A stretch of DNA of 44,629 nt, taken from IMG/VR virus record IMGVR_UViG_3300013131_000004, positions 1 to 44,629 of that record; one strand, given 5' to 3'. The position numbers were made by a program, and so were the translations under genes. Source of the DNA: a virus. The notes below the pieces were generated by a model. That model was not told the DNA's origin. It did no database searches and was given only the letters and a program-made list of their open reading frames with translations. Each line of letters begins with the position of its first letter. Positions within the stretch are counted from its first letter, which is position 1. This document shows positions 1-44,629 of the stretch, piece by piece.

Positions 1-114
1 AGGTCGCGGAGCACCGGCAGCAGCAGCTCGTCGACCAGCTTGGCCACGGCCGTTGCTACCCGCTCCAGCTGCAGCGCATACCACGCCTCAATGGCCAGCG
101 GCGCCGCGACTCGC
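1..114. repeat. Terminal direct repeat, left copy (circular closure)
   Basis: These 114 bases are identical to 44516-44629. Joining the copies keeps a single reading frame open through the head-morphogenesis gene, so the repeat is best read as the overlap of a circular or circularly permuted genome of 44,515 bp. A true fixed terminal repeat would cut an essential virion gene, which is unlikely. Confidence 0.95.
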
Positions 115-134
115 GGCAGGCGGACCGGCGGCAT
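1..134 (-). CDS. Head morphogenesis protein (Mu gpF-like), N-terminal part across the circular joint
   Basis: This is the 5' part of the gene that continues at 44515-43780 once the circle is closed; the whole gene would be 870 nt (289 aa) from an ATG at 134. Read through the joint the protein begins MPPVRLPRVAAPLAIEAW and continues into the alpha-helical segment seen at the right end of the window. It lies just after the portal gene (stop 172-174). A longer alternative start exists: a TTG at 299-297, inside the portal gene, preceded by AGGAGG (311-306) with 6-nt spacing. It would add 55 residues of proline/arginine-rich sequence in an overlapping frame. The ATG is preferred because the added residues look like an out-of-frame shadow of the portal tail, but the Shine-Dalgarno of the TTG is much better. 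Confidence 0.75.
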   Translation of the reverse strand, partial: MPPVRLPRVAAPLAIEAWYALQLERVATAVAKLVDELLLPVLRD

Positions 135-171
135 CTGGGCCAGCTCGGCTAGACGCCGTGCGTTGAACTGC

Positions 172-1623
172 TCAGGGTTGAGGCTGGGGCTGGCCGGGCT
201 CGGGATTGGCTGGCTGCGGCCCAGGCGCTCCGGCCGGGTTGCTCGGCTGGGGCGGGACGGGCGGCTTGGTCGGGTTGGCCGGGGTGTTCGCGGCTGCAAG
301 GTCGGCCTCCTCGATCTTCTTGCTGATGTCCTTGTTCAGCTTGAAACCCTCAATCCCCGTGCGCATCTCCGACGGTTCGAGTGCCCCGGCCTTGTAGTAG
401 ATGTCGGCCGTCTGGGCCTGCTTGTAGCCCATGTCCGTCTCGGCCGCCTCGTCGCGCGGGCTCAGTTCGCAGGCTTCGAGCTTCCAGTTGTCGGGCTCGG
501 CGCCGAACGGGCCCTCCTTGGCCAAGAAAAGCAGCTTGGTCAGGTAATGCAGCGGCGGCGTGACGTGCCGTTCCTGCAGGCCTTCGATGAACGCGTCCCA
601 TGTCTTGGTGTCTTCGGTGGCACCGGCCAGCTTGCCCTGCTGGTTGCCATAGAGCCGGGATTGCGGCATCCGCAGCGCGCCGCTGCGCTCCAGTTGCATC
701 CGGTCCAGCAGCTCCGGCAGGCCGGTGATCGGCGTGCCCATGCGGGTGTATTCCTCGGCGTCCGCGTCGATCATGGCTAGGCCGGACATGCTCAGGCCCA
801 TCTTGAACGCCAAGAACCGGGCCAGGATCTCATCTTCCCGCTTGCCCGACAGCAGCAGCGCCAAGTCCTTGATCTTGAGCACACCCTGCACGAACGCCTG
901 GCCGGCCGACGCCGCGCCGTCCAGCACTAGGCCATAGTTGCGCTCGGTGTCGTAGACCGATTCGATGCAGCTCAGGCCCCAGCTCTGCAGCTCGCGGCGC
1001 CGGTCCTGGGTCACCTGGCGGCCCTCGAACCGCAGCACCCGGCTGTGGTGCCAGACGGTCTGCGAGCCACCCCATGGCGGCATGATCAGGTACGACCGCG
1101 GGTAGCCAAAGGCCGGAGAGTTCGGGTCGTCTTCCCACTCGTGCGGCTTGACGTAGCGCCGGTCGAACAAGTGCAGATAGCGCACTGCCTTGATGGCGTT
1201 GACGTTCAGCGGCTGGTCGAGTTCCTGGCCGTCGTCGGCGCCGATGAGCAATGCCGCTCCTCCGAACACCCGGGCCCACATGAGCGCGTCTTGAAACAGC
1301 ACCTTGCAGTTGAGCCGCTTATGCTCAGACTCCAGCTTTTCCTCGATGTCGTCTTCGGCCTTGTCGTCGTCCTTGGCGACCTCGACCTCGTACCAGGCCT
1401 TGACCATATCCTCGGCCGGGGCCGTGCAGAACCGCTCGATCGCCCAGTTGCTCTCGAACAGGGCCAGCAGTTCCTCGTCGCTGAGCTTCAACGCCCGACG
1501 CTTGAACTCGCCGTGCACCCGGCTGTCCGAGTTCTTGATGCCCAGCTGGGTGAACAGGTTTTCCCATCCGTCCTGCCGCAGCAGCGCCTGGGAGACTCTT
1601 TGCAGTTGGTCGTTGTCGCTCAT
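172..1623 (-). CDS. Portal protein (DUF1073 / HI1409-like family)
   Basis: 483 aa. It forms the dodecameric portal at the capsid vertex through which DNA is packaged and to which the neck attaches. The assignment rests on sequence resemblance to the DUF1073 family of phage portals (for example the WENLFTQLGIKNSDSRVHG start and the MPPWGGSQTVWHHSRVLRFEG stretch) and on position directly after the large terminase and before the Mu-gpF-like gene, the usual packaging/head order. The last 40 residues are a proline-rich tail (PPVPPQPSNPAGAPGPQPAN) with no homology I recognise. The start ATG lies 18 nt after the terminase stop. Minus-strand late operon. Confidence 0.85.
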   Translation of the reverse strand: MSDNDQLQRVSQALLRQDGWENLFTQLGIKNSDSRVHGEFKRRALKLSDEELLALFESNWAIERFCTAPAEDMVKAWYEVEVAKDDDKAEDDIEEKLESEHKRLNCKVLFQDALMWARVFGGAALLIGADDGQELDQPLNVNAIKAVRYLHLFDRRYVKPHEWEDDPNSPAFGYPRSYLIMPPWGGSQTVWHHSRVLRFEGRQVTQDRRRELQSWGLSCIESVYDTERNYGLVLDGAASAGQAFVQGVLKIKDLALLLSGKREDEILARFLAFKMGLSMSGLAMIDADAEEYTRMGTPITGLPELLDRMQLERSGALRMPQSRLYGNQQGKLAGATEDTKTWDAFIEGLQERHVTPPLHYLTKLLFLAKEGPFGAEPDNWKLEACELSPRDEAAETDMGYKQAQTADIYYKAGALEPSEMRTGIEGFKLNKDISKKIEEADLAAANTPANPTKPPVPPQPSNPAGAPGPQPANPEPGQPQPQP

Positions 1624-1641
1624 GTGCCCATCCTGAAGTGC

Positions 1642-3081
1642 TTACTTCCAGCTAAACAGTCCGCCGAGGCCAGCTCCCTGCCGCAGCCAGGCCATCGCTT
1701 GACTCGTTACGTCGACCTCTTCGTCATGGTCGACCTTGGGAAACGCCAGCAACTTGCGCTTGTATTCGGCCTTCCACGGCGCCACTTTGGGCAAGAGGAA
1801 GTCGCCGGCGGCCATCGCTCCGGTCTCGGCGATCATGCGCAGCTTCTTGTTGGCGTTGGGCAACACGGCCACGATCTTGCCCACGGGCAGGTTGCGCCGC
1901 TTGATCGCCTTGATCAACTCGGTGCCGTTGCCCTTGTCTTCGATCAGCAGCACGTCGGGCCGGTGCCGCTCGACCTGGGCCACCACGTGGGCCTCAAGGC
2001 CGGGCAAGTCCAGGCGCCCCGTCCACAGGTCGACCACGTAGGTCTTGGGCTTGAGATGGTCGTAGACCGCCAGGCCGGCCGGGTCGTTGATCTCGGCCTC
2101 TTTGATCGCCGTGTCGATGGACATGACCCGCGTGACCAGCTTGCGCTCGGGCAACGCAGCATACTCGTGCTCGAGCCAGGCCCGCAGGATCACCTGGCCG
2201 TCGGGCGGGCTCGGCTCTTGGCCGAACAGGGCCTGCCACAGGTACGGGCCCAGCGTCCGCTCTTGCTGCTGCAGCTGGGCCAGCGGGTAGCGCTCGGGGT
2301 GCAGGGCCTCGCCGGCCAGGCGCAACAACTGTCCGCCGTCCCACTCGTCGTGCGTCGCAATGGCCGGGAACTTCAGTACGTCCCACTGGTCACCGTCCTT
2401 GGTCGCCTCGTCCTGCAGCCAGCCGGCCAGGTCGTCTTGATGCCAGCGGGTCATGGTCAGCAGCACACCGCCGCCAGGGGCCAAGCGCGTGTAGGCATTG
2501 GCGCGGTACCAGTCTTTTTGCTTACGCCGGTACTCGGGGCTGTCAGCCTCTTCGATGCCCTTGACCGGGTCGTCGATCAGCAGCACGTGCGCGCCGCGAC
2601 CGGTCATCGGCCCGCCGACGCCGCTGGCGCTAAGGCCGCCGCCGCGCGTCGTCTTCCACTGCTCAACCGATTCGCGCCGCTGGCTCAGGCCCAGGTTGCG
2701 GAAGCTCGCCTTGGTCGGCGGCGCCTTGACGCATTCGAGCGCATCGCGGCTCAGGTCGTTGCTCAGGTCCTGGCCGTACGTGGCCAGCATGATCTCGTGG
2801 TCGGGGTAGTGGCCCAGGTGCCAGACCGGGAATCGCCGGCTCACGATCTGGCTTTTGCCTGACCGCGGCGGCATAAAGACCATAAGGCGCGGGCCCTTGC
2901 CTGCCGCTACGTCGGCGCTGAACTGCTGCAAGCGCCGGCACAGCAGCGCATGAACCCAGCCAGCCTTGTAGCCCGGCGTGGTGTCCTGAACGAATTGCAG
3001 CAGGTCGTTGCGCCGGCTCGCGTCGTCCAGCATCCGCAGCAGCCGCGCCCTGGGCAGCTGTTCGAGCAGGTCAGCGAGCAT
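1642..3081 (-). CDS. terL: Terminase large subunit
   Basis: 479 aa. ATPase-nuclease motor that pumps DNA into the prohead and cuts the concatemer. Walker A is visible as MPPRSGKSQ (residues 70-78) and Walker B as HVLLIDD (165-171). The C-terminal RNase-H-like nuclease shows spaced acids at MSIDTAI (D323), VLLIED (E381/D382) and DHDEEVDV (451-458). Its length is normal for the family. It overlaps the small-subunit gene by 11 nt, implying translational coupling. The absence of an obvious cos-type junction together with the permuted ends suggests headful packaging, but that is inference. Confidence 0.95.
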   Translation of the reverse strand: MLADLLEQLPRARLLRMLDDASRRNDLLQFVQDTTPGYKAGWVHALLCRRLQQFSADVAAGKGPRLMVFMPPRSGKSQIVSRRFPVWHLGHYPDHEIMLATYGQDLSNDLSRDALECVKAPPTKASFRNLGLSQRRESVEQWKTTRGGGLSASGVGGPMTGRGAHVLLIDDPVKGIEEADSPEYRRKQKDWYRANAYTRLAPGGGVLLTMTRWHQDDLAGWLQDEATKDGDQWDVLKFPAIATHDEWDGGQLLRLAGEALHPERYPLAQLQQQERTLGPYLWQALFGQEPSPPDGQVILRAWLEHEYAALPERKLVTRVMSIDTAIKEAEINDPAGLAVYDHLKPKTYVVDLWTGRLDLPGLEAHVVAQVERHRPDVLLIEDKGNGTELIKAIKRRNLPVGKIVAVLPNANKKLRMIAETGAMAAGDFLLPKVAPWKAEYKRKLLAFPKVDHDEEVDVTSQAMAWLRQGAGLGGLFSWK

Positions 3082-3634
3082 CTTTGATCAGCGCCCGCAT
3101 CTGGGCCACGGTGCCGGCGTCCAGGCGCTCCAGCTCGTCCCGCAGCATCGCCTCGACATCGGTCTCGCCCTGATGCTCCGCCAGGCCCCAGGCCTGCCGC
3201 TCAACAAGGATCCGCTTGCACCGCACATCGCCGAGCTGCTTGACCACCCGGGCCCGGTCGGTCGTCGCCAGGCCCGTGTCGGTTGCCGTCTGGCGGATGA
3301 GACGGGCTTCGAGCTTGCGCAGCTCGGCCAGGTCAGCCCTGTGGCTCACAATGATCTGCGCCGTCCGCTCGGCCGCTGAGGCTACCACCTCGACTTCGGC
3401 GTGCGCGGTGCGTAGGCCGGTCCTGGGGTCGATCGAGCTCGCGGCAATTTTCGCCGCACGCAAAACTTTGTCATCGAGTAGTCTTGACCACTTATCGTTC
3501 TTGGCCCGCGACCGCACCGAGCTTTCAGGGACGTTGTGCCGCCGCGAGATCTCGCGCACCGACAACTTGCCCTCGGTATAGTCCCGCTCGATCGCTTCCC
3601 AGTCTGCCGTCTTGCTTTTGGTCGCCTCGCCCAT
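3071..3634 (-). CDS. terS: Terminase small subunit
   Basis: 187 aa from ATG 3634 (a TTG at 3667 would add 11 residues; neither start has a clear Shine-Dalgarno). It recognises phage DNA and regulates the large subunit during packaging initiation. The N-terminus carries a helix-turn-helix of the type common in phage small terminases: ADWEAIERDYTEGKLSVREI followed by SRRHNVPESSVRSRAKNDKW. The remainder is helical and charged, consistent with oligomerisation and TerL contact. It overlaps terL by 11 nt. Confidence 0.88.
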   Translation of the reverse strand: MGEATKSKTADWEAIERDYTEGKLSVREISRRHNVPESSVRSRAKNDKWSRLLDDKVLRAAKIAASSIDPRTGLRTAHAEVEVVASAAERTAQIIVSHRADLAELRKLEARLIRQTATDTGLATTDRARVVKQLGDVRCKRILVERQAWGLAEHQGETDVEAMLRDELERLDAGTVAQMRALIKDAR

Positions 3635-3690
3635 GTTCGCAGGGTTGCGCACGTATCGACCGCGCAACAGTGCGCACGACGCAGCGGACC

Positions 3691-4374
3691 CTACGCGCCA
3701 AAGGCCTCTGCGCGGCCACGGATGACCTGGTCGTCAACCTCGGCCAGCTGATGCCGCAGTTCACTCATGGTCGGCCGCGCCGGTGCCTTGTGGATCGGGT
3801 AGCGCGGCAGGGTGGCCAGCCACGCGTCGTAGTCCTTGGGCTCTGGCATACCAGGTTGCGGCATGTACCGCAGCAGCGTCGGTGTGTTGCGGACAAGCCA
3901 GTCAAGCACAGCGCTGCCCCTTCCGCTTGCGACGAGCAGCTGCTTAGCCCGAAAGCGCACCGATGGGAACTTAGCGAACTGGGCCAAGAAGCTGAGGCGA
4001 TTGGTCGCCACGCTGCGGTCGACCCAGCGGCCGAGCTGCTCAACCGCAGCAGTCTCAATCGCCTCGACAGGGCTGCCGGTATAGCTGATGACCAGCTCCA
4101 ACCATTCCTCGGCATCGGGTAACCGGTGCATCTGCCGCAGCGCCTGCAGCACGGCCGTCGCATCGGTGCCTGCGTCGAGGGCCTGCAGCCATACCGAATC
4201 GGCAATGCGACGGTTACGGCAAGCGATGCAGCCAACCGGGTCAAAGATCTTTACGCGTTTCCCATACTTGAACGCCGCGAAGATCAACGCTGCCCACGCC
4301 TGATCAGTGTCGTCGCGAAGGGCCTCTTCGGCATAGCGCCGTAAGCGACGGCGGACGAGCGGGGGAAAGCTCAT
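3691..4374 (-). CDS. Hypothetical protein, first gene of the late operon
   Basis: 227 aa from ATG 4374, chosen because GGAG lies 8 nt upstream; the frame stays open further upstream but without a ribosome site. Not recognised. It is mostly helical, arginine-rich at the N-terminus (FPPLVRRRLRRYAEEAL), and has a CxxC pair (VGCIACRNRR) that could bind a metal if partnered by other residues. No membrane segment or signal. It sits immediately upstream of terS, so it may assist packaging or be a small regulatory gene that opens the late operon. Its 5' end faces the plus-strand early operon across a 157-bp divergent region. Confidence 0.8.
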   Translation of the reverse strand: MSFPPLVRRRLRRYAEEALRDDTDQAWAALIFAAFKYGKRVKIFDPVGCIACRNRRIADSVWLQALDAGTDATAVLQALRQMHRLPDAEEWLELVISYTGSPVEAIETAAVEQLGRWVDRSVATNRLSFLAQFAKFPSVRFRAKQLLVASGRGSAVLDWLVRNTPTLLRYMPQPGMPEPKDYDAWLATLPRYPIHKAPARPTMSELRHQLAEVDDQVIRGRAEAFGA

Positions 4375-4531
4375 GCAACACGCTCCGTTACCTAGCCGAA
4401 CGATGGTGTACCGGCACGGCAAGTGTGGATCGCCGAACAGCGCGTGCAAGTTTTTGCGGTAGGGGCTTGACGGTCGATCTAAACGGCGCAATAGTAGCCT
4501 TTAGGAACCGTAAGCAAGCAAGAGGAAGCAA
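4375..4531. promoter_or_regulatory. Divergent control region between late (-) and early (+) operons
   Basis: 157 bp between the 5' ends of the minus-strand gene at 4374 and the plus-strand gene at 4532. It is less GC-rich than its surroundings. On the plus strand a sigma70-like promoter can be proposed (TTGACG 4467-4472, 17 bp, AATAGT 4490-4495). No equally good minus-strand promoter is visible, so late transcription may need a phage factor. Confidence 0.55.
4467..4495 (+). promoter_or_regulatory. Candidate early promoter for 4532 onward
   Basis: TTGACG (4467-4472), 17-nt spacer, AATAGT (4490-4495), 37 nt before the first early gene. Five of six and four of six bases match the sigma70 boxes. 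Confidence 0.45.
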
Positions 4532-4813
4532 ATGGACCCGAACAAGCCGCTCAACCTACTCACCATCGATGAAGCCGCTGCCGAGCTGCGCGTCGACAAG
4601 CGCACGCTGTACCGCTTCATGAACGAGGGCACGCTGCAGGCCAGGCGGCTGCGGTCCGCCGACAAGGTCTTGATCGACCGAGCCGACCTCATCGCCATGC
4701 TCGAAGCCTGGTCGCCCAAGGAAAAGGGCTTCCGGCTGAGCAAGGGGAAAGCTGCCAAGGGCGACACCGAGGAATTGCGCCAACCGCAGCAGCAGCCCGA
4801 GGTCCGCCGATGA
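4532..4813 (+). CDS. Small helix-turn-helix DNA-binding protein (excisionase/HTH_17-like)
   Basis: 93 aa. The first two thirds match the MerR/excisionase-type HTH: LLTIDEAAAELRVDKRTLYR followed by FMNEGTLQARRL and VLIDRADLIAMLE, the usual pattern of helix-turn-helix plus wing. The C-terminus is charged and Q/P-rich. A good ribosome site (GAGGAA) precedes the ATG. It is the first gene of the early operon and overlaps the replication gene by ATGA. Because no integrase is found, a role as transcription or origin-binding factor is more likely than excision; inference only. Confidence 0.85.
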   Translation: MDPNKPLNLLTIDEAAAELRVDKRTLYRFMNEGTLQARRLRSADKVLIDRADLIAMLEAWSPKEKGFRLSKGKAAKGDTEELRQPQQQPEVRR

Positions 4814-7800
4814 GTACCCTGCCAAACGCCAAACGCTACGCCGCCATGGGCCTTTCGGTCATACCGCTGCGTCCGCGTCCCGAACCCGACCCCAAGGGCG
4901 AGGCCAAGCGCCCCGCGCTGCCGGCGTGGAAGGAATACCAGCAGCGTCGCGCGACCGAGGCGGAACTGGAGGCGTGGTGGCATCGGTGGCCAGAGGCCGG
5001 CGTGGCAATCGTCACCGGTGCCGTCTCGGGCGTGGTCGGCATCGACCTGGACAACGCCGAGGCCGTAGCCTGGGCCCATGAGACGCTGCCGCCGACACCG
5101 ATGGTCTGCCGCTCGGGCCGCGGCGAGCACTGGTACTACAAGCACCCTGGCATCCCCGTGGCCAACGGCGTGGGCGTCGTCGCCGGCCGCAAGATCGACA
5201 TCCGCGGCGACGGCGGATACCTGGTCGCCCCGCCGTCGGTGCATCCGACCGGTGCCCTGTATGTAGAGGTTGGCGACTGGGAAAAAGCCCTGCAATCCCT
5301 ACCTGCCTTCCCATCCAGCGATCTCAGAAAAAGCGGTAATAGTTCTGAGGCGTTGATAATAGGTATTATGTCGGATTCTGCGCCCGAACCGCCGGCACGT
5401 CAAGAACTTTCCAAGCGGATCTTGGCGCCGGTGCCGGATAAAGCGGACGTGCCGATTATCAGTCGTCTCTACCAGCCGCGGCCCGGCGGCTTCAAAATCG
5501 CCGTTGGAGATCGCGAGATCCAGCCGTCCGGCGGGCCGCAAGTTGACCATAATCGACCGGCCCCGTCCGAGCGGGCCCGGGCCTACCTGGCGGCCAAGCC
5601 CGGCGCGGGGGAGGGCGAGCGCAACCGTGCGCTGCACGCCGCCGCCTGCGTCGTCTGCCATGACTTCGACGTGGACGTGGACACGGCGATCGGCCTCTTG
5701 TCCGAATGGAACGCTAAGAACCGACCGCCCATTGATCACGATGAATTGGTCCGCACCACCAAGTCCGCGGCTAAGACCGCGCGCGGGCCCCGTGGCGCCA
5801 AGCTAGCGGTACCTGCCGGCGCCCGCATGACTTCGACCGGCACGGTCCTGTCGAGCGTCCAGCGCCTCGAAGGCCAGGCCGAGATCCCGACCATCCGCGT
5901 CAACATGGCGGAGCTACCACGGATGGTGGACGAGGCGGCCGAGGCGCTCAAGGGCGAGCCCGAGCTGTACCAGCGCGGCAACTTCTTGGTGCAGGTCCGC
6001 CAGGACGGCGGCAAGAAGGTCAAGCACCTGCTGCGGCCGCCGACCGAGCCGGTCATCATCGGCATCCCGATCCCGCGGCTGCGCGAGCTGCTGTCCCGCT
6101 CGGCCCGCTGGGTCAAGATGCAAAAGGACGACGACGGCTGGCGGGAAGTCCCGACCGGCGTACCCGAGATCGTCGCTCAGGTCCTGGCCGCTCGGCCGCT
6201 GTGGCCGTTTCGCCCGCTCGAAGGCATCGTTGAAGCGCCGACCATCCGCCTGGACGGCACTGTGCTGAGTGCGCCTGGCTACGACGACCTGACGGGCCTG
6301 CTGTACCTATCCGACGGTACCGAGTACCAGATCGCCGACACGCCCGGACTGCAAGAAGCTCAGGACGCGTTGCGCTTTGTGGCGACCGAGCTATTCAGCG
6401 ACTTCCCCTTTCCGGCCGAGTACCACCGCTCGGCGGCTATGGCCGCGCTGCTGACGGTGGTGCTGCGCCCCGCCATTGCCGGGCCCGTGCCGCTCTTCCT
6501 GCTGTCGGCCTCGACGCCTGGCGCCGGCAAGGGTTTGATCGCCCACGTGTGCGCCGCGGTGGCGACGGGCCGCCCCGCAACGCTTCTGACTCCGTGCGAG
6601 CGCGAGGATTCCTTCAAGACTGCCGTGACTTCGGCTGCGCTGTCGGGCTCGCGCGCCATCCTGTACGACGAGGTCAGCTCGATTGGTGGTCCCACGCTGC
6701 AGTCGGCGCTGACGGTCTGGACCTGGTCAGACCGCGCCTACCACACCCAGACCATCGTCACGACGCCCGTGCGCTGGGTCTGGTTCGCCGCCGGCCAGAA
6801 CCCGGCCATCGCCGGCGACATGCACCGCCGTACGATCCAGATCCGTCTGGAGCCGCAGATCGAGTCGCCCGAAGACCGCACCGACTTCCGCAACCCCGAC
6901 CTGGAGCGCTGGGCGACCGAGCACCGCGGCGAGATCGTCTCGGCGATCCTGACGGCGGCCAAAGCCTTCTTCTTGGCCGGCCGGCCGCAGGCGGCTCTTC
7001 CGCCCTATGGCAGCTACTACGCCTGGTCGAACCTCATCCGCCAGCTGCTGGTCTGGACCGGCTGGCCGGACCCCAACCTCTGCCGCGAAGAGGTCAAGGC
7101 CGCCGCCGCCGAGCAGCGCGGCCCCATCGAGGCGATGCTGGAAGGCTGGCGATCGGTGTTTGGCGACAAGGCCCTGCGCCTCGCCGACGCCGTCGCCGAC
7201 ATCCGCCAGGCCAAGAATGAGGCGCACTGCCACGACCTGTGGTCAGCGCTGCTGGAGCTGGCCCCGACCAAGGGCCGCGACGATATCGACATGGACCGTT
7301 TGGGCAAGCTGTTCCGGCGCTTGAAGGCCCGTATCTTTGGAGGATTCCAGCTACTTTCCGATACCAAGGACCGCAACAAGGTCGCCTTGTGGCGCATCCG
7401 CATCGTCACGATTGCGGGGGATGCGGGGGATTGCGGGGGATCATCGGTGTTACTTGGACCTGATCAGTCTTCTTCAGAAAACTACGTCCAAGAGGACTAC
7501 AAACATCCCCCGCTATCCCCCGCATCCCCCGCACTCCCACTTGGTAGCCCCAAGCCCGAGCCGCCGTGGCCCGACGATGAAGTCGTTGATGCGCTTGCGA
7601 TGTGGCTACGCGACGGGCATCCGCAGGCGGCTGAGATGTGGCAGGCCCTGGGCAAGACCTGGCCGAGCGACGTGGCCTGGGCGGCGGCGCCGGCGGACGG
7701 TCGGCTGTTCCGCTCGGTGGCGGAGCAGATGGCGCGGCGCGACCACGACGACGCGGTGTGGCTGTGCAAGCAGGCCGCTAGGGTCACCATGACGGGGCTG

Positions 7801-7923
7801 GTGATGCCCGAAGACATCCCGACCGGAAACTGGCGCTCGTGGGTTTGGCACGCACAATCGGCGGACACCCTCAACCCGTGGCTGGCGTGGATGCGCCAGA
7901 ACGTAAGGAGTCTGCCGTGCTGA
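4810..7923 (+). CDS. Prim-Pol primase / AAA-type ATPase replication protein, very large
   Basis: 1037 aa, overlapping the previous gene by 4 nt. The N-terminus (about 1-165) looks like a bifunctional primase-polymerase domain: GLSVIPLRP, WPEAGVAIVTG, GVVGIDLDN with the DxD-like acids, then KIDIRGDGGYLVAPPSVHPTG. A PriCT-like helical segment follows around 270-325 (ERNRALHAAACVVCHDF). The centre holds an ATPase: Walker A STPGAGKG at 568-575 and Walker B ILYDEVSS near 616. The last 130 residues are a distinct tryptophan-rich tail after a low-complexity linker. It probably initiates replication by priming and unwinding, with host polymerase elongating. Unusually, the gene contains two structured DNA patches (5323-5372 and 7413-7533), described separately. 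Residues about 170-200 are encoded by an AT-rich stretch unlike the rest. Confidence 0.9.
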   Translation: MSTLPNAKRYAAMGLSVIPLRPRPEPDPKGEAKRPALPAWKEYQQRRATEAELEAWWHRWPEAGVAIVTGAVSGVVGIDLDNAEAVAWAHETLPPTPMVCRSGRGEHWYYKHPGIPVANGVGVVAGRKIDIRGDGGYLVAPPSVHPTGALYVEVGDWEKALQSLPAFPSSDLRKSGNSSEALIIGIMSDSAPEPPARQELSKRILAPVPDKADVPIISRLYQPRPGGFKIAVGDREIQPSGGPQVDHNRPAPSERARAYLAAKPGAGEGERNRALHAAACVVCHDFDVDVDTAIGLLSEWNAKNRPPIDHDELVRTTKSAAKTARGPRGAKLAVPAGARMTSTGTVLSSVQRLEGQAEIPTIRVNMAELPRMVDEAAEALKGEPELYQRGNFLVQVRQDGGKKVKHLLRPPTEPVIIGIPIPRLRELLSRSARWVKMQKDDDGWREVPTGVPEIVAQVLAARPLWPFRPLEGIVEAPTIRLDGTVLSAPGYDDLTGLLYLSDGTEYQIADTPGLQEAQDALRFVATELFSDFPFPAEYHRSAAMAALLTVVLRPAIAGPVPLFLLSASTPGAGKGLIAHVCAAVATGRPATLLTPCEREDSFKTAVTSAALSGSRAILYDEVSSIGGPTLQSALTVWTWSDRAYHTQTIVTTPVRWVWFAAGQNPAIAGDMHRRTIQIRLEPQIESPEDRTDFRNPDLERWATEHRGEIVSAILTAAKAFFLAGRPQAALPPYGSYYAWSNLIRQLLVWTGWPDPNLCREEVKAAAAEQRGPIEAMLEGWRSVFGDKALRLADAVADIRQAKNEAHCHDLWSALLELAPTKGRDDIDMDRLGKLFRRLKARIFGGFQLLSDTKDRNKVALWRIRIVTIAGDAGDCGGSSVLLGPDQSSSENYVQEDYKHPPLSPASPALPLGSPKPEPPWPDDEVVDALAMWLRDGHPQAAEMWQALGKTWPSDVAWAAAPADGRLFRSVAEQMARRDHDDAVWLCKQAARVTMTGLVMPEDIPTGNWRSWVWHAQSADTLNPWLAWMRQNVRSLPC
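5323..5372. repeat. AT-rich pair of palindromes inside the replication gene
   Basis: CTCAGAA (5323-5329) pairs with TTCTGAG (5343-5349). Immediately after lies a perfect ATAATA-GG-TATTAT (5356-5369). The patch is strikingly AT-rich within a GC-rich gene and overlaps the first copy of the operator-like motif. It could be a DNA-unwinding element, an operator, or a small insertion; the frame is preserved. Confidence 0.7.
5351..5372 (-). promoter_or_regulatory. Operator-like motif, copy A
   Basis: On the minus strand this reads GACATAATACCTATTATCA then ACG. It matches copy B at 22401 in 19 of its first 20 positions. It lies inside the replication gene. Confidence 0.5.
5453..5470 (+). promoter_or_regulatory. 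Operator-like motif, copy F
   Basis: CGATTATCAGTCGTCTCT matches copy C (23391-23412, minus) at 16 of 18 positions. It is about 100 bp from copy A and in opposite orientation. Confidence 0.45.
7413..7533. repeat. Inverted iteron array, candidate replication origin
   Basis: The left arm 7413-7441 holds three direct GCGGGGGAT units; the right arm 7505-7533 holds three ATCCCCCGC units. The 29-nt arms are complementary except at one position. The 63-nt interval contains a second inverted repeat, CTTGGAC (7453-7459) and GTCCAAG (7486-7492), around a less GC-rich centre. The array sits in the part of the replication gene that encodes a low-complexity linker, much as lambda ori lies inside gene O. 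Origin function is inference. Confidence 0.7.
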
Positions 7924-8252
7924 TTTACAACGACCCCGTGACCCATATGCGGCTGCGCAAGGCCGCCATCGACGACTTCAAGATGTTCCAGCGCATGGCG
8001 CGCTGGTGTCTCGATACCTACGGGCCCGATACGCCGCGGATGCGCCAGGCGCTGGCCGAGCTGGCCCTGGCCGCCATTGTGCTGGCCCAGGCCCGTGGAC
8101 AAGACCGTGTTCGCGTTCGCCTTATCAGCGAACGCGAAAGCACCATCGCCGAACTGATGGTGCTGGCCAAGCCGGTACTGGAGGCGGACTACGGTCTGCC
8201 GCCGCCCAAGACGTCCGCCAAGAAGAAGGCGGCGACCAAGAGGGGGAGGTAG
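7917..8252 (+). CDS. Hypothetical small helical protein
   Basis: 111 aa from GTG 7917, supported by AAGGAG six nt upstream; the start overlaps the end of the replication gene by 7 nt. The protein is helical and charged (HMRLRKAAIDDFKMFQRMAR), with a lysine/arginine-rich C-terminus (TSAKKKAATKRGR) suggesting nucleic-acid contact. Not recognised. Co-translation with the replication protein suggests a replication accessory role; inference. Confidence 0.8.
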   Translation: MLIYNDPVTHMRLRKAAIDDFKMFQRMARWCLDTYGPDTPRMRQALAELALAAIVLAQARGQDRVRVRLISERESTIAELMVLAKPVLEADYGLPPPKTSAKKKAATKRGR

Positions 8253-8315
8253 CGAGCCCTCTCCCCCCGATGACCGGCACGGGGCCGGCCACCGGGGGAA
8301 CTCGCCGGAGTGCTT

Positions 8316-8369
8316 GGGAATCGCAACCCAGACAGAGGCTTTCCAGGGCCCCGTCAGGGTTGCGATCCC
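8316..8369 (+). other. Long imperfect hairpin in the 8253-8413 intergenic region
   Basis: The 161-bp non-coding stretch 8253-8413 contains GGGAATCGCAACCC (8316-8329) and GGGTTGCGATCCC (8357-8369). These pair over 13 bp with one bulged base and a 27-nt loop. No T-run follows, so it is not a classical terminator; it may be an RNA processing or leader structure for the 8414 gene. Confidence 0.55.
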
Positions 8370-8413
8370 CGGCGCTTCCGTCCAGAGGTTTCAGCGGACA
8401 GGAGTGTGTAACC

Positions 8414-8932
8414 ATGCGAAAGGACGATCTAGAAAAGTTTCTGAGCCACCTCGAACCCCTCGATCTGGCCGATCTGGGAGTGGGCCTCGGGCTGCTGCGC
8501 TACGCCGACGGCCTGACTTTAGCCCATGCTGCCGAGGAGTTGCGCTTGTCGGCCGTGCGCGGCTACAGCCGTGATCAAGTTCTGGCGCTGGTCGAGGCCG
8601 GCTTGACCGACTGGCTCTACCGCCACATCGGAGCGGTCGCCGACGTGCTCATCGGTTGGCAACGTCTCAATGCCGATGGCCTTTCGGCGCCGCGCGGCGA
8701 TATCGGGATCTGGCCCGGACGGATCCAGCCAACGATGAACGAGTTCGTTGGGCAGTGCATGGACGCGGCCCGCTGCTGCCAACGCGAAGTACTCGTCGCC
8801 CAGTTGCAGCGCGCTATGGGTCGCTGCGCCGCGGTGGGTGTGCCCTTCGGGCTAGAGGCCACCGAGATCCTGGACGACGACGGCATCTTCAGCGGCTACA
8901 TGGACGAGACGCCACAAGTGGACATGCCGTAG
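8414..8932 (+). CDS. Hypothetical protein
   Basis: 172 aa from ATG 8414, with GGAG nine nt upstream. The frame is open upstream, but that part looks like non-coding GC-rich sequence and includes the hairpin at 8316-8369. The protein is leucine/alanine-rich and helical (LEPLDLADLGVGLGLLRYAD), soluble, acidic, and has one CC pair (AARCCQREV). No domain recognised. It ends just before a strong hairpin, so it is the last gene of the first early transcription unit. Confidence 0.8.
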   Translation: MRKDDLEKFLSHLEPLDLADLGVGLGLLRYADGLTLAHAAEELRLSAVRGYSRDQVLALVEAGLTDWLYRHIGAVADVLIGWQRLNADGLSAPRGDIGIWPGRIQPTMNEFVGQCMDAARCCQREVLVAQLQRAMGRCAAVGVPFGLEATEILDDDGIFSGYMDETPQVDMP

Positions 8933-8940
8933 CGACCGCC

Positions 8941-8985
8941 GCGGCGAGCGGGGCGCCCACCTCGCTCGCCGCGGGCTTCGGCCCG
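8941..8985 (+). terminator. Terminator-like double hairpin
   Basis: GCGGCGAGCG (8941-8950) pairs perfectly with CGCTCGCCGC (8963-8972). A CGGGC-TTCG-GCCCG hairpin (8972-8985) with the stable UUCG loop is directly fused to it. Only a short CTTT follows, so it may be a weak or Rho-assisted terminator. It separates the first early unit from the promoter at 8994. Confidence 0.6.
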
Positions 8986-8993
8986 TATGACTT

Positions 8994-9047
8994 TGGAAAA
9001 TATAAAACGTAAAGCTGTTGACAATGAAGATCGCGGAGGAATACCAT
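8994..9047 (+). promoter_or_regulatory. Repeated early promoter element, copy 1
   Basis: An A/T-rich block (GAAAATATAAAACG) leads into TTGACA at 9018-9023. The same 30-bp element occurs at 17633 and 21873. A -10 like TACCAT (9042-9047) lies 18 nt downstream but overlaps the start codon of the next gene, so either the transcript is nearly leaderless or the real -10 differs. Confidence 0.6.
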
Positions 9048-9210
9048 GCAGAACATGAGCGAGCCCGTACCCCACGACCCCATCGACCCCGGCCCAGACG
9101 GGCCGTTCTACGTGCTTGAGCAGGCGCTCGCGTACGTGGTGGGCGGGTGCTTGCTGGGCCTGGCGCTGCTACCGATGGTCGGGGACCGGGTGATCCAATG
9201 GCTGCGCTGA
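9046..9210 (+). CDS. Small single-pass membrane protein
   Basis: 54 aa. ATG 9046 is preceded by GGAGG six nt upstream. The N-terminus is proline/aspartate-rich and polar; residues about 29-46 (AYVVGGCLLGLALLPMVG) form one hydrophobic helix, followed by a short basic-aromatic tail (DRVIQWLR). Not recognised. It is the first gene after a strong promoter-like element and overlaps the nuclease gene by 13 nt. Possible roles include host takeover or exclusion at the membrane, but nothing in the sequence decides this. Confidence 0.75.
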   Translation: MQNMSEPVPHDPIDPGPDGPFYVLEQALAYVVGGCLLGLALLPMVGDRVIQWLR

Positions 9211-10478
9211 CCACCCGCACGAGCGACGTCAAGGCGCACGCGGCGTGCCCGCGGTCCTGGTACTACCGGGCCGTGGTGGACGTGGCGACGCGTACTTCGA
9301 CGGCGGCCCAGAAGGGGACCATCGGCCACGCCGACGTGGAGCGCTGGCTGCAGGCGGGCACGGCGCCGGTGAGCAAGGCGGGCAAGCTGCTCGTCCAGGG
9401 CCTGCAGCGCCTCTGCGACAACAACGTGCTGGGGCACTACATCGGAGCGGGCACGGCCGCCGGCAAGGACTGGAAGGGCGATGTCGAGTGGCATTGGACG
9501 ACGGCCATTGAGGTCGCCGGCAAGCCCGTGACCTACCACGGCACGGCCGACTTGGTCTTGTGGGAGACCGACGCGGACGGCCTAGGCGCGATGGTGCCGG
9601 TGATCATCGATCACAAGACCCGCGGCAGCATGGACCTGGCGCTCGATGCCGACGCGCTAGTCGCCGACTGGCAGGCCAATGCCTACGCCTGGGCGGCGAT
9701 GGAGCGGACTGGCGGTAACGTCGTGTATTTCATCCACAACAACATCTGCGAGCGCGACAGCACGGTACGGCCGGTGGCGGTGCGGATGGAGCGCGACCAG
9801 GTGCGGACGGTGTGGCTGGCCCACGTGGTCCGCGAGGTCGAAAAGATGCTCGGCCACGCTCAAGCGGAGCGTGCCGAAGAGGTGCCGGCCGACGTGACCG
9901 GCGAGGCCTGCAGCGCGTACGGCGGGTGCCCGTACAAGAACCGCTGCGGCGCCTGGACGATGCGCACGATCGGCACACCGCCGGTCCTGGAGAAACCCAT
10001 GGCCCTGATGAGTTACGGTAAGACGGCCGCCCCGGCTGCGACCCCGGCGAACGCGCCTACCCCGGCCCAACCGCCCGCCAGTGCCCCCGTGGTGGCCCAG
10101 CAGCCACCGCCGCAGGCCACCGAGCGGCCGCCGGCTACTTCGCCGGCGTCGCACGACCCCGAGACCGGCGAAGTAGCCGGATTCGCGCTGCTGATCAACT
10201 GCAGCGACCTTCCGCGGGCCGGGCAGTTGCCGGTGGGCCTGGTGTCGCTCGACCAGCACCTGGCCGAGATGACGGCGTACGTGTGCAACAAGCGCGGGGT
10301 CGACCACCACAGCCAGGTCAAGTTTGGCGAGGCCAAGGCCGATGTGCTGGCGATGCTAGCGGTCAACCTGCCGCCGACTGGCGCGACGGTCGTGGTCGAC
10401 ACGAGCGACGAACTGCAGCGCGCGGCGCTCGAAGTGCTGTACCCGCACGCGGGCCGCGTGATTCGGGGCTGGAAGTAG
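9198..10478 (+). CDS. RecB/Cas4-like PD-(D/E)XK nuclease with probable Fe-S cluster
   Basis: 426 aa from ATG 9198. The core shows the PD-(D/E)XK signature: GTADLV (D118), VIIDHKTR (D138, K140) and WQANAYAWAAM after it. Four cysteines in the arrangement of Fe-S nucleases are present: C17 in AACPRSWYY and C238, C244, C250 in ACSAYGGCPYKNRC. This is the layout of AddB/RecB/Cas4-type enzymes. Residues about 275-330 are a proline/alanine linker and the last 100 residues form a separate domain I do not recognise. Likely a 5' or 3' resecting exonuclease feeding phage recombination with the SbcC-like and RuvC-like proteins downstream. The start overlaps the small membrane-protein gene. Confidence 0.88.
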   Translation: MAALTTRTSDVKAHAACPRSWYYRAVVDVATRTSTAAQKGTIGHADVERWLQAGTAPVSKAGKLLVQGLQRLCDNNVLGHYIGAGTAAGKDWKGDVEWHWTTAIEVAGKPVTYHGTADLVLWETDADGLGAMVPVIIDHKTRGSMDLALDADALVADWQANAYAWAAMERTGGNVVYFIHNNICERDSTVRPVAVRMERDQVRTVWLAHVVREVEKMLGHAQAERAEEVPADVTGEACSAYGGCPYKNRCGAWTMRTIGTPPVLEKPMALMSYGKTAAPAATPANAPTPAQPPASAPVVAQQPPPQATERPPATSPASHDPETGEVAGFALLINCSDLPRAGQLPVGLVSLDQHLAEMTAYVCNKRGVDHHSQVKFGEAKADVLAMLAVNLPPTGATVVVDTSDELQRAALEVLYPHAGRVIRGWK

Positions 10479-10510
10479 GCCACCACAACGATGCCGAGGG
10501 GGACGAGGCC

Positions 10511-11299
10511 ATGACCGAGGAACAACTGCAAGACCGTTTCAGCGCCATGCACGAGCTGCACGAACTCGCCGCGCTGGAGCGCAAGTGGAACGAAGCGTGC
10601 CGCAAGAAGAACTGGATGTGGCGCGCGCTGCTGACTGCCGAAGCGGCCGAGGACGATGCCAAGACGGTCTTTGACAAGAAGCGGCTGCAGGTCGAAGCGC
10701 TGCTTGAACTCGGCATGGCCACGCACCGCCAGGCCGTGGCCGAGGCGGACAAGACCGAGCGGGAGATGCGCAGCTGCCACGGCTGCAGCGCGCCCATCGG
10801 CGAGAGCGGCGTGGTCGATTCGGAGACCGGCGACTCGTGTGCCAAGTGCTACCTGGCCAATGAGGAAGTGCCCCAGCCCGCGGAGCCCGAGCCCGAGACG
10901 GCGGTGGAAATGGAGCCGGCGTTGCCAGCTTTGCCTATAGGACCGTGGCTTCAAAAGCCGCTTGTGTCTCCGGCCACGCTGCAGGCCGAGATCGATGCAG
11001 CGCCCGCTCCGGCGCGCCTGCCGCCCGAGCCGCTGCCGTACTCGCCGCCGGTGCCGCGCATCAAGCCCACGCTGGCGCCGCCGTTCAAGGCCAGTCCGCC
11101 GCTGACCTTCACGGCCGCGATCGGCAAGGTGTGCACGGTGCCCAACGGCCGGGTGGCGCTCGCGACCATCTTGCGCGAGGTGGCGCATCTGGGCCTGTCC
11201 GAGAGTTCGATCAAGGTCTACCTGCGGCGTCTGGTCACGAGCGGCCACCTGCAACAGATCGGCCCCGGCCATTTTGCCCACAAGGACTGGCGCCGCTAG
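10511..11299 (+). CDS. Zinc-ribbon protein with C-terminal winged-helix-like region
   Basis: 262 aa from ATG 10511. The first 80 residues form a long charged helix (coiled-coil-like). Then comes a four-cysteine zinc ribbon: CHGC at 89-92 and CAKC at 110-113. A proline-rich linker leads to a C-terminal domain with the pattern of a winged helix (ATILREVAHLGLSESSIKVY then LRRLVTSGHLQQIGPGHF), probably binding DNA. Function unknown. The next gene also pairs a zinc ribbon with winged-helix segments, suggesting related roles. The gene starts 32 nt after the nuclease stop. Confidence 0.82.
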   Translation: MTEEQLQDRFSAMHELHELAALERKWNEACRKKNWMWRALLTAEAAEDDAKTVFDKKRLQVEALLELGMATHRQAVAEADKTEREMRSCHGCSAPIGESGVVDSETGDSCAKCYLANEEVPQPAEPEPETAVEMEPALPALPIGPWLQKPLVSPATLQAEIDAAPAPARLPPEPLPYSPPVPRIKPTLAPPFKASPPLTFTAAIGKVCTVPNGRVALATILREVAHLGLSESSIKVYLRRLVTSGHLQQIGPGHFAHKDWRR

Positions 11300-11339
11300 G
11301 CGGCCACACGCCGGCGCGCCGGCACCAAGGAGAGCAGCT

Positions 11340-13319
11340 ATGCCACGTTGGGAAACACGAGTAGGCGGACACGGATACGCCTGGAAGAAAAAAGGGATCT
11401 TTGAGCTGTTTGTGGACGTGACCCGCCGTCCGCCGTGGATTAGCGAGGATACGTTGCGGCACGCCCAGGGCACCGGCGCGGTCCTGGAATGGGACCTGCG
11501 GCAGCATCCGCACCTGTGGCCGGCGGCGCGGCTGTGGCTGTGGAAGGTGGCGACGCAGAAAAGCGAAAAGGAGCAAGAGTTGTTCCCGATGGACTGGCTC
11601 AAGCCCGAGTCGCACTTGGACGAGACGCTCGACCTGGGCCAAGTGCGCGTCGTCAAGATGAGCGCCGACGTGATCGACCGTTACGAAGACTTCGAAAAAG
11701 CCTGGGTTTACCGCCTGACGTTCCAGTTCAGCATCGACGTGGCCGAGGCCCTGTCCGGCTCGCCCGGCACGCAGCAGATGCATCGTCGGCGCCTGGCGGC
11801 CGTGCTTGGCGAACTGTACCCGCTGCACGTGACGCTCAGCCACGCCGAAGACGAGGAACTGGGCGAGCCGACGACAGCGACCGAGCAAGAGCTACTGAGC
11901 GCCTCCAGTCCGCGGTCTGCTGAGATCGTCAAGAATGCGTTCGGTCTAACGGTCGGCCGGGCCAAGAACGCGCAAGAAGCGCTCGATGCGGCCAATGCCG
12001 AGTTTGGCGACGGCAACATCGCCTCGGTCACCATCAAGCGGGGGCGCGACGACGGCACCGAAGAGATCGTCGACCACGCCGGCGCGCCGCTGGCCGATGA
12101 GGAAGACGACGACGACGACGACGACGACGACGGCGACGGCGACTACGTGCCCGAACCCATGCCCGAAGCCACGCCGCCCAAGCGGGTCACCGCGGACGAC
12201 GGCGGCGTGGTCATCGAGCCCAAGGCGGTGGCCAAGGTGCTTACGGCGGAGATGCTGATTGAAAAGCTGATCGCGTGGCCGTCCTTGTACTCGTTCGCAA
12301 TTGCGCAAGACCTTGGTGTCACCAACGCCGACGTGCTGCGGGTGGCCGATGCCGATGAACGCTTTGAAGTGACTGAAAACACTAGCACGTTCAAAGACGG
12401 AATGTGCGTCAAGCTCGTCAACCTCGCGCTGCAGCCCATGTTTGACGACGAGGCGAGCGAGGCCGAGCGCCTGGAAGCGGCACGCACCGATCTGGCGCGC
12501 ATTGCGGCCCACGTGCTGGACGAGCGCGAAAAGAAGAGCTTGCCGTTTCACGACCTGCAGTTTGAAGTGACCCGCCGCGCCCGCAGCGGCAACGTCGAGT
12601 CCATGCTGTGGATGGCGCTCGATGCGCGGCCCAAGCAGTTCAAGATGAGCGGCAACGTCTTCAACCAGGTCGTGACGCTCAAGTGCGAGCCGTCGGCCAT
12701 TGCCAAGCTGCCGGTGCCCAAGCCCGAGCCGGCGCCGGTGCCGGCGTCCGAGCCCACCGTGGCGACGCCGATCTGCACCTCGTGCAACAAGCCCATCGAG
12801 GGTGAGTGGCACGGCAGCAAGCTCTCGGGCTATGTTTGCGACCCGTGCGAGCAAGCGGCCATCGCCAACATGATCGCCAAGGGAAGCGGTAAGACCCCGG
12901 AGATCAAGGCGGCCGAGGTTGCGGAATTGCACCGGCGCATCGTCGGCAACCTGCGGGATCGGACCTTCAACGCCGCAGCCTACATGGTGGCCCAGTCGAT
13001 CGACTCGACCACCGAAGACGTCGTTCGGCACTGCGAGACGCACCCCGAGGCCTTCACGGTGCAGCTGCAGTCCGGCACGCCGACCCGCGTGGTGCTCGTC
13101 GCCGACCCGACGCGCGATGAATTGGCCGCGTTCGTCCAAGAGGAAGTGCGCAGCGAAGTGCACGCTGCCGGGCACGTGAGCAAGGCCACCTTGGCGCGGC
13201 GCATCGCCGACAAGTGGAAGCTGCGGCCGAGCGCGGCGGAGGGCTGGCTGACGCTGGCGCTGATGCACAAGCCCGGCATGTTCGTCGTCGGCAAGGGCGG
13301 CGTCCAGTTGGCCGCGTGA
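11340..13319 (+). CDS. Large protein with Asp9 tract, zinc ribbon and winged-helix-like segments
   Basis: 659 aa from ATG 11340, with AAGGAG seven nt upstream. The N-terminal 180 residues look globular (WETRVGGHGYAWKKKGIFEL). An acidic run with nine consecutive aspartates (256-264) is encoded by nine GAC triplets. Around 300-360 lies a winged-helix-like region (MLIEKLIAWPSLYSFAIAQD). A CxxC-CxxC zinc ribbon sits at C479, C482, C500, C503, and another helix-wing segment near the C-terminus (SKATLARRIADKWKLRPSAA). Not recognised as a known family; the tandem DNA-binding-like modules suggest a replication, recombination or transcription cofactor. The acidic tract could mimic DNA or bind basic partners. 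Confidence 0.82.
   Translation: MPRWETRVGGHGYAWKKKGIFELFVDVTRRPPWISEDTLRHAQGTGAVLEWDLRQHPHLWPAARLWLWKVATQKSEKEQELFPMDWLKPESHLDETLDLGQVRVVKMSADVIDRYEDFEKAWVYRLTFQFSIDVAEALSGSPGTQQMHRRRLAAVLGELYPLHVTLSHAEDEELGEPTTATEQELLSASSPRSAEIVKNAFGLTVGRAKNAQEALDAANAEFGDGNIASVTIKRGRDDGTEEIVDHAGAPLADEEDDDDDDDDDGDGDYVPEPMPEATPPKRVTADDGGVVIEPKAVAKVLTAEMLIEKLIAWPSLYSFAIAQDLGVTNADVLRVADADERFEVTENTSTFKDGMCVKLVNLALQPMFDDEASEAERLEAARTDLARIAAHVLDEREKKSLPFHDLQFEVTRRARSGNVESMLWMALDARPKQFKMSGNVFNQVVTLKCEPSAIAKLPVPKPEPAPVPASEPTVATPICTSCNKPIEGEWHGSKLSGYVCDPCEQAAIANMIAKGSGKTPEIKAAEVAELHRRIVGNLRDRTFNAAAYMVAQSIDSTTEDVVRHCETHPEAFTVQLQSGTPTRVVLVADPTRDELAAFVQEEVRSEVHAAGHVSKATLARRIADKWKLRPSAAEGWLTLALMHKPGMFVVGKGGVQLAA
12105..12131 (+). 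repeat. (GAC)9 microsatellite in coding sequence
   Basis: Nine perfect GAC triplets encode Asp9 inside the 659-aa protein, followed by GGC-GAC repeats. It could vary in length by slippage without frameshift. Confidence 0.9.
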
Positions 13320-13360
13320 GGTCACCACCCTTCAAGCGGCTCGTAGCGGAGGCCCTGGCC

Positions 13361-14008
13361 ATGGCGAAAAAGCGTATCGACAAGGATGCTTACTACACCC
13401 CGGCCGGGGCCATCCGCTCGATCCTGCCGATCTTGCGGGGCGAGTACGGCGTGAGCGAGGCCGACACGGTGCTCGAACCGTCGTGCGGCGGCGGCAATAT
13501 CATTCACGAAGTGGTGCGGGGCCTTGGGATTGACGGTGACCGGGTGACCGGCGTCGATGTAAGCGACCGTGGCTTTGCCGGCATCCACGCCCTGCACACC
13601 GGCGTCTATCTCTGCGAGGCCGACTTCTTGACCTGGGAGTTCGGCGAGATGGCGGAGCCGTTCGGCTTGTGCATCGGCAACCCGCCCTACGGCGACGACC
13701 TGCCGGAGAAATTCATCCGGCGGATCATGGCCGAGCGCATGGCCTACGTCACCGCGTTTCTGCTGCGGCTGAACTGGCTGGGGTCGCAGAAGCGCTCGGA
13801 GCTGCACCGCGAGCTGATGCCCGACGTGTACGTGCTCAGCGACCGGCCGAGCTTCACCGGCGGCGGCAGCGACGGCTGCGAGTACGCGTGGTTCGTGTGG
13901 ACGCTGCCGGGGCGGACGTATCCGGGTCGGCCGGGCCCGGCGCCGCGCAAGTACGGGAGCATCCGGGTGCTGCCGCCGTACGTGGAGCAGGTGGGGTTGT
14001 TTGGGTAG
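13361..14008 (+). CDS. N6-adenine-type DNA methyltransferase
   Basis: 215 aa from ATG 13361, with GGAGG eight nt upstream. SAM-binding motif I is VLEPSCGGGNI (37-47) and catalytic motif IV is NPPY (107-110, in IGNPPYGDDLP). The start DAYYTPAGAIRSIL resembles Eco57I/TaqI-like gamma-class enzymes. No target-recognition domain is obvious and the protein is short, so this is probably an orphan methyltransferase that protects phage DNA from host restriction or marks it for regulation. No restriction endonuclease gene is adjacent. Confidence 0.88.
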   Translation: MAKKRIDKDAYYTPAGAIRSILPILRGEYGVSEADTVLEPSCGGGNIIHEVVRGLGIDGDRVTGVDVSDRGFAGIHALHTGVYLCEADFLTWEFGEMAEPFGLCIGNPPYGDDLPEKFIRRIMAERMAYVTAFLLRLNWLGSQKRSELHRELMPDVYVLSDRPSFTGGGSDGCEYAWFVWTLPGRTYPGRPGPAPRKYGSIRVLPPYVEQVGLFG

Positions 14009-14039
14009 GCGGCCCGCCGGCGGACGACGGAGTGTAACT

Positions 14040-14315
14040 ATGGCAAAGACCTGTAAGTTTTGCGGACAACCGACCACCAAGGGATGGCATCGCCTGAACT
14101 CGGCCCAGCCGGCCAACGGTGAAAACGTGCTGCTGCTCATGCCGGAGAGTCCGAGCATGATCGGCGTCGTTATCGCCTACATCTACGACACCGAGTGGAG
14201 CGGCGCCGCGATTCCGACTCGCATTGAGACGCATCCGAACGACCTATGGCGGCACCTGCCCAAGCGTCGCCACTACCACCACAGCCAGGACTGGAGCAAG
14301 CCATGTACGCTTTGA
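14040..14315 (+). CDS. Small putative zinc-binding protein
   Basis: 91 aa from ATG 14040, with GGAG seven nt upstream. It starts with a CxxC pair (MAKTCKFCGQPTTKGWHR) typical of half a zinc finger, then a small beta-rich domain (GVVIAYIYDTEWSGAAIP) and a histidine-rich end (HLPKRRHYHHSQDW) that might supply the other ligands. It overlaps the ASCH gene by 13 nt. Not recognised. Confidence 0.75.
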   Translation: MAKTCKFCGQPTTKGWHRLNSAQPANGENVLLLMPESPSMIGVVIAYIYDTEWSGAAIPTRIETHPNDLWRHLPKRRHYHHSQDWSKPCTL

Positions 14316-14938
14316 CCGTAAAGCAGCCCTGGGCCGAGGCCATCGCGCGCCACGGCAAGAACGTCGAGAACCGGACCCGCCGACCGCCCGCGCACCTGCT
14401 GGGCGAGCGGATCGCGATTCATGTCGGTCAGGCCAGCGACGACTGGACCTGGATGCGCGACGGCACCGAGCCGTTTCACGACCACCGCCACGACCTGTAT
14501 CTCTGGGCGCAACACGGCTTTGAGCATACGTCGGATCGCGTTCCCAGCGCCGGCCGCATCATCGCGACGGCGCGGCTGGTTGCTTGGTTCCGCCATACCC
14601 CCGGAGAGCGACGGCCTGGCGGCACTATTCCTGGCCGCGACTGGGAGGTCGTCGACGGATTCACGAACGGCGATTGCCTGCGGGCAGTCGATTCGCCGTG
14701 GCTTACCGGTCCGGTCGCCTGGGTACTGGCGGACGTGCGACGTCTGGCGTGGCCGGTCAGCACATGGGCGACGTGCAAGACCTGCCACGGTCTGAAGTTC
14801 GACGCTTCCTCAAGCCACACATGCCGCGCGTGCGATGGCTCCGGAAAACTAGACATCCCGATCCGCGGCCAGGTCTACCCATTCCAGCTGAGCCCCGAGG
14901 TCGAAGCGGCGGTGCTGGCGGCCGAGGTGGCGCCATGA
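14303..14938 (+). CDS. ASCH-domain protein with inserted zinc ribbon
   Basis: 211 aa from ATG 14303, with GGAG just upstream. The start LTVKQPWAEAIARHGKNVEN followed by R-rich sequence is the hallmark of the ASCH (PUA-like) fold, which binds RNA or modified nucleotides. Between about 150 and 185 a DnaJ-like CxxC...CxxC element (CKTCHGLK and CRACDGSGK) is inserted. Related ASCH proteins in phages are often of unknown role, with RNA cleavage or recognition of modified bases proposed. It is in tight operon context with the adenine methyltransferase two genes upstream, which makes recognition of modified DNA or RNA a reasonable inference. Confidence 0.85.
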   Translation: MYALTVKQPWAEAIARHGKNVENRTRRPPAHLLGERIAIHVGQASDDWTWMRDGTEPFHDHRHDLYLWAQHGFEHTSDRVPSAGRIIATARLVAWFRHTPGERRPGGTIPGRDWEVVDGFTNGDCLRAVDSPWLTGPVAWVLADVRRLAWPVSTWATCKTCHGLKFDASSSHTCRACDGSGKLDIPIRGQVYPFQLSPEVEAAVLAAEVAP

Positions 14939-15252
14939 GCTCGACCGCCACCATGGCGCTGTTCGAGCCCGCCGCACGGGCCACTGCCGCCGACCGCCAG
15001 GCCGCCGCCCAGCTTGTGCGCGCCCGCATCAGCGACTCCGCCACCTGGCCGGCGCACAACTACTGCCCGACCGTTCGGCGCATCACGGCGTGCGAGCCCG
15101 GCTGGAACCGGCTGTCTGACCAGCTGGTGGCCGCGCTCGACCTTTTGGGCCTGGTGTGGTTCGACGGCGACACCATGCAGCTCCACAACGGTCGCAACTG
15201 CTCGGAAGCGGCGTGCCTGCGCGCGTCGCGCCTGGCTGGGGGTGTGGCATGA
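14935..15252 (+). CDS. Hypothetical protein
   Basis: 105 aa. It starts at an ATGA overlap with the ASCH gene. Soluble, with three scattered cysteines and the segment CEPGWNRLSDQLVAALDLLG; the C-terminus (DTMQLHNGRNCSEAACLRAS) could be a small helical hairpin. No family recognised. Both ends overlap neighbours by 4 nt, indicating strict translational coupling. Confidence 0.75.
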   Translation: MSSTATMALFEPAARATAADRQAAAQLVRARISDSATWPAHNYCPTVRRITACEPGWNRLSDQLVAALDLLGLVWFDGDTMQLHNGRNCSEAACLRASRLAGGVA

Positions 15253-15560
15253 GCACCAAGGAAGCCAAATGCTGGTTCTGCAGGACGGACGAAGAATTCA
15301 CGCTCTATGCCACGGCTGCTGAGGCCAAGGTCGCCGCTGAAAAGGAGCTTGAGTGGCAGCGCAGCATGGCTGACGACGGCTGGAGCGACGAGGTCAAGAG
15401 CATCTGCTGGGGCGAGGTCTACGAGGTCGCCACGCAGTGCAAGGTGCAGGAGCTGTGCACAGACGAGGACTGCGAGAACGACGACCACTGGCACGGCGAC
15501 GACTTCGACGTGTACTGCGAGTACGAGCTCATGGCGCCAGGTGCCGAGGTGCCGAAGTGA
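15249..15560 (+). CDS. Acidic cysteine-containing hypothetical protein
   Basis: 103 aa. ATGA overlap with the previous gene. A CWFC pair at the N-terminus (EAKCWFCRTDEEF) and later cysteines in QELCTDEDCENDDHWH suggest a small metal-binding fold. It is strongly acidic overall. Not recognised. Confidence 0.75.
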   Translation: MSTKEAKCWFCRTDEEFTLYATAAEAKVAAEKELEWQRSMADDGWSDEVKSICWGEVYEVATQCKVQELCTDEDCENDDHWHGDDFDVYCEYELMAPGAEVPK

Positions 15561-15733
15561 AGCAACTCGACCCACGCACCTACGAGGCGACGCACTTCAC
15601 GGTCGTTGTAGCGCCGGATGTAGCCGCAGCCTACACCGCAACGGTAGGCCCGCTGCCAGAAGGCGTCGTCGCTGCGGACATCTGTGCGCCTGGGTCGATC
15701 CTGCTCGTGTCGCGCAATACCAAGGTGCTCTGA
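15557..15733 (+). CDS. Small hypothetical protein
   Basis: 58 aa from a GTG at 15557 that overlaps the previous stop (GTGA). The sequence is beta-prone (THFTVVVAPDVAAAYTATVG, then GSILLVSRNTKVL). Its stop TGA shares a base with the helicase ATG. It is kept as real because of the continuous chain of overlapping starts and stops; function unknown. Confidence 0.65.
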   Translation: MKQLDPRTYEATHFTVVVAPDVAAAYTATVGPLPEGVVAADICAPGSILLVSRNTKVL

Positions 15734-17634
15734 TGCTGCTGTACAACCCCATCAAGCGAGCCGTCGCTGCACCGGCACCACTACCGGCCGCCGCCGCCCC
15801 CGCGGTAACCCCTGCGCCACCCGCGCCACCGACCCCGCCGCGCACGCTTCTTGAGATCCTGATGCCCAAGAAGGACTTGCCGGCGGACGACGCCGCGCCG
15901 CCCAAACAGGGCGAGATGGCGCGGATCCTGAGCCTGCCGGTGGTCGATGCGCTGCAGGTGCCAGATCTGACAGACGAACTACTACTGCCAGGCGCTACCG
16001 CCTGGCCGGGCCGGCTCAAGCCCGTACAGTCGGCGGCGCTGCATTGGGCCAAAGTCCAGAACGGCCTACTCGGACCGATCGGTGTGGGCCACGGCAAGAC
16101 GCTCATCTCAGCGCTGCTGCCGACCGTGATGGGGTCGAAGCTGGCGGTGCTGCTCGTACCGGCGCCGCTGCTCAAGAAAACCGAGCTTGATCTGACGGCC
16201 CTGCGCAAGCACTGGCGAATCCTTCCGCCAAGCCAGCTGCGGGTCATCAGCTACAACAAACTGAGCTCCAAGGGCAGCACGGGCCTGCTCGAAGACCTGC
16301 GGCCGGACTTGGTCGTTGCCGACGAGGCGCACAACCTGCGCAATGTCAAGGCCACGCGCGGACAGCGTTTCTTGCGCTTCTTCCGCCTGCACCCCGAGAC
16401 GTGCTTTTGTGGGGTCTCCGGCACCATGACCGCCAAAAGCCTCTACGACTACTGGCACCTGGCCAAGCTGGCGCTGCACGACGGGTCTCCGCTTCCACTG
16501 AACTGGCCCGAGGTCGGCGTCTGGGACGTGGTGTTCGGCACCCAGTCCGAGGATGAGCGGTATGCCGCGGCCCGGGCTGGCGCGCGGATAGCGCTGCCGA
16601 GCGACGAGAGCCGGCGGGTGGCGGGGCGCCTGGTGCGCTGGGCGATCCAGAACGGCGGCGGCGGCAAGGTCGCCGACCTGCAGGTGCCCGACTCACGCGA
16701 TGCGTTCCGCCGGCGCCTGTCGACCGCCCCCGGCGTGGTGGCCACCACCAATGCGGAGTGCGACGCGAGCTTGACCGTGCACCTTGACCGCAAGGTGACC
16801 ACGCCGGCCGTCGTCACCGACGCTATCGCCGCGCTCGAAGCAACCTGGCAGCTCGGCGACGAAGAGATCAGCGACGCCATGACCCTGGCCGCCAAGCGCC
16901 GGCAGCTGTGCAGCGGCTACTGGCTGCGGTGGAAGTGGCCGAACGACGAGCCCGATGCCGAGTGGATAGGCGCGCGCAAGGCCTGGAACCGCGCCGTACG
17001 GGCGTTTCTGACGGGCAGGGCGGTCACCGGCTACGACTCGCCGGCCCTGCTCGCCGCGGCGGCAGAGCGGCGCGATACCCGCGTGCAGCAGCTCTGGGCT
17101 CCGTGGCTTGGGTGGTGCGCGGTCAAGGACCGGCCCAAGCCGCCGACGGTGCCGGTGTGGCTGTCGGAGTACTTGGTCGACGCCGCTATCGACAAGGCCC
17201 ACGACATGGCCCCGTGTGTGCTTTGGTACGAGGGCACTGAGTTCGAGGCGGCTCTGCGCAAGCGGGGCCTGCCCGTGTTCGGAGGCGGGCAGGACTCGGG
17301 GCGCCTGGTCGAACTGGCGCTGCGCTGCGACGCGGGCCAGACGCCGCCGCCGGTCATTTGCTGCAGCATCCAGGCCCACGGCACGGGCAAGAACCTGCAG
17401 GCCTGGAGCCAGGCCTTGGTGGCCCAGTGCCCCAGCTCGGGCACGACGTGGGAGCAATGCATCGGCCGACACCACCGTCAGGGCCAGAAGGCCGACACGG
17501 TCGAAGTGCGCGTGCTGCAACATCTGGAGCCGCTGCGCAATTCATGGGAGTCGGCGCTGCAGTCGGCACGCTACCAGCGCGATTCGCTAGGCCATCCGCA
17601 GCGCATCCTGTTCGCCGATATTGTCGACGAGTGA
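15733..17634 (+). CDS. SNF2/DEAD-like superfamily 2 helicase
   Basis: 633 aa. Motif I is GVGHGKT (117-123), motif II is the DEAH box VADEAH (D197-H200), and motif VI is IGRHHRQGQ (577-585), whose QCIGRHHRQGQ form is close to the SNF2 group. Motif III-like SGTMTAKS follows the DEAH box. The first 60 residues are a proline/alanine-rich tail. It is an ATP-driven translocase or remodeller of nucleic acid, probably for replication restart, recombination or removal of host proteins. Phage SNF2-like helicases often sit beside nucleases and ssDNA-binding proteins, as here. Confidence 0.88.
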   Translation: MLLYNPIKRAVAAPAPLPAAAAPAVTPAPPAPPTPPRTLLEILMPKKDLPADDAAPPKQGEMARILSLPVVDALQVPDLTDELLLPGATAWPGRLKPVQSAALHWAKVQNGLLGPIGVGHGKTLISALLPTVMGSKLAVLLVPAPLLKKTELDLTALRKHWRILPPSQLRVISYNKLSSKGSTGLLEDLRPDLVVADEAHNLRNVKATRGQRFLRFFRLHPETCFCGVSGTMTAKSLYDYWHLAKLALHDGSPLPLNWPEVGVWDVVFGTQSEDERYAAARAGARIALPSDESRRVAGRLVRWAIQNGGGGKVADLQVPDSRDAFRRRLSTAPGVVATTNAECDASLTVHLDRKVTTPAVVTDAIAALEATWQLGDEEISDAMTLAAKRRQLCSGYWLRWKWPNDEPDAEWIGARKAWNRAVRAFLTGRAVTGYDSPALLAAAAERRDTRVQQLWAPWLGWCAVKDRPKPPTVPVWLSEYLVDAAIDKAHDMAPCVLWYEGTEFEAALRKRGLPVFGGGQDSGRLVELALRCDAGQTPPPVICCSIQAHGTGKNLQAWSQALVAQCPSSGTTWEQCIGRHHRQGQKADTVEVRVLQHLEPLRNSWESALQSARYQRDSLGHPQRILFADIVDE

Positions 17635-17686
17635 GAAAATCTAAAACGCAGAACACTTGACACTGGCAAGGCGCCGGGAGTACAAG
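17633..17686 (+). promoter_or_regulatory. Repeated early promoter element, copy 2
   Basis: GAGAAAATCTAAAACGCA leads to TTGACA at 17657-17662, with TACAAG at 17681-17686 (18-nt spacer). It begins in the stop codon of the helicase gene and lies 48 nt before the next gene. The same element occurs at 8994 and 21873. Confidence 0.65.
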
Positions 17687-17693
17687 GTGCAGT

Positions 17694-17710
17694 ACCGGCG
17701 AGGTGCCGGT
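17694..17710 (+). promoter_or_regulatory. Small leader hairpin
   Basis: ACCGGC (17694-17699) and GCCGGT (17705-17710) pair around GAGGT in the leader of the next gene. It might stabilise the mRNA or tune translation; no T-run follows. Confidence 0.4.
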
Positions 17711-17733
17711 CTTTCCAGAGGCAAGGAGACACG

Positions 17734-18393
17734 ATGGCTAAGCTCAATATCCCCAGTTCGTTCGATACCAAAGAGGTCGGTCACGGCCAGTTCAGCAAGC
17801 GCGAAAACGTCGGCATCGGTCGCTACGACCTGGTGCTGCAGAACGTCAAGTTCAAGGAAGGCCGTGGCGGCGAGCCGTTCCTCATCTACGAGTGGCTGGT
17901 CGACAACGTGATCGACGGATCGGCGCACCGCGAGGGCGACGAGCTGCAGTCGATCCTGAACCTGGGCGACGACTACGGCCAAGTAGATGGCAAGGTCATC
18001 GCCGCGACGCTCCTTGGGCCGCTCGCGACCCGTACGCCGGTGATCGAGGAGACCAAGGCCACCACCGGCAAGGTCGTCGAGAGCAAGACGCGCTGGGCGG
18101 TCGGCGGTGACCCCAACGCCATCGACAGCGACGTGATCAGCCAGATGTGCGACGGAGAGGATCCGCTGCACGCCGACCTGGTCGGCACGGTGGTCAACGT
18201 CCGCGGCTACTCCCACAGCTACACGCCGGCCAATGGCAAGAACGTGGGCAAGGAAGTCACGGTCACGCGCTATAACTGGAAGCTGGTCAAGCACATGCCT
18301 GGCCTGGCGGACGCTGCCGCCGCCGCGCAGACCGAGATCGACCGCATGAATTCCGAGTTCAAGGCCAAGCTGGGTGGCCAGCAGGCGGCCTAG
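17734..18393 (+). CDS. Probable single-stranded-DNA-binding protein
   Basis: 219 aa with AAGGAG upstream of ATG 17734. It has the look of phage ssDNA-binding/recombination-associated OB-like proteins: an early beta strand block (GIGRYDLVLQNVKFKEGRGG), conserved-type VNVRGYSHSYTPANGKNVG, and a helical alanine/glutamine-rich C-tail ending GGQQAA. It has its own promoter element, which fits a protein needed in quantity. The assignment is by general resemblance and its place between the helicase and resolvase genes; a structural or recombination accessory role is the alternative. Confidence 0.65.
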   Translation: MAKLNIPSSFDTKEVGHGQFSKRENVGIGRYDLVLQNVKFKEGRGGEPFLIYEWLVDNVIDGSAHREGDELQSILNLGDDYGQVDGKVIAATLLGPLATRTPVIEETKATTGKVVESKTRWAVGGDPNAIDSDVISQMCDGEDPLHADLVGTVVNVRGYSHSYTPANGKNVGKEVTVTRYNWKLVKHMPGLADAAAAAQTEIDRMNSEFKAKLGGQQAA

Positions 18394-18465
18394 GTTCGAC
18401 CGCTCCCCGTCCTCCCGCGGCATGGGAAACCGCGCGAGGGGCCCGGTACGCAACCTGGGCGACAT

Positions 18466-18562
18466 GCCGTGGTAGCTCAAGTGGCTCAGAGCAACCTCTA
18501 TCCAGGTCGGTCGAAGGCGGATAGGCCTTTGACCTTCGCGGGTTCGAATCCCGCCCACGGCG
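18466..18562 (+). tRNA. tRNA-like element with abnormal anticodon arm
   Basis: The acceptor stem GCCGTGG (18466-18472) pairs perfectly with CCACGGC (18555-18561). The D arm is GCTC (18475-18478) with GAGC (18489-18492). The T arm is GCGGG-TTCGAAT-CCCGC (18538-18554). The anticodon arm is only four pairs (ACCT/AGGT, 18494-18507) around a six-base loop CTATCC. It is followed by a ten-bp extra arm (18509-18518 with 18525-18534, one G-U pair). No encoded CCA. At 97 nt it is long. It may be a degenerate tRNA, an unusual class II tRNA, or a tRNA mimic; it lies 15 nt upstream of the resolvase start. Confidence 0.6.
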
Positions 18563-18576
18563 CTAACGAGGTACCT

Positions 18577-19104
18577 ATGCTGCTCTGCGCCATCGACCCC
18601 GGCCTACGCCACTGCTCGTGGTCGGTCTTTTCCAATGCCACCGGGCAGCTGCTCGGAGCGGGCCTGGTCAAGAACCCGACCAAGACGGGCGGAGGGCCCG
18701 AGGCGTGGCGGTCGATGGCAGCCGAGCTGTACGCGCACGTCAAAGCGCGGCATGGCCTAGTCGGGCAGCTAGTGCTTGAGGGGCAGCAAATCTACCAAGT
18801 TGGCCACCGAGCCGGCAAGATAGGCGCAGATCCCAATGATCTTTTGGAGCTTGCGGGCGTGTGTGGCGCCCTGTGCGTGGTGTTCGAGGTGGCCGAGGCG
18901 AGCCGGGTGATGCCCAGGCAATGGAAGGGGACGACAGATAAGACTATCTGTCAACTCCGCGTAACTAAAAGATTGTCAGACTTAGAGAGCGTGGCAATCT
19001 CGTGGCCAGGGCGAGCCGGGAAAGACTCGGCGCTGGCCCACAACGTCTACGACGCGATCGGCATTGGCCTTTGGGCGGTCGGTCGCTGGAGCACCTCGCC
19101 ATGA
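18577..19104 (+). CDS. RuvC-like Holliday-junction resolvase
   Basis: 175 aa from ATG 18577 with GAGG upstream; the frame is open through the tRNA-like element but that part is not coding. RNase-H-fold acids fit RuvC: D7 in CAIDPGLRH, E68 in LVLEGQQ, and D150/D159 in GKDSALAHNVYDAIGIGLW. It resolves branched recombination intermediates before packaging. A patch around 18930-19000 is AT-richer than the rest and contains a perfect 8-4-8 palindrome (18933-18952). It ends in an ATGA overlap with the next gene. Confidence 0.88.
   Translation: MLLCAIDPGLRHCSWSVFSNATGQLLGAGLVKNPTKTGGGPEAWRSMAAELYAHVKARHGLVGQLVLEGQQIYQVGHRAGKIGADPNDLLELAGVCGALCVVFEVAEASRVMPRQWKGTTDKTICQLRVTKRLSDLESVAISWPGRAGKDSALAHNVYDAIGIGLWAVGRWSTSP
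18933..18952. repeat. Perfect palindrome inside the RuvC-like gene
   Basis: GACAGATA (18933-18940), AGAC loop, TATCTGTC (18945-18952), in a locally AT-rich patch of a GC-rich gene. It partly resembles the operator-like motif at 22401 (shared TAAGAC) but is more symmetrical. Confidence 0.5.
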
Positions 19105-19754
19105 GCCCTCGCTACACTCCCATTGAACCGCTGATCGCCGAGCGTGTGCTACGCCGGCTGCAGGCCCACTGGCCCAACGGCAAGACCTTGACCGTGCGCA
19201 AGGCCGGCGCGCTGACCACCGACGAGCAAGACCTGCCCGACGGCCTCTGCGACGAACTACGCGCTGCTCTCGACTTTGGCGGCCGCGCCAGCCTGTACGT
19301 GCGTCTGTCCAGCAGCGAGGCCGTAGTGGCCAAGCAGACCGCCGCCACCGTCAAGCGCCTGGCCGAACGGGGCCACTCTCCGCGCGCCATCGCCGACGCC
19401 ACCGGGGCCAGCGAGGCCACGGCCCGGGCCGCCGGCGCCGTCGGCAAGCGCGCCCCGGCCGAGCCCAACGAGGCGGCCCTGTGGGTCGGCCTGGCGGCGG
19501 TGCGGCAGTACCACGCCGTTCAACAGTCGCTGCTGGCAGGTCGCCTGGGTTGGTCCCAGGTGCGCCTGTCCCAGCTCGAACGCCGGCAGTCGTCGCCTGA
19601 TGCCCAGGACGTCGGCCGGTATCTGGAGGCGCTGGCTGTCGTGCTGCGCGTCTCCCCGACCAGGTTGCGCCGCCGGGCCATCGAGGCCGGCGCAGCCGTC
19701 ATTGACACCGGAGTTCCCGATGGCCCTGCTGTACACGAAGACCCCACCGCCTAG
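19101..19754 (+). CDS. Putative HTH regulator
   Basis: 217 aa starting at the ATGA overlap with the resolvase gene. Residues about 85-125 (VKRLAERGHSPRAIADATGA then SEATARAAG) look like a first HTH, and about 160-205 (LLAGRLGWSQVRLSQLERRQ then DVGRYLEALAVVLRVSPTRL) match an XRE/Cro-type HTH. Two DNA-binding segments suggest a transcription regulator or a replication accessory protein. It overlaps the next gene by 35 nt. Confidence 0.75.
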   Translation: MSPRYTPIEPLIAERVLRRLQAHWPNGKTLTVRKAGALTTDEQDLPDGLCDELRAALDFGGRASLYVRLSSSEAVVAKQTAATVKRLAERGHSPRAIADATGASEATARAAGAVGKRAPAEPNEAALWVGLAAVRQYHAVQQSLLAGRLGWSQVRLSQLERRQSSPDAQDVGRYLEALAVVLRVSPTRLRRRAIEAGAAVIDTGVPDGPAVHEDPTA

Positions 19755-20037
19755 CGCGGCACCGACCCAGCCCGCGGCCCCGCCGCCACCGCCGCCCTCC
19801 GCGCCGCCCGTGGTGGCCCAGGCGCCCGCCGCTCCCGCCAGTTCCGCCGACATCGACGCCCGTGTGGGCCGCCTGCGCCAGTCCTTGGCGACCACGGCGG
19901 CCGCCGTCAAGGCCATGGAAGCGCCGGGCTTCTTCTTCCCGTCCCCAACCGACATCGAGAAAGCGCCTGCCGCTCAGCTCGTCGCGTGGGGACGGGAAAT
20001 TGCGCTGTCGCTCGGCGCGAGCGAGGTGCACCCATGA
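19720..20037 (+). CDS. Proline-rich hypothetical protein
   Basis: 105 aa from ATG 19720 with GGAG upstream, overlapping the previous gene by 35 nt in another frame. The first 40 residues are a proline/alanine linker; the rest is a short helical domain (ADIDARVGRLRQSLATTAAA and KAPAAQLVAWGREIALSLG). It is followed by an ATGA overlap with the SbcC-like ATPase and may be its small partner; not recognised. Confidence 0.7.
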   Translation: MALLYTKTPPPSAAPTQPAAPPPPPPSAPPVVAQAPAAPASSADIDARVGRLRQSLATTAAAVKAMEAPGFFFPSPTDIEKAPAAQLVAWGREIALSLGASEVHP

Positions 20038-21884
20038 CCGTCATCCACCACATCTCCGGCCACCTCAAGGGCCGGCAGTTCAGCGAAACCCTAGAAGCCG
20101 TCACGTGCTTTTGCGGCGGCAATGGTGCCGGCAAGTCGACTCGCCTGCTCGCCGTCGAACTCGCTTTGCACGGTCCCCGCAGCAAAGACCGGCGCTTTGG
20201 CCCCGGCACCGCTCAGGTCACGGCCGAGTGCGCCGCCGGAGTCATCCGGCGCGAACTGTCGCCCAAGCACAAGGCGACCCTCAACGGCAAGGGCGACAGG
20301 GTTGCCGAGGTGCAGGCCGAGATCAACCGCCAGGTGCCCGTATCGGCCCAGGTATTCGACATCGCGGCCTTTGTCGGCATGAGCGAGGAAAAGAAGCGGC
20401 AGGCGCTGCTGGACCTGGCGGCGCCGATCCCTGCGGCCGAGGTGGCGACCATCTATCCCGAGCTGGTGCCGGTGGACGGCGAGCGCGCGAGCGACTGGCT
20501 GCTGCGGGCGATGGAGGCGGCCAAGCAAGAGCGCCTGGCGCTGCAGGCCAAAGTGCGCGAGTCGACCAAGACGACCGTGGCCCTGGACAACGCCACTCGT
20601 GGGCGCTTCGAGTCGCTGGACGTGGCCCGTGGCGAGCTGGATCTCGCCCAGCAAGCCGAGCGGTCCGCCCGCCAGTGCGTGGCCAACTTCCAGCGTGTAT
20701 CGAGCCTGGAAGAGCAACTCTCTGGCGTGCAGGCCCAACTGGCCGGTGTCGAAAGTGTCGCTGCAGCCGGAGTACTGCAAGACGTAGGCTCGTACGAGAA
20801 AGGTCTACGCGATGCCACCGAGCGCGAGCGGCGGATGCAGGCGGCAGTCCAAGCGCACACGGCGGCCAAGCAAGAGGTCGATCGCCAGACCCGCGCCATC
20901 GATGGGATGCTGCAGACCAATGCCGGGGTGCTCGTGCGTTTGACGCTGGCGCACGCCGCGGTGGTGCAAGGCGACCTCGATGCCGTGAGCCAGGCGCTGC
21001 AGGCCCTGGACCAAGGGCTGCAGGCCCAGGGCTTCGTAGCGCTGACTCCGGCGCGGGAGCGGCTGGAAAAGGCCATGCGCTCCCAGGTACAGGCCGGCGG
21101 TGATGAGACCCGTACAAGCAACGAGTGCAGCAAGGAGCGCACGGTTTCGGATTGGCAATCGGACCTGGCCAAGGCGCGCCTGCACAACGCTGGCGTCGAA
21201 CAGGCCAAGGCCCAGGCCCAGGCGGCCGAGCGCCAGCGGTTCCAGCTGCAAGAGCGCCAGACCGAACTGCAGCGGCAGTTGGACGAGCTGACGGTCAAGC
21301 TGCCCGCCGGCGAGTTCACCTGCGACCTGGAAGGGCTGGCGTCGACCGTGCGCGAGTTGCAGGCAGAGGTCGAGCAGATGGCCCAGCGCCAGGGCGTCCG
21401 CCAGGCCGAGGTGCGCTTGGCCGAGCAAGCGCTGCAGGCGCAAGAGCGCGTGGCCGTGCTCAAGCGGATCGAGGAAAGCCTGAGCGAGGCGCGCGACGAC
21501 GTGCTGCGCCGCGCCATGGCCCCGGTCGAATCGGCGATGGGGCCGTTCGTGCGCCTGATGGGCGGACGCTTCGAGGTCGGCGAAGAAGCGGTGCTAGGCA
21601 TCCGCCGCGCCGGCACATGGCTGCCGGTCGAGTGCCTGAGCGACAGCGAACAAGCGCTGTTCGGTGCGGGCTTGGCCCTGGCGTTGGCCGGCGCCGGTGG
21701 TGGCAGCATGGTGCTGGTCGATCGCCTGGACGTTTGCGACGCGGACCGCTCGTCGGCGTTCCTAGCCGAGGCCGTTGCCGCCGTGCAGCGCGGCGAGGTT
21801 GACCAGGTTCTGGCGACCGCCCACACGCTGGGCACGTCGGTACCCGGCGTGTGTTATCGCATGGTTGAGTCTGGGAAAATCTAA
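20034..21884 (+). CDS. SbcC/Rad50-like coiled-coil ATPase
   Basis: 616 aa. Walker A GGNGAGKST is at 28-36. A long central coiled coil runs from about 155 to 500 and includes heptad-like Q/A/L-rich helices. The ABC signature region is CLSDSEQALFGAG (534 onward), Walker B is MVLVDRLD (559-566), and the H-loop is ATAHTLG. The residue after the Walker B aspartate is arginine instead of the usual glutamate, a variation I recall from phage SbcC-like ATPases. No MRE11/SbcD nuclease is adjacent; the RecB-like nuclease at 9198 may be its partner. Probably tethers DNA ends in recombination. Confidence 0.87.
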   Translation: MTVIHHISGHLKGRQFSETLEAVTCFCGGNGAGKSTRLLAVELALHGPRSKDRRFGPGTAQVTAECAAGVIRRELSPKHKATLNGKGDRVAEVQAEINRQVPVSAQVFDIAAFVGMSEEKKRQALLDLAAPIPAAEVATIYPELVPVDGERASDWLLRAMEAAKQERLALQAKVRESTKTTVALDNATRGRFESLDVARGELDLAQQAERSARQCVANFQRVSSLEEQLSGVQAQLAGVESVAAAGVLQDVGSYEKGLRDATERERRMQAAVQAHTAAKQEVDRQTRAIDGMLQTNAGVLVRLTLAHAAVVQGDLDAVSQALQALDQGLQAQGFVALTPARERLEKAMRSQVQAGGDETRTSNECSKERTVSDWQSDLAKARLHNAGVEQAKAQAQAAERQRFQLQERQTELQRQLDELTVKLPAGEFTCDLEGLASTVRELQAEVEQMAQRQGVRQAEVRLAEQALQAQERVAVLKRIEESLSEARDDVLRRAMAPVESAMGPFVRLMGGRFEVGEEAVLGIRRAGTWLPVECLSDSEQALFGAGLALALAGAGGGSMVLVDRLDVCDADRSSAFLAEAVAAVQRGEVDQVLATAHTLGTSVPGVCYRMVESGKI

Positions 21885-21926
21885 ATCGCAAAGCAGTTGA
21901 CGATAACCGCGGACCGTGCCAGTATC
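21873..21926 (+). promoter_or_regulatory. Repeated early promoter element, copy 3
   Basis: GGGAAAATCTAAATCGCA leads to TTGACG at 21897-21902; the -10 is unclear (AGTATC at 21921 or TATCCG at 21923). The stop codon of the ATPase gene (21882-21884) lies inside the element. Confidence 0.6.
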
Positions 21927-21949
21927 CGGTCTACCACAGGGAGTTCGGC

Positions 21950-22120
21950 ATGAAGCGCGGTGAGCGGACGGAGCAAGAGGCAGCCTGCGCACGGGCCTGG
22001 CACGAGCTGCAGCGGACCCTGAGCATCCCGGCGTTTCGGCGTCGGGATGGCTCGGGGCTGGCGGCGGTGGCGCGGTGGCAACGGGCTCGGGACTTGGCCG
22101 GTCGGTCAAGGGTGGCATAA
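21950..22120 (+). CDS. Small basic hypothetical protein
   Basis: 56 aa from ATG 21950, preceded by AGGGAG with six-nt spacing. Highly basic and helical (AWHELQRTLSIPAFRRRDG, ARWQRARDLAGRSRVA). Too short for domain assignment; nucleic-acid binding is plausible. It opens the third promoter-driven early unit and is followed nine nt later by the next gene. Confidence 0.75.
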   Translation: MKRGERTEQEAACARAWHELQRTLSIPAFRRRDGSGLAAVARWQRARDLAGRSRVA

Positions 22121-22129
22121 GGAGCGACG

Positions 22130-22402
22130 ATGGCGAATAAGGCAAAGAAGCTCAAGGAGTCCGAAGACAATCCAATCGCTTGGATGTTCGAGGAAGACGG
22201 CCAGGATCATCCGTACGTGGACGAGATGGCGCGCTGGTACTTGCACGCCCGGTGCCCGCACCAAGAACAGAACCTCGACGCCGGGATCCTGCACCACAGC
22301 CGCGACTGTGCGCAGTGCCTGCACGACCAGACCTTGAGGTACATGGTCGTGATCAAGGACTTGCTCCGGCCGGTCGCCCTGCACTGTCACCCACAAAGTT
22401 GA
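22130..22402 (+). CDS. Hypothetical protein, Cys/His-containing
   Basis: 90 aa with AAGGAG upstream. The sequence has a lysine-rich start, acidic middle (DNPIAWMFEEDGQDHPYVDE) and a set of cysteines and histidines (HARCPHQEQNLDAGILHH then CAQCLHDQ) that could form a zinc site. Not recognised. It ends within the promoter/operator region of the sigma-like gene. Confidence 0.75.
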   Translation: MANKAKKLKESEDNPIAWMFEEDGQDHPYVDEMARWYLHARCPHQEQNLDAGILHHSRDCAQCLHDQTLRYMVVIKDLLRPVALHCHPQS

Positions 22403-22425
22403 CATAAGACCTATTATCAGACGTC
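22401..22425 (+). promoter_or_regulatory. Operator-like motif, copy B
   Basis: GACATAAGACCTATTATCAG then ACGTC, partly overlapping a TTGACA (22399-22404), just 13-19 nt before the sigma-like gene. Its 13-base core ATTATCAGACGTC recurs inverted at 23394-23406. Confidence 0.55.
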
Positions 22426-22443
22426 ACTGATCTGGACGTGCCC

Positions 22444-23103
22444 ATGCCTCCCCGCCACACCTGGACGCTGCTTGACCTGACCCAGACCGCGGCCGACGGC
22501 TCGCGCAACTGGACCTGTGGCCATTGCGGCGTGGTCGTAGTGACGCGGCACATTATGGGCCCGCGCTGGACGTACGCCGAGACCTGGACACCCGCCGGCG
22601 GCGTACCCGTGCAGCTCGGCCGCTACGACCGCCGGCCCGGATGTGCGTCTACCCAGGCCGTGGTTGCCGCCTGCCGCGGCACGGGCCGCCGCGAGAAACG
22701 CCGCTCCGCCAAGCCGGCCAAAGATGACTCGATCATCCCATCCGACGAGGCCGAGCTGCTGCAGCGCCTGCGGCCGCGCGACCGCTCCGAGTGCCGCGGC
22801 GGCCAGCGGCCATGCCCGTGGTACGGATGTCGCTACCACCTGGGGCTCGATGTCACGCCGTCTGGCCGCATCAAGCTCAGCCCGGTGGCGCTCGAAGACA
22901 TGGCCGACACCTGCGCGATGGACGTGGCCGACCGGGCCCAGCCGCTCGAGCTCAGCCTAGACCAGGTCGCCGGCATGCTCGACGTGTCGACCGAGCGAGC
23001 CCGGCAGATCGAGCACCATGCCCAGGCCCGGCTGCGTGCGCTCCAAGACCTTGCGATGGCGCTGCCGTTCGAGCAGCGGCGTCGCCAAGTGGTGGCTGAA
23101 TGA
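22444..23103 (+). CDS. Sigma-factor region-4-like regulator with zinc finger
   Basis: 219 aa from ATG 22444 (a GTG two codons upstream is possible). The N-terminus has a CGHC zinc knuckle (NWTCGHCGVVVV). The middle segment RGGQRPCPWYGCRYHLGLDV followed by a helical region and LSLDQVAGMLDVSTERARQI is the arrangement of a family of sigma-region-4-like proteins I associate with Deltaproteobacteria, their plasmids and phages. It probably acts as a transcription activator, possibly for late genes, whose promoters are not obviously sigma70-like. Motif copy B immediately upstream suggests autoregulation. ATGA overlap with the next gene. Confidence 0.75.
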   Translation: MPPRHTWTLLDLTQTAADGSRNWTCGHCGVVVVTRHIMGPRWTYAETWTPAGGVPVQLGRYDRRPGCASTQAVVAACRGTGRREKRRSAKPAKDDSIIPSDEAELLQRLRPRDRSECRGGQRPCPWYGCRYHLGLDVTPSGRIKLSPVALEDMADTCAMDVADRAQPLELSLDQVAGMLDVSTERARQIEHHAQARLRALQDLAMALPFEQRRRQVVAE

Positions 23104-23267
23104 ACGACTTGAAGCGATTGCAGGCTGCCTGTTCTGAGGTGAAGGCCGACTGGAACGGCAAGAACTGGCGCGTGTTCGCCGTGATTCAAGGCATTCCATT
23201 CGCGAGCTACAACAAGAGCTTGCGCAAAGCCGCTGCGGCTGTGGCTGCGGTTCTGGACGGGCTGTGA
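23100..23267 (+). CDS. Small hypothetical protein
   Basis: 55 aa from the ATGA overlap with the sigma-like gene. One small alpha/beta unit (NGKNWRVFAVIQGIPFASYN then KSLRKAAAAVAAVLDGL); the WRVF-strand and basic helix resemble small DNA- or RNA-binding proteins. Not recognised. Confidence 0.65.
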   Translation: MNDLKRLQAACSEVKADWNGKNWRVFAVIQGIPFASYNKSLRKAAAAVAAVLDGL

Positions 23268-23437
23268 TCGGCGAGGGGCTGCACCTGCTGGACGACCTAC
23301 GCCCAGGTGACGTGGTGCCGTGGCGCGGTCTGACGAAGTACCGATGCTTGGACCGAGCGAGGTGGGGCCATTGCTTCGTTGCCATGGCACAAAGACGTCT
23401 GATAATCGAGGTAACAAAATGGACCGAAACAACGTGA
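23264..23437 (+). CDS. Small hypothetical protein
   Basis: 57 aa from a GTG overlapping the previous stop. Sequence GLHLLDDLRPGDVVPWRGLT then KYRCLDRARWGHCFVAMAQR is compact and folds plausibly as beta-barrel-like. It overlaps the next gene by 19 nt and its end carries motif copy C. Coupled starts support it; no function visible. Confidence 0.55.
   Translation: MIGEGLHLLDDLRPGDVVPWRGLTKYRCLDRARWGHCFVAMAQRRLIIEVTKWTETT
23379..23406 (+). promoter_or_regulatory. Candidate promoter overlapped by operator motif
   Basis: TTGCCA (23379-23384), 16-nt spacer, GATAAT (23401-23406), 12 nt before the 23419 gene. The -10 box is part of motif copy C, so a protein bound there would block it. Confidence 0.5.
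23391..23412 (-). promoter_or_regulatory. Operator-like motif, copy C
   Basis: Minus-strand reading ACCTCGATTATCAG then ACGTCTTT. The 13-base core is identical to copy B and inverted relative to it; the two copies flank the sigma-like gene cassette. Confidence 0.55.
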
Positions 23438-23850
23438 ACATGGATACCTTGTCCGGGGCCATGCAGCACCTAGCGAGCGTGCCGACGTCCGTTGCCATTG
23501 TGCTCGTGGTCGACCCATGCGACGACGGCCAGGTCGAGTTTCACACGTTCGTTCCCGACGGCATGGCCGAGGCCGACGTTCCGAGGTGGCTGCACCTGGC
23601 TTGGGAGTCGTACCACGAAGACGACGGCGACGGCGACGACAAGGACTGCCGCGGCTGCTCGGTCATGGGGAAGATGTTTGACCAGGCCCAGCACGACCTA
23701 CTACGCGCCCAGCACATCAAGCTCAAAGACGACCGGACGATCGGCGCACTCAACGAGGCGCGGCAGGCCCTAATCGATGATGTCGCGGCACTGCGCAAGG
23801 AACTGGCGGAGCTGCGGGCCAAAAACACCACGGGCCCCGAGCCGACTTGA
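23419..23850 (+). CDS. Hypothetical acidic protein with C-terminal coiled coil
   Basis: 143 aa from ATG 23419 with GAGG seven nt upstream. Residues 15-40 are beta-prone (ASVPTSVAIVLVVDPC); an acidic run (YHEDDGDGDDKDCRGC) follows; the C-terminal 45 residues form a coiled coil (ALNEARQALIDDVAALRKEL). Last gene of the early arm, ending at the convergent terminator. Not recognised. Confidence 0.75.
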   Translation: MDRNNVNMDTLSGAMQHLASVPTSVAIVLVVDPCDDGQVEFHTFVPDGMAEADVPRWLHLAWESYHEDDGDGDDKDCRGCSVMGKMFDQAQHDLLRAQHIKLKDDRTIGALNEARQALIDDVAALRKELAELRAKNTTGPEPT

Positions 23851-23864
23851 CCCGAGGCCCGTGG
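23828..23864. terminator. Bidirectional terminator-like hairpin
   Basis: CCACGGGCC (23828-23836) pairs with GGCCCGTGG (23856-23864) between the convergent early and late operons. An A-run (aaaaa, 23821-23825) on its left gives a T-run for minus-strand transcripts. Confidence 0.7.
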
Positions 23865-23885
23865 GGCCCTGGAGCGAGGGAGCGA

Positions 23886-24725
23886 CTAGGCGCTGGCGGG
23901 CTGGAAGTCGATGTGGAACGCGAAGCCGGCCAGGTCGCAGAGATTGGCGGCCGCGCACGAGTAGCCCAGCGTATCGCCGGCCGCCAGCACCTTGTGCGTG
24001 GCATCAAGCGCGCCGAGCGAGTCGAACACGCCGGCCGCCGGCAAAGTGGTCACGTCGTTGTAGGTTTTGGTGGCGACGGTGCCACCGCCCGACTTGTACA
24101 CCGCTACCACCAGGTCATCCGGGTTGGCCGCCGGCGCCACAGTCGGCGGGGCGGTGGGCGTGATGTACGCACCGACCACGGTACCGGCGCACGGGGCGCG
24201 CCACGGGATGACGCCGCTCTGGGTCGACCCGGCGGTCTGGGTGACCGACGGGATCTCTTTGATCACCGGCAAGACGGTGTTATCCAGGCGGGTGCCGTCG
24301 GCGCCCACGTCGCGGCCGTTCAGCTTGCCCGAAGCGTCCAACTTGATCAGCTTGCCGTCGTTGCCCGCGCCGGCGCCGGTATCGGTCACGGCCGTGGCCG
24401 CCGTCGTGCCCAGGGCGCTCGACACGTTGGCGAGGTCTGTCACGTCGGCCGCGGCCTCAATGGCATCGAGCTTGGTCTTGTCGGCCGCACTCATCATGCC
24501 GGCGACACTACCGGTCGCATTGGCCGGCGCACCGTGCTTGTGGTCGCCCCGGGCCGCCGTGGCCGAGGTGCCGGCGGCCTTGGTGTCGCCGGCGGCCATG
24601 TTGGTGATGTCGCCGACGGCGGCGTAGCTGGGGTTGCTGCCGGCGTTGATCGCATCGGCCACGCGTTGAGCCGCCGCGGTCGAGCCGTCACCGGCGTTCT
24701 TGATATCTTTGGCGGTCACACTCAT
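23886..24725 (-). CDS. Tail fibre protein, second
   Basis: 279 aa from ATG 24725 with AGGAG six nt upstream. Residues 76-90 (GMMSAADKTKLDAIE) match a segment very common in phage tail fibres, following a GDHKHG element. The N-terminal part is alanine/threonine-rich and repetitive; the C-terminal third (GVIPWRAPCAGTVVGAYITP, VVAVYKSGGG, AGFAFHIDFQP) looks like a beta-sandwich tip domain. It is the final gene of the late operon, downstream of lysis genes, and probably provides receptor binding with the larger fibre at 28496. Confidence 0.8.
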   Translation of the reverse strand: MSVTAKDIKNAGDGSTAAAQRVADAINAGSNPSYAAVGDITNMAAGDTKAAGTSATAARGDHKHGAPANATGSVAGMMSAADKTKLDAIEAAADVTDLANVSSALGTTAATAVTDTGAGAGNDGKLIKLDASGKLNGRDVGADGTRLDNTVLPVIKEIPSVTQTAGSTQSGVIPWRAPCAGTVVGAYITPTAPPTVAPAANPDDLVVAVYKSGGGTVATKTYNDVTTLPAAGVFDSLGALDATHKVLAAGDTLGYSCAAANLCDLAGFAFHIDFQPASA

Positions 24726-24798
24726 GGCTGTCTCCTGTGGTACGGGTAGGGCGGGTACGGGTGCAGCATGGCTCAAGGCCATGGCGCGGCAAGTGTTG

Positions 24799-25047
24799 CT
24801 ACTTTGGGCGCGGGGTCACCACCGCTTGCTGGTCGATGGGCTTGGGGTTGGCGGCCTGGCGGAAGTAGACGGCGAGACCGCCGAGCCCCGCGACCACGGT
24901 GCTGACGACTTCGTCGCTCAGCACGGCGGCGACCTGGCCCGCCACGTCGGCCGGCAGGTACTTGCTGAACTCCTTGGTCAGGACGACGGCCACGATGGCG
25001 ACGATCGTTCGGTTGGTACGGCTCTGGGTCACGGTCTTGGCGGGCAT
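24799..25047 (-). CDS. Possible holin or small membrane protein
   Basis: 82 aa from ATG 25047, preceded by a strong AGGAGG. Two hydrophobic stretches, TIVAIVAVVLTKEF (about 14-27) and VVSTVVAGLGGLAVYF (about 48-63), are separated by a short polar segment, and the C-terminus is polar (RQAANPKPIDQQAV). The topology fits a two-helix holin. Position in the lysis cassette supports it. Family not recognised, so the call is by topology only. Confidence 0.6.
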   Translation of the reverse strand: MPAKTVTQSRTNRTIVAIVAVVLTKEFSKYLPADVAGQVAAVLSDEVVSTVVAGLGGLAVYFRQAANPKPIDQQAVVTPRPK

Positions 25048-25055
25048 GGCGCCTC

Positions 25056-25307
25056 CTATTTGCAGTCGTCGTTGGGGAGTTTCTCGGCCGAGTCGCACTT
25101 GACTCGAGCCGGCTTGTTCTTGCAGACCTCGACCGCGTAGTACGGCCGAGCGCCCGGGCCCGAACTGCCGTCCCAGCGGTAGTAGGTGGTACAGCCGCAG
25201 CCGCTGCACATTGCGGCCAGTAGGGCCAGCGTGGCAATCAGCAGCCACGCCGCCACGGCGTCTGAACGGGGCAGGCGAACGATGGTGTCTCGGGTCCAGG
25301 CGTGCAT
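25056..25307 (-). CDS. Small lipoprotein, possible outer-membrane spanin
   Basis: 83 aa from ATG 25307, two nt after the endolysin stop. The N-terminus has a basic start, a hydrophobic helix and a lipobox-like end (AWLLIATLALLAAMCSGCGC), so the mature form would be a lipid-anchored protein with four further cysteines. In a lysis cassette this fits an o-spanin, but the mature part (about 50 residues, YAVEVCKNKPARVKCDSAEK) is not a recognised spanin. Confidence 0.65.
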   Translation of the reverse strand: MHAWTRDTIVRLPRSDAVAAWLLIATLALLAAMCSGCGCTTYYRWDGSSGPGARPYYAVEVCKNKPARVKCDSAEKLPNDDCK

Positions 25308-25309
25308 AG

Positions 25310-25732
25310 CTACCCCACGAACTGACAGAATACCGGCTTGCGCCCGTCCTTGGTCCCATTGAACAGCACCTCTTGCACGTGGCAGGCCGGGCCGTCTTGC
25401 GAATCGCTGCAGTCGAGCACCAGCATTCGGGCCACATCCACGACGATGCCCACGTGGCCGGCCTTGCGTTTGCCGCCCTTGAGCCACTTGGTACCGTAGA
25501 CCGCGACGCAGCCGGGCAGCGGCGCGGCAAGCACCTTGAACTTGGTTTGCTTGCCCGTGGCGTCGGCCAAGATCCAGTCCGTGTTGCGGTCGTGCTTCTT
25601 GTCGCCGACGCAATCCCAGATCCAGGCCGAGCAGTCAAAGCTCGCGTCGTTCTCGGTCCCCATGCCGTAGTGGGCGCGCACGTCGCGCTGCAGGTTGGCA
25701 AACGCTGCATTCAACAGGTCTTGTGGGCTCAA
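25310..25732 (-). CDS. NlpC/P60- or CHAP-like endolysin
   Basis: 140 aa from TTG 25732, which has an excellent GGGAGG six nt upstream. A catalytic-type cysteine is in FDCSAWIWDC (C34) and histidine in AGHVGIVVDV (H93), in the order and spacing of papain-like cell-wall amidases/peptidases. PLPGCVAVYG before the histidine strand is also typical. No signal peptide, so a holin or spanins would be needed. It cleaves host peptidoglycan at lysis. Confidence 0.8.
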   Translation of the reverse strand: MSPQDLLNAAFANLQRDVRAHYGMGTENDASFDCSAWIWDCVGDKKHDRNTDWILADATGKQTKFKVLAAPLPGCVAVYGTKWLKGGKRKAGHVGIVVDVARMLVLDCSDSQDGPACHVQEVLFNGTKDGRKPVFCQFVG

Positions 25733-25818
25733 TGGACACCTCCCATAGTCTGCAGGAATCCCCGCAGCGCCAGCATCGCCAGCACGGCTAGGACCGCGCC
25801 GAGCGCCGCACCCTTCAC
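25729..25818 (-). CDS. Tiny membrane peptide in lysis cassette
   Basis: 29 aa from GTG 25818, overlapping the previous stop (GTGA) and ending in a TGA that overlaps the endolysin TTG. Sequence KGAALGAVLAVLAMLALRGF is one hydrophobic helix with a lysine at its start. Overlaps at both ends imply coupled translation. It could be a minimal holin, antiholin or simply a coupling leader; too short for family assignment. Confidence 0.5.
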   Translation of the reverse strand: MKGAALGAVLAVLAMLALRGFLQTMGGVH

Positions 25819-26231
25819 GGCACCCCCGTGGCCGCAGTCACGCAGCAGCTGGGGCACCGCCGGCAATGGTCGGCCAGGTACCGCGCCGGCCAGGTCGCAA
25901 CGTTGTCGTTGGGGTCGGCCGCCGCTCGCCCCGTGGTAGCCACAGGGGCGAGGGGAGCGGCGGGCAGCGCGGGCGGTATGGCCTGGCCCACGGCGCGGCC
26001 CGGGACTGAGCGCGGGGCGATGGTGTCGAGTTGGGCCTTGATCTCGTGCAAGTCGGCCGCGGCCACGTCTTGCTTGGCGGCCACCACGGCGATGGTCCCC
26101 TCGACCGAGGCAACCTTAGTTTCGAGCGAACTGACGTAGTGCGAGACCACGGCGATGGTCCCGCCGGCGCCGCCCAGGGCCACCACGAAGGCTATTACGA
26201 GCGACACGGCCTGCATGAATTTGTTGTTCAT
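25815..26231 (-). CDS. Inner-membrane-anchored protein, possible i-spanin
   Basis: 138 aa from ATG 26231 with GGAG upstream. One N-terminal membrane helix (VSLVIAFVVALGGAGGTIAV), then a short coiled coil (LETKVASVEGTIAVVAAKQD), a proline/alanine linker, and a Cys-rich tail (DHCRRCPSCC). This is the topology of an Rz-type i-spanin, although the proline-rich tail is unusual. It is the first gene of the lysis cassette. Confidence 0.6.
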   Translation of the reverse strand: MNNKFMQAVSLVIAFVVALGGAGGTIAVVSHYVSSLETKVASVEGTIAVVAAKQDVAAADLHEIKAQLDTIAPRSVPGRAVGQAIPPALPAAPLAPVATTGRAAADPNDNVATWPARYLADHCRRCPSCCVTAATGVP

Positions 26232-26243
26232 GGCTGCTCCATT

Positions 26244-26819
26244 CTAGTCTTCGAGCAGGTCAATCCAGGCGTCGATCGCGCCGAGCGTGTTGATCGTGCG
26301 CAGATACACCCGTTCGCCACCACTTACGTCCAGCGCCAGCACTAAGCTTCGGCCATCGTCAGCTGTCGCATCGAGACCGAGCGCATAAGACGTCTGGAAC
26401 CATTGGCCGGCCGTGGCCGAGTACAGGTACACCGACAACGTCGCGGTATTGGCGGCGATCTTGGCGAATATATTGATTCGACGTGCGTTGTAGAGCGCCT
26501 TGCCGTGGGTCACGAGGCTGGGCGCGCCGTTGTCGGCGTCCACGGCGGCTAGGACACGGCGAGCGGCGGCGGTCGCGGCATCGACGATGCTCTGCGGCTG
26601 CGGGCCGACCGGGTACATAGCGCCGTCGGTCACGTCGTAGTTGCCGGCTTCGAGGATCTGCGCCTGGCCGTCGGCGGCGTAGGTGGCGCTGCCGGTCTGG
26701 GTGCTGGCGGGTAGGCGCCGTTGGCCGGTGGTCTTGGCGACGGTGGCGCTGCCGCCACCAGAGCGGACGACCGCGTAGGTCTTGTTCTGGCTGAGGCGAC
26801 GGGTAGTGGTAACGGGCAT
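26244..26819 (-). CDS. Structural protein of unknown function, beta-rich
   Basis: 191 aa from ATG 26819 preceded by AGGAGG. Beta-rich and threonine/alanine-rich, with YAVVRSGGGSATVAKT near the start and a globular C-terminal half (KIAANTATLSVYLYSATAGQ, SGGERVYLRTINTLGAIDAW). No motif recognised. Position between the accessory island and lysis genes, in the late orientation, suggests a virion accessory such as a head fibre or fibre-tip protein. Confidence 0.7.
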   Translation of the reverse strand: MPVTTTRRLSQNKTYAVVRSGGGSATVAKTTGQRRLPASTQTGSATYAADGQAQILEAGNYDVTDGAMYPVGPQPQSIVDAATAAARRVLAAVDADNGAPSLVTHGKALYNARRINIFAKIAANTATLSVYLYSATAGQWFQTSYALGLDATADDGRSLVLALDVSGGERVYLRTINTLGAIDAWIDLLED

Positions 26820-26927
26820 GGAGCCTCCTTGGCGCGAGGATCGGCCCCGGTGCCCGTGCTCACTGGTGAGGCGGCAGCGCCTGGGCGGTACTAGACGCCT
26901 GACGTGCGACTCGCACTGGAGGTACCG

Positions 26928-27317
26928 ATGCTCAAGACCTTGATGTTGTGTTTGTTCGCGGTGACGGTTGGCCTCTGTGCCTGCCGCCCGCACGATGCGC
27001 CGACGGCGCCGCCATGCCCGACCGTGACCCAAGCCCAAGCAGATGCTTCGCCGGCGCTGCCAGTGGTAGCCTTGTACGTCGCCCCGCCAGCCGAGCTGGC
27101 CACGCCGACCGCCGAACCGGACGACGCCACCGTGACCCTGGGCGACCACGGCTTGCGCGGCGCGCTAGTGATCGGCGCCGTCACCTCGACCGGTCGCCAC
27201 AGCTCGGACTGGCCTAGTACCGTGGCCGAACTGCGCCGCTTTACGCCGAAGTCGCCTGTGCTAGGGTCGCGCCTACTGACGCGCCACCTACGCTCGACCG
27301 CCGTCTGGTTATGCTGA
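26928..27317 (+). CDS. Putative lipoprotein on the opposite strand (accessory gene)
   Basis: 129 aa from ATG 26928 with GGAGG five nt upstream. Signal peptide LKTLMLCLFAVTVGLCAC ends in a lipobox-like LCAC, so a lipoprotein is likely. The remainder is proline/alanine-rich, then a basic C-terminus (RRFTPKSPVLGSRLLTRHLR). It is transcribed against the late operon and followed by its own terminator-like hairpin, the hallmark of a moron. Possible superinfection exclusion or host-surface change; not recognised. Confidence 0.65.
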   Translation: MLKTLMLCLFAVTVGLCACRPHDAPTAPPCPTVTQAQADASPALPVVALYVAPPAELATPTAEPDDATVTLGDHGLRGALVIGAVTSTGRHSSDWPSTVAELRRFTPKSPVLGSRLLTRHLRSTAVWLC

Positions 27318-27334
27318 CGGCGCCATTGCTCCCC

Positions 27335-27381
27335 GGCCTGACGGGCTCGCTACTTCACGGTGGCGGGCCCGTTGGCTTTTT
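27335..27381 (+). terminator. Rho-independent-type terminator
   Basis: GGCC-ACGGGC (27335-27346, with a short internal loop) pairs with GCCCGT-GGC (27367-27376), followed by five T (27377-27381). It closes the lipoprotein gene on the plus strand. Confidence 0.65.
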
Positions 27382-27385
27382 AGGG

Positions 27386-27802
27386 CTAGTCGTTCCGACC
27401 ATTCAGCAGAACATCGATCCGCCGCAGCGCTACGTCGGGAATCGCGACCTCGCCCGACACCCACCGACGCACCGTCCGCTCGTCGCGCACTAGCTCCCGC
27501 TCTGCCCAGTGCCGCGCCGACAGGCCGCTCCGCCGAATCGCCAGACGCACCAGGCCACTGCGTCGGCCTCGCTCGGCCCACAGCAAGCCGTCGACGTAGC
27601 CATCGGCCCGAGCTGCCCGCAATCGGTCGACATCGCCCGACCTCAGCGGCGCCACGGCGGCCAGCATCTCCGGCCGGCCATCTGGGCAGCCGCGGCTGTC
27701 GACGATTCCGATGCGGTACCCATGCCAGTACTCGCCGATCTCAGGATCAATGGCCGTCTGGCGCATCGCATCGGCGCGGTGCGCCTCTGTTTCGTAGCTC
27801 AC
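27386..27802 (-). CDS. HTH-containing putative regulator
   Basis: 138 aa. The C-terminus (GLVRLAIRRSGLSARHWAER then DERTVRRWVSGEVAIPDVAL) is an XRE/Cro-like helix-turn-helix of the kind often seen in small phage regulators; the N-terminal 60 residues (YWHGYRIGIVDSRG) are not recognised. It lies between the two plus-strand lipoprotein genes and may regulate this island. A possible promoter, TTGACT-17-TAGCAT, lies on the minus strand near 27955-27925. Confidence 0.75.
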   Translation of the reverse strand: MSYETEAHRADAMRQTAIDPEIGEYWHGYRIGIVDSRGCPDGRPEMLAAVAPLRSGDVDRLRAARADGYVDGLLWAERGRRSGLVRLAIRRSGLSARHWAERELVRDERTVRRWVSGEVAIPDVALRRIDVLLNGRND

Positions 27803-27944
27803 GCTGGCCTCCGCCGCGGGGCTGGCGCCGCGGCTCGCCGTAGATGGTGACTAGGCGCGGATGACCCAGCAGCAGTCCATCCAGTTCTTGCTCCGTTTCG
27901 GCCGGGCGGGATTGCCCTGGCCTGAGTTGAATGCTAGCGGGCAT
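27747..27944 (-). CDS. Possible small protein overlapping the HTH gene
   Basis: 65 aa from ATG 27944, with an AGGTGG close upstream. Sequence PASIQLRPGQSRPAETEQEL then LLGHPRLVTIYGEPRRQPRG looks plausible, but the last 18 codons overlap the HTH gene in another frame and the end is arginine-rich like a GC-rich shadow. Weak support. Confidence 0.35.
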   Translation of the reverse strand: MPASIQLRPGQSRPAETEQELDGLLLGHPRLVTIYGEPRRQPRGGGQRELRNRGAPRRCDAPDGH

Positions 27945-28088
27945 ATGCCACCTAGTCAAGCAGAAAAGCGACATGAAGCAAAAGATTTTTCGTGACGCCA
28001 TAACTACTGCAATGCCCAGCAACTTTTGAATAGTAGACACCGCGGGCCGGCTGCGCGAAGATCGCCGCAACAACCCTCGGAGCCCACC
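27945..28088. promoter_or_regulatory. AT-richer intergenic control region of the accessory island
   Basis: 144 bp between the minus-strand regulator side and the plus-strand lipoprotein gene. It is noticeably less GC-rich (for example AAAAGATTTTTCGTGACG) than flanking coding sequence. It likely holds divergent promoters; no box pair stands out convincingly. Confidence 0.45.
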
Positions 28089-28499
28089 ATGCCCACCCCG
28101 ACCTACCTATCCGCCCTCATGGTCGCCCTAGCCCTGGCCGCCTGCACCACCGAGACCGGCCTACAGCGCGGCACCGCCCATGCCTGCGCGGCCTGCAGCT
28201 CCGATCTCGACTGTGCCGAGGGGCTGCTGTGCGACCAGGACGCCTTTGCCTGCAAGTCCGTGGCGCAGCTCAAGGCCAAGAAGACCACGCCTGGGCAACC
28301 GCAGTGCGATGCGGATTGCTGGGATTCGTGTGCTATTGGTGGAGCATGTCATGTAGTTTCGGCGGCAGATGCGAGTCATGTTGGGCAGCGCTGCGGGCCA
28401 ACGTCCGATGCCGACTGCCAAGCATCAAAGTACTGTGCTGGCGGAAAAAACTGCAAATACTCTCCAAATGTCGATGGATTCCCTGCCTGCGTGAACTAG
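28089..28499 (+). CDS. Cysteine-rich lipoprotein (accessory gene)
   Basis: 136 aa from ATG 28089 with GGAG six nt upstream. A clear lipoprotein signal: PTPTYLSALMVALALAAC with the LAAC lipobox. The mature part has many cysteines in spaced pairs (CAACSSDLDCAEGLLCDQDA, CDADCWDSCAIGGAC, CGPTSDADCQASKYC, KNCKYSPNVDGFPAC), resembling small disulfide-rich modules abundant in Myxococcota-like surface proteins. The 3' half is AT-richer than the signal-peptide half. It converges with the large fibre gene and overlaps its end by four nt. Probably a moron expressed at the host surface; role unknown. Confidence 0.78.
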   Translation: MPTPTYLSALMVALALAACTTETGLQRGTAHACAACSSDLDCAEGLLCDQDAFACKSVAQLKAKKTTPGQPQCDADCWDSCAIGGACHVVSAADASHVGQRCGPTSDADCQASKYCAGGKNCKYSPNVDGFPACVN

Positions 28500-30295
28500 A
28501 ACGTGCCGACGCGGACATATTCGATCCGCGCTGCCCAGTGCCACGTTTGGCCCGCAACGCCAATAGCGATCAGCTGGAACGACCCGGCGCCATCGTCGTT
28601 GAACTTGAGGTTCGCAGCGGATCCCCACAACTGGCCCAACGCTACCGCCTTATCCGTCGTGACCGTGCCGCCCTGGATCAACTGCTCTGCGATCTTGTTG
28701 ACGCCGGCCCCCGCAAACGTGATCGCCCCGCCGATTTTCTTGAGCGCCAACCAGAACTCCCACGACTCGACGTCGGCCGAGGCGGCGCGCTTGGCCACGG
28801 CTTGCACGCGGACCTGGTAGACGCAGTTGTCGGCGGGCGTCCAGGCGACCGCGGCCGACATGTCCGTCAGGTCCACCGTCACCGCGCCGACGGTCTCGGC
28901 CATTACATGGATAGTGCCATATTGGGTCTGCACGTGGCCGGCGCCGAGCGCGCCGATCTGGTTGCCGGCGTGGGCCCACTCGCCCTGCATCGTCGGCACC
29001 GCCCAAACGCCCAGGGCCCGCGAGCGGTTGGGCGTGGCCACGCTGCCGTCGCCCTCGGCCACGGCGTTGATGCCGTCGGCTACCACATCATGGCCGGCCG
29101 CGTTGTCCGGGCAGCCGTGCGCCCGCGCACCCTTGCCGTTGGCGAATACCCGGCCGTTGCTGCCGGGGTAGCCCTTGCCCGTCGCCAGAGCGCCCTCGGC
29201 GTCCGACTCCACGCCCGTGCCGATCGCCAGCGCGTCCGTATCCGAGGCCAGCGCGCCCTTGCCCACCGCGATCGCTCGCGCCGCCGAGGCCTGCGCGCCG
29301 GCGCCCACCGCGACCGCGTTGTCGGCCGTCGCCTCGGCCTTGTCCAGGTTGCCGCCGCCAATCGCCACCGCCGACACGCCGATCGCCGCGGCCTGGCCGA
29401 GCGCCAGCGCATCCTGACCGTCCGCCTCGGCCACGCCAATCGCTACCGCATTGACCTGCGACGCCGACGCGCCACCACCCAGCGCGACCGAGTAGTCGCC
29501 GAGCGCCGAGCAGCTGCCGCCAATGGCAATCGAAAAGTCTCCCGACGCCTCGCACTCGCTGCCCATCGCCACCGAGCACAGACCCAGCGACGCCTGGTCC
29601 CACGCGACCGACGTGCACAAGCCAGCCCGGAACGCCCGCTTGGCCTTGTCGAAGAAGAAGCGGGCGTCGTAGTCCGTGGCGCCCTGGGCATCCTTGGACA
29701 GCGAGCCGAACACGAAGTCGAGGTTGCCGACCCGGCCAGACTGCATGTCGTCGTCGGACAGGCGCACCTGGTACGGCGCCTTGACCGACTCGACCACCGT
29801 GGCGTTGACGTCGACCACCGTGATCGGATCGTCCTGGGCCGGGGTGCGACTCAAAATCGTAACATGGTCGCTGTAGTAGAGCACGTCGAAGCGGCCGCGC
29901 CACTCGGCATTGTTGACCATGCCCTCAGCCAGGCGCTCGGCGATCGTGTCGACCGTATCGCCCAGCATCGTGGTCACCGAAACCGTCTGGCCACCAAGGG
30001 TGTAGGTGCGGACGAATCCCACCGCACCGGTCGCCGTGATGTTGATCAGCACCTGGTAGCTCGGCACGAAAAAGCCGACGGCCCGGGCCCGCCGCAGCCA
30101 CTTGTGCATGAGCTGCCACTGCCAGTTGACCTCCTTGTAGCTGGGCTTTTCCGCCGCCACAAAGCCGGTCTTGCGGTGCGTCGTGCTCGGCTCGGCCGTC
30201 TCAACGCCATTGGTCGCGGCAATCGCGAACTGTCCGTCCTCGATGCCGTTGACGGCGAAGTCCTCAGGACGCGCATGAATTCCACGGAGCGGCAT
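28496..30295 (-). CDS. Large tail fibre with YadA-like head repeats
   Basis: 599 aa from ATG 30295 with GAGG upstream. The N-terminal 230 residues attach to the baseplate side (PLRGIHARPEDFAVNGIEDG). Residues 235-420 hold about ten tandem units of the trimeric-adhesin head type (CSVAMGSECEASGDFSIAIG, DYSVALGGGASASQVNAVAI), the left-handed beta-roll of YadA/Hia. The last 150 residues (TIHVMAETVGAVTVDLTDMS, IAIGVAGQTWHWAARIEYV) form a beta-rich tip. It probably binds the host receptor as a trimer. It follows the DUF2612 gene, the usual place of the main fibre. Confidence 0.85.
   Translation of the reverse strand: MPLRGIHARPEDFAVNGIEDGQFAIAATNGVETAEPSTTHRKTGFVAAEKPSYKEVNWQWQLMHKWLRRARAVGFFVPSYQVLINITATGAVGFVRTYTLGGQTVSVTTMLGDTVDTIAERLAEGMVNNAEWRGRFDVLYYSDHVTILSRTPAQDDPITVVDVNATVVESVKAPYQVRLSDDDMQSGRVGNLDFVFGSLSKDAQGATDYDARFFFDKAKRAFRAGLCTSVAWDQASLGLCSVAMGSECEASGDFSIAIGGSCSALGDYSVALGGGASASQVNAVAIGVAEADGQDALALGQAAAIGVSAVAIGGGNLDKAEATADNAVAVGAGAQASAARAIAVGKGALASDTDALAIGTGVESDAEGALATGKGYPGSNGRVFANGKGARAHGCPDNAAGHDVVADGINAVAEGDGSVATPNRSRALGVWAVPTMQGEWAHAGNQIGALGAGHVQTQYGTIHVMAETVGAVTVDLTDMSAAVAWTPADNCVYQVRVQAVAKRAASADVESWEFWLALKKIGGAITFAGAGVNKIAEQLIQGGTVTTDKAVALGQLWGSAANLKFNDDGAGSFQLIAIGVAGQTWHWAARIEYVRVGTF
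29036..29593 (-). repeat. Coding repeats of the YadA-like beta-roll
   Basis: Region encoding residues 235-420 of the fibre; units of about 14-16 codons with the pattern (S/A)xA(I/L/V)G. The DNA is diverged between units, so recombination between them is limited. Confidence 0.8.
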
Positions 30296-30303
30296 CGCTC
30301 ACC

Positions 30304-30915
30304 TCACGGATAGAAGTAGGTTGCAAAGGCCCCGCCCACGGTGCCCGTGCCATCGTCGAACCCGGCCACAAGCGGGTCGGTATCTTCAGCAAAACCAAAG
30401 ACCGGGTCGGTGTACCAGCACAGGCCCACGCCCACGCCGGCCGCCCGGGCCGCGTTCACCATCTCGATCAGGCCAGCCGTCTCGGCCGCGCTCAGCCCCG
30501 TCGTCACGCCGACGCCCAGCACGAACGACGCCGGCGGCAAGTCAGCCACCGACACCACCAGCACGTTGGCCCCGAGTAGGCCCCGCACTACCGCCGCCAG
30601 GTCCGGCAGCGACGCGCACGAGACGTTGCAGAGGATTCGCGCCAGCACCTTCTGCCGGTAGACCGCGTCCGCCTCGCCCATGCCGTAGGGGCCGCCGTAG
30701 CGGTCCTGGCCGAGTTCCTGGCCAACGCTGTCCAGGGTCACGCCCTCAGCCGTCGCCACGTCGCGGTGCGCGGCCAAGTACTGCAGCAGGTCTTCCAGCA
30801 GCTGCACCCGGTCTGTCGCCGTCGCCAGCAAGGCCAAAAAGTTGGTCTTGTCCTGCAGTTGCCAGGACACCAGCTGGGCCGCCTGCGCGGTGTGGTCGGT
30901 GATCGGTGTGCTCAT
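30304..30915 (-). CDS. Baseplate protein, DUF2612-like (tail protein I role)
   Basis: 203 aa. Resembles the DUF2612 family that follows the J-like gene in Mu-like and related myoviruses: DRVQLLEDLLQYLAAHRDVA, GVTLDSVGQELGQDRYGGPY, ADAVYRQKVLARILCN. It links the baseplate wedge to the fibre. Ends GAFATYFYP, typical of the family. Positioned between the J-like protein and the fibre gene. Confidence 0.85.
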   Translation of the reverse strand: MSTPITDHTAQAAQLVSWQLQDKTNFLALLATATDRVQLLEDLLQYLAAHRDVATAEGVTLDSVGQELGQDRYGGPYGMGEADAVYRQKVLARILCNVSCASLPDLAAVVRGLLGANVLVVSVADLPPASFVLGVGVTTGLSAAETAGLIEMVNAARAAGVGVGLCWYTDPVFGFAEDTDPLVAGFDDGTGTVGGAFATYFYP

Positions 30916-32106
30916 CTAGGCCCACACAATCGAGATTCCGCCAGCGACTAGCGTAGCGTACTCGTCGTAGTTCACCGCCAACGCGCCCGACAGCGACAGG
31001 GCCACGGCGTTCAGCGTGCCCGACACCGCCGTCGCCCCGACCGCAGCGCCAAGCACCGCCGCCACAAGCCGCACGTGCACCACATCGGCGCCCAGGCCCA
31101 GCGCCTCAACCACCGCAATGCAGGCCGCCTTGACCGCCGCAGCGTAGACCGCGTTCGATCCCGTCACCGTCAGCGCCAGCGTGCACACCTTTGCGCTCGC
31201 TGCCTGGAACTTGACCACGTGAGTGATACCCTCGTCGTCGACCACCGACACCGACGTGTTGCCGTGCGTCGCAATCCCCGCCGGCTTGGCCAGCAAGATG
31301 CGTGTGCCGATCTCCAAGTCCGTCGCCGTGCCGCGCACGACCACAAGCAGGCTATGTGGCGGCAAGGTCGCAATCGTCTCGGGCGACGATATGCCCGTGC
31401 TGTCGCTCGTGTTTTCGTAGCCGCGGGCCTGCTGCACAGTCGACAGCGCCAGCACCTTGGCCACCACCGCGGCGGGCGTGCCTGCGCCGGGCTGGGCAAG
31501 GGCCTGAAAGTACCGGATCCGCAAGTCGGGATCGGTCTCTTCGTCGGCGCCCGTGTCGCCCGCCGCCGCGTTGGCCAGCGTCAACTCACTCGAACCTACG
31601 AACGACGTGACCCACTCCCAGGCGCTGCCTACCGGCACCACCGTGGCCCCGGCCTCAATGGCCAAGAAGTCCATCGCCACCGTCGCACCGTCGGCCACGT
31701 CGCCGCCCAGCACCGCCCCAAAGCGGTCGCCCGTGCTCATCTCGACGATGGCGCCGGCGGGCACCGTCAAGAGGCCACCGCCGCCGATCGGATTGCTCAC
31801 CAGGATCGATACCGTCGTCCGCGTTGCCGGGTTGCGGGTGATACCGTTGCGGGCCACGGCCTGGTCAAGGGCCGCGCCGGTCGCCGACACCACGAACTGC
31901 GCCAGGTACAGATCCTGGATCAGCTCTTGGATCAGCGTCTCGCGCTCGGCCAGCACGCCCAGCAGTTGCCCGAGCGGCGAGCCGTCGTCGTCGGCCAGCA
32001 GCGTCTGGATGCCCGTCTTGGTCCGCACCGCATCGGCCAGCTCGCTGCGGATGGTCGCCAGGTCCTGGATCTGCAGGCCGGCAGCTGTCATCGTCGGTCC
32101 GGCCAT
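30916..32106 (-). CDS. Baseplate J-like wedge protein (Mu gp47-like)
   Basis: 396 aa. Family marks: DDGSPLGQLLGVLAERETLI near the start, GAALDQAVARNGITRNPATR, VPAGAIVEMSTGDRF, and EETDPDLRIRYFQALAQPGA. It forms the baseplate wedge ring with the gp25-like protein and holds the fibres. It directly abuts the DUF2612 gene. Confidence 0.9.
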   Translation of the reverse strand: MAGPTMTAAGLQIQDLATIRSELADAVRTKTGIQTLLADDDGSPLGQLLGVLAERETLIQELIQDLYLAQFVVSATGAALDQAVARNGITRNPATRTTVSILVSNPIGGGGLLTVPAGAIVEMSTGDRFGAVLGGDVADGATVAMDFLAIEAGATVVPVGSAWEWVTSFVGSSELTLANAAAGDTGADEETDPDLRIRYFQALAQPGAGTPAAVVAKVLALSTVQQARGYENTSDSTGISSPETIATLPPHSLLVVVRGTATDLEIGTRILLAKPAGIATHGNTSVSVVDDEGITHVVKFQAASAKVCTLALTVTGSNAVYAAAVKAACIAVVEALGLGADVVHVRLVAAVLGAAVGATAVSGTLNAVALSLSGALAVNYDEYATLVAGGISIVWA

Positions 32107-32109
32107 CGC

Positions 32110-32481
32110 CTACCCCACCTTGATCGTCGTGTCGAAAAGCTGCCCCAGGTCCGTTGTTCCCTGCACTGTCACCGAGATGGCGCGTGCCTCGGGCCCGCGC
32201 ACGACGGCGACCGACGACACCGAGGCCACGCCCGGCGTCGCCGCTAGCACCCGCCGCACCTCGGCCTCGACCTGGCTGTCGCTGATGCCCAGACCCAGCA
32301 CCTGGCCGAACCAGTCGAGGCCCGCGTCCAGGTTCAGAACCCACTCGCCCTTGACCTGCTGCAGCCGGAACTTGGCGTGCTGGGCAATCGCCGGCGCATC
32401 GGCTACCCAGGCAAAGCTGCGCCCGTCGCTCAGGTCCAGGTCGCCGGCAGCGTCCAGCGCCATGTCGCGGTAGATCGCCAT
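32110..32481 (-). CDS. Baseplate wedge protein, gp25/GPW-like
   Basis: 123 aa. Small wedge component: DLSDGRSFAWVADAPAIAQH, KGEWVLNLDAGLDWFGQVLG, then VEAEVRRVLAATPGVASVSS. This is the arrangement of Mu gp46/GPW-like proteins that nucleate sheath assembly. Located between the spike and J genes in the standard order. Confidence 0.87.
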   Translation of the reverse strand: MAIYRDMALDAAGDLDLSDGRSFAWVADAPAIAQHAKFRLQQVKGEWVLNLDAGLDWFGQVLGLGISDSQVEAEVRRVLAATPGVASVSSVAVVRGPEARAISVTVQGTTDLGQLFDTTIKVG

Positions 32482-33081
32482 CTATTTCACCATGACCGTA
32501 GCGCTGCCGCCGGTGATGGTGCCAAAGCTCGGGTCCACCGGCGGCGGCGTGCTAAGCACCGTGCCAATGGCGCTGAACCAAGCAATCCATGCGGCATTGC
32601 TGACTTGCACCGCATCGCCCTGCCTTGCCGCCGGCGTCGTGGCGCCCTTGCCCAGCAGCACCTGGCCGCCGGTCGGTTCACGGAGCTCGAGCTTGCCGTC
32701 TTGCACGTCGGCCATAGCCCGGTAGTCCAGGCCCGGCACAAACACCGCATCGCCCAGGTGGTGGTGGCGCTCGCTCTGCGGATCTCCCTCAGTGCCGTTG
32801 GCCAGCCAGCGCGCGATGCTGCGGCTGCAGAACACCAGCAGGCCCGTGTCGCCCTTACTGAGCGGCCAGACCACAGCGGCGCCGTTGCCACAGGGAAACA
32901 CCACCGGCACGCCCGCCAGCACCGGCAGCTCGCCGTCCACATCGTCCGGCACCGGTTGCACCTGCACCCGCTGGGTATCTTTGTCGTAGGCCACCACCCG
33001 GCCGGGCAGCGCCGTCCACATCGAAAGCGCCAGACCCCGCAGGACCTCGCCCATCAGCTCTTCGGGCGTAGCCAGTTCCAT
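32482..33081 (-). CDS. Baseplate spike (gp138/gpV-like)
   Basis: 199 aa. An N-terminal OB-like domain (TALPGRVVAYDKDTQRVQVQ, VPVVFPCGNGAAVVWPLSKG, DTGLLVFCSRSIARWL) is typical of the Gp138/gp45 spike family. An HHHLGDAVFVPGL segment and a glycine-rich C-terminal part with LELREPTGGQVLLGKG follow. It forms the membrane-piercing trimer at the tube tip. Starts at the base where the hub gene stops. Confidence 0.87.
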   Translation of the reverse strand: MELATPEELMGEVLRGLALSMWTALPGRVVAYDKDTQRVQVQPVPDDVDGELPVLAGVPVVFPCGNGAAVVWPLSKGDTGLLVFCSRSIARWLANGTEGDPQSERHHHLGDAVFVPGLDYRAMADVQDGKLELREPTGGQVLLGKGATTPAARQGDAVQVSNAAWIAWFSAIGTVLSTPPPVDPSFGTITGGSATVMVK

Positions 33082-33914
33082 CAGACCTCAAGGCACTCGC
33101 AGTTGCTGTTCCAGTCGCTGCCGTGCGTATCGCCGACAAGCTCCACCTTGGAGCACCGCAGCAGGCCCGACAAGGTTTGCGACTTCAACTCGACCAGACG
33201 GCCCGGCTTGAGCAAGGGCTGCAGCCGCGACTGCAGCTTGATCGTGCGGTGCGTTTTCTTCTTCTTCTTGACGTCTTTGAAGTTGCCGGCCTCGTCGGCC
33301 GTGCACTCCGGCGCCCCCTGCAGGCCGCTCTCCGGCGACAGGTAGACCGCCGTCTCAGCGGTCGCCGTGTCGGCTTTGAGCAACAGCAGCCGGCCCGCCT
33401 GCATCGACCACTCCAGACCGAGCGAGCGACACAAGATGTCCATCTCATCATGGGCAAAGCCGTAGAGCGTCACTGGCCCCGCCGTCTGCCCCTCAACCAG
33501 CGCCAACTGCGACGGCGAGACCTGCAAGCCCATCGCCGCGGCCACGGTCTTGAGCACGTCGCGGTGCGGCGTCGACTTTTGGAGCACGGAGCGCATGCGC
33601 GACTGCCACTGCGGATCGCCGTCCCTGCACTCCAAGGTGGTGACCCACCCGCCGGCCTGGCGCTGGCTGCTGGCGTGAAGCACCTGGCCAGCGAACACCA
33701 GCGCCGCCGTTTCCTCGTAGCCGGCGACCAGGCGCACCTCGGTGCCCTTCTGCGTCACAGCGGCACGGCTTTGCTCCGATAGGCCGAATACCACGATCTC
33801 AGCCGTGTTGGGCTTGCTCTGCACCGACAGCGTCACGTGAAACGACATCCGCAGTTCAGTGAACTGCAGCGCGCCCACCGTCAGGCGGCATACCCGGCGG
33901 AATAACTGGCTCAC
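33081..33914 (-). CDS. Baseplate hub protein
   Basis: 277 aa from GTG 33914, which overlaps the stop of the plug gene (GTGA); the frame is open further upstream but that part is arginine-rich shadow sequence. The start SQLFRRVCRLTVGALQFTEL then FHVTLSVQSKPNTAEIVVFG resembles the hub family before the spike in Mu-like myoviruses. It lies in the tube-to-spike region of the baseplate. Confidence 0.8.
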   Translation of the reverse strand: MSQLFRRVCRLTVGALQFTELRMSFHVTLSVQSKPNTAEIVVFGLSEQSRAAVTQKGTEVRLVAGYEETAALVFAGQVLHASSQRQAGGWVTTLECRDGDPQWQSRMRSVLQKSTPHRDVLKTVAAAMGLQVSPSQLALVEGQTAGPVTLYGFAHDEMDILCRSLGLEWSMQAGRLLLLKADTATAETAVYLSPESGLQGAPECTADEAGNFKDVKKKKKTHRTIKLQSRLQPLLKPGRLVELKSQTLSGLLRCSKVELVGDTHGSDWNSNCECLEV

Positions 33915-34240
33915 GCCGCCTCGGAATAGTAGAGGCCCACCCGACCGCCCAGCTCGTCTTTTCCGGCGTCGCGGTTCGGATCGGTCTGGGCCCAGGCCAG
34001 CAGCACGCCCGGCGGCACGCGCGGGTCGTGGCGGTGCGGCGCTAGCAGGTCCCAGTTGTTGCAGACCGCAATCGAGCCCGAGAGCATGGTGCCGTCGTCG
34101 GCCGCAATCGACATGACCCAGCGCTGGGCCCGGTCGTTCCACCGGAACGCCAGGCGCACGGCTAGACCGTCCAACACCACGAGCTGCTCAAACGGCTCGG
34201 CGTCGGGATCGGGGCGCAGGTCTAGGCGGACAACGGCCAT
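33911..34240 (-). CDS. Baseplate plug protein
   Basis: 109 aa. Resembles a short phage baseplate plug family: VVLDGLAVRLAFRWNDRAQR, WVMSIAADDGTMLSGSIAV, PGVLLAWAQTDPNRDAGKDE, GGRVGLYYSE. Such proteins seal the tube end before the spike. The gene order Dit-like, plug, hub, spike supports this. Confidence 0.8.
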   Translation of the reverse strand: MAVVRLDLRPDPDAEPFEQLVVLDGLAVRLAFRWNDRAQRWVMSIAADDGTMLSGSIAVCNNWDLLAPHRHDPRVPPGVLLAWAQTDPNRDAGKDELGGRVGLYYSEAA

Positions 34241-34255
34241 AGGTCACCACTTCGG

Positions 34256-34837
34256 TTAGGGCAGGATGACCGGCAGGCCAAACGCCTTGGCCACGACCAG
34301 CGCCGGAAAGGCGCCCTGGGTCGCGATCTGGTCAGCGACCGTCAGCAGCGCGCCCAAGTCCTTGAGCTTGCCCTTGTGCCGCACGCCCGCAGCCATTCGC
34401 GACTTGGGCACCTTGACCACCGAAGACTCGGCGATCTGCAGTTCGCGTACCTCGATCTGCACCGTGCGGCCATTGGTATTGGCGTCGCGCGGCGCGCTCA
34501 CGCTGGTCAGGACCGCCGGGTAGTAAGCCCCACCGTCCCAGACCACCCAGCAGATCTCCGCGTCGTAGGCCGCCTTGAGCAGCCGCCGACGGGCCACCTC
34601 CGGCCGGGTCGGGCCGCTCGGCAGCACGCCCGCCCGGTCCGGGTTCGGCGTGAACTTGACGGTAAAGCTGGCCCCGCGCGACTTCTTGGTCACGTTGTCC
34701 GTCAGTTGGCTACCATCCTCGGCGGGGTAGTCACTGGTCTCGCACTCGCCGTGCACCTCGGCCGAGACGACGCAATCGGCCTCGATGACCTCATCGCCGG
34801 CCGTGCCAAATCGGACCTGTAGGCTCGCTACTGCCAT
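34256..34837 (-). CDS. Dit-like baseplate/tail protein
   Basis: 193 aa, overlapping the tape-measure gene by 10 nt. N-terminal half: VEADC-like beta strands with ECETSDYPAEDGSQLTDNVT and KSRGASFTVKFTPNPDRAGV, followed by AYDAEICWVVWDGGAYYPAV and RTVQIEVRELQIAES. This matches Dit-like N-terminal domains of myoviruses. It forms the ring joining tube and baseplate. Confidence 0.75.
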   Translation of the reverse strand: MAVASLQVRFGTAGDEVIEADCVVSAEVHGECETSDYPAEDGSQLTDNVTKKSRGASFTVKFTPNPDRAGVLPSGPTRPEVARRRLLKAAYDAEICWVVWDGGAYYPAVLTSVSAPRDANTNGRTVQIEVRELQIAESSVVKVPKSRMAAGVRHKGKLKDLGALLTVADQIATQGAFPALVVAKAFGLPVILP

Positions 34838-36531
34838 TCGCTTGCCCCCTTGGCCTTTGGCCCCTTGTGCGTTTCGGCCATGCGCCGCAAGCCCTTGGCC
34901 ATCTCGCTGCGCACCACATCGACCACCTTGGTGCCCTGCTCTTCGGTCGTGCCGGCGGGCAAGGCGATCTTGATGTCGCCAAAGTGGGCGGTGATGCTGG
35001 CTGCCTGGTCTCGGTACCAGCCGAGCGTGTTGGTCACGCCCTTGTTGGCCTCGCGCACGCCCATGTCGCGGAAAGCGCCGCCCATGCCGCGGCTGTCGTA
35101 GCCGGGCACAGCACCTTCCAGGCCATACGTCTGATTCACGGTTTCGAGCACCAGGCCAATCGGGGATCCGTGCAGCGCGGCCATTCCGAGGTGATCTGTG
35201 ATGCCTAGGGCATTATCAAACGTTGGGTCGTCCTTGAAGGTTTTTACGGCTTTCATGGCCAGCATGACCTGGTCAACAACCTTGAGCACCGTAATCAAAG
35301 GAATCGAAAGAATCTTCAGTGTCTGAAGCACTACCTCCTTGAAGGCTCGCAGCGTCTCCAAGTGGTCTTTGAAGCGATCGATGACGCCTTGCTGCGCCAC
35401 GTCTTCCCCGAGCAGTGCTTCGGTCAGATCGCTAGTTAGTCCCAGCAGTTGCAGGTACGCCGGCGCCAGCTTCTGGCCGACCTGCACCTGCATCGCATCG
35501 AACTTGGCTTCTGCCAGCTCGGCCGCGTGGGCGTTCTGCGCTAGGCCCTTGGTCGAGGCGTCGTAGGCCTGCTGGGCCGAGCCCTGGGCATGAGTCAGCT
35601 GCTTGAGCGTCTCGGCGTAGCGGCCGTTGAGCTTGGTCACCAGGGGCAGAATCAGCGCCCGTGCCTCGTCGCTCGAAAAGAGCTTGGCCGTCGCTTTGAC
35701 CGAGCCGTCGGTGGTGGCGATGATTTTCTGTAGCGTGGGCACGAGGCCGCGCTGCGCCACCTCGGTCTCGATGTTGGTGATGCCGAGCTTCTTGTAGGCC
35801 CTCTGCAGGTCTTTGGTCGGCGCGGCCAGGTTGGTCATCGTCGCCTTGAGCTGCGTCATCATCATGGCCGTGGTGCCGGTGACGCCGGCGGCCGTGCCGA
35901 TAATGGCGAACAGCTCTTGCTGCTTGACCCCGAGTTGCACGCTCGCGCCGGTCACCTCGCCGATCTTGGCCGCCATCTCAGGCAGGCTCGTCTTGCCGAT
36001 GTTGGCCGCCATCGCAGCCAGGTCGGCCACGTTCTGGGCCGCCTTGACCGACGTGTCGCCGTAGGCCAGCGTGACCGCGCTGAGCAGGTTGACCGCCTCG
36101 GTCGTCTCCGCTCCCGCCGCCGTTGCCGCTTTGGACGAGATCTCCGTCAGCTTGATCGTGTCGGCCGTGACGCCGAATGCCGAGCCAACCTCGTAGGTTG
36201 CGCCGGCCAGGTCCTTGAGGCTGCGGCCCGTGCGCTGGCTCATGTCCAGCAATTCATCGCGGTAGTTCTGCACCTGGGCGATGTTGTCGGGCACGAGCGT
36301 CTGGATCTTGCCCAGCTGCTTTTCAAGGTCCAGGTTGGCCTTGATCGCCTCGATCGACTTGCTCGCCGCACCGAACGCCGCAATCGCCGCGGCCGCACGC
36401 ATGAACGCCTTTTCAAGGCCGTCCGCATGGTGCTTGGTTCGCTCGGTGCGTTTCTCAGCCTGGTCAAGCGGCTTGTCGTCGACCTTGAAGCCCACTCCGA
36501 TCAGCAGCTTTCGGATGACCTCGCCGTCCAT
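34828..36531 (-). CDS. Tail tape measure protein (short)
   Basis: 567 aa. It fixes tail length and fills the tube. The N-terminus is helical and charged (ERTKHHADGLEKAFMRAAAA). The core has the PhageMin_Tail-type pattern: TGRSLKDLAGATYEVGSAFG, SVKAAQNVADLAAMAANIGK, GTTAMMMTQLKATMTNLAAP, with SSDEARALILPLVTKLNGRY. At roughly 1.5 angstrom per residue this predicts a tail near 85 nm. It follows the tail-chaperone pair as usual; ATG 36531 lies four nt after the frameshift-frame stop. Confidence 0.9.
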   Translation of the reverse strand: MDGEVIRKLLIGVGFKVDDKPLDQAEKRTERTKHHADGLEKAFMRAAAAIAAFGAASKSIEAIKANLDLEKQLGKIQTLVPDNIAQVQNYRDELLDMSQRTGRSLKDLAGATYEVGSAFGVTADTIKLTEISSKAATAAGAETTEAVNLLSAVTLAYGDTSVKAAQNVADLAAMAANIGKTSLPEMAAKIGEVTGASVQLGVKQQELFAIIGTAAGVTGTTAMMMTQLKATMTNLAAPTKDLQRAYKKLGITNIETEVAQRGLVPTLQKIIATTDGSVKATAKLFSSDEARALILPLVTKLNGRYAETLKQLTHAQGSAQQAYDASTKGLAQNAHAAELAEAKFDAMQVQVGQKLAPAYLQLLGLTSDLTEALLGEDVAQQGVIDRFKDHLETLRAFKEVVLQTLKILSIPLITVLKVVDQVMLAMKAVKTFKDDPTFDNALGITDHLGMAALHGSPIGLVLETVNQTYGLEGAVPGYDSRGMGGAFRDMGVREANKGVTNTLGWYRDQAASITAHFGDIKIALPAGTTEEQGTKVVDVVRSEMAKGLRRMAETHKGPKAKGASEWQ

Positions 36532-36534
36532 TGC

Positions 36535-37151
36535 CTAACCCCGCTGCGCGTCTCGACGGGCCTGTTCCTCCGCCTCGTCCATCTCGTCGCAGATCTCGTG
36601 GGCCTCGACCAGGTCGTCCAGACTCCAGAGTTCCTCGACCTCGTACAGTCCGCTCGCTAACTTTCGGACGACTGGACGCCAGAAATACCAGCGGCCGGCG
36701 CCGCGGCGCCCTGGGTGCGGATCAGGTTCTTGGCGACTTCGCTGCTCGCCAGCTGCACCACGTCGGACGAGGCGGCGAAGTCCGGCAAAAAATCCGAGCA
36801 GTTGTGTCCAATCGCCGCGTGCAGCAGCTTGGCGTACAAGCCCGGTCGACCTACGAAGACTTCCTCTTCAACCTCGGGGCTCAGCACCTTGCGGTTGTTG
36901 TGCGTGCACTGGGCCAGCAACGGCTGGAACACCTTGGCTTTGTACTCGGCAGACGCCATCTGCGTGGCCAGCTCGGCCAGCGACAGGCCCAGACCAGCCA
37001 CCGCTTGGCCAGCACCGCGCCCATAGGCGCCGAGCGTCTCGCCGTGCACCCGCATCAGCACCATGGCCGCCTCGTACGCAGCCAGGCCACCGATCTGCCC
37101 GACCTCGAACGTCTCGCCGTCGATCTCGACCGGCTTGCGTACTCGGGACAT
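36535..37151 (-). CDS. Tail assembly chaperone, -1 frameshift product
   Basis: About 205 aa if ribosomes slip at T TTT TTG (36792-36786). After the slip the -1 frame runs without a stop to TAG at 36537-36535, giving 83 extra residues. Its last 55 include GRWYFWRPVVRKLASGLYEV then WSLDDLVEAHEICDEMDEAE, which resembles a C-terminal chaperone module known from other phages (WxFWRPVV plus acidic helix). Like lambda gpG-T, the two forms would coat the tape measure and recruit tube subunits. An alternative is a separate short gene in that frame, but I see no good start for one. Confidence 0.75.
36657..37151 (-). CDS. Tail assembly chaperone, zero-frame product
   Basis: 164 aa. The N-terminus has EIDGETFEVGQIGGLAAYEA, a typical start for myovirus tail-chaperone proteins, then a helical body with CTHNNRKVLSPEVEEEVFVG. 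It sits between the tube and tape-measure genes, the invariant chaperone position. Codon 122 is part of the slippery heptamer. AGGGG precedes the start. Confidence 0.82.
   Translation of the reverse strand: MSRVRKPVEIDGETFEVGQIGGLAAYEAAMVLMRVHGETLGAYGRGAGQAVAGLGLSLAELATQMASAEYKAKVFQPLLAQCTHNNRKVLSPEVEEEVFVGRPGLYAKLLHAAIGHNCSDFLPDFAASSDVVQLASSEVAKNLIRTQGAAAPAAGISGVQSSES
36786..36792 (-). other. Slippery site for programmed -1 frameshift
   Basis: Zero-frame reading GAT TTT TTG contains the canonical X XXY YYZ heptamer T TTT TTG on the minus strand. The -1 frame is then open for 83 codons. Confidence 0.8.
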
Positions 37152-37185
37152 GCGTCACCCCTGTCGTGTGGTTGGACTAGTCGGA

Positions 37186-37605
37186 CTAGATCTGGCTGAA
37201 GCCGGCGCGGTTCAGGCGCAGCTTGCCGGTGAACACCCAGACCCGCGAACCGGCCTTCTGTCCGTACTTGACGCCTGGGGCCTTCTTGACCATCGCCGCG
37301 CCCATGAAGGCGCACTCGGCCCCTTGCGGGTTGAAGCACTGGATCGGGATCGGCAGGCCGCTCGCCGTCAGGATCTCCAGTTCGTTATTGGCCAGACTGG
37401 TCTGGGCCAGCGTGATCTCGATGGTCCCCAGGCGCTCCTTGGGACGGCTCGACATGGCAATGTAGCCGTCCGCGCCCTCGGTCGGCTCGGTCTCGTCGCT
37501 GTCGTGCTCGGCGTTGAAGAAGTCGCCGTCGCCGGTGCCAGTAAGCAGCGCGCCGGCCGCCGTGATTGCCAGAAGGTGTGCAGCGTATCCGCCCTGTTGC
37601 GACAT
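37186..37605 (-). CDS. Tail tube protein
   Basis: 139 aa with AAGGAG upstream. Tube-like beta fold: YIAMSSRPKERLGTIEITLA, NELEILTASGLPIPIQCFNP, SRVWVFTGKLRLNRAGFSQI. It polymerises into the inner tail tube and directly follows the sheath gene, as in related myoviruses (DUF3277-like). Confidence 0.85.
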   Translation of the reverse strand: MSQQGGYAAHLLAITAAGALLTGTGDGDFFNAEHDSDETEPTEGADGYIAMSSRPKERLGTIEITLAQTSLANNELEILTASGLPIPIQCFNPQGAECAFMGAAMVKKAPGVKYGQKAGSRVWVFTGKLRLNRAGFSQI

Positions 37606-37661
37606 CGTCGTCTCCTTGCTCGGGCGTGGCCCGGATCAGTTCCCGTAGTCCCCGTGAACCA

Positions 37662-39056
37662 CTACGCCTTGAGCGAGACCGCCATGTCGGCCACCACGTG
37701 GATGCCGCCGCTCGTCTGCCACGAGGCCTTGATGCCACGGAAGATGCGGTTGCTCACGTCGCTCGGCGCCTGGTTGGCCACCGTCGGCACCGTGTAGCTG
37801 TCATCGAAGCTCTTCTTGACCAGCGCGCCCGACGACACGTAGCGATCCTCGACCTTCTGGAACACGGCCAGCAGCGCCGCCACACCCTGGTCGGTGTAGG
37901 GCACCTTCTTGGCCTTGTTCAGCACTTCCATCAGGCCGGTCTGCAGTTCGCTCTCGATGGCGTCGGCCAACTGGATCTGGTCGGCGAAGTACGGCGTGCC
38001 GGGGCTGGACTCGGCCGCACACGTGCCGGGGAACGTGATGGAAAAGCCCAGCTCCTTGGCGTACCAGTTGCCGCGCTGGGTCTGGATGTAGCCGCGCTGC
38101 GCCGTGGTCAGCGTGTCCGGCAGTACGCCGGTCAAGGTCTTGTGCGCCCAGGTGGCGCTGCCCGGGTCGCTCGGCAGCACCTTGCCACACCACGCCGCGT
38201 CGGCCGGGATGCTCGCCGCCGTCGTCTCGACCTGGCGCGCGGTCGGCCGCGGAGCCGCTCCGCCCGTGAAGTACGCATCGGTCATCAGCTGCTCGACCAG
38301 CGGGGCCGCGGCGGTGATCTCGATGTAGTCGTACTCGCCCGAGCCCAGCGGCGCGCCGGTGGTCGTGCCCGGCGTCGCGGTCGAGATGGCCGCCGTGGCA
38401 GCGAGCTCGGTGGCGATGGCGCCGATCATGCCGTTGTGGGTCGTGATGATGGCGCCGTCGAAGTGGACCTCGGTGATCGACGTGCCATTGATCTTGCAGT
38501 TGAACCTGTTGCCCGACACCGTGAGCTTGTCGAAGTAGATGCGGGCGACCTGGGCGGTGGCGTTCTGGTAGATCGCCATGGTACGCGCCCGGGTGGCCTG
38601 GAACAGCGCCGACAGCACGCTCTCGCCGGCGCCCTTGGCCGTGGAATCGTTGGTGCACGCCAGGAACAGGCAGCGGCTGTCCGCGGCCTCGACCCAGTCA
38701 GCAATGTCCTCGATGTCGGCCTGGACGCGGCTGGTCGACAGCAGCGCATACCAGTCGGGATCTTCAGTTACGATGTCGTCCAGCGAGGTTGCGATGGTGC
38801 CGACGACGCCGGCCACCTTGAACGTCGCCACCCGCGGCTGCTGAGCCAGCAGCGCCGCAGCCATCTTGTAGGCCGCGTGGTAGCTCTTCCAGCCGTCGTC
38901 GCGCATCTCGCTGAGCGTGCTGTACGTGCGGATGTCGGGATTGCCCGCGACCGACGCCTTGAAGTTGCTGTGGTCGAGGATGAGCGGGATACCAAACGAG
39001 GTCCGCGGAGTGGCGGCCGACTCGATGCCCACAGACAGGTTGATGATTCCGCTCAT
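37662..39056 (-). CDS. Tail sheath protein (DUF3383-like)
   Basis: 464 aa with GAGGAA upstream of ATG 39056. Forms the contractile sheath. It resembles the DUF3383 sheath family: SFGIPLILDHSNF and YSTLSEMRDDGWKSYHAAYK near the start, VQADIEDIADWVEAADSRCL, WAHKTLTGVLPDTLTTAQRG, and KKVPYTDQGVAALLAVFQKV. This gene defines the phage as a myovirus morphotype. Confidence 0.9.
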   Translation of the reverse strand: MSGIINLSVGIESAATPRTSFGIPLILDHSNFKASVAGNPDIRTYSTLSEMRDDGWKSYHAAYKMAAALLAQQPRVATFKVAGVVGTIATSLDDIVTEDPDWYALLSTSRVQADIEDIADWVEAADSRCLFLACTNDSTAKGAGESVLSALFQATRARTMAIYQNATAQVARIYFDKLTVSGNRFNCKINGTSITEVHFDGAIITTHNGMIGAIATELAATAAISTATPGTTTGAPLGSGEYDYIEITAAAPLVEQLMTDAYFTGGAAPRPTARQVETTAASIPADAAWCGKVLPSDPGSATWAHKTLTGVLPDTLTTAQRGYIQTQRGNWYAKELGFSITFPGTCAAESSPGTPYFADQIQLADAIESELQTGLMEVLNKAKKVPYTDQGVAALLAVFQKVEDRYVSSGALVKKSFDDSYTVPTVANQAPSDVSNRIFRGIKASWQTSGGIHVVADMAVSLKA

Positions 39057-39063
39057 GTGTTCC

Positions 39064-39606
39064 TCACGTTACGTCAAATGTCCGCTTGGGAGTGGGCGCC
39101 ACCGTGGTCTCGCCGATCACCTCGGCGATGTAGTTCCCGGTCTCGTCCAGCGTGTCCACCGTCGAAACCGTCACGTCGCACTGGGCCCGGCTCTCAGGTC
39201 GGGTCGGCAGCAGGGACGTCAAGTCCCGCACGCTGCCCACGGTTTGCACGCGGACGCCGGCGGCCACAAGTGCGGCCCGGTCCGCCTCAAGGTTCAGCTT
39301 CTGCAGCGCCGTCCCCAGCAGCACGTCGGCGCGTGTGGCGCCGGTCGTGTCGTCGGTGAATACCTGCAGGCTGATCACATGGGTACGGAAGAAGCGAGAC
39401 GTCAGCTTGCCCGCCGTGGTCGTGCTGCGGACCTTTTCGTCGGCGCTGGCGGCCACGCCGTCCGGCACATCGGAGACGGTCACCTGTATCTGGCCGAACG
39501 GCTTGGCCGGCCGGGGCATGTCCTGGTTGGCCCAGAACACCGGGTAGCCCAGCGCGCCGGCGAACCATGTGGCCAGTCCGGCCCGTGCAGTCGTTGCCAG
39601 CGCCAT
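39064..39606 (-). CDS. Neck/tail terminator protein
   Basis: 180 aa starting at a one-base overlap with the preceding gene. Central strands FGQIQVTVSDVPDG and RFFRTHVISLQVFTDDTTGA are typical of phage neck terminator proteins (LIC_12616/gp12-like), which cap the tail before head joining. Located directly before the sheath gene. Confidence 0.75.
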   Translation of the reverse strand: MALATTARAGLATWFAGALGYPVFWANQDMPRPAKPFGQIQVTVSDVPDGVAASADEKVRSTTTAGKLTSRFFRTHVISLQVFTDDTTGATRADVLLGTALQKLNLEADRAALVAAGVRVQTVGSVRDLTSLLPTRPESRAQCDVTVSTVDTLDETGNYIAEVIGETTVAPTPKRTFDVT

Positions 39607-39962
39607 TACACGTCCTCCACAAGTACCAAGCGCCGGTAGCCACCATGGGCGCTGTAGGCGCGTACATCGAGCGGCTCAAAGGCCGTGCCGTCGATGATGA
39701 TCTTGTCCGGCAAGACGCCCTGCCCGTCGCTGCCCGTCCGCACGTCGGCCGTCGTGTGCATCAGCCACTTGGCCCGACTGCGCACGCCCTCGGCAAGCAG
39801 CTGCATCGTCCTGGCATCAGGCACCTGCAGGCAGGCCTGGACGGTCGTGTCCGTCGCAGCTCCGGCCGTGTAGATGCCGTTGGACGCGGAGCCGGTCGCA
39901 TAGCGACGCCGGGTCACGGCGGTCTCGGCCAAGTCGGCTACCACATCGGAGACGTCGATCAT
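39606..39962 (-). CDS. Head-tail joining (minor structural) protein
   Basis: 118 aa; ATGA overlap with the preceding gene. Small beta-rich protein: AVTRRRYATGSASNGIYTAG, CLQVPDARTMQLLAEGVRSR, DKIIIDGTAFEPLDVRAYSA, GGYRRLVLVEDV. Resembles small head-completion proteins in the connector cluster. Exact role in the neck is inferred from position. Confidence 0.72.
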   Translation of the reverse strand: MIDVSDVVADLAETAVTRRRYATGSASNGIYTAGAATDTTVQACLQVPDARTMQLLAEGVRSRAKWLMHTTADVRTGSDGQGVLPDKIIIDGTAFEPLDVRAYSAHGGYRRLVLVEDV

Positions 39963-40477
39963 CGCTTGTCCCCCTCGCCGCCTACCTTGTAGGCCAGACT
40001 GCCGATCAGCTGTCCGGTATCGATCAGCGGCGTGTGCGACCCAGCCATGCCGGCAACGCCGCCACCGTGCCCGGCCTTCTTGTCGCGGCTGGCGATCGTC
40101 GTGGCCGACAGCTCGGGTTTGACTCCGGCCTGCAGCAACTCGCGGATGTCGCCCAGGATCAACTCGCCCAGGAACTCCAGCACCTCAGGAGCGTCGTACT
40201 CACCGTCGACCAGGCGCTGCACGCCGAGCTTGGCCCGGTCGCCGATCTCGGTCTGCTTGGACGCCACCCCGGCCCGCAGGAAACTGCGCTCGGGAATTCG
40301 CGACGTACCGAACTCATGGACCGCAGCCAGCTGCGCCATGTTGATCGGCTCGCCCTTGTCGTCCTTGTGCGCCGGCGCATCGCTGTGCACGCCGACCGTC
40401 AGCTCCAGTTTGTGCAGGTGACGGATCTTGCCGTGCAGCGCGTCGAGGCGTCGGCGGTCGTCCAGCTCGACGCTCAT
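39959..40477 (-). CDS. Tail completion / virion morphogenesis protein (HK97 gp10-like)
   Basis: 172 aa from ATG 40477, which shares a base with the preceding stop (TGATG); the longer frame upstream is a shadow. Diagnostic stretches are LAAVHEFGTSRIPERSFLRA, SHTPLIDTGQLIGSLAYKVG and a C-terminal charged end. Such proteins complete the neck/tail connector. Confidence 0.82.
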   Translation of the reverse strand: MSVELDDRRRLDALHGKIRHLHKLELTVGVHSDAPAHKDDKGEPINMAQLAAVHEFGTSRIPERSFLRAGVASKQTEIGDRAKLGVQRLVDGEYDAPEVLEFLGELILGDIRELLQAGVKPELSATTIASRDKKAGHGGGVAGMAGSHTPLIDTGQLIGSLAYKVGGEGDKR

Positions 40478-40821
40478 CAGAGCACCCGCGGCCCGCCGCC
40501 GGCTGCCCGCAATAGCAGCGTCAGCATCCGGCCCCATTGCGTGGTCTGGTAGGCACCGGCAGCGACGTCGGGTGTCGAGTACTGGGTTTCAACGTCGCCA
40601 ACCTTGCGACTTGTCACCGAGCCGCCGGAGCCCGCCGCGCCGCCCGTGCTGCTCTGGAGCTGGTGACAGGTCCACAGCAGCACGGCCTGGTCGTAGTCGT
40701 CGCCGAGCTTGGAGGCCGACAGGTGGGTTGGGGCGAACCCCAGCCACGTATTGACCACAGAATCAGTGACGGCCGCAAAGGCCGGGGCAAACGCCTTGAC
40801 CTGTGCGGCCGTCACTGCCAT
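40477..40821 (-). CDS. Head-tail connector protein (DUF4054-like)
   Basis: 114 aa. Starts ATG 40821 with GAGG upstream. FAPAFAAVTDSVVNTWLGFA followed by DQAVLLWTCHQLQSSTGGAA and a glycine/serine hinge then SRKVGDVETQYSTPDVAAG is the pattern of DUF4054/gp6-like adaptors, which attach to the portal. Follows the capsid gene. Confidence 0.82.
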   Translation of the reverse strand: MAVTAAQVKAFAPAFAAVTDSVVNTWLGFAPTHLSASKLGDDYDQAVLLWTCHQLQSSTGGAAGSGGSVTSRKVGDVETQYSTPDVAAGAYQTTQWGRMLTLLLRAAGGGPRVL

Positions 40822-40872
40822 GGTTGCCTCGGGACTGCTGAGCTACGGGATGCGCAGCGAGCGCATTGAGAC

Positions 40873-41940
40873 CTAGATGCCGTAGAGGATGCGCATCGCC
40901 AGCGGCTTGAACACCGCGACGCCGCCGGCCTGAGCGTGACAGGGCACGATGTAGCCGAAGCCGATCTGCTGCGGCGCCAGTTCGCTGAACGGCAGCGCCA
41001 TGATGCGGCCGGCGACCATCGGGTCGAACCGGTACAGCAGGCCCCAGGCATCGCTGCCGCCGCCAGCGCCCGTCTCCATCTCGCTGTGCGAGGTGATCTG
41101 GAAGTCGGTCTGCTGGGTCGCGGCCGCCAGCACCATCTGCAGGAACTGCAGCACGGTGATGTCGGTGCCGTTGCTGCGCTTCATCATCGCCAACTGGCTG
41201 TAGCGGCTGGACGGCAAGGCCAAGCGGTTGGGCCGCAGGGCCTTGTTGCCCTTAGTGGCCGCTTCGATGGCGGTCACTTCGGTCTGCACATCGGTCTGGA
41301 TCTCGTCCGCTTCCTTGTTGGCCCACAGGCGGCTCAGCGAAGCGCCCACGGCCACGTTGGTCTTGACGATGTTGGCGTCAGTCAGCACGCCCGGCAGGCC
41401 GCGCTTGGTATCGCCGGTCCAGATGGCCGTATTGATGTCCTGCTCGATGATGCGGCGAGCGGCCACGCCCTTGAGGCTCTCCAGCGGGTAGCCCAGCTTG
41501 GCACGCTGCTGCTCGCCAATGTCGTAGCCGTAGTGGCTGGTGAACGTACCGATCGGCGTGCTCTCCTTGCTCGCGTTGACCTCGACCGCCGGGCCGAGAC
41601 CCGAGTAGCCGCTGCCCGACGAGCCGCCGACCAGCATCTCGACTTCCGGCCAGGCGTAGCTGGTCGCACCGGGAGGCGGCTGGTCGGGAGCCAGGGGCAG
41701 CAGCATGGTGCCCGACAGATCGGGGTACACGGCCAGGTGCGCCTGGGTCGACAGGTGCTCCAGATGCCGCTCGAACGCGATGGCATCGGCGCGCGACACC
41801 ACGGCGCCATCGACGCCCATCCAGCCGTCGCGGGTGATGCGATCGGCCAGGCCGGCGAACGGATTGGCCGGGATCGAGTCCGCCCGCAGGTGCATCCCAG
41901 CGGTGGCCAACAGGCGCTTCATCTCTTGCTGCAAGTGCAT
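40873..41940 (-). CDS. Major capsid protein (DUF2184-like)
   Basis: 355 aa with GGGAG/AGAG upstream of ATG 41940. HK97-fold capsid subunit, DUF2184-type: FERHLEHLSTQAHLAVYPDL, TSHYGYDIGEQQRAKLGYPL, SLKGVAARRIIEQDINTAIW, LALPSSRYSQLAMMKRSNGT and the end MALPFSELAPQQIGFGYIVP. It follows the decoration protein gene. Capsid size is not readable from sequence. Confidence 0.9.
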   Translation of the reverse strand: MHLQQEMKRLLATAGMHLRADSIPANPFAGLADRITRDGWMGVDGAVVSRADAIAFERHLEHLSTQAHLAVYPDLSGTMLLPLAPDQPPPGATSYAWPEVEMLVGGSSGSGYSGLGPAVEVNASKESTPIGTFTSHYGYDIGEQQRAKLGYPLESLKGVAARRIIEQDINTAIWTGDTKRGLPGVLTDANIVKTNVAVGASLSRLWANKEADEIQTDVQTEVTAIEAATKGNKALRPNRLALPSSRYSQLAMMKRSNGTDITVLQFLQMVLAAATQQTDFQITSHSEMETGAGGGSDAWGLLYRFDPMVAGRIMALPFSELAPQQIGFGYIVPCHAQAGGVAVFKPLAMRILYGI

Positions 41941-42005
41941 TTTCTCTTCTCCCGCGCCCGAGAGCGCCCGTTGTCCCTGTGTCGAGTACCCAGTTCAGCT
42001 CGCTA

Positions 42006-42491
42006 CTACGGCAGCGAGATCTCCAACTCGGCATAACCGTCAGCCACCGCGCCGTCGGCCTTCCAGCGGGCACCGGTGATCTGGTAGTTCTTGCCGCCGT
42101 CCGAGGTCTTGCCGAACATGCCCTTCTTCTTGGCACCGTCGTCGGTGTACCGCAGGTAGACCGGGTCGTTGACCGACACGTCTTCCTCGATGACCGCCAT
42201 ACCCGTGCCGCGCTGCAGCACCGGGACCGGCTTGTTCTGGGCATAGCCCGTCGCGACGTTCTCGGCTTCGAGGCTCTGATCGTCCCAGACCAGGCCGGCG
42301 GGCAGGTCGGTCGAGGCCGCCGGCACACGCACGCAGTCGTTGCCGCTGGCCACGTCGATGCACACGCCGTAGCCCAGCTTGATCGCCGTGCTCAGGTTGT
42401 TCAGGTAGCTCTCGGTCTTGTCGCTGTGCTCGCGCTTGGTGCGCATGCCGGCGTAGCCGATGGTAGGATTGGAAACAGTGGTCTGCGGCAT
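42006..42491 (-). CDS. Head decoration / structural cement protein
   Basis: 161 aa with GAGAGGA upstream. Resembles gp24/DUF2190-type cement proteins: IGYAGMRTKREHSDKTESYL, AIKLGYGVCIDVASGNDCV, VIEEDVSVNDPVYLRYTDDG. It stabilises the capsid lattice and lies between protease/scaffold and capsid genes, the normal place. Confidence 0.8.
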   Translation of the reverse strand: MPQTTVSNPTIGYAGMRTKREHSDKTESYLNNLSTAIKLGYGVCIDVASGNDCVRVPAASTDLPAGLVWDDQSLEAENVATGYAQNKPVPVLQRGTGMAVIEEDVSVNDPVYLRYTDDGAKKKGMFGKTSDGGKNYQITGARWKADGAVADGYAELEISLP

Positions 42492-42542
42492 GGCATCCTC
42501 TCTGGGTCAGGTTGACGAAACAGTCCTTGGCGTCGCTGAGGC

Positions 42543-43118
42543 TTAGCCCGCGACCAACTTGGCCGGGTCGATACCGGCGGCCCGGGCCCGCGAGATCGCC
42601 ACGGCCGCGGCGCGCGAGGTGGTGCTGTCGGCCTTGGTCTCTTCGCCGTCGGCCTTGGTCACCAGGGTCTTGCCGGCCTGGATGACCGGGCTGGCAACGC
42701 CGGTGTCCATGACCGCATCGAACCGCGCGGCCAGATACTCCGAGCTCTTGCCTTCCAGCTCGGCCTTGGGCTGAGCCTTCAGGATGACCGCCTTGCGCAG
42801 ATCGTCGTCGCTGGCGTCGACCTTGAACGCCTCGCCCAGCACCTTCTGCGCCTTGCCTTCGAGCTCGATGCGAGCGCGAACGCGGGCCTCCGCCTTCTTG
42901 TCGGCGTCGGCGCTGTCGGTCTTGAGCTTCTGGCTCTCGGCTTTGGCGGCGTCGCGCTCGCCCTCGGCCTGATCCAGCTTGGTCTTGAGCGCCTTGGCCT
43001 CGTCCTGGGCGGCCTTGATCGTGGCGTCCTGGGTATCCAGGTGCGCGCTGATGGCCGTCGCCTGGCCGGCGTCTTCGATGTCCAGAGTCACTCGGCCGAT
43101 GGTGATGCGCGAAGGCAT
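42543..43118 (-). CDS. Nested scaffold protein from an internal start
   Basis: 191 aa predicted from ATG 43118 in the same frame as the protease gene. AGGAG (43130-43126) lies seven nt upstream of this internal ATG, better than at the gene's own 5' end. The product is the charged, coiled-coil half: DEAKALKTKLDQAEGERDAA, SADADKKAEARVRARIELEG. By analogy with lambda C/Nu3 it would be the free scaffold, while the full-length protein carries the protease. Confidence 0.6.
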   Translation of the reverse strand: MPSRITIGRVTLDIEDAGQATAISAHLDTQDATIKAAQDEAKALKTKLDQAEGERDAAKAESQKLKTDSADADKKAEARVRARIELEGKAQKVLGEAFKVDASDDDLRKAVILKAQPKAELEGKSSEYLAARFDAVMDTGVASPVIQAGKTLVTKADGEETKADSTTSRAAAVAISRARAAGIDPAKLVAG

Positions 43119-43733
43119 AGGCTTTCTCCTGCTGTCGTCGGCCACCGGGGCCGGGTTCGTCTCGGGGTCGACTTGCTCGGCGCCGTCCATACGGACCCGA
43201 ACTTCAGAGCCCTGCCGGGCTCGGTCGACCAGGGCGACGTGGTTGCACTTCCGATTGACCTGCACCGCGTCGTAGCGCTGACCTTGAAACTCGCCCGACT
43301 GGGCCACAAGTGTGCAGGTGTAGCCGCAGCTCAACTCACGGGTGCCAGCCCGCAGCCGGTCCACACCGTCCTTACGGGTGATCGACATCGGCGCGACCTG
43401 GCGACCACTGCGGACTGCGACCGAGTCGCCGAGCTGGCCGATGACCCAGTCCTTGGCGTTGTCGGCCTTGACTAGCGCCGGCGGGTGGCCAAGCGTGACC
43501 GGTGCCATCTTGCAACTGGCCAGCCACGTCGGGTCTTCCAGGGTCGTCGCCGGCACGTACTCGCCGTACACGGTGCCGTCGGCTTTGCGGTACTGGAACA
43601 CGCCGACCCGGGCGATGGTGCCCTCGCCACGGTAGAAGCCAGTGACCGGGTCGAAGCCAGCGGCCGCGTCCAGGGTCACCCGGTCTTCGCGGTAGACGGT
43701 CTGGGGCTCGGGATTGGTCGGCTTTCCGTTCAT
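42543..43733 (-). CDS. Prohead protease-scaffold (DUF2213-like)
   Basis: 396 aa from ATG 43733 (a TTG at 43769 would add 12 residues). The N-terminal half matches DUF2213: TLDAAAGFDPVTGFYRGEGT, IARVGVFQYRKADGTVYGEY, LASCKMAPVTLGHPPALVKA, RAGTRELSCGYTCTLVAQSG, NHVALVDRARQGSEVRVRMD; the family is thought to be a capsid maturation protease. The C-terminal half is a highly charged coiled coil suitable as scaffold, followed by a flexible end. An internal start could yield the scaffold alone. Confidence 0.85.
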   Translation of the reverse strand: MNGKPTNPEPQTVYREDRVTLDAAAGFDPVTGFYRGEGTIARVGVFQYRKADGTVYGEYVPATTLEDPTWLASCKMAPVTLGHPPALVKADNAKDWVIGQLGDSVAVRSGRQVAPMSITRKDGVDRLRAGTRELSCGYTCTLVAQSGEFQGQRYDAVQVNRKCNHVALVDRARQGSEVRVRMDGAEQVDPETNPAPVADDSRRKPMPSRITIGRVTLDIEDAGQATAISAHLDTQDATIKAAQDEAKALKTKLDQAEGERDAAKAESQKLKTDSADADKKAEARVRARIELEGKAQKVLGEAFKVDASDDDLRKAVILKAQPKAELEGKSSEYLAARFDAVMDTGVASPVIQAGKTLVTKADGEETKADSTTSRAAAVAISRARAAGIDPAKLVAG

Positions 43734-43779
43734 GCCGGCAGGGTCGGGCCGGTGGGCGGGGAGCGACAAGTGCGCCGAG

Positions 43780-44629
43780 CTAGGCGCGCTTAGCCCGACC
43801 GCCGTACTCGGCCAGTGTGGCCTTGGTCGCCGACTCGTACTCGGCCGGCGTCATGACCTCGGCCTGCTCGATGTCCTGGGCCGAGACCACCGGGATCGCC
43901 ACGCACCGACACTGAATCGGCTGGCCAGGGTGGCCAGGCGGTGGCGGCGACTCCCAGCTAAACACACGTCCTTGCAGCGCAATATGCTCGGGCCGCTCGC
44001 GCGCGTCCATGACGCCCTGCCAGCGGTAGTGGTTGATGCCGAGCTTTTGCTGCCGGGCCTGGGTCAGCGCTCCGTTGTACTTATTGACCTGGTCGCGAGC
44101 GATGAGACGGGCCCGACGTTGGCCGATACCCTGCTCTTGCTCTATATCCTTTGCCAATGTTTCCCAGCGCTTACCCGACTCAACGCCGGCACGCACCTTG
44201 TCGTCGATGCGTTGACGCATCTCTTCGGGGATGTCCTTGATCAGCGCCGTATTTTCGCGCACGAAGCGGTCGCGGGCCGCCTGCAGGTACGCGCTCCCCT
44301 GCAGCGGCTGCACAGCGAGACCCAGTTCGCGCGCCACGTCTGCCACGTTGGCCCCGTTGTAGATCTCGACCCGCGCGGCCGCCTGGGCCACCACCTCTGC
44401 GCTCAGCGGCGCTAGGCTGTGCACCCGGATCTTGAAGCGGCCGAGGGCCTCGAAGATCTTGATGGGCTTGGGCGGTGGTGGCGCGCCGTCGGCGTCCTGC
44501 CGTTGCTCGGCCGCCAGGTCGCGGAGCACCGGCAGCAGCAGCTCGTCGACCAGCTTGGCCACGGCCGTTGCTACCCGCTCCAGCTGCAGCGCATACCACG
44601 CCTCAATGGCCAGCGGCGCCGCGACTCGC
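43780..44629 (-). CDS. Head morphogenesis protein (Mu gpF-like), main part
   Basis: This is the larger part of the gene that begins at 134 after circular closure (about 289 aa in all). The C-terminal domain carries the Mu gpF/SPP1 gp7 pattern: RARLIARDQVNKYNGALTQA, RQQKLGINHYRWQGVMDARE, then RPEHIALQGRVFSW and GQPIQCRCVAIPVV, whose cysteines and histidine are typical. The N-terminal part is helical (VAKLVDELLLPVLRDLAAEQ). It binds the portal and assists prohead assembly or DNA ejection. It ends 47 nt before the protease ATG. Confidence 0.88.
   Translation of the reverse strand, partial: RVAAPLAIEAWYALQLERVATAVAKLVDELLLPVLRDLAAEQRQDADGAPPPPKPIKIFEALGRFKIRVHSLAPLSAEVVAQAAARVEIYNGANVADVARELGLAVQPLQGSAYLQAARDRFVRENTALIKDIPEEMRQRIDDKVRAGVESGKRWETLAKDIEQEQGIGQRRARLIARDQVNKYNGALTQARQQKLGINHYRWQGVMDARERPEHIALQGRVFSWESPPPPGHPGQPIQCRCVAIPVVSAQDIEQAEVMTPAEYESATKATLAEYGGRAKRA
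44516..44629. repeat. Terminal direct repeat, right copy
   Basis: Identical to 1-114; see the left copy. The two together show that the contig closes on itself. Confidence 0.95.

Follow-up and report, generated by a model that had tools for sequence, protein, structure and literature searches.

Facing iterons inside a Prim-Pol/SF3 helicase gene as a probable replication origin of a phage

For most uncultured phages and prophages, it is not known where DNA replication starts. We have analysed the virus record IMGVR_UViG_3300013131_000004 over its whole length (44,629 nt, hereafter the window), which carries portal, terminase, head protease and tail genes and which holds an inverted array of short repeats inside a predicted replication gene. 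The question raised by this locus is whether the array could be the origin of the phage and, if so, which protein would recognise it.

Anatomy of the array and its coding context

The features of the locus are the following:

4532..4813, plus strand: gene of a small HTH_17/excisionase-like protein, just upstream of the initiator gene
4810..7923, plus strand: ORF of 1037 aa, predicted initiator with Prim-Pol, PriCT_1, SF3/D5-like helicase, winged helix, disordered linker and C-terminal extension
4828..5298, plus strand: Prim-Pol domain, residues 7-163 (PF09250, E 7e-29)
5908..7119, plus strand: SF3/D5-like helicase region, residues ~367-770 (VIA-align Z 13-14 to vaccinia D5, mpox E5 and SaPI5 PriRep1)
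7165..7404, plus strand: winged-helix region, residues ~786-865, predicted iteron reader (AlphaFold pLDDT ~73-89; homologous alignments stop there)
7413..7441, plus strand: left arm, three GCGGGGGAT iterons (7414, 7423 and 7433; spacing 9 and 10)
7442..7504, no strand: AT-rich spacer of 63 nt, 44% GC, candidate melting region
7453..7459, no strand: inner repeat CTTGGAC
7486..7492, no strand: inner repeat GTCCAAG
7505..7533, minus strand: right arm, three ATCCCCCGC iterons (7505, 7515 and 7524; spacing 10 and 9)

The word GCGGGGGAT occurs six times in the window when both strands are counted, always within the array (0.64 copies expected; at least six in 0 of 100 shuffles). Three copies face three others with mirror-symmetric spacing (9, 10 in the left arm and 10, 9 in the right one), and the 29-nt arms are complementary at 28 of 29 positions around the 63-nt gap, which contains the inner CTTGGAC/GTCCAAG pair. 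The first-pass annotation had described this anatomy correctly in all its coordinates and counts. No second site with an arm complementarity of at least 24/29 was found in the window (spacers of 20-139 nt), nor any further copy of the array, which is single in the record. The spacer has a GC content of 44% versus 67% for the genome, and 0.45% of the record's 63-nt windows are equally AT-rich. The cumulative GC skew, which had been proposed as a check, agreed in part: a local minimum at 7,565, the lowest in the first 26 kb and in the middle of a plus-strand gene block, lies near the array and weakly backs an origin there, whereas the global minimum of the record (44,404) lies away from it.

The array had also been assigned to a weakly constrained linker of a primase/ATPase, and the predicted structure agreed with this view. 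The confident AlphaFold model stops at about residue 865, past the winged-helix-like region, and residues 869-929 have a pLDDT below 50. The array codes for residues 869-908, the start of this disordered, low-complexity linker, right where the confident winged-helix model stops. The ATPase region of the protein matches phrog_29234, and its predicted structure aligned with the SaPI5 primase-helicase 7ola (Z 13.8) and with 7pds (Z 13.3).

The GC3 value is 0.51 across the array and is back to 0.85 downstream in the same frame; judging by this recovery, the part of the ORF downstream of the array appears to be truly coding. With the six iterons in reading frames 0, 0, 1, 1, 2 and 2, the repeat unit is kept as DNA and not as peptide. 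The three frames, together with the dip and recovery of GC3, reveal selection on DNA inside genuine coding sequence. An array within translated sequence and read in three frames is unusual; the gene would accommodate the origin at this place because the disordered linker encoded after the winged helix tolerates almost any sequence.

Recurrence of facing arrays behind homologous winged helices

We have searched for relatives of this locus. None close to the 4810-7923 gene was found in viral_contigs, the phage matches being all distant, and about 36% identity was the most that any relative found in the searches reached. BLAST of the array segment against phages gave no match, and scanning genomes for the exact array returned one genome only, because the iteron word differs by lineage. 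The array search led to L011, L022 and L030. In each of them a homologous ATPase gene precedes the array, which follows its last codons immediately in L011 and L030 and after about 0.4 kb in L022/L031. Protein searches yielded further homologues, mostly with 25-38% identity to the query used. The survey set comprised 60 homologous loci from phages, bacterial genomes and plasmids, totalling 419 kb.

The homologous alignments stop at the winged helix, and then comes the array. Facing tandem arrays recur after the winged helices of the homologues, each with its own word, for example GGCATCAG in L050, CCGGAGAT in L056, AGTGGCCC in L061, CGGAGACT in L065, GGTGACGAT in L068, GGAGACGTC in L076, GGTAGGGAT in L086, AGTGGGTTT in L092, and GTTGGGGAT and GGTGGGGAT in L040-L044. 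The first-pass annotation had suggested comparing homologous genes to see if the iterons persist while the linker drifts; among these distant homologues the outcome was the predicted one for the architecture, which persists, but the word itself does not. The place, the 8-11-nt spacing and the AT-rich gap are conserved across loci, the word and the spacer sequence being lineage-specific. When L043 was compared with its near relatives L040/L042/L044, the word 3' of the ATPase gene was seen to change from GTTGGGGAT to GGTGGGGAT in all array copies together.

In most relatives the stop codon of the gene precedes the array; a handful of loci, among them the window, L034, L050 and L057, have an ORF that continues across the array. 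The small plasmids pA32H2 (6.5 kb) and pMNOD06 (12.6 kb) have the array at the 3' end of the homologue, which is their sole evident replication gene. In a deltaproteobacterial MAG (L030:2389-2823), several tandem duplicates of the whole array of ~117 nt directly follow the ATPase gene, in a stretch that is partly masked.

The position of the arrays was compared with chance using a strict detector on the whole 419 kb, a match requiring a pair of copies with a spacing of 8-11 nt and, facing it, a second pair spaced in the same range. The detector returned 30 facing arrays; for 28 of them the start is located from -60 to +450 nt relative to the end of the winged helix, an interval that covers 7% of the sequence; one of the two others starts at +471. 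The unbiased figure is 24 of 56 loci, with the window, L011, L031 and L033 set aside as their arrays were known beforehand or first found through the array itself; some of the survey loci are mutually related (L040-L045; L087/L098), so that the events are partly non-independent. A looser score was reached at 22 of 59 gene ends; control windows taken from within these genes reached it in 1 of 288 cases, and shuffles in 0 of 1180. About half of the homologues failed the strict test, some of these having imperfect arrays by eye. The scan found no array at the loci of phiCbK, a Ruegeria phage and TPWB-08; for the first two, which are large phages, this would fit a different use of the protein.

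In 30 of 32 loci the spacer has a lower GC content than the gene (mean 49% versus 64%; Wilcoxon p 9e-9), as expected for a putative melting region. The spacers of L011, L040, L041, L043, L050, L057, L081 and L092 share AATGGCAG/ACTGTCA-like words despite their different iterons. Such words are possibly a common inner element; the conserved spacer words AATGGCA and ACTGTCA are enriched only mildly.

Related words were also found in other layouts. Tandem GCGGGGGAT or GCGGGTGAT pairs lacking a facing arm were mostly unrelated repeats with no homologue nearby, whereas a homologue adjoins the facing-arm pairs of L114/L121 and L127 and the one-sided pairs of L115/L118. Facing GCGGGGGAT triplets with a spacer of ~60 nt are located upstream of a terminase gene in the phage loci L003:2055-2170 and L004:41-157, and a Prim-Pol or phrog_29234 gene was looked for in these two records and not detected. 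The L004 array is at a contig end and that of L003 about 2 kb from one; therefore, a neighbouring gene is possibly missing from the records. Six loci (L007, L012, L014, L018, L028 and L029) have another inverted layout, with GCGGGGGAT and GAGGGGGAT words beside GATGTCGTCAGGAT-like sequence, apparently a different repeated element. Dense TTGGGTATGAGCTCAA-type repeats on both strands were seen in a viral contig (L008:7542-7774).

Recognition of the iterons and alternative readings

We have investigated which part of the protein the iteron word follows, using 37 loci with words assigned by eye. Word similarity correlated with winged-helix similarity given the ATPase (partial Mantel r 0.19, p 0.006, a test that does not fully model phylogeny), and its correlation with ATPase similarity given the winged helix was not significant (r 0.07, p 0.14). 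The six loci with GCGGGnGAT words are scattered in the ATPase comparison (similarity of 0.295 among themselves versus 0.283 to the rest), and their winged helices have a similarity of 0.225 among themselves versus 0.139 to the rest. This supports, but does not prove, that the iteron word tracks the winged helix better than the ATPase. The wing motif R[ND][GK] is present in 6 of 6 GCGGGnGAT loci and, among the new loci, in L114 and L115 but not in L127; as a word-related feature it is a lead only. The likely binder of the window array is the winged helix of the 4810-7923 protein and not the 4532 HTH_17/excisionase-like protein, which the first-pass annotation had named as a second candidate and for which no evidence of a link to the array was found.

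The array is very probably the start of phage DNA copying, because distant relatives share its layout and the array of the plasmid pWTY27 belongs to an origin. Its anatomy, the conserved place and architecture in distant homologues, the diversification of the word with the winged helix and the AT-rich spacer were all observed here. We thus hold with high confidence that the array is the phage's replication origin, with the iterons recognised by its own Prim-Pol/SF3 helicase protein as the predicted binder. The earlier proposal of a candidate origin recognised by the product of its own gene is upheld, as a prediction, by position, architecture, word/winged-helix coupling and the pWTY27 homologue. 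For binding, melting and priming in the window phage, we infer the following course. In both arms, the triplet of 9-nt iterons would be bound by the winged helices of a 4810-7923 protein multimer, and two helicase rings would be loaded face to face and would melt the AT-rich spacer of 63 nt. The Prim-Pol domain would then prime, and the forks would leave both ways, making replication bidirectional.

The origin could instead act as an extruded cruciform or stem-loop read by its shape, as proposed for pRN1 and pWTY27, a possibility that we consider real but rather unlikely. The complementarity of the arms and their mirror spacing (9, 10 / 10, 9), both found in the window and again in L011, are compatible with it. 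Replication of pRN1 needs an intact stem and the loop (PMC4234260), and the authors of the pWTY27 study propose a folded-back hairpin (PMC3583192). However, two facing hexamers would give such symmetry too, and the arms are made of tandem copies. In addition, the two arms are unequal in spacing or copy number in L056 and L065, those of L030 have uncompensated mismatches, and word identity tracks the winged helix. The unequal arms would favour readout as separate iterons over a cruciform.

Iterons commonly act in control as well as in initiation, and the array is within the gene that it would regulate if it were an operator or copy-control (handcuffing) site for the initiator, with melting occurring elsewhere. 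Such a function is nevertheless improbable, given that the array is 2.6 kb downstream of the gene start and at the 3' end of the gene in relatives. Moreover, its facing triplets and AT-rich gap make up a complete origin anatomy, and the corresponding pWTY27 region is required for replication (PMC3583192). We give very little credence to the insertion of a short, REP/BIME-like mobile palindrome into a tolerant linker: the same word is found at an unrelated place in L003/L004 and the L030 array is in several tandem copies, but 28 of the 30 arrays share one position with respect to homologous genes, every lineage has a word of its own and a spacer unrelated to the others, and the window record has one array copy. 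Least credible of all is a function in RNA, as a terminator or attenuator hairpin, or in the protein, as a repeat within a flexible linker, since the very stable predicted RNA fold of the array (folding energy z = -8.4) and the low complexity of the linker are set against the lack of a T-run after 7533, an ORF that goes on with normal GC3, an array past the stop codon in most relatives, and iterons in three frames with no conserved peptide repeat.

With the array taken as an origin whose iterons are read by the winged helix, we lean slightly towards a broader view. The genes of a widespread family of mobile-element initiators would each have, within or next to their 3' end, an evolving origin of their own, with word and winged helix diversifying together, so that specificity would move as one cassette predictable from the protein sequence. 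Many Prim-Pol phage proteins have odd low-complexity linkers (AGDAGD..., ETSETS..., GNLGNL...); on this view they would be iterons read as protein, and their repetitiveness would come from DNA sites that are translated only incidentally. As a rule, facing 9-nt iterons around an AT-rich gap just after a Prim-Pol/SF3 winged helix mark a candidate origin in a large share of such elements, and dozens of natural iteron/winged-helix pairs are on offer for recognition-code work.

Comparison with known replication systems

The first-pass annotation had likened the locus to lambda-like phages, a comparison that we have abandoned. The lambda O gene does contain its own iterons, but these are direct and not facing triplets around a gap, and O is not a helicase-primase, needing P and the host DnaB. 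To our knowledge, O is not homologous to the window protein. No O-family match was found in the 4810-7923 protein, its gene coding for a Prim-Pol/SF3 helicase instead. The relatives in mechanism are the self-loading SF3 helicase-primases with a rep-adjacent origin, namely those of pWTY27, SaPI and pRN1.

In the Streptomyces plasmid pWTY27, replication is bidirectional and depends on repA and repB together with a neighbouring 300-bp stretch of GTGGGAAC/TTCCCAC repeats (PMC3583192). RepA matched residues 445-863 of the window protein (BLASTP, 28% over 425 aa, E 3e-43), and the pWTY27 array, which lies within the published minimal replicon (PMC3583192), was recovered by the same strict detector scan. 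RepA gave a specific gel shift and a footprint on a 105-bp inverted repeat, leaving the loop open (PMC3583192). The need of the array in replication and its footprinting by RepA were thus shown by others in this homologue; for the phage they are predicted. Both systems have the RepA-homologous ATPase/winged-helix half, facing iterons (GTGGGAAC in pWTY27) after the winged-helix coding sequence and an AT-rich gap. The plasmid pWTY27 differs in having primase and helicase as two proteins, the array outside coding sequence, and another word in more copies.

The initiators of SaPI and SCCmec (cch2) bind, through their C-terminal domain, iterons directly downstream of the gene (PMC7581432). The window protein shares with the SaPI-like ones the Prim-Pol, the SF3/D5-type helicase and, in the predicted model, the C-terminal winged-helix region; SaPI5 PriRep1 is among its best structural matches, although sequence similarity is not clear. 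The window array stands to the winged helix as the SaPI origin does, but whereas the latter is directly downstream of the gene, the array consists of strict facing triplets inside the ORF, with coding resuming after it.

In the Sulfolobus plasmid pRN1, an inverted structure of ~100 bp, with a 21-nt stem and a 58-nt loop, is found just 3' of the ORF904 gene (PMC4234260). This structure is needed for replication and is movable, and its stem has to be intact and its loop present (PMC4234260). ORF904 and the window protein both have Prim-Pol, SF3 helicase and C-terminal winged helix, and the pRN1 dimensions compare with 29-nt arms and a 63-nt loop in the window. The origin of this archaeal plasmid is outside the gene and was described as a stem-loop without iterons, whereas the window has iterons within the gene. 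Downstream of position 5030 of pRN1 (L080), each arm of the stem-loop has TGTCCA twice with a 9-nt spacing; this hints that the pRN1 origin may also consist of iterons. The phage BPP-1, cited as a phage analogue of pRN1, gave no iteron array in the same scan. The array rule links the origins of pWTY27, SaPI and pRN1.
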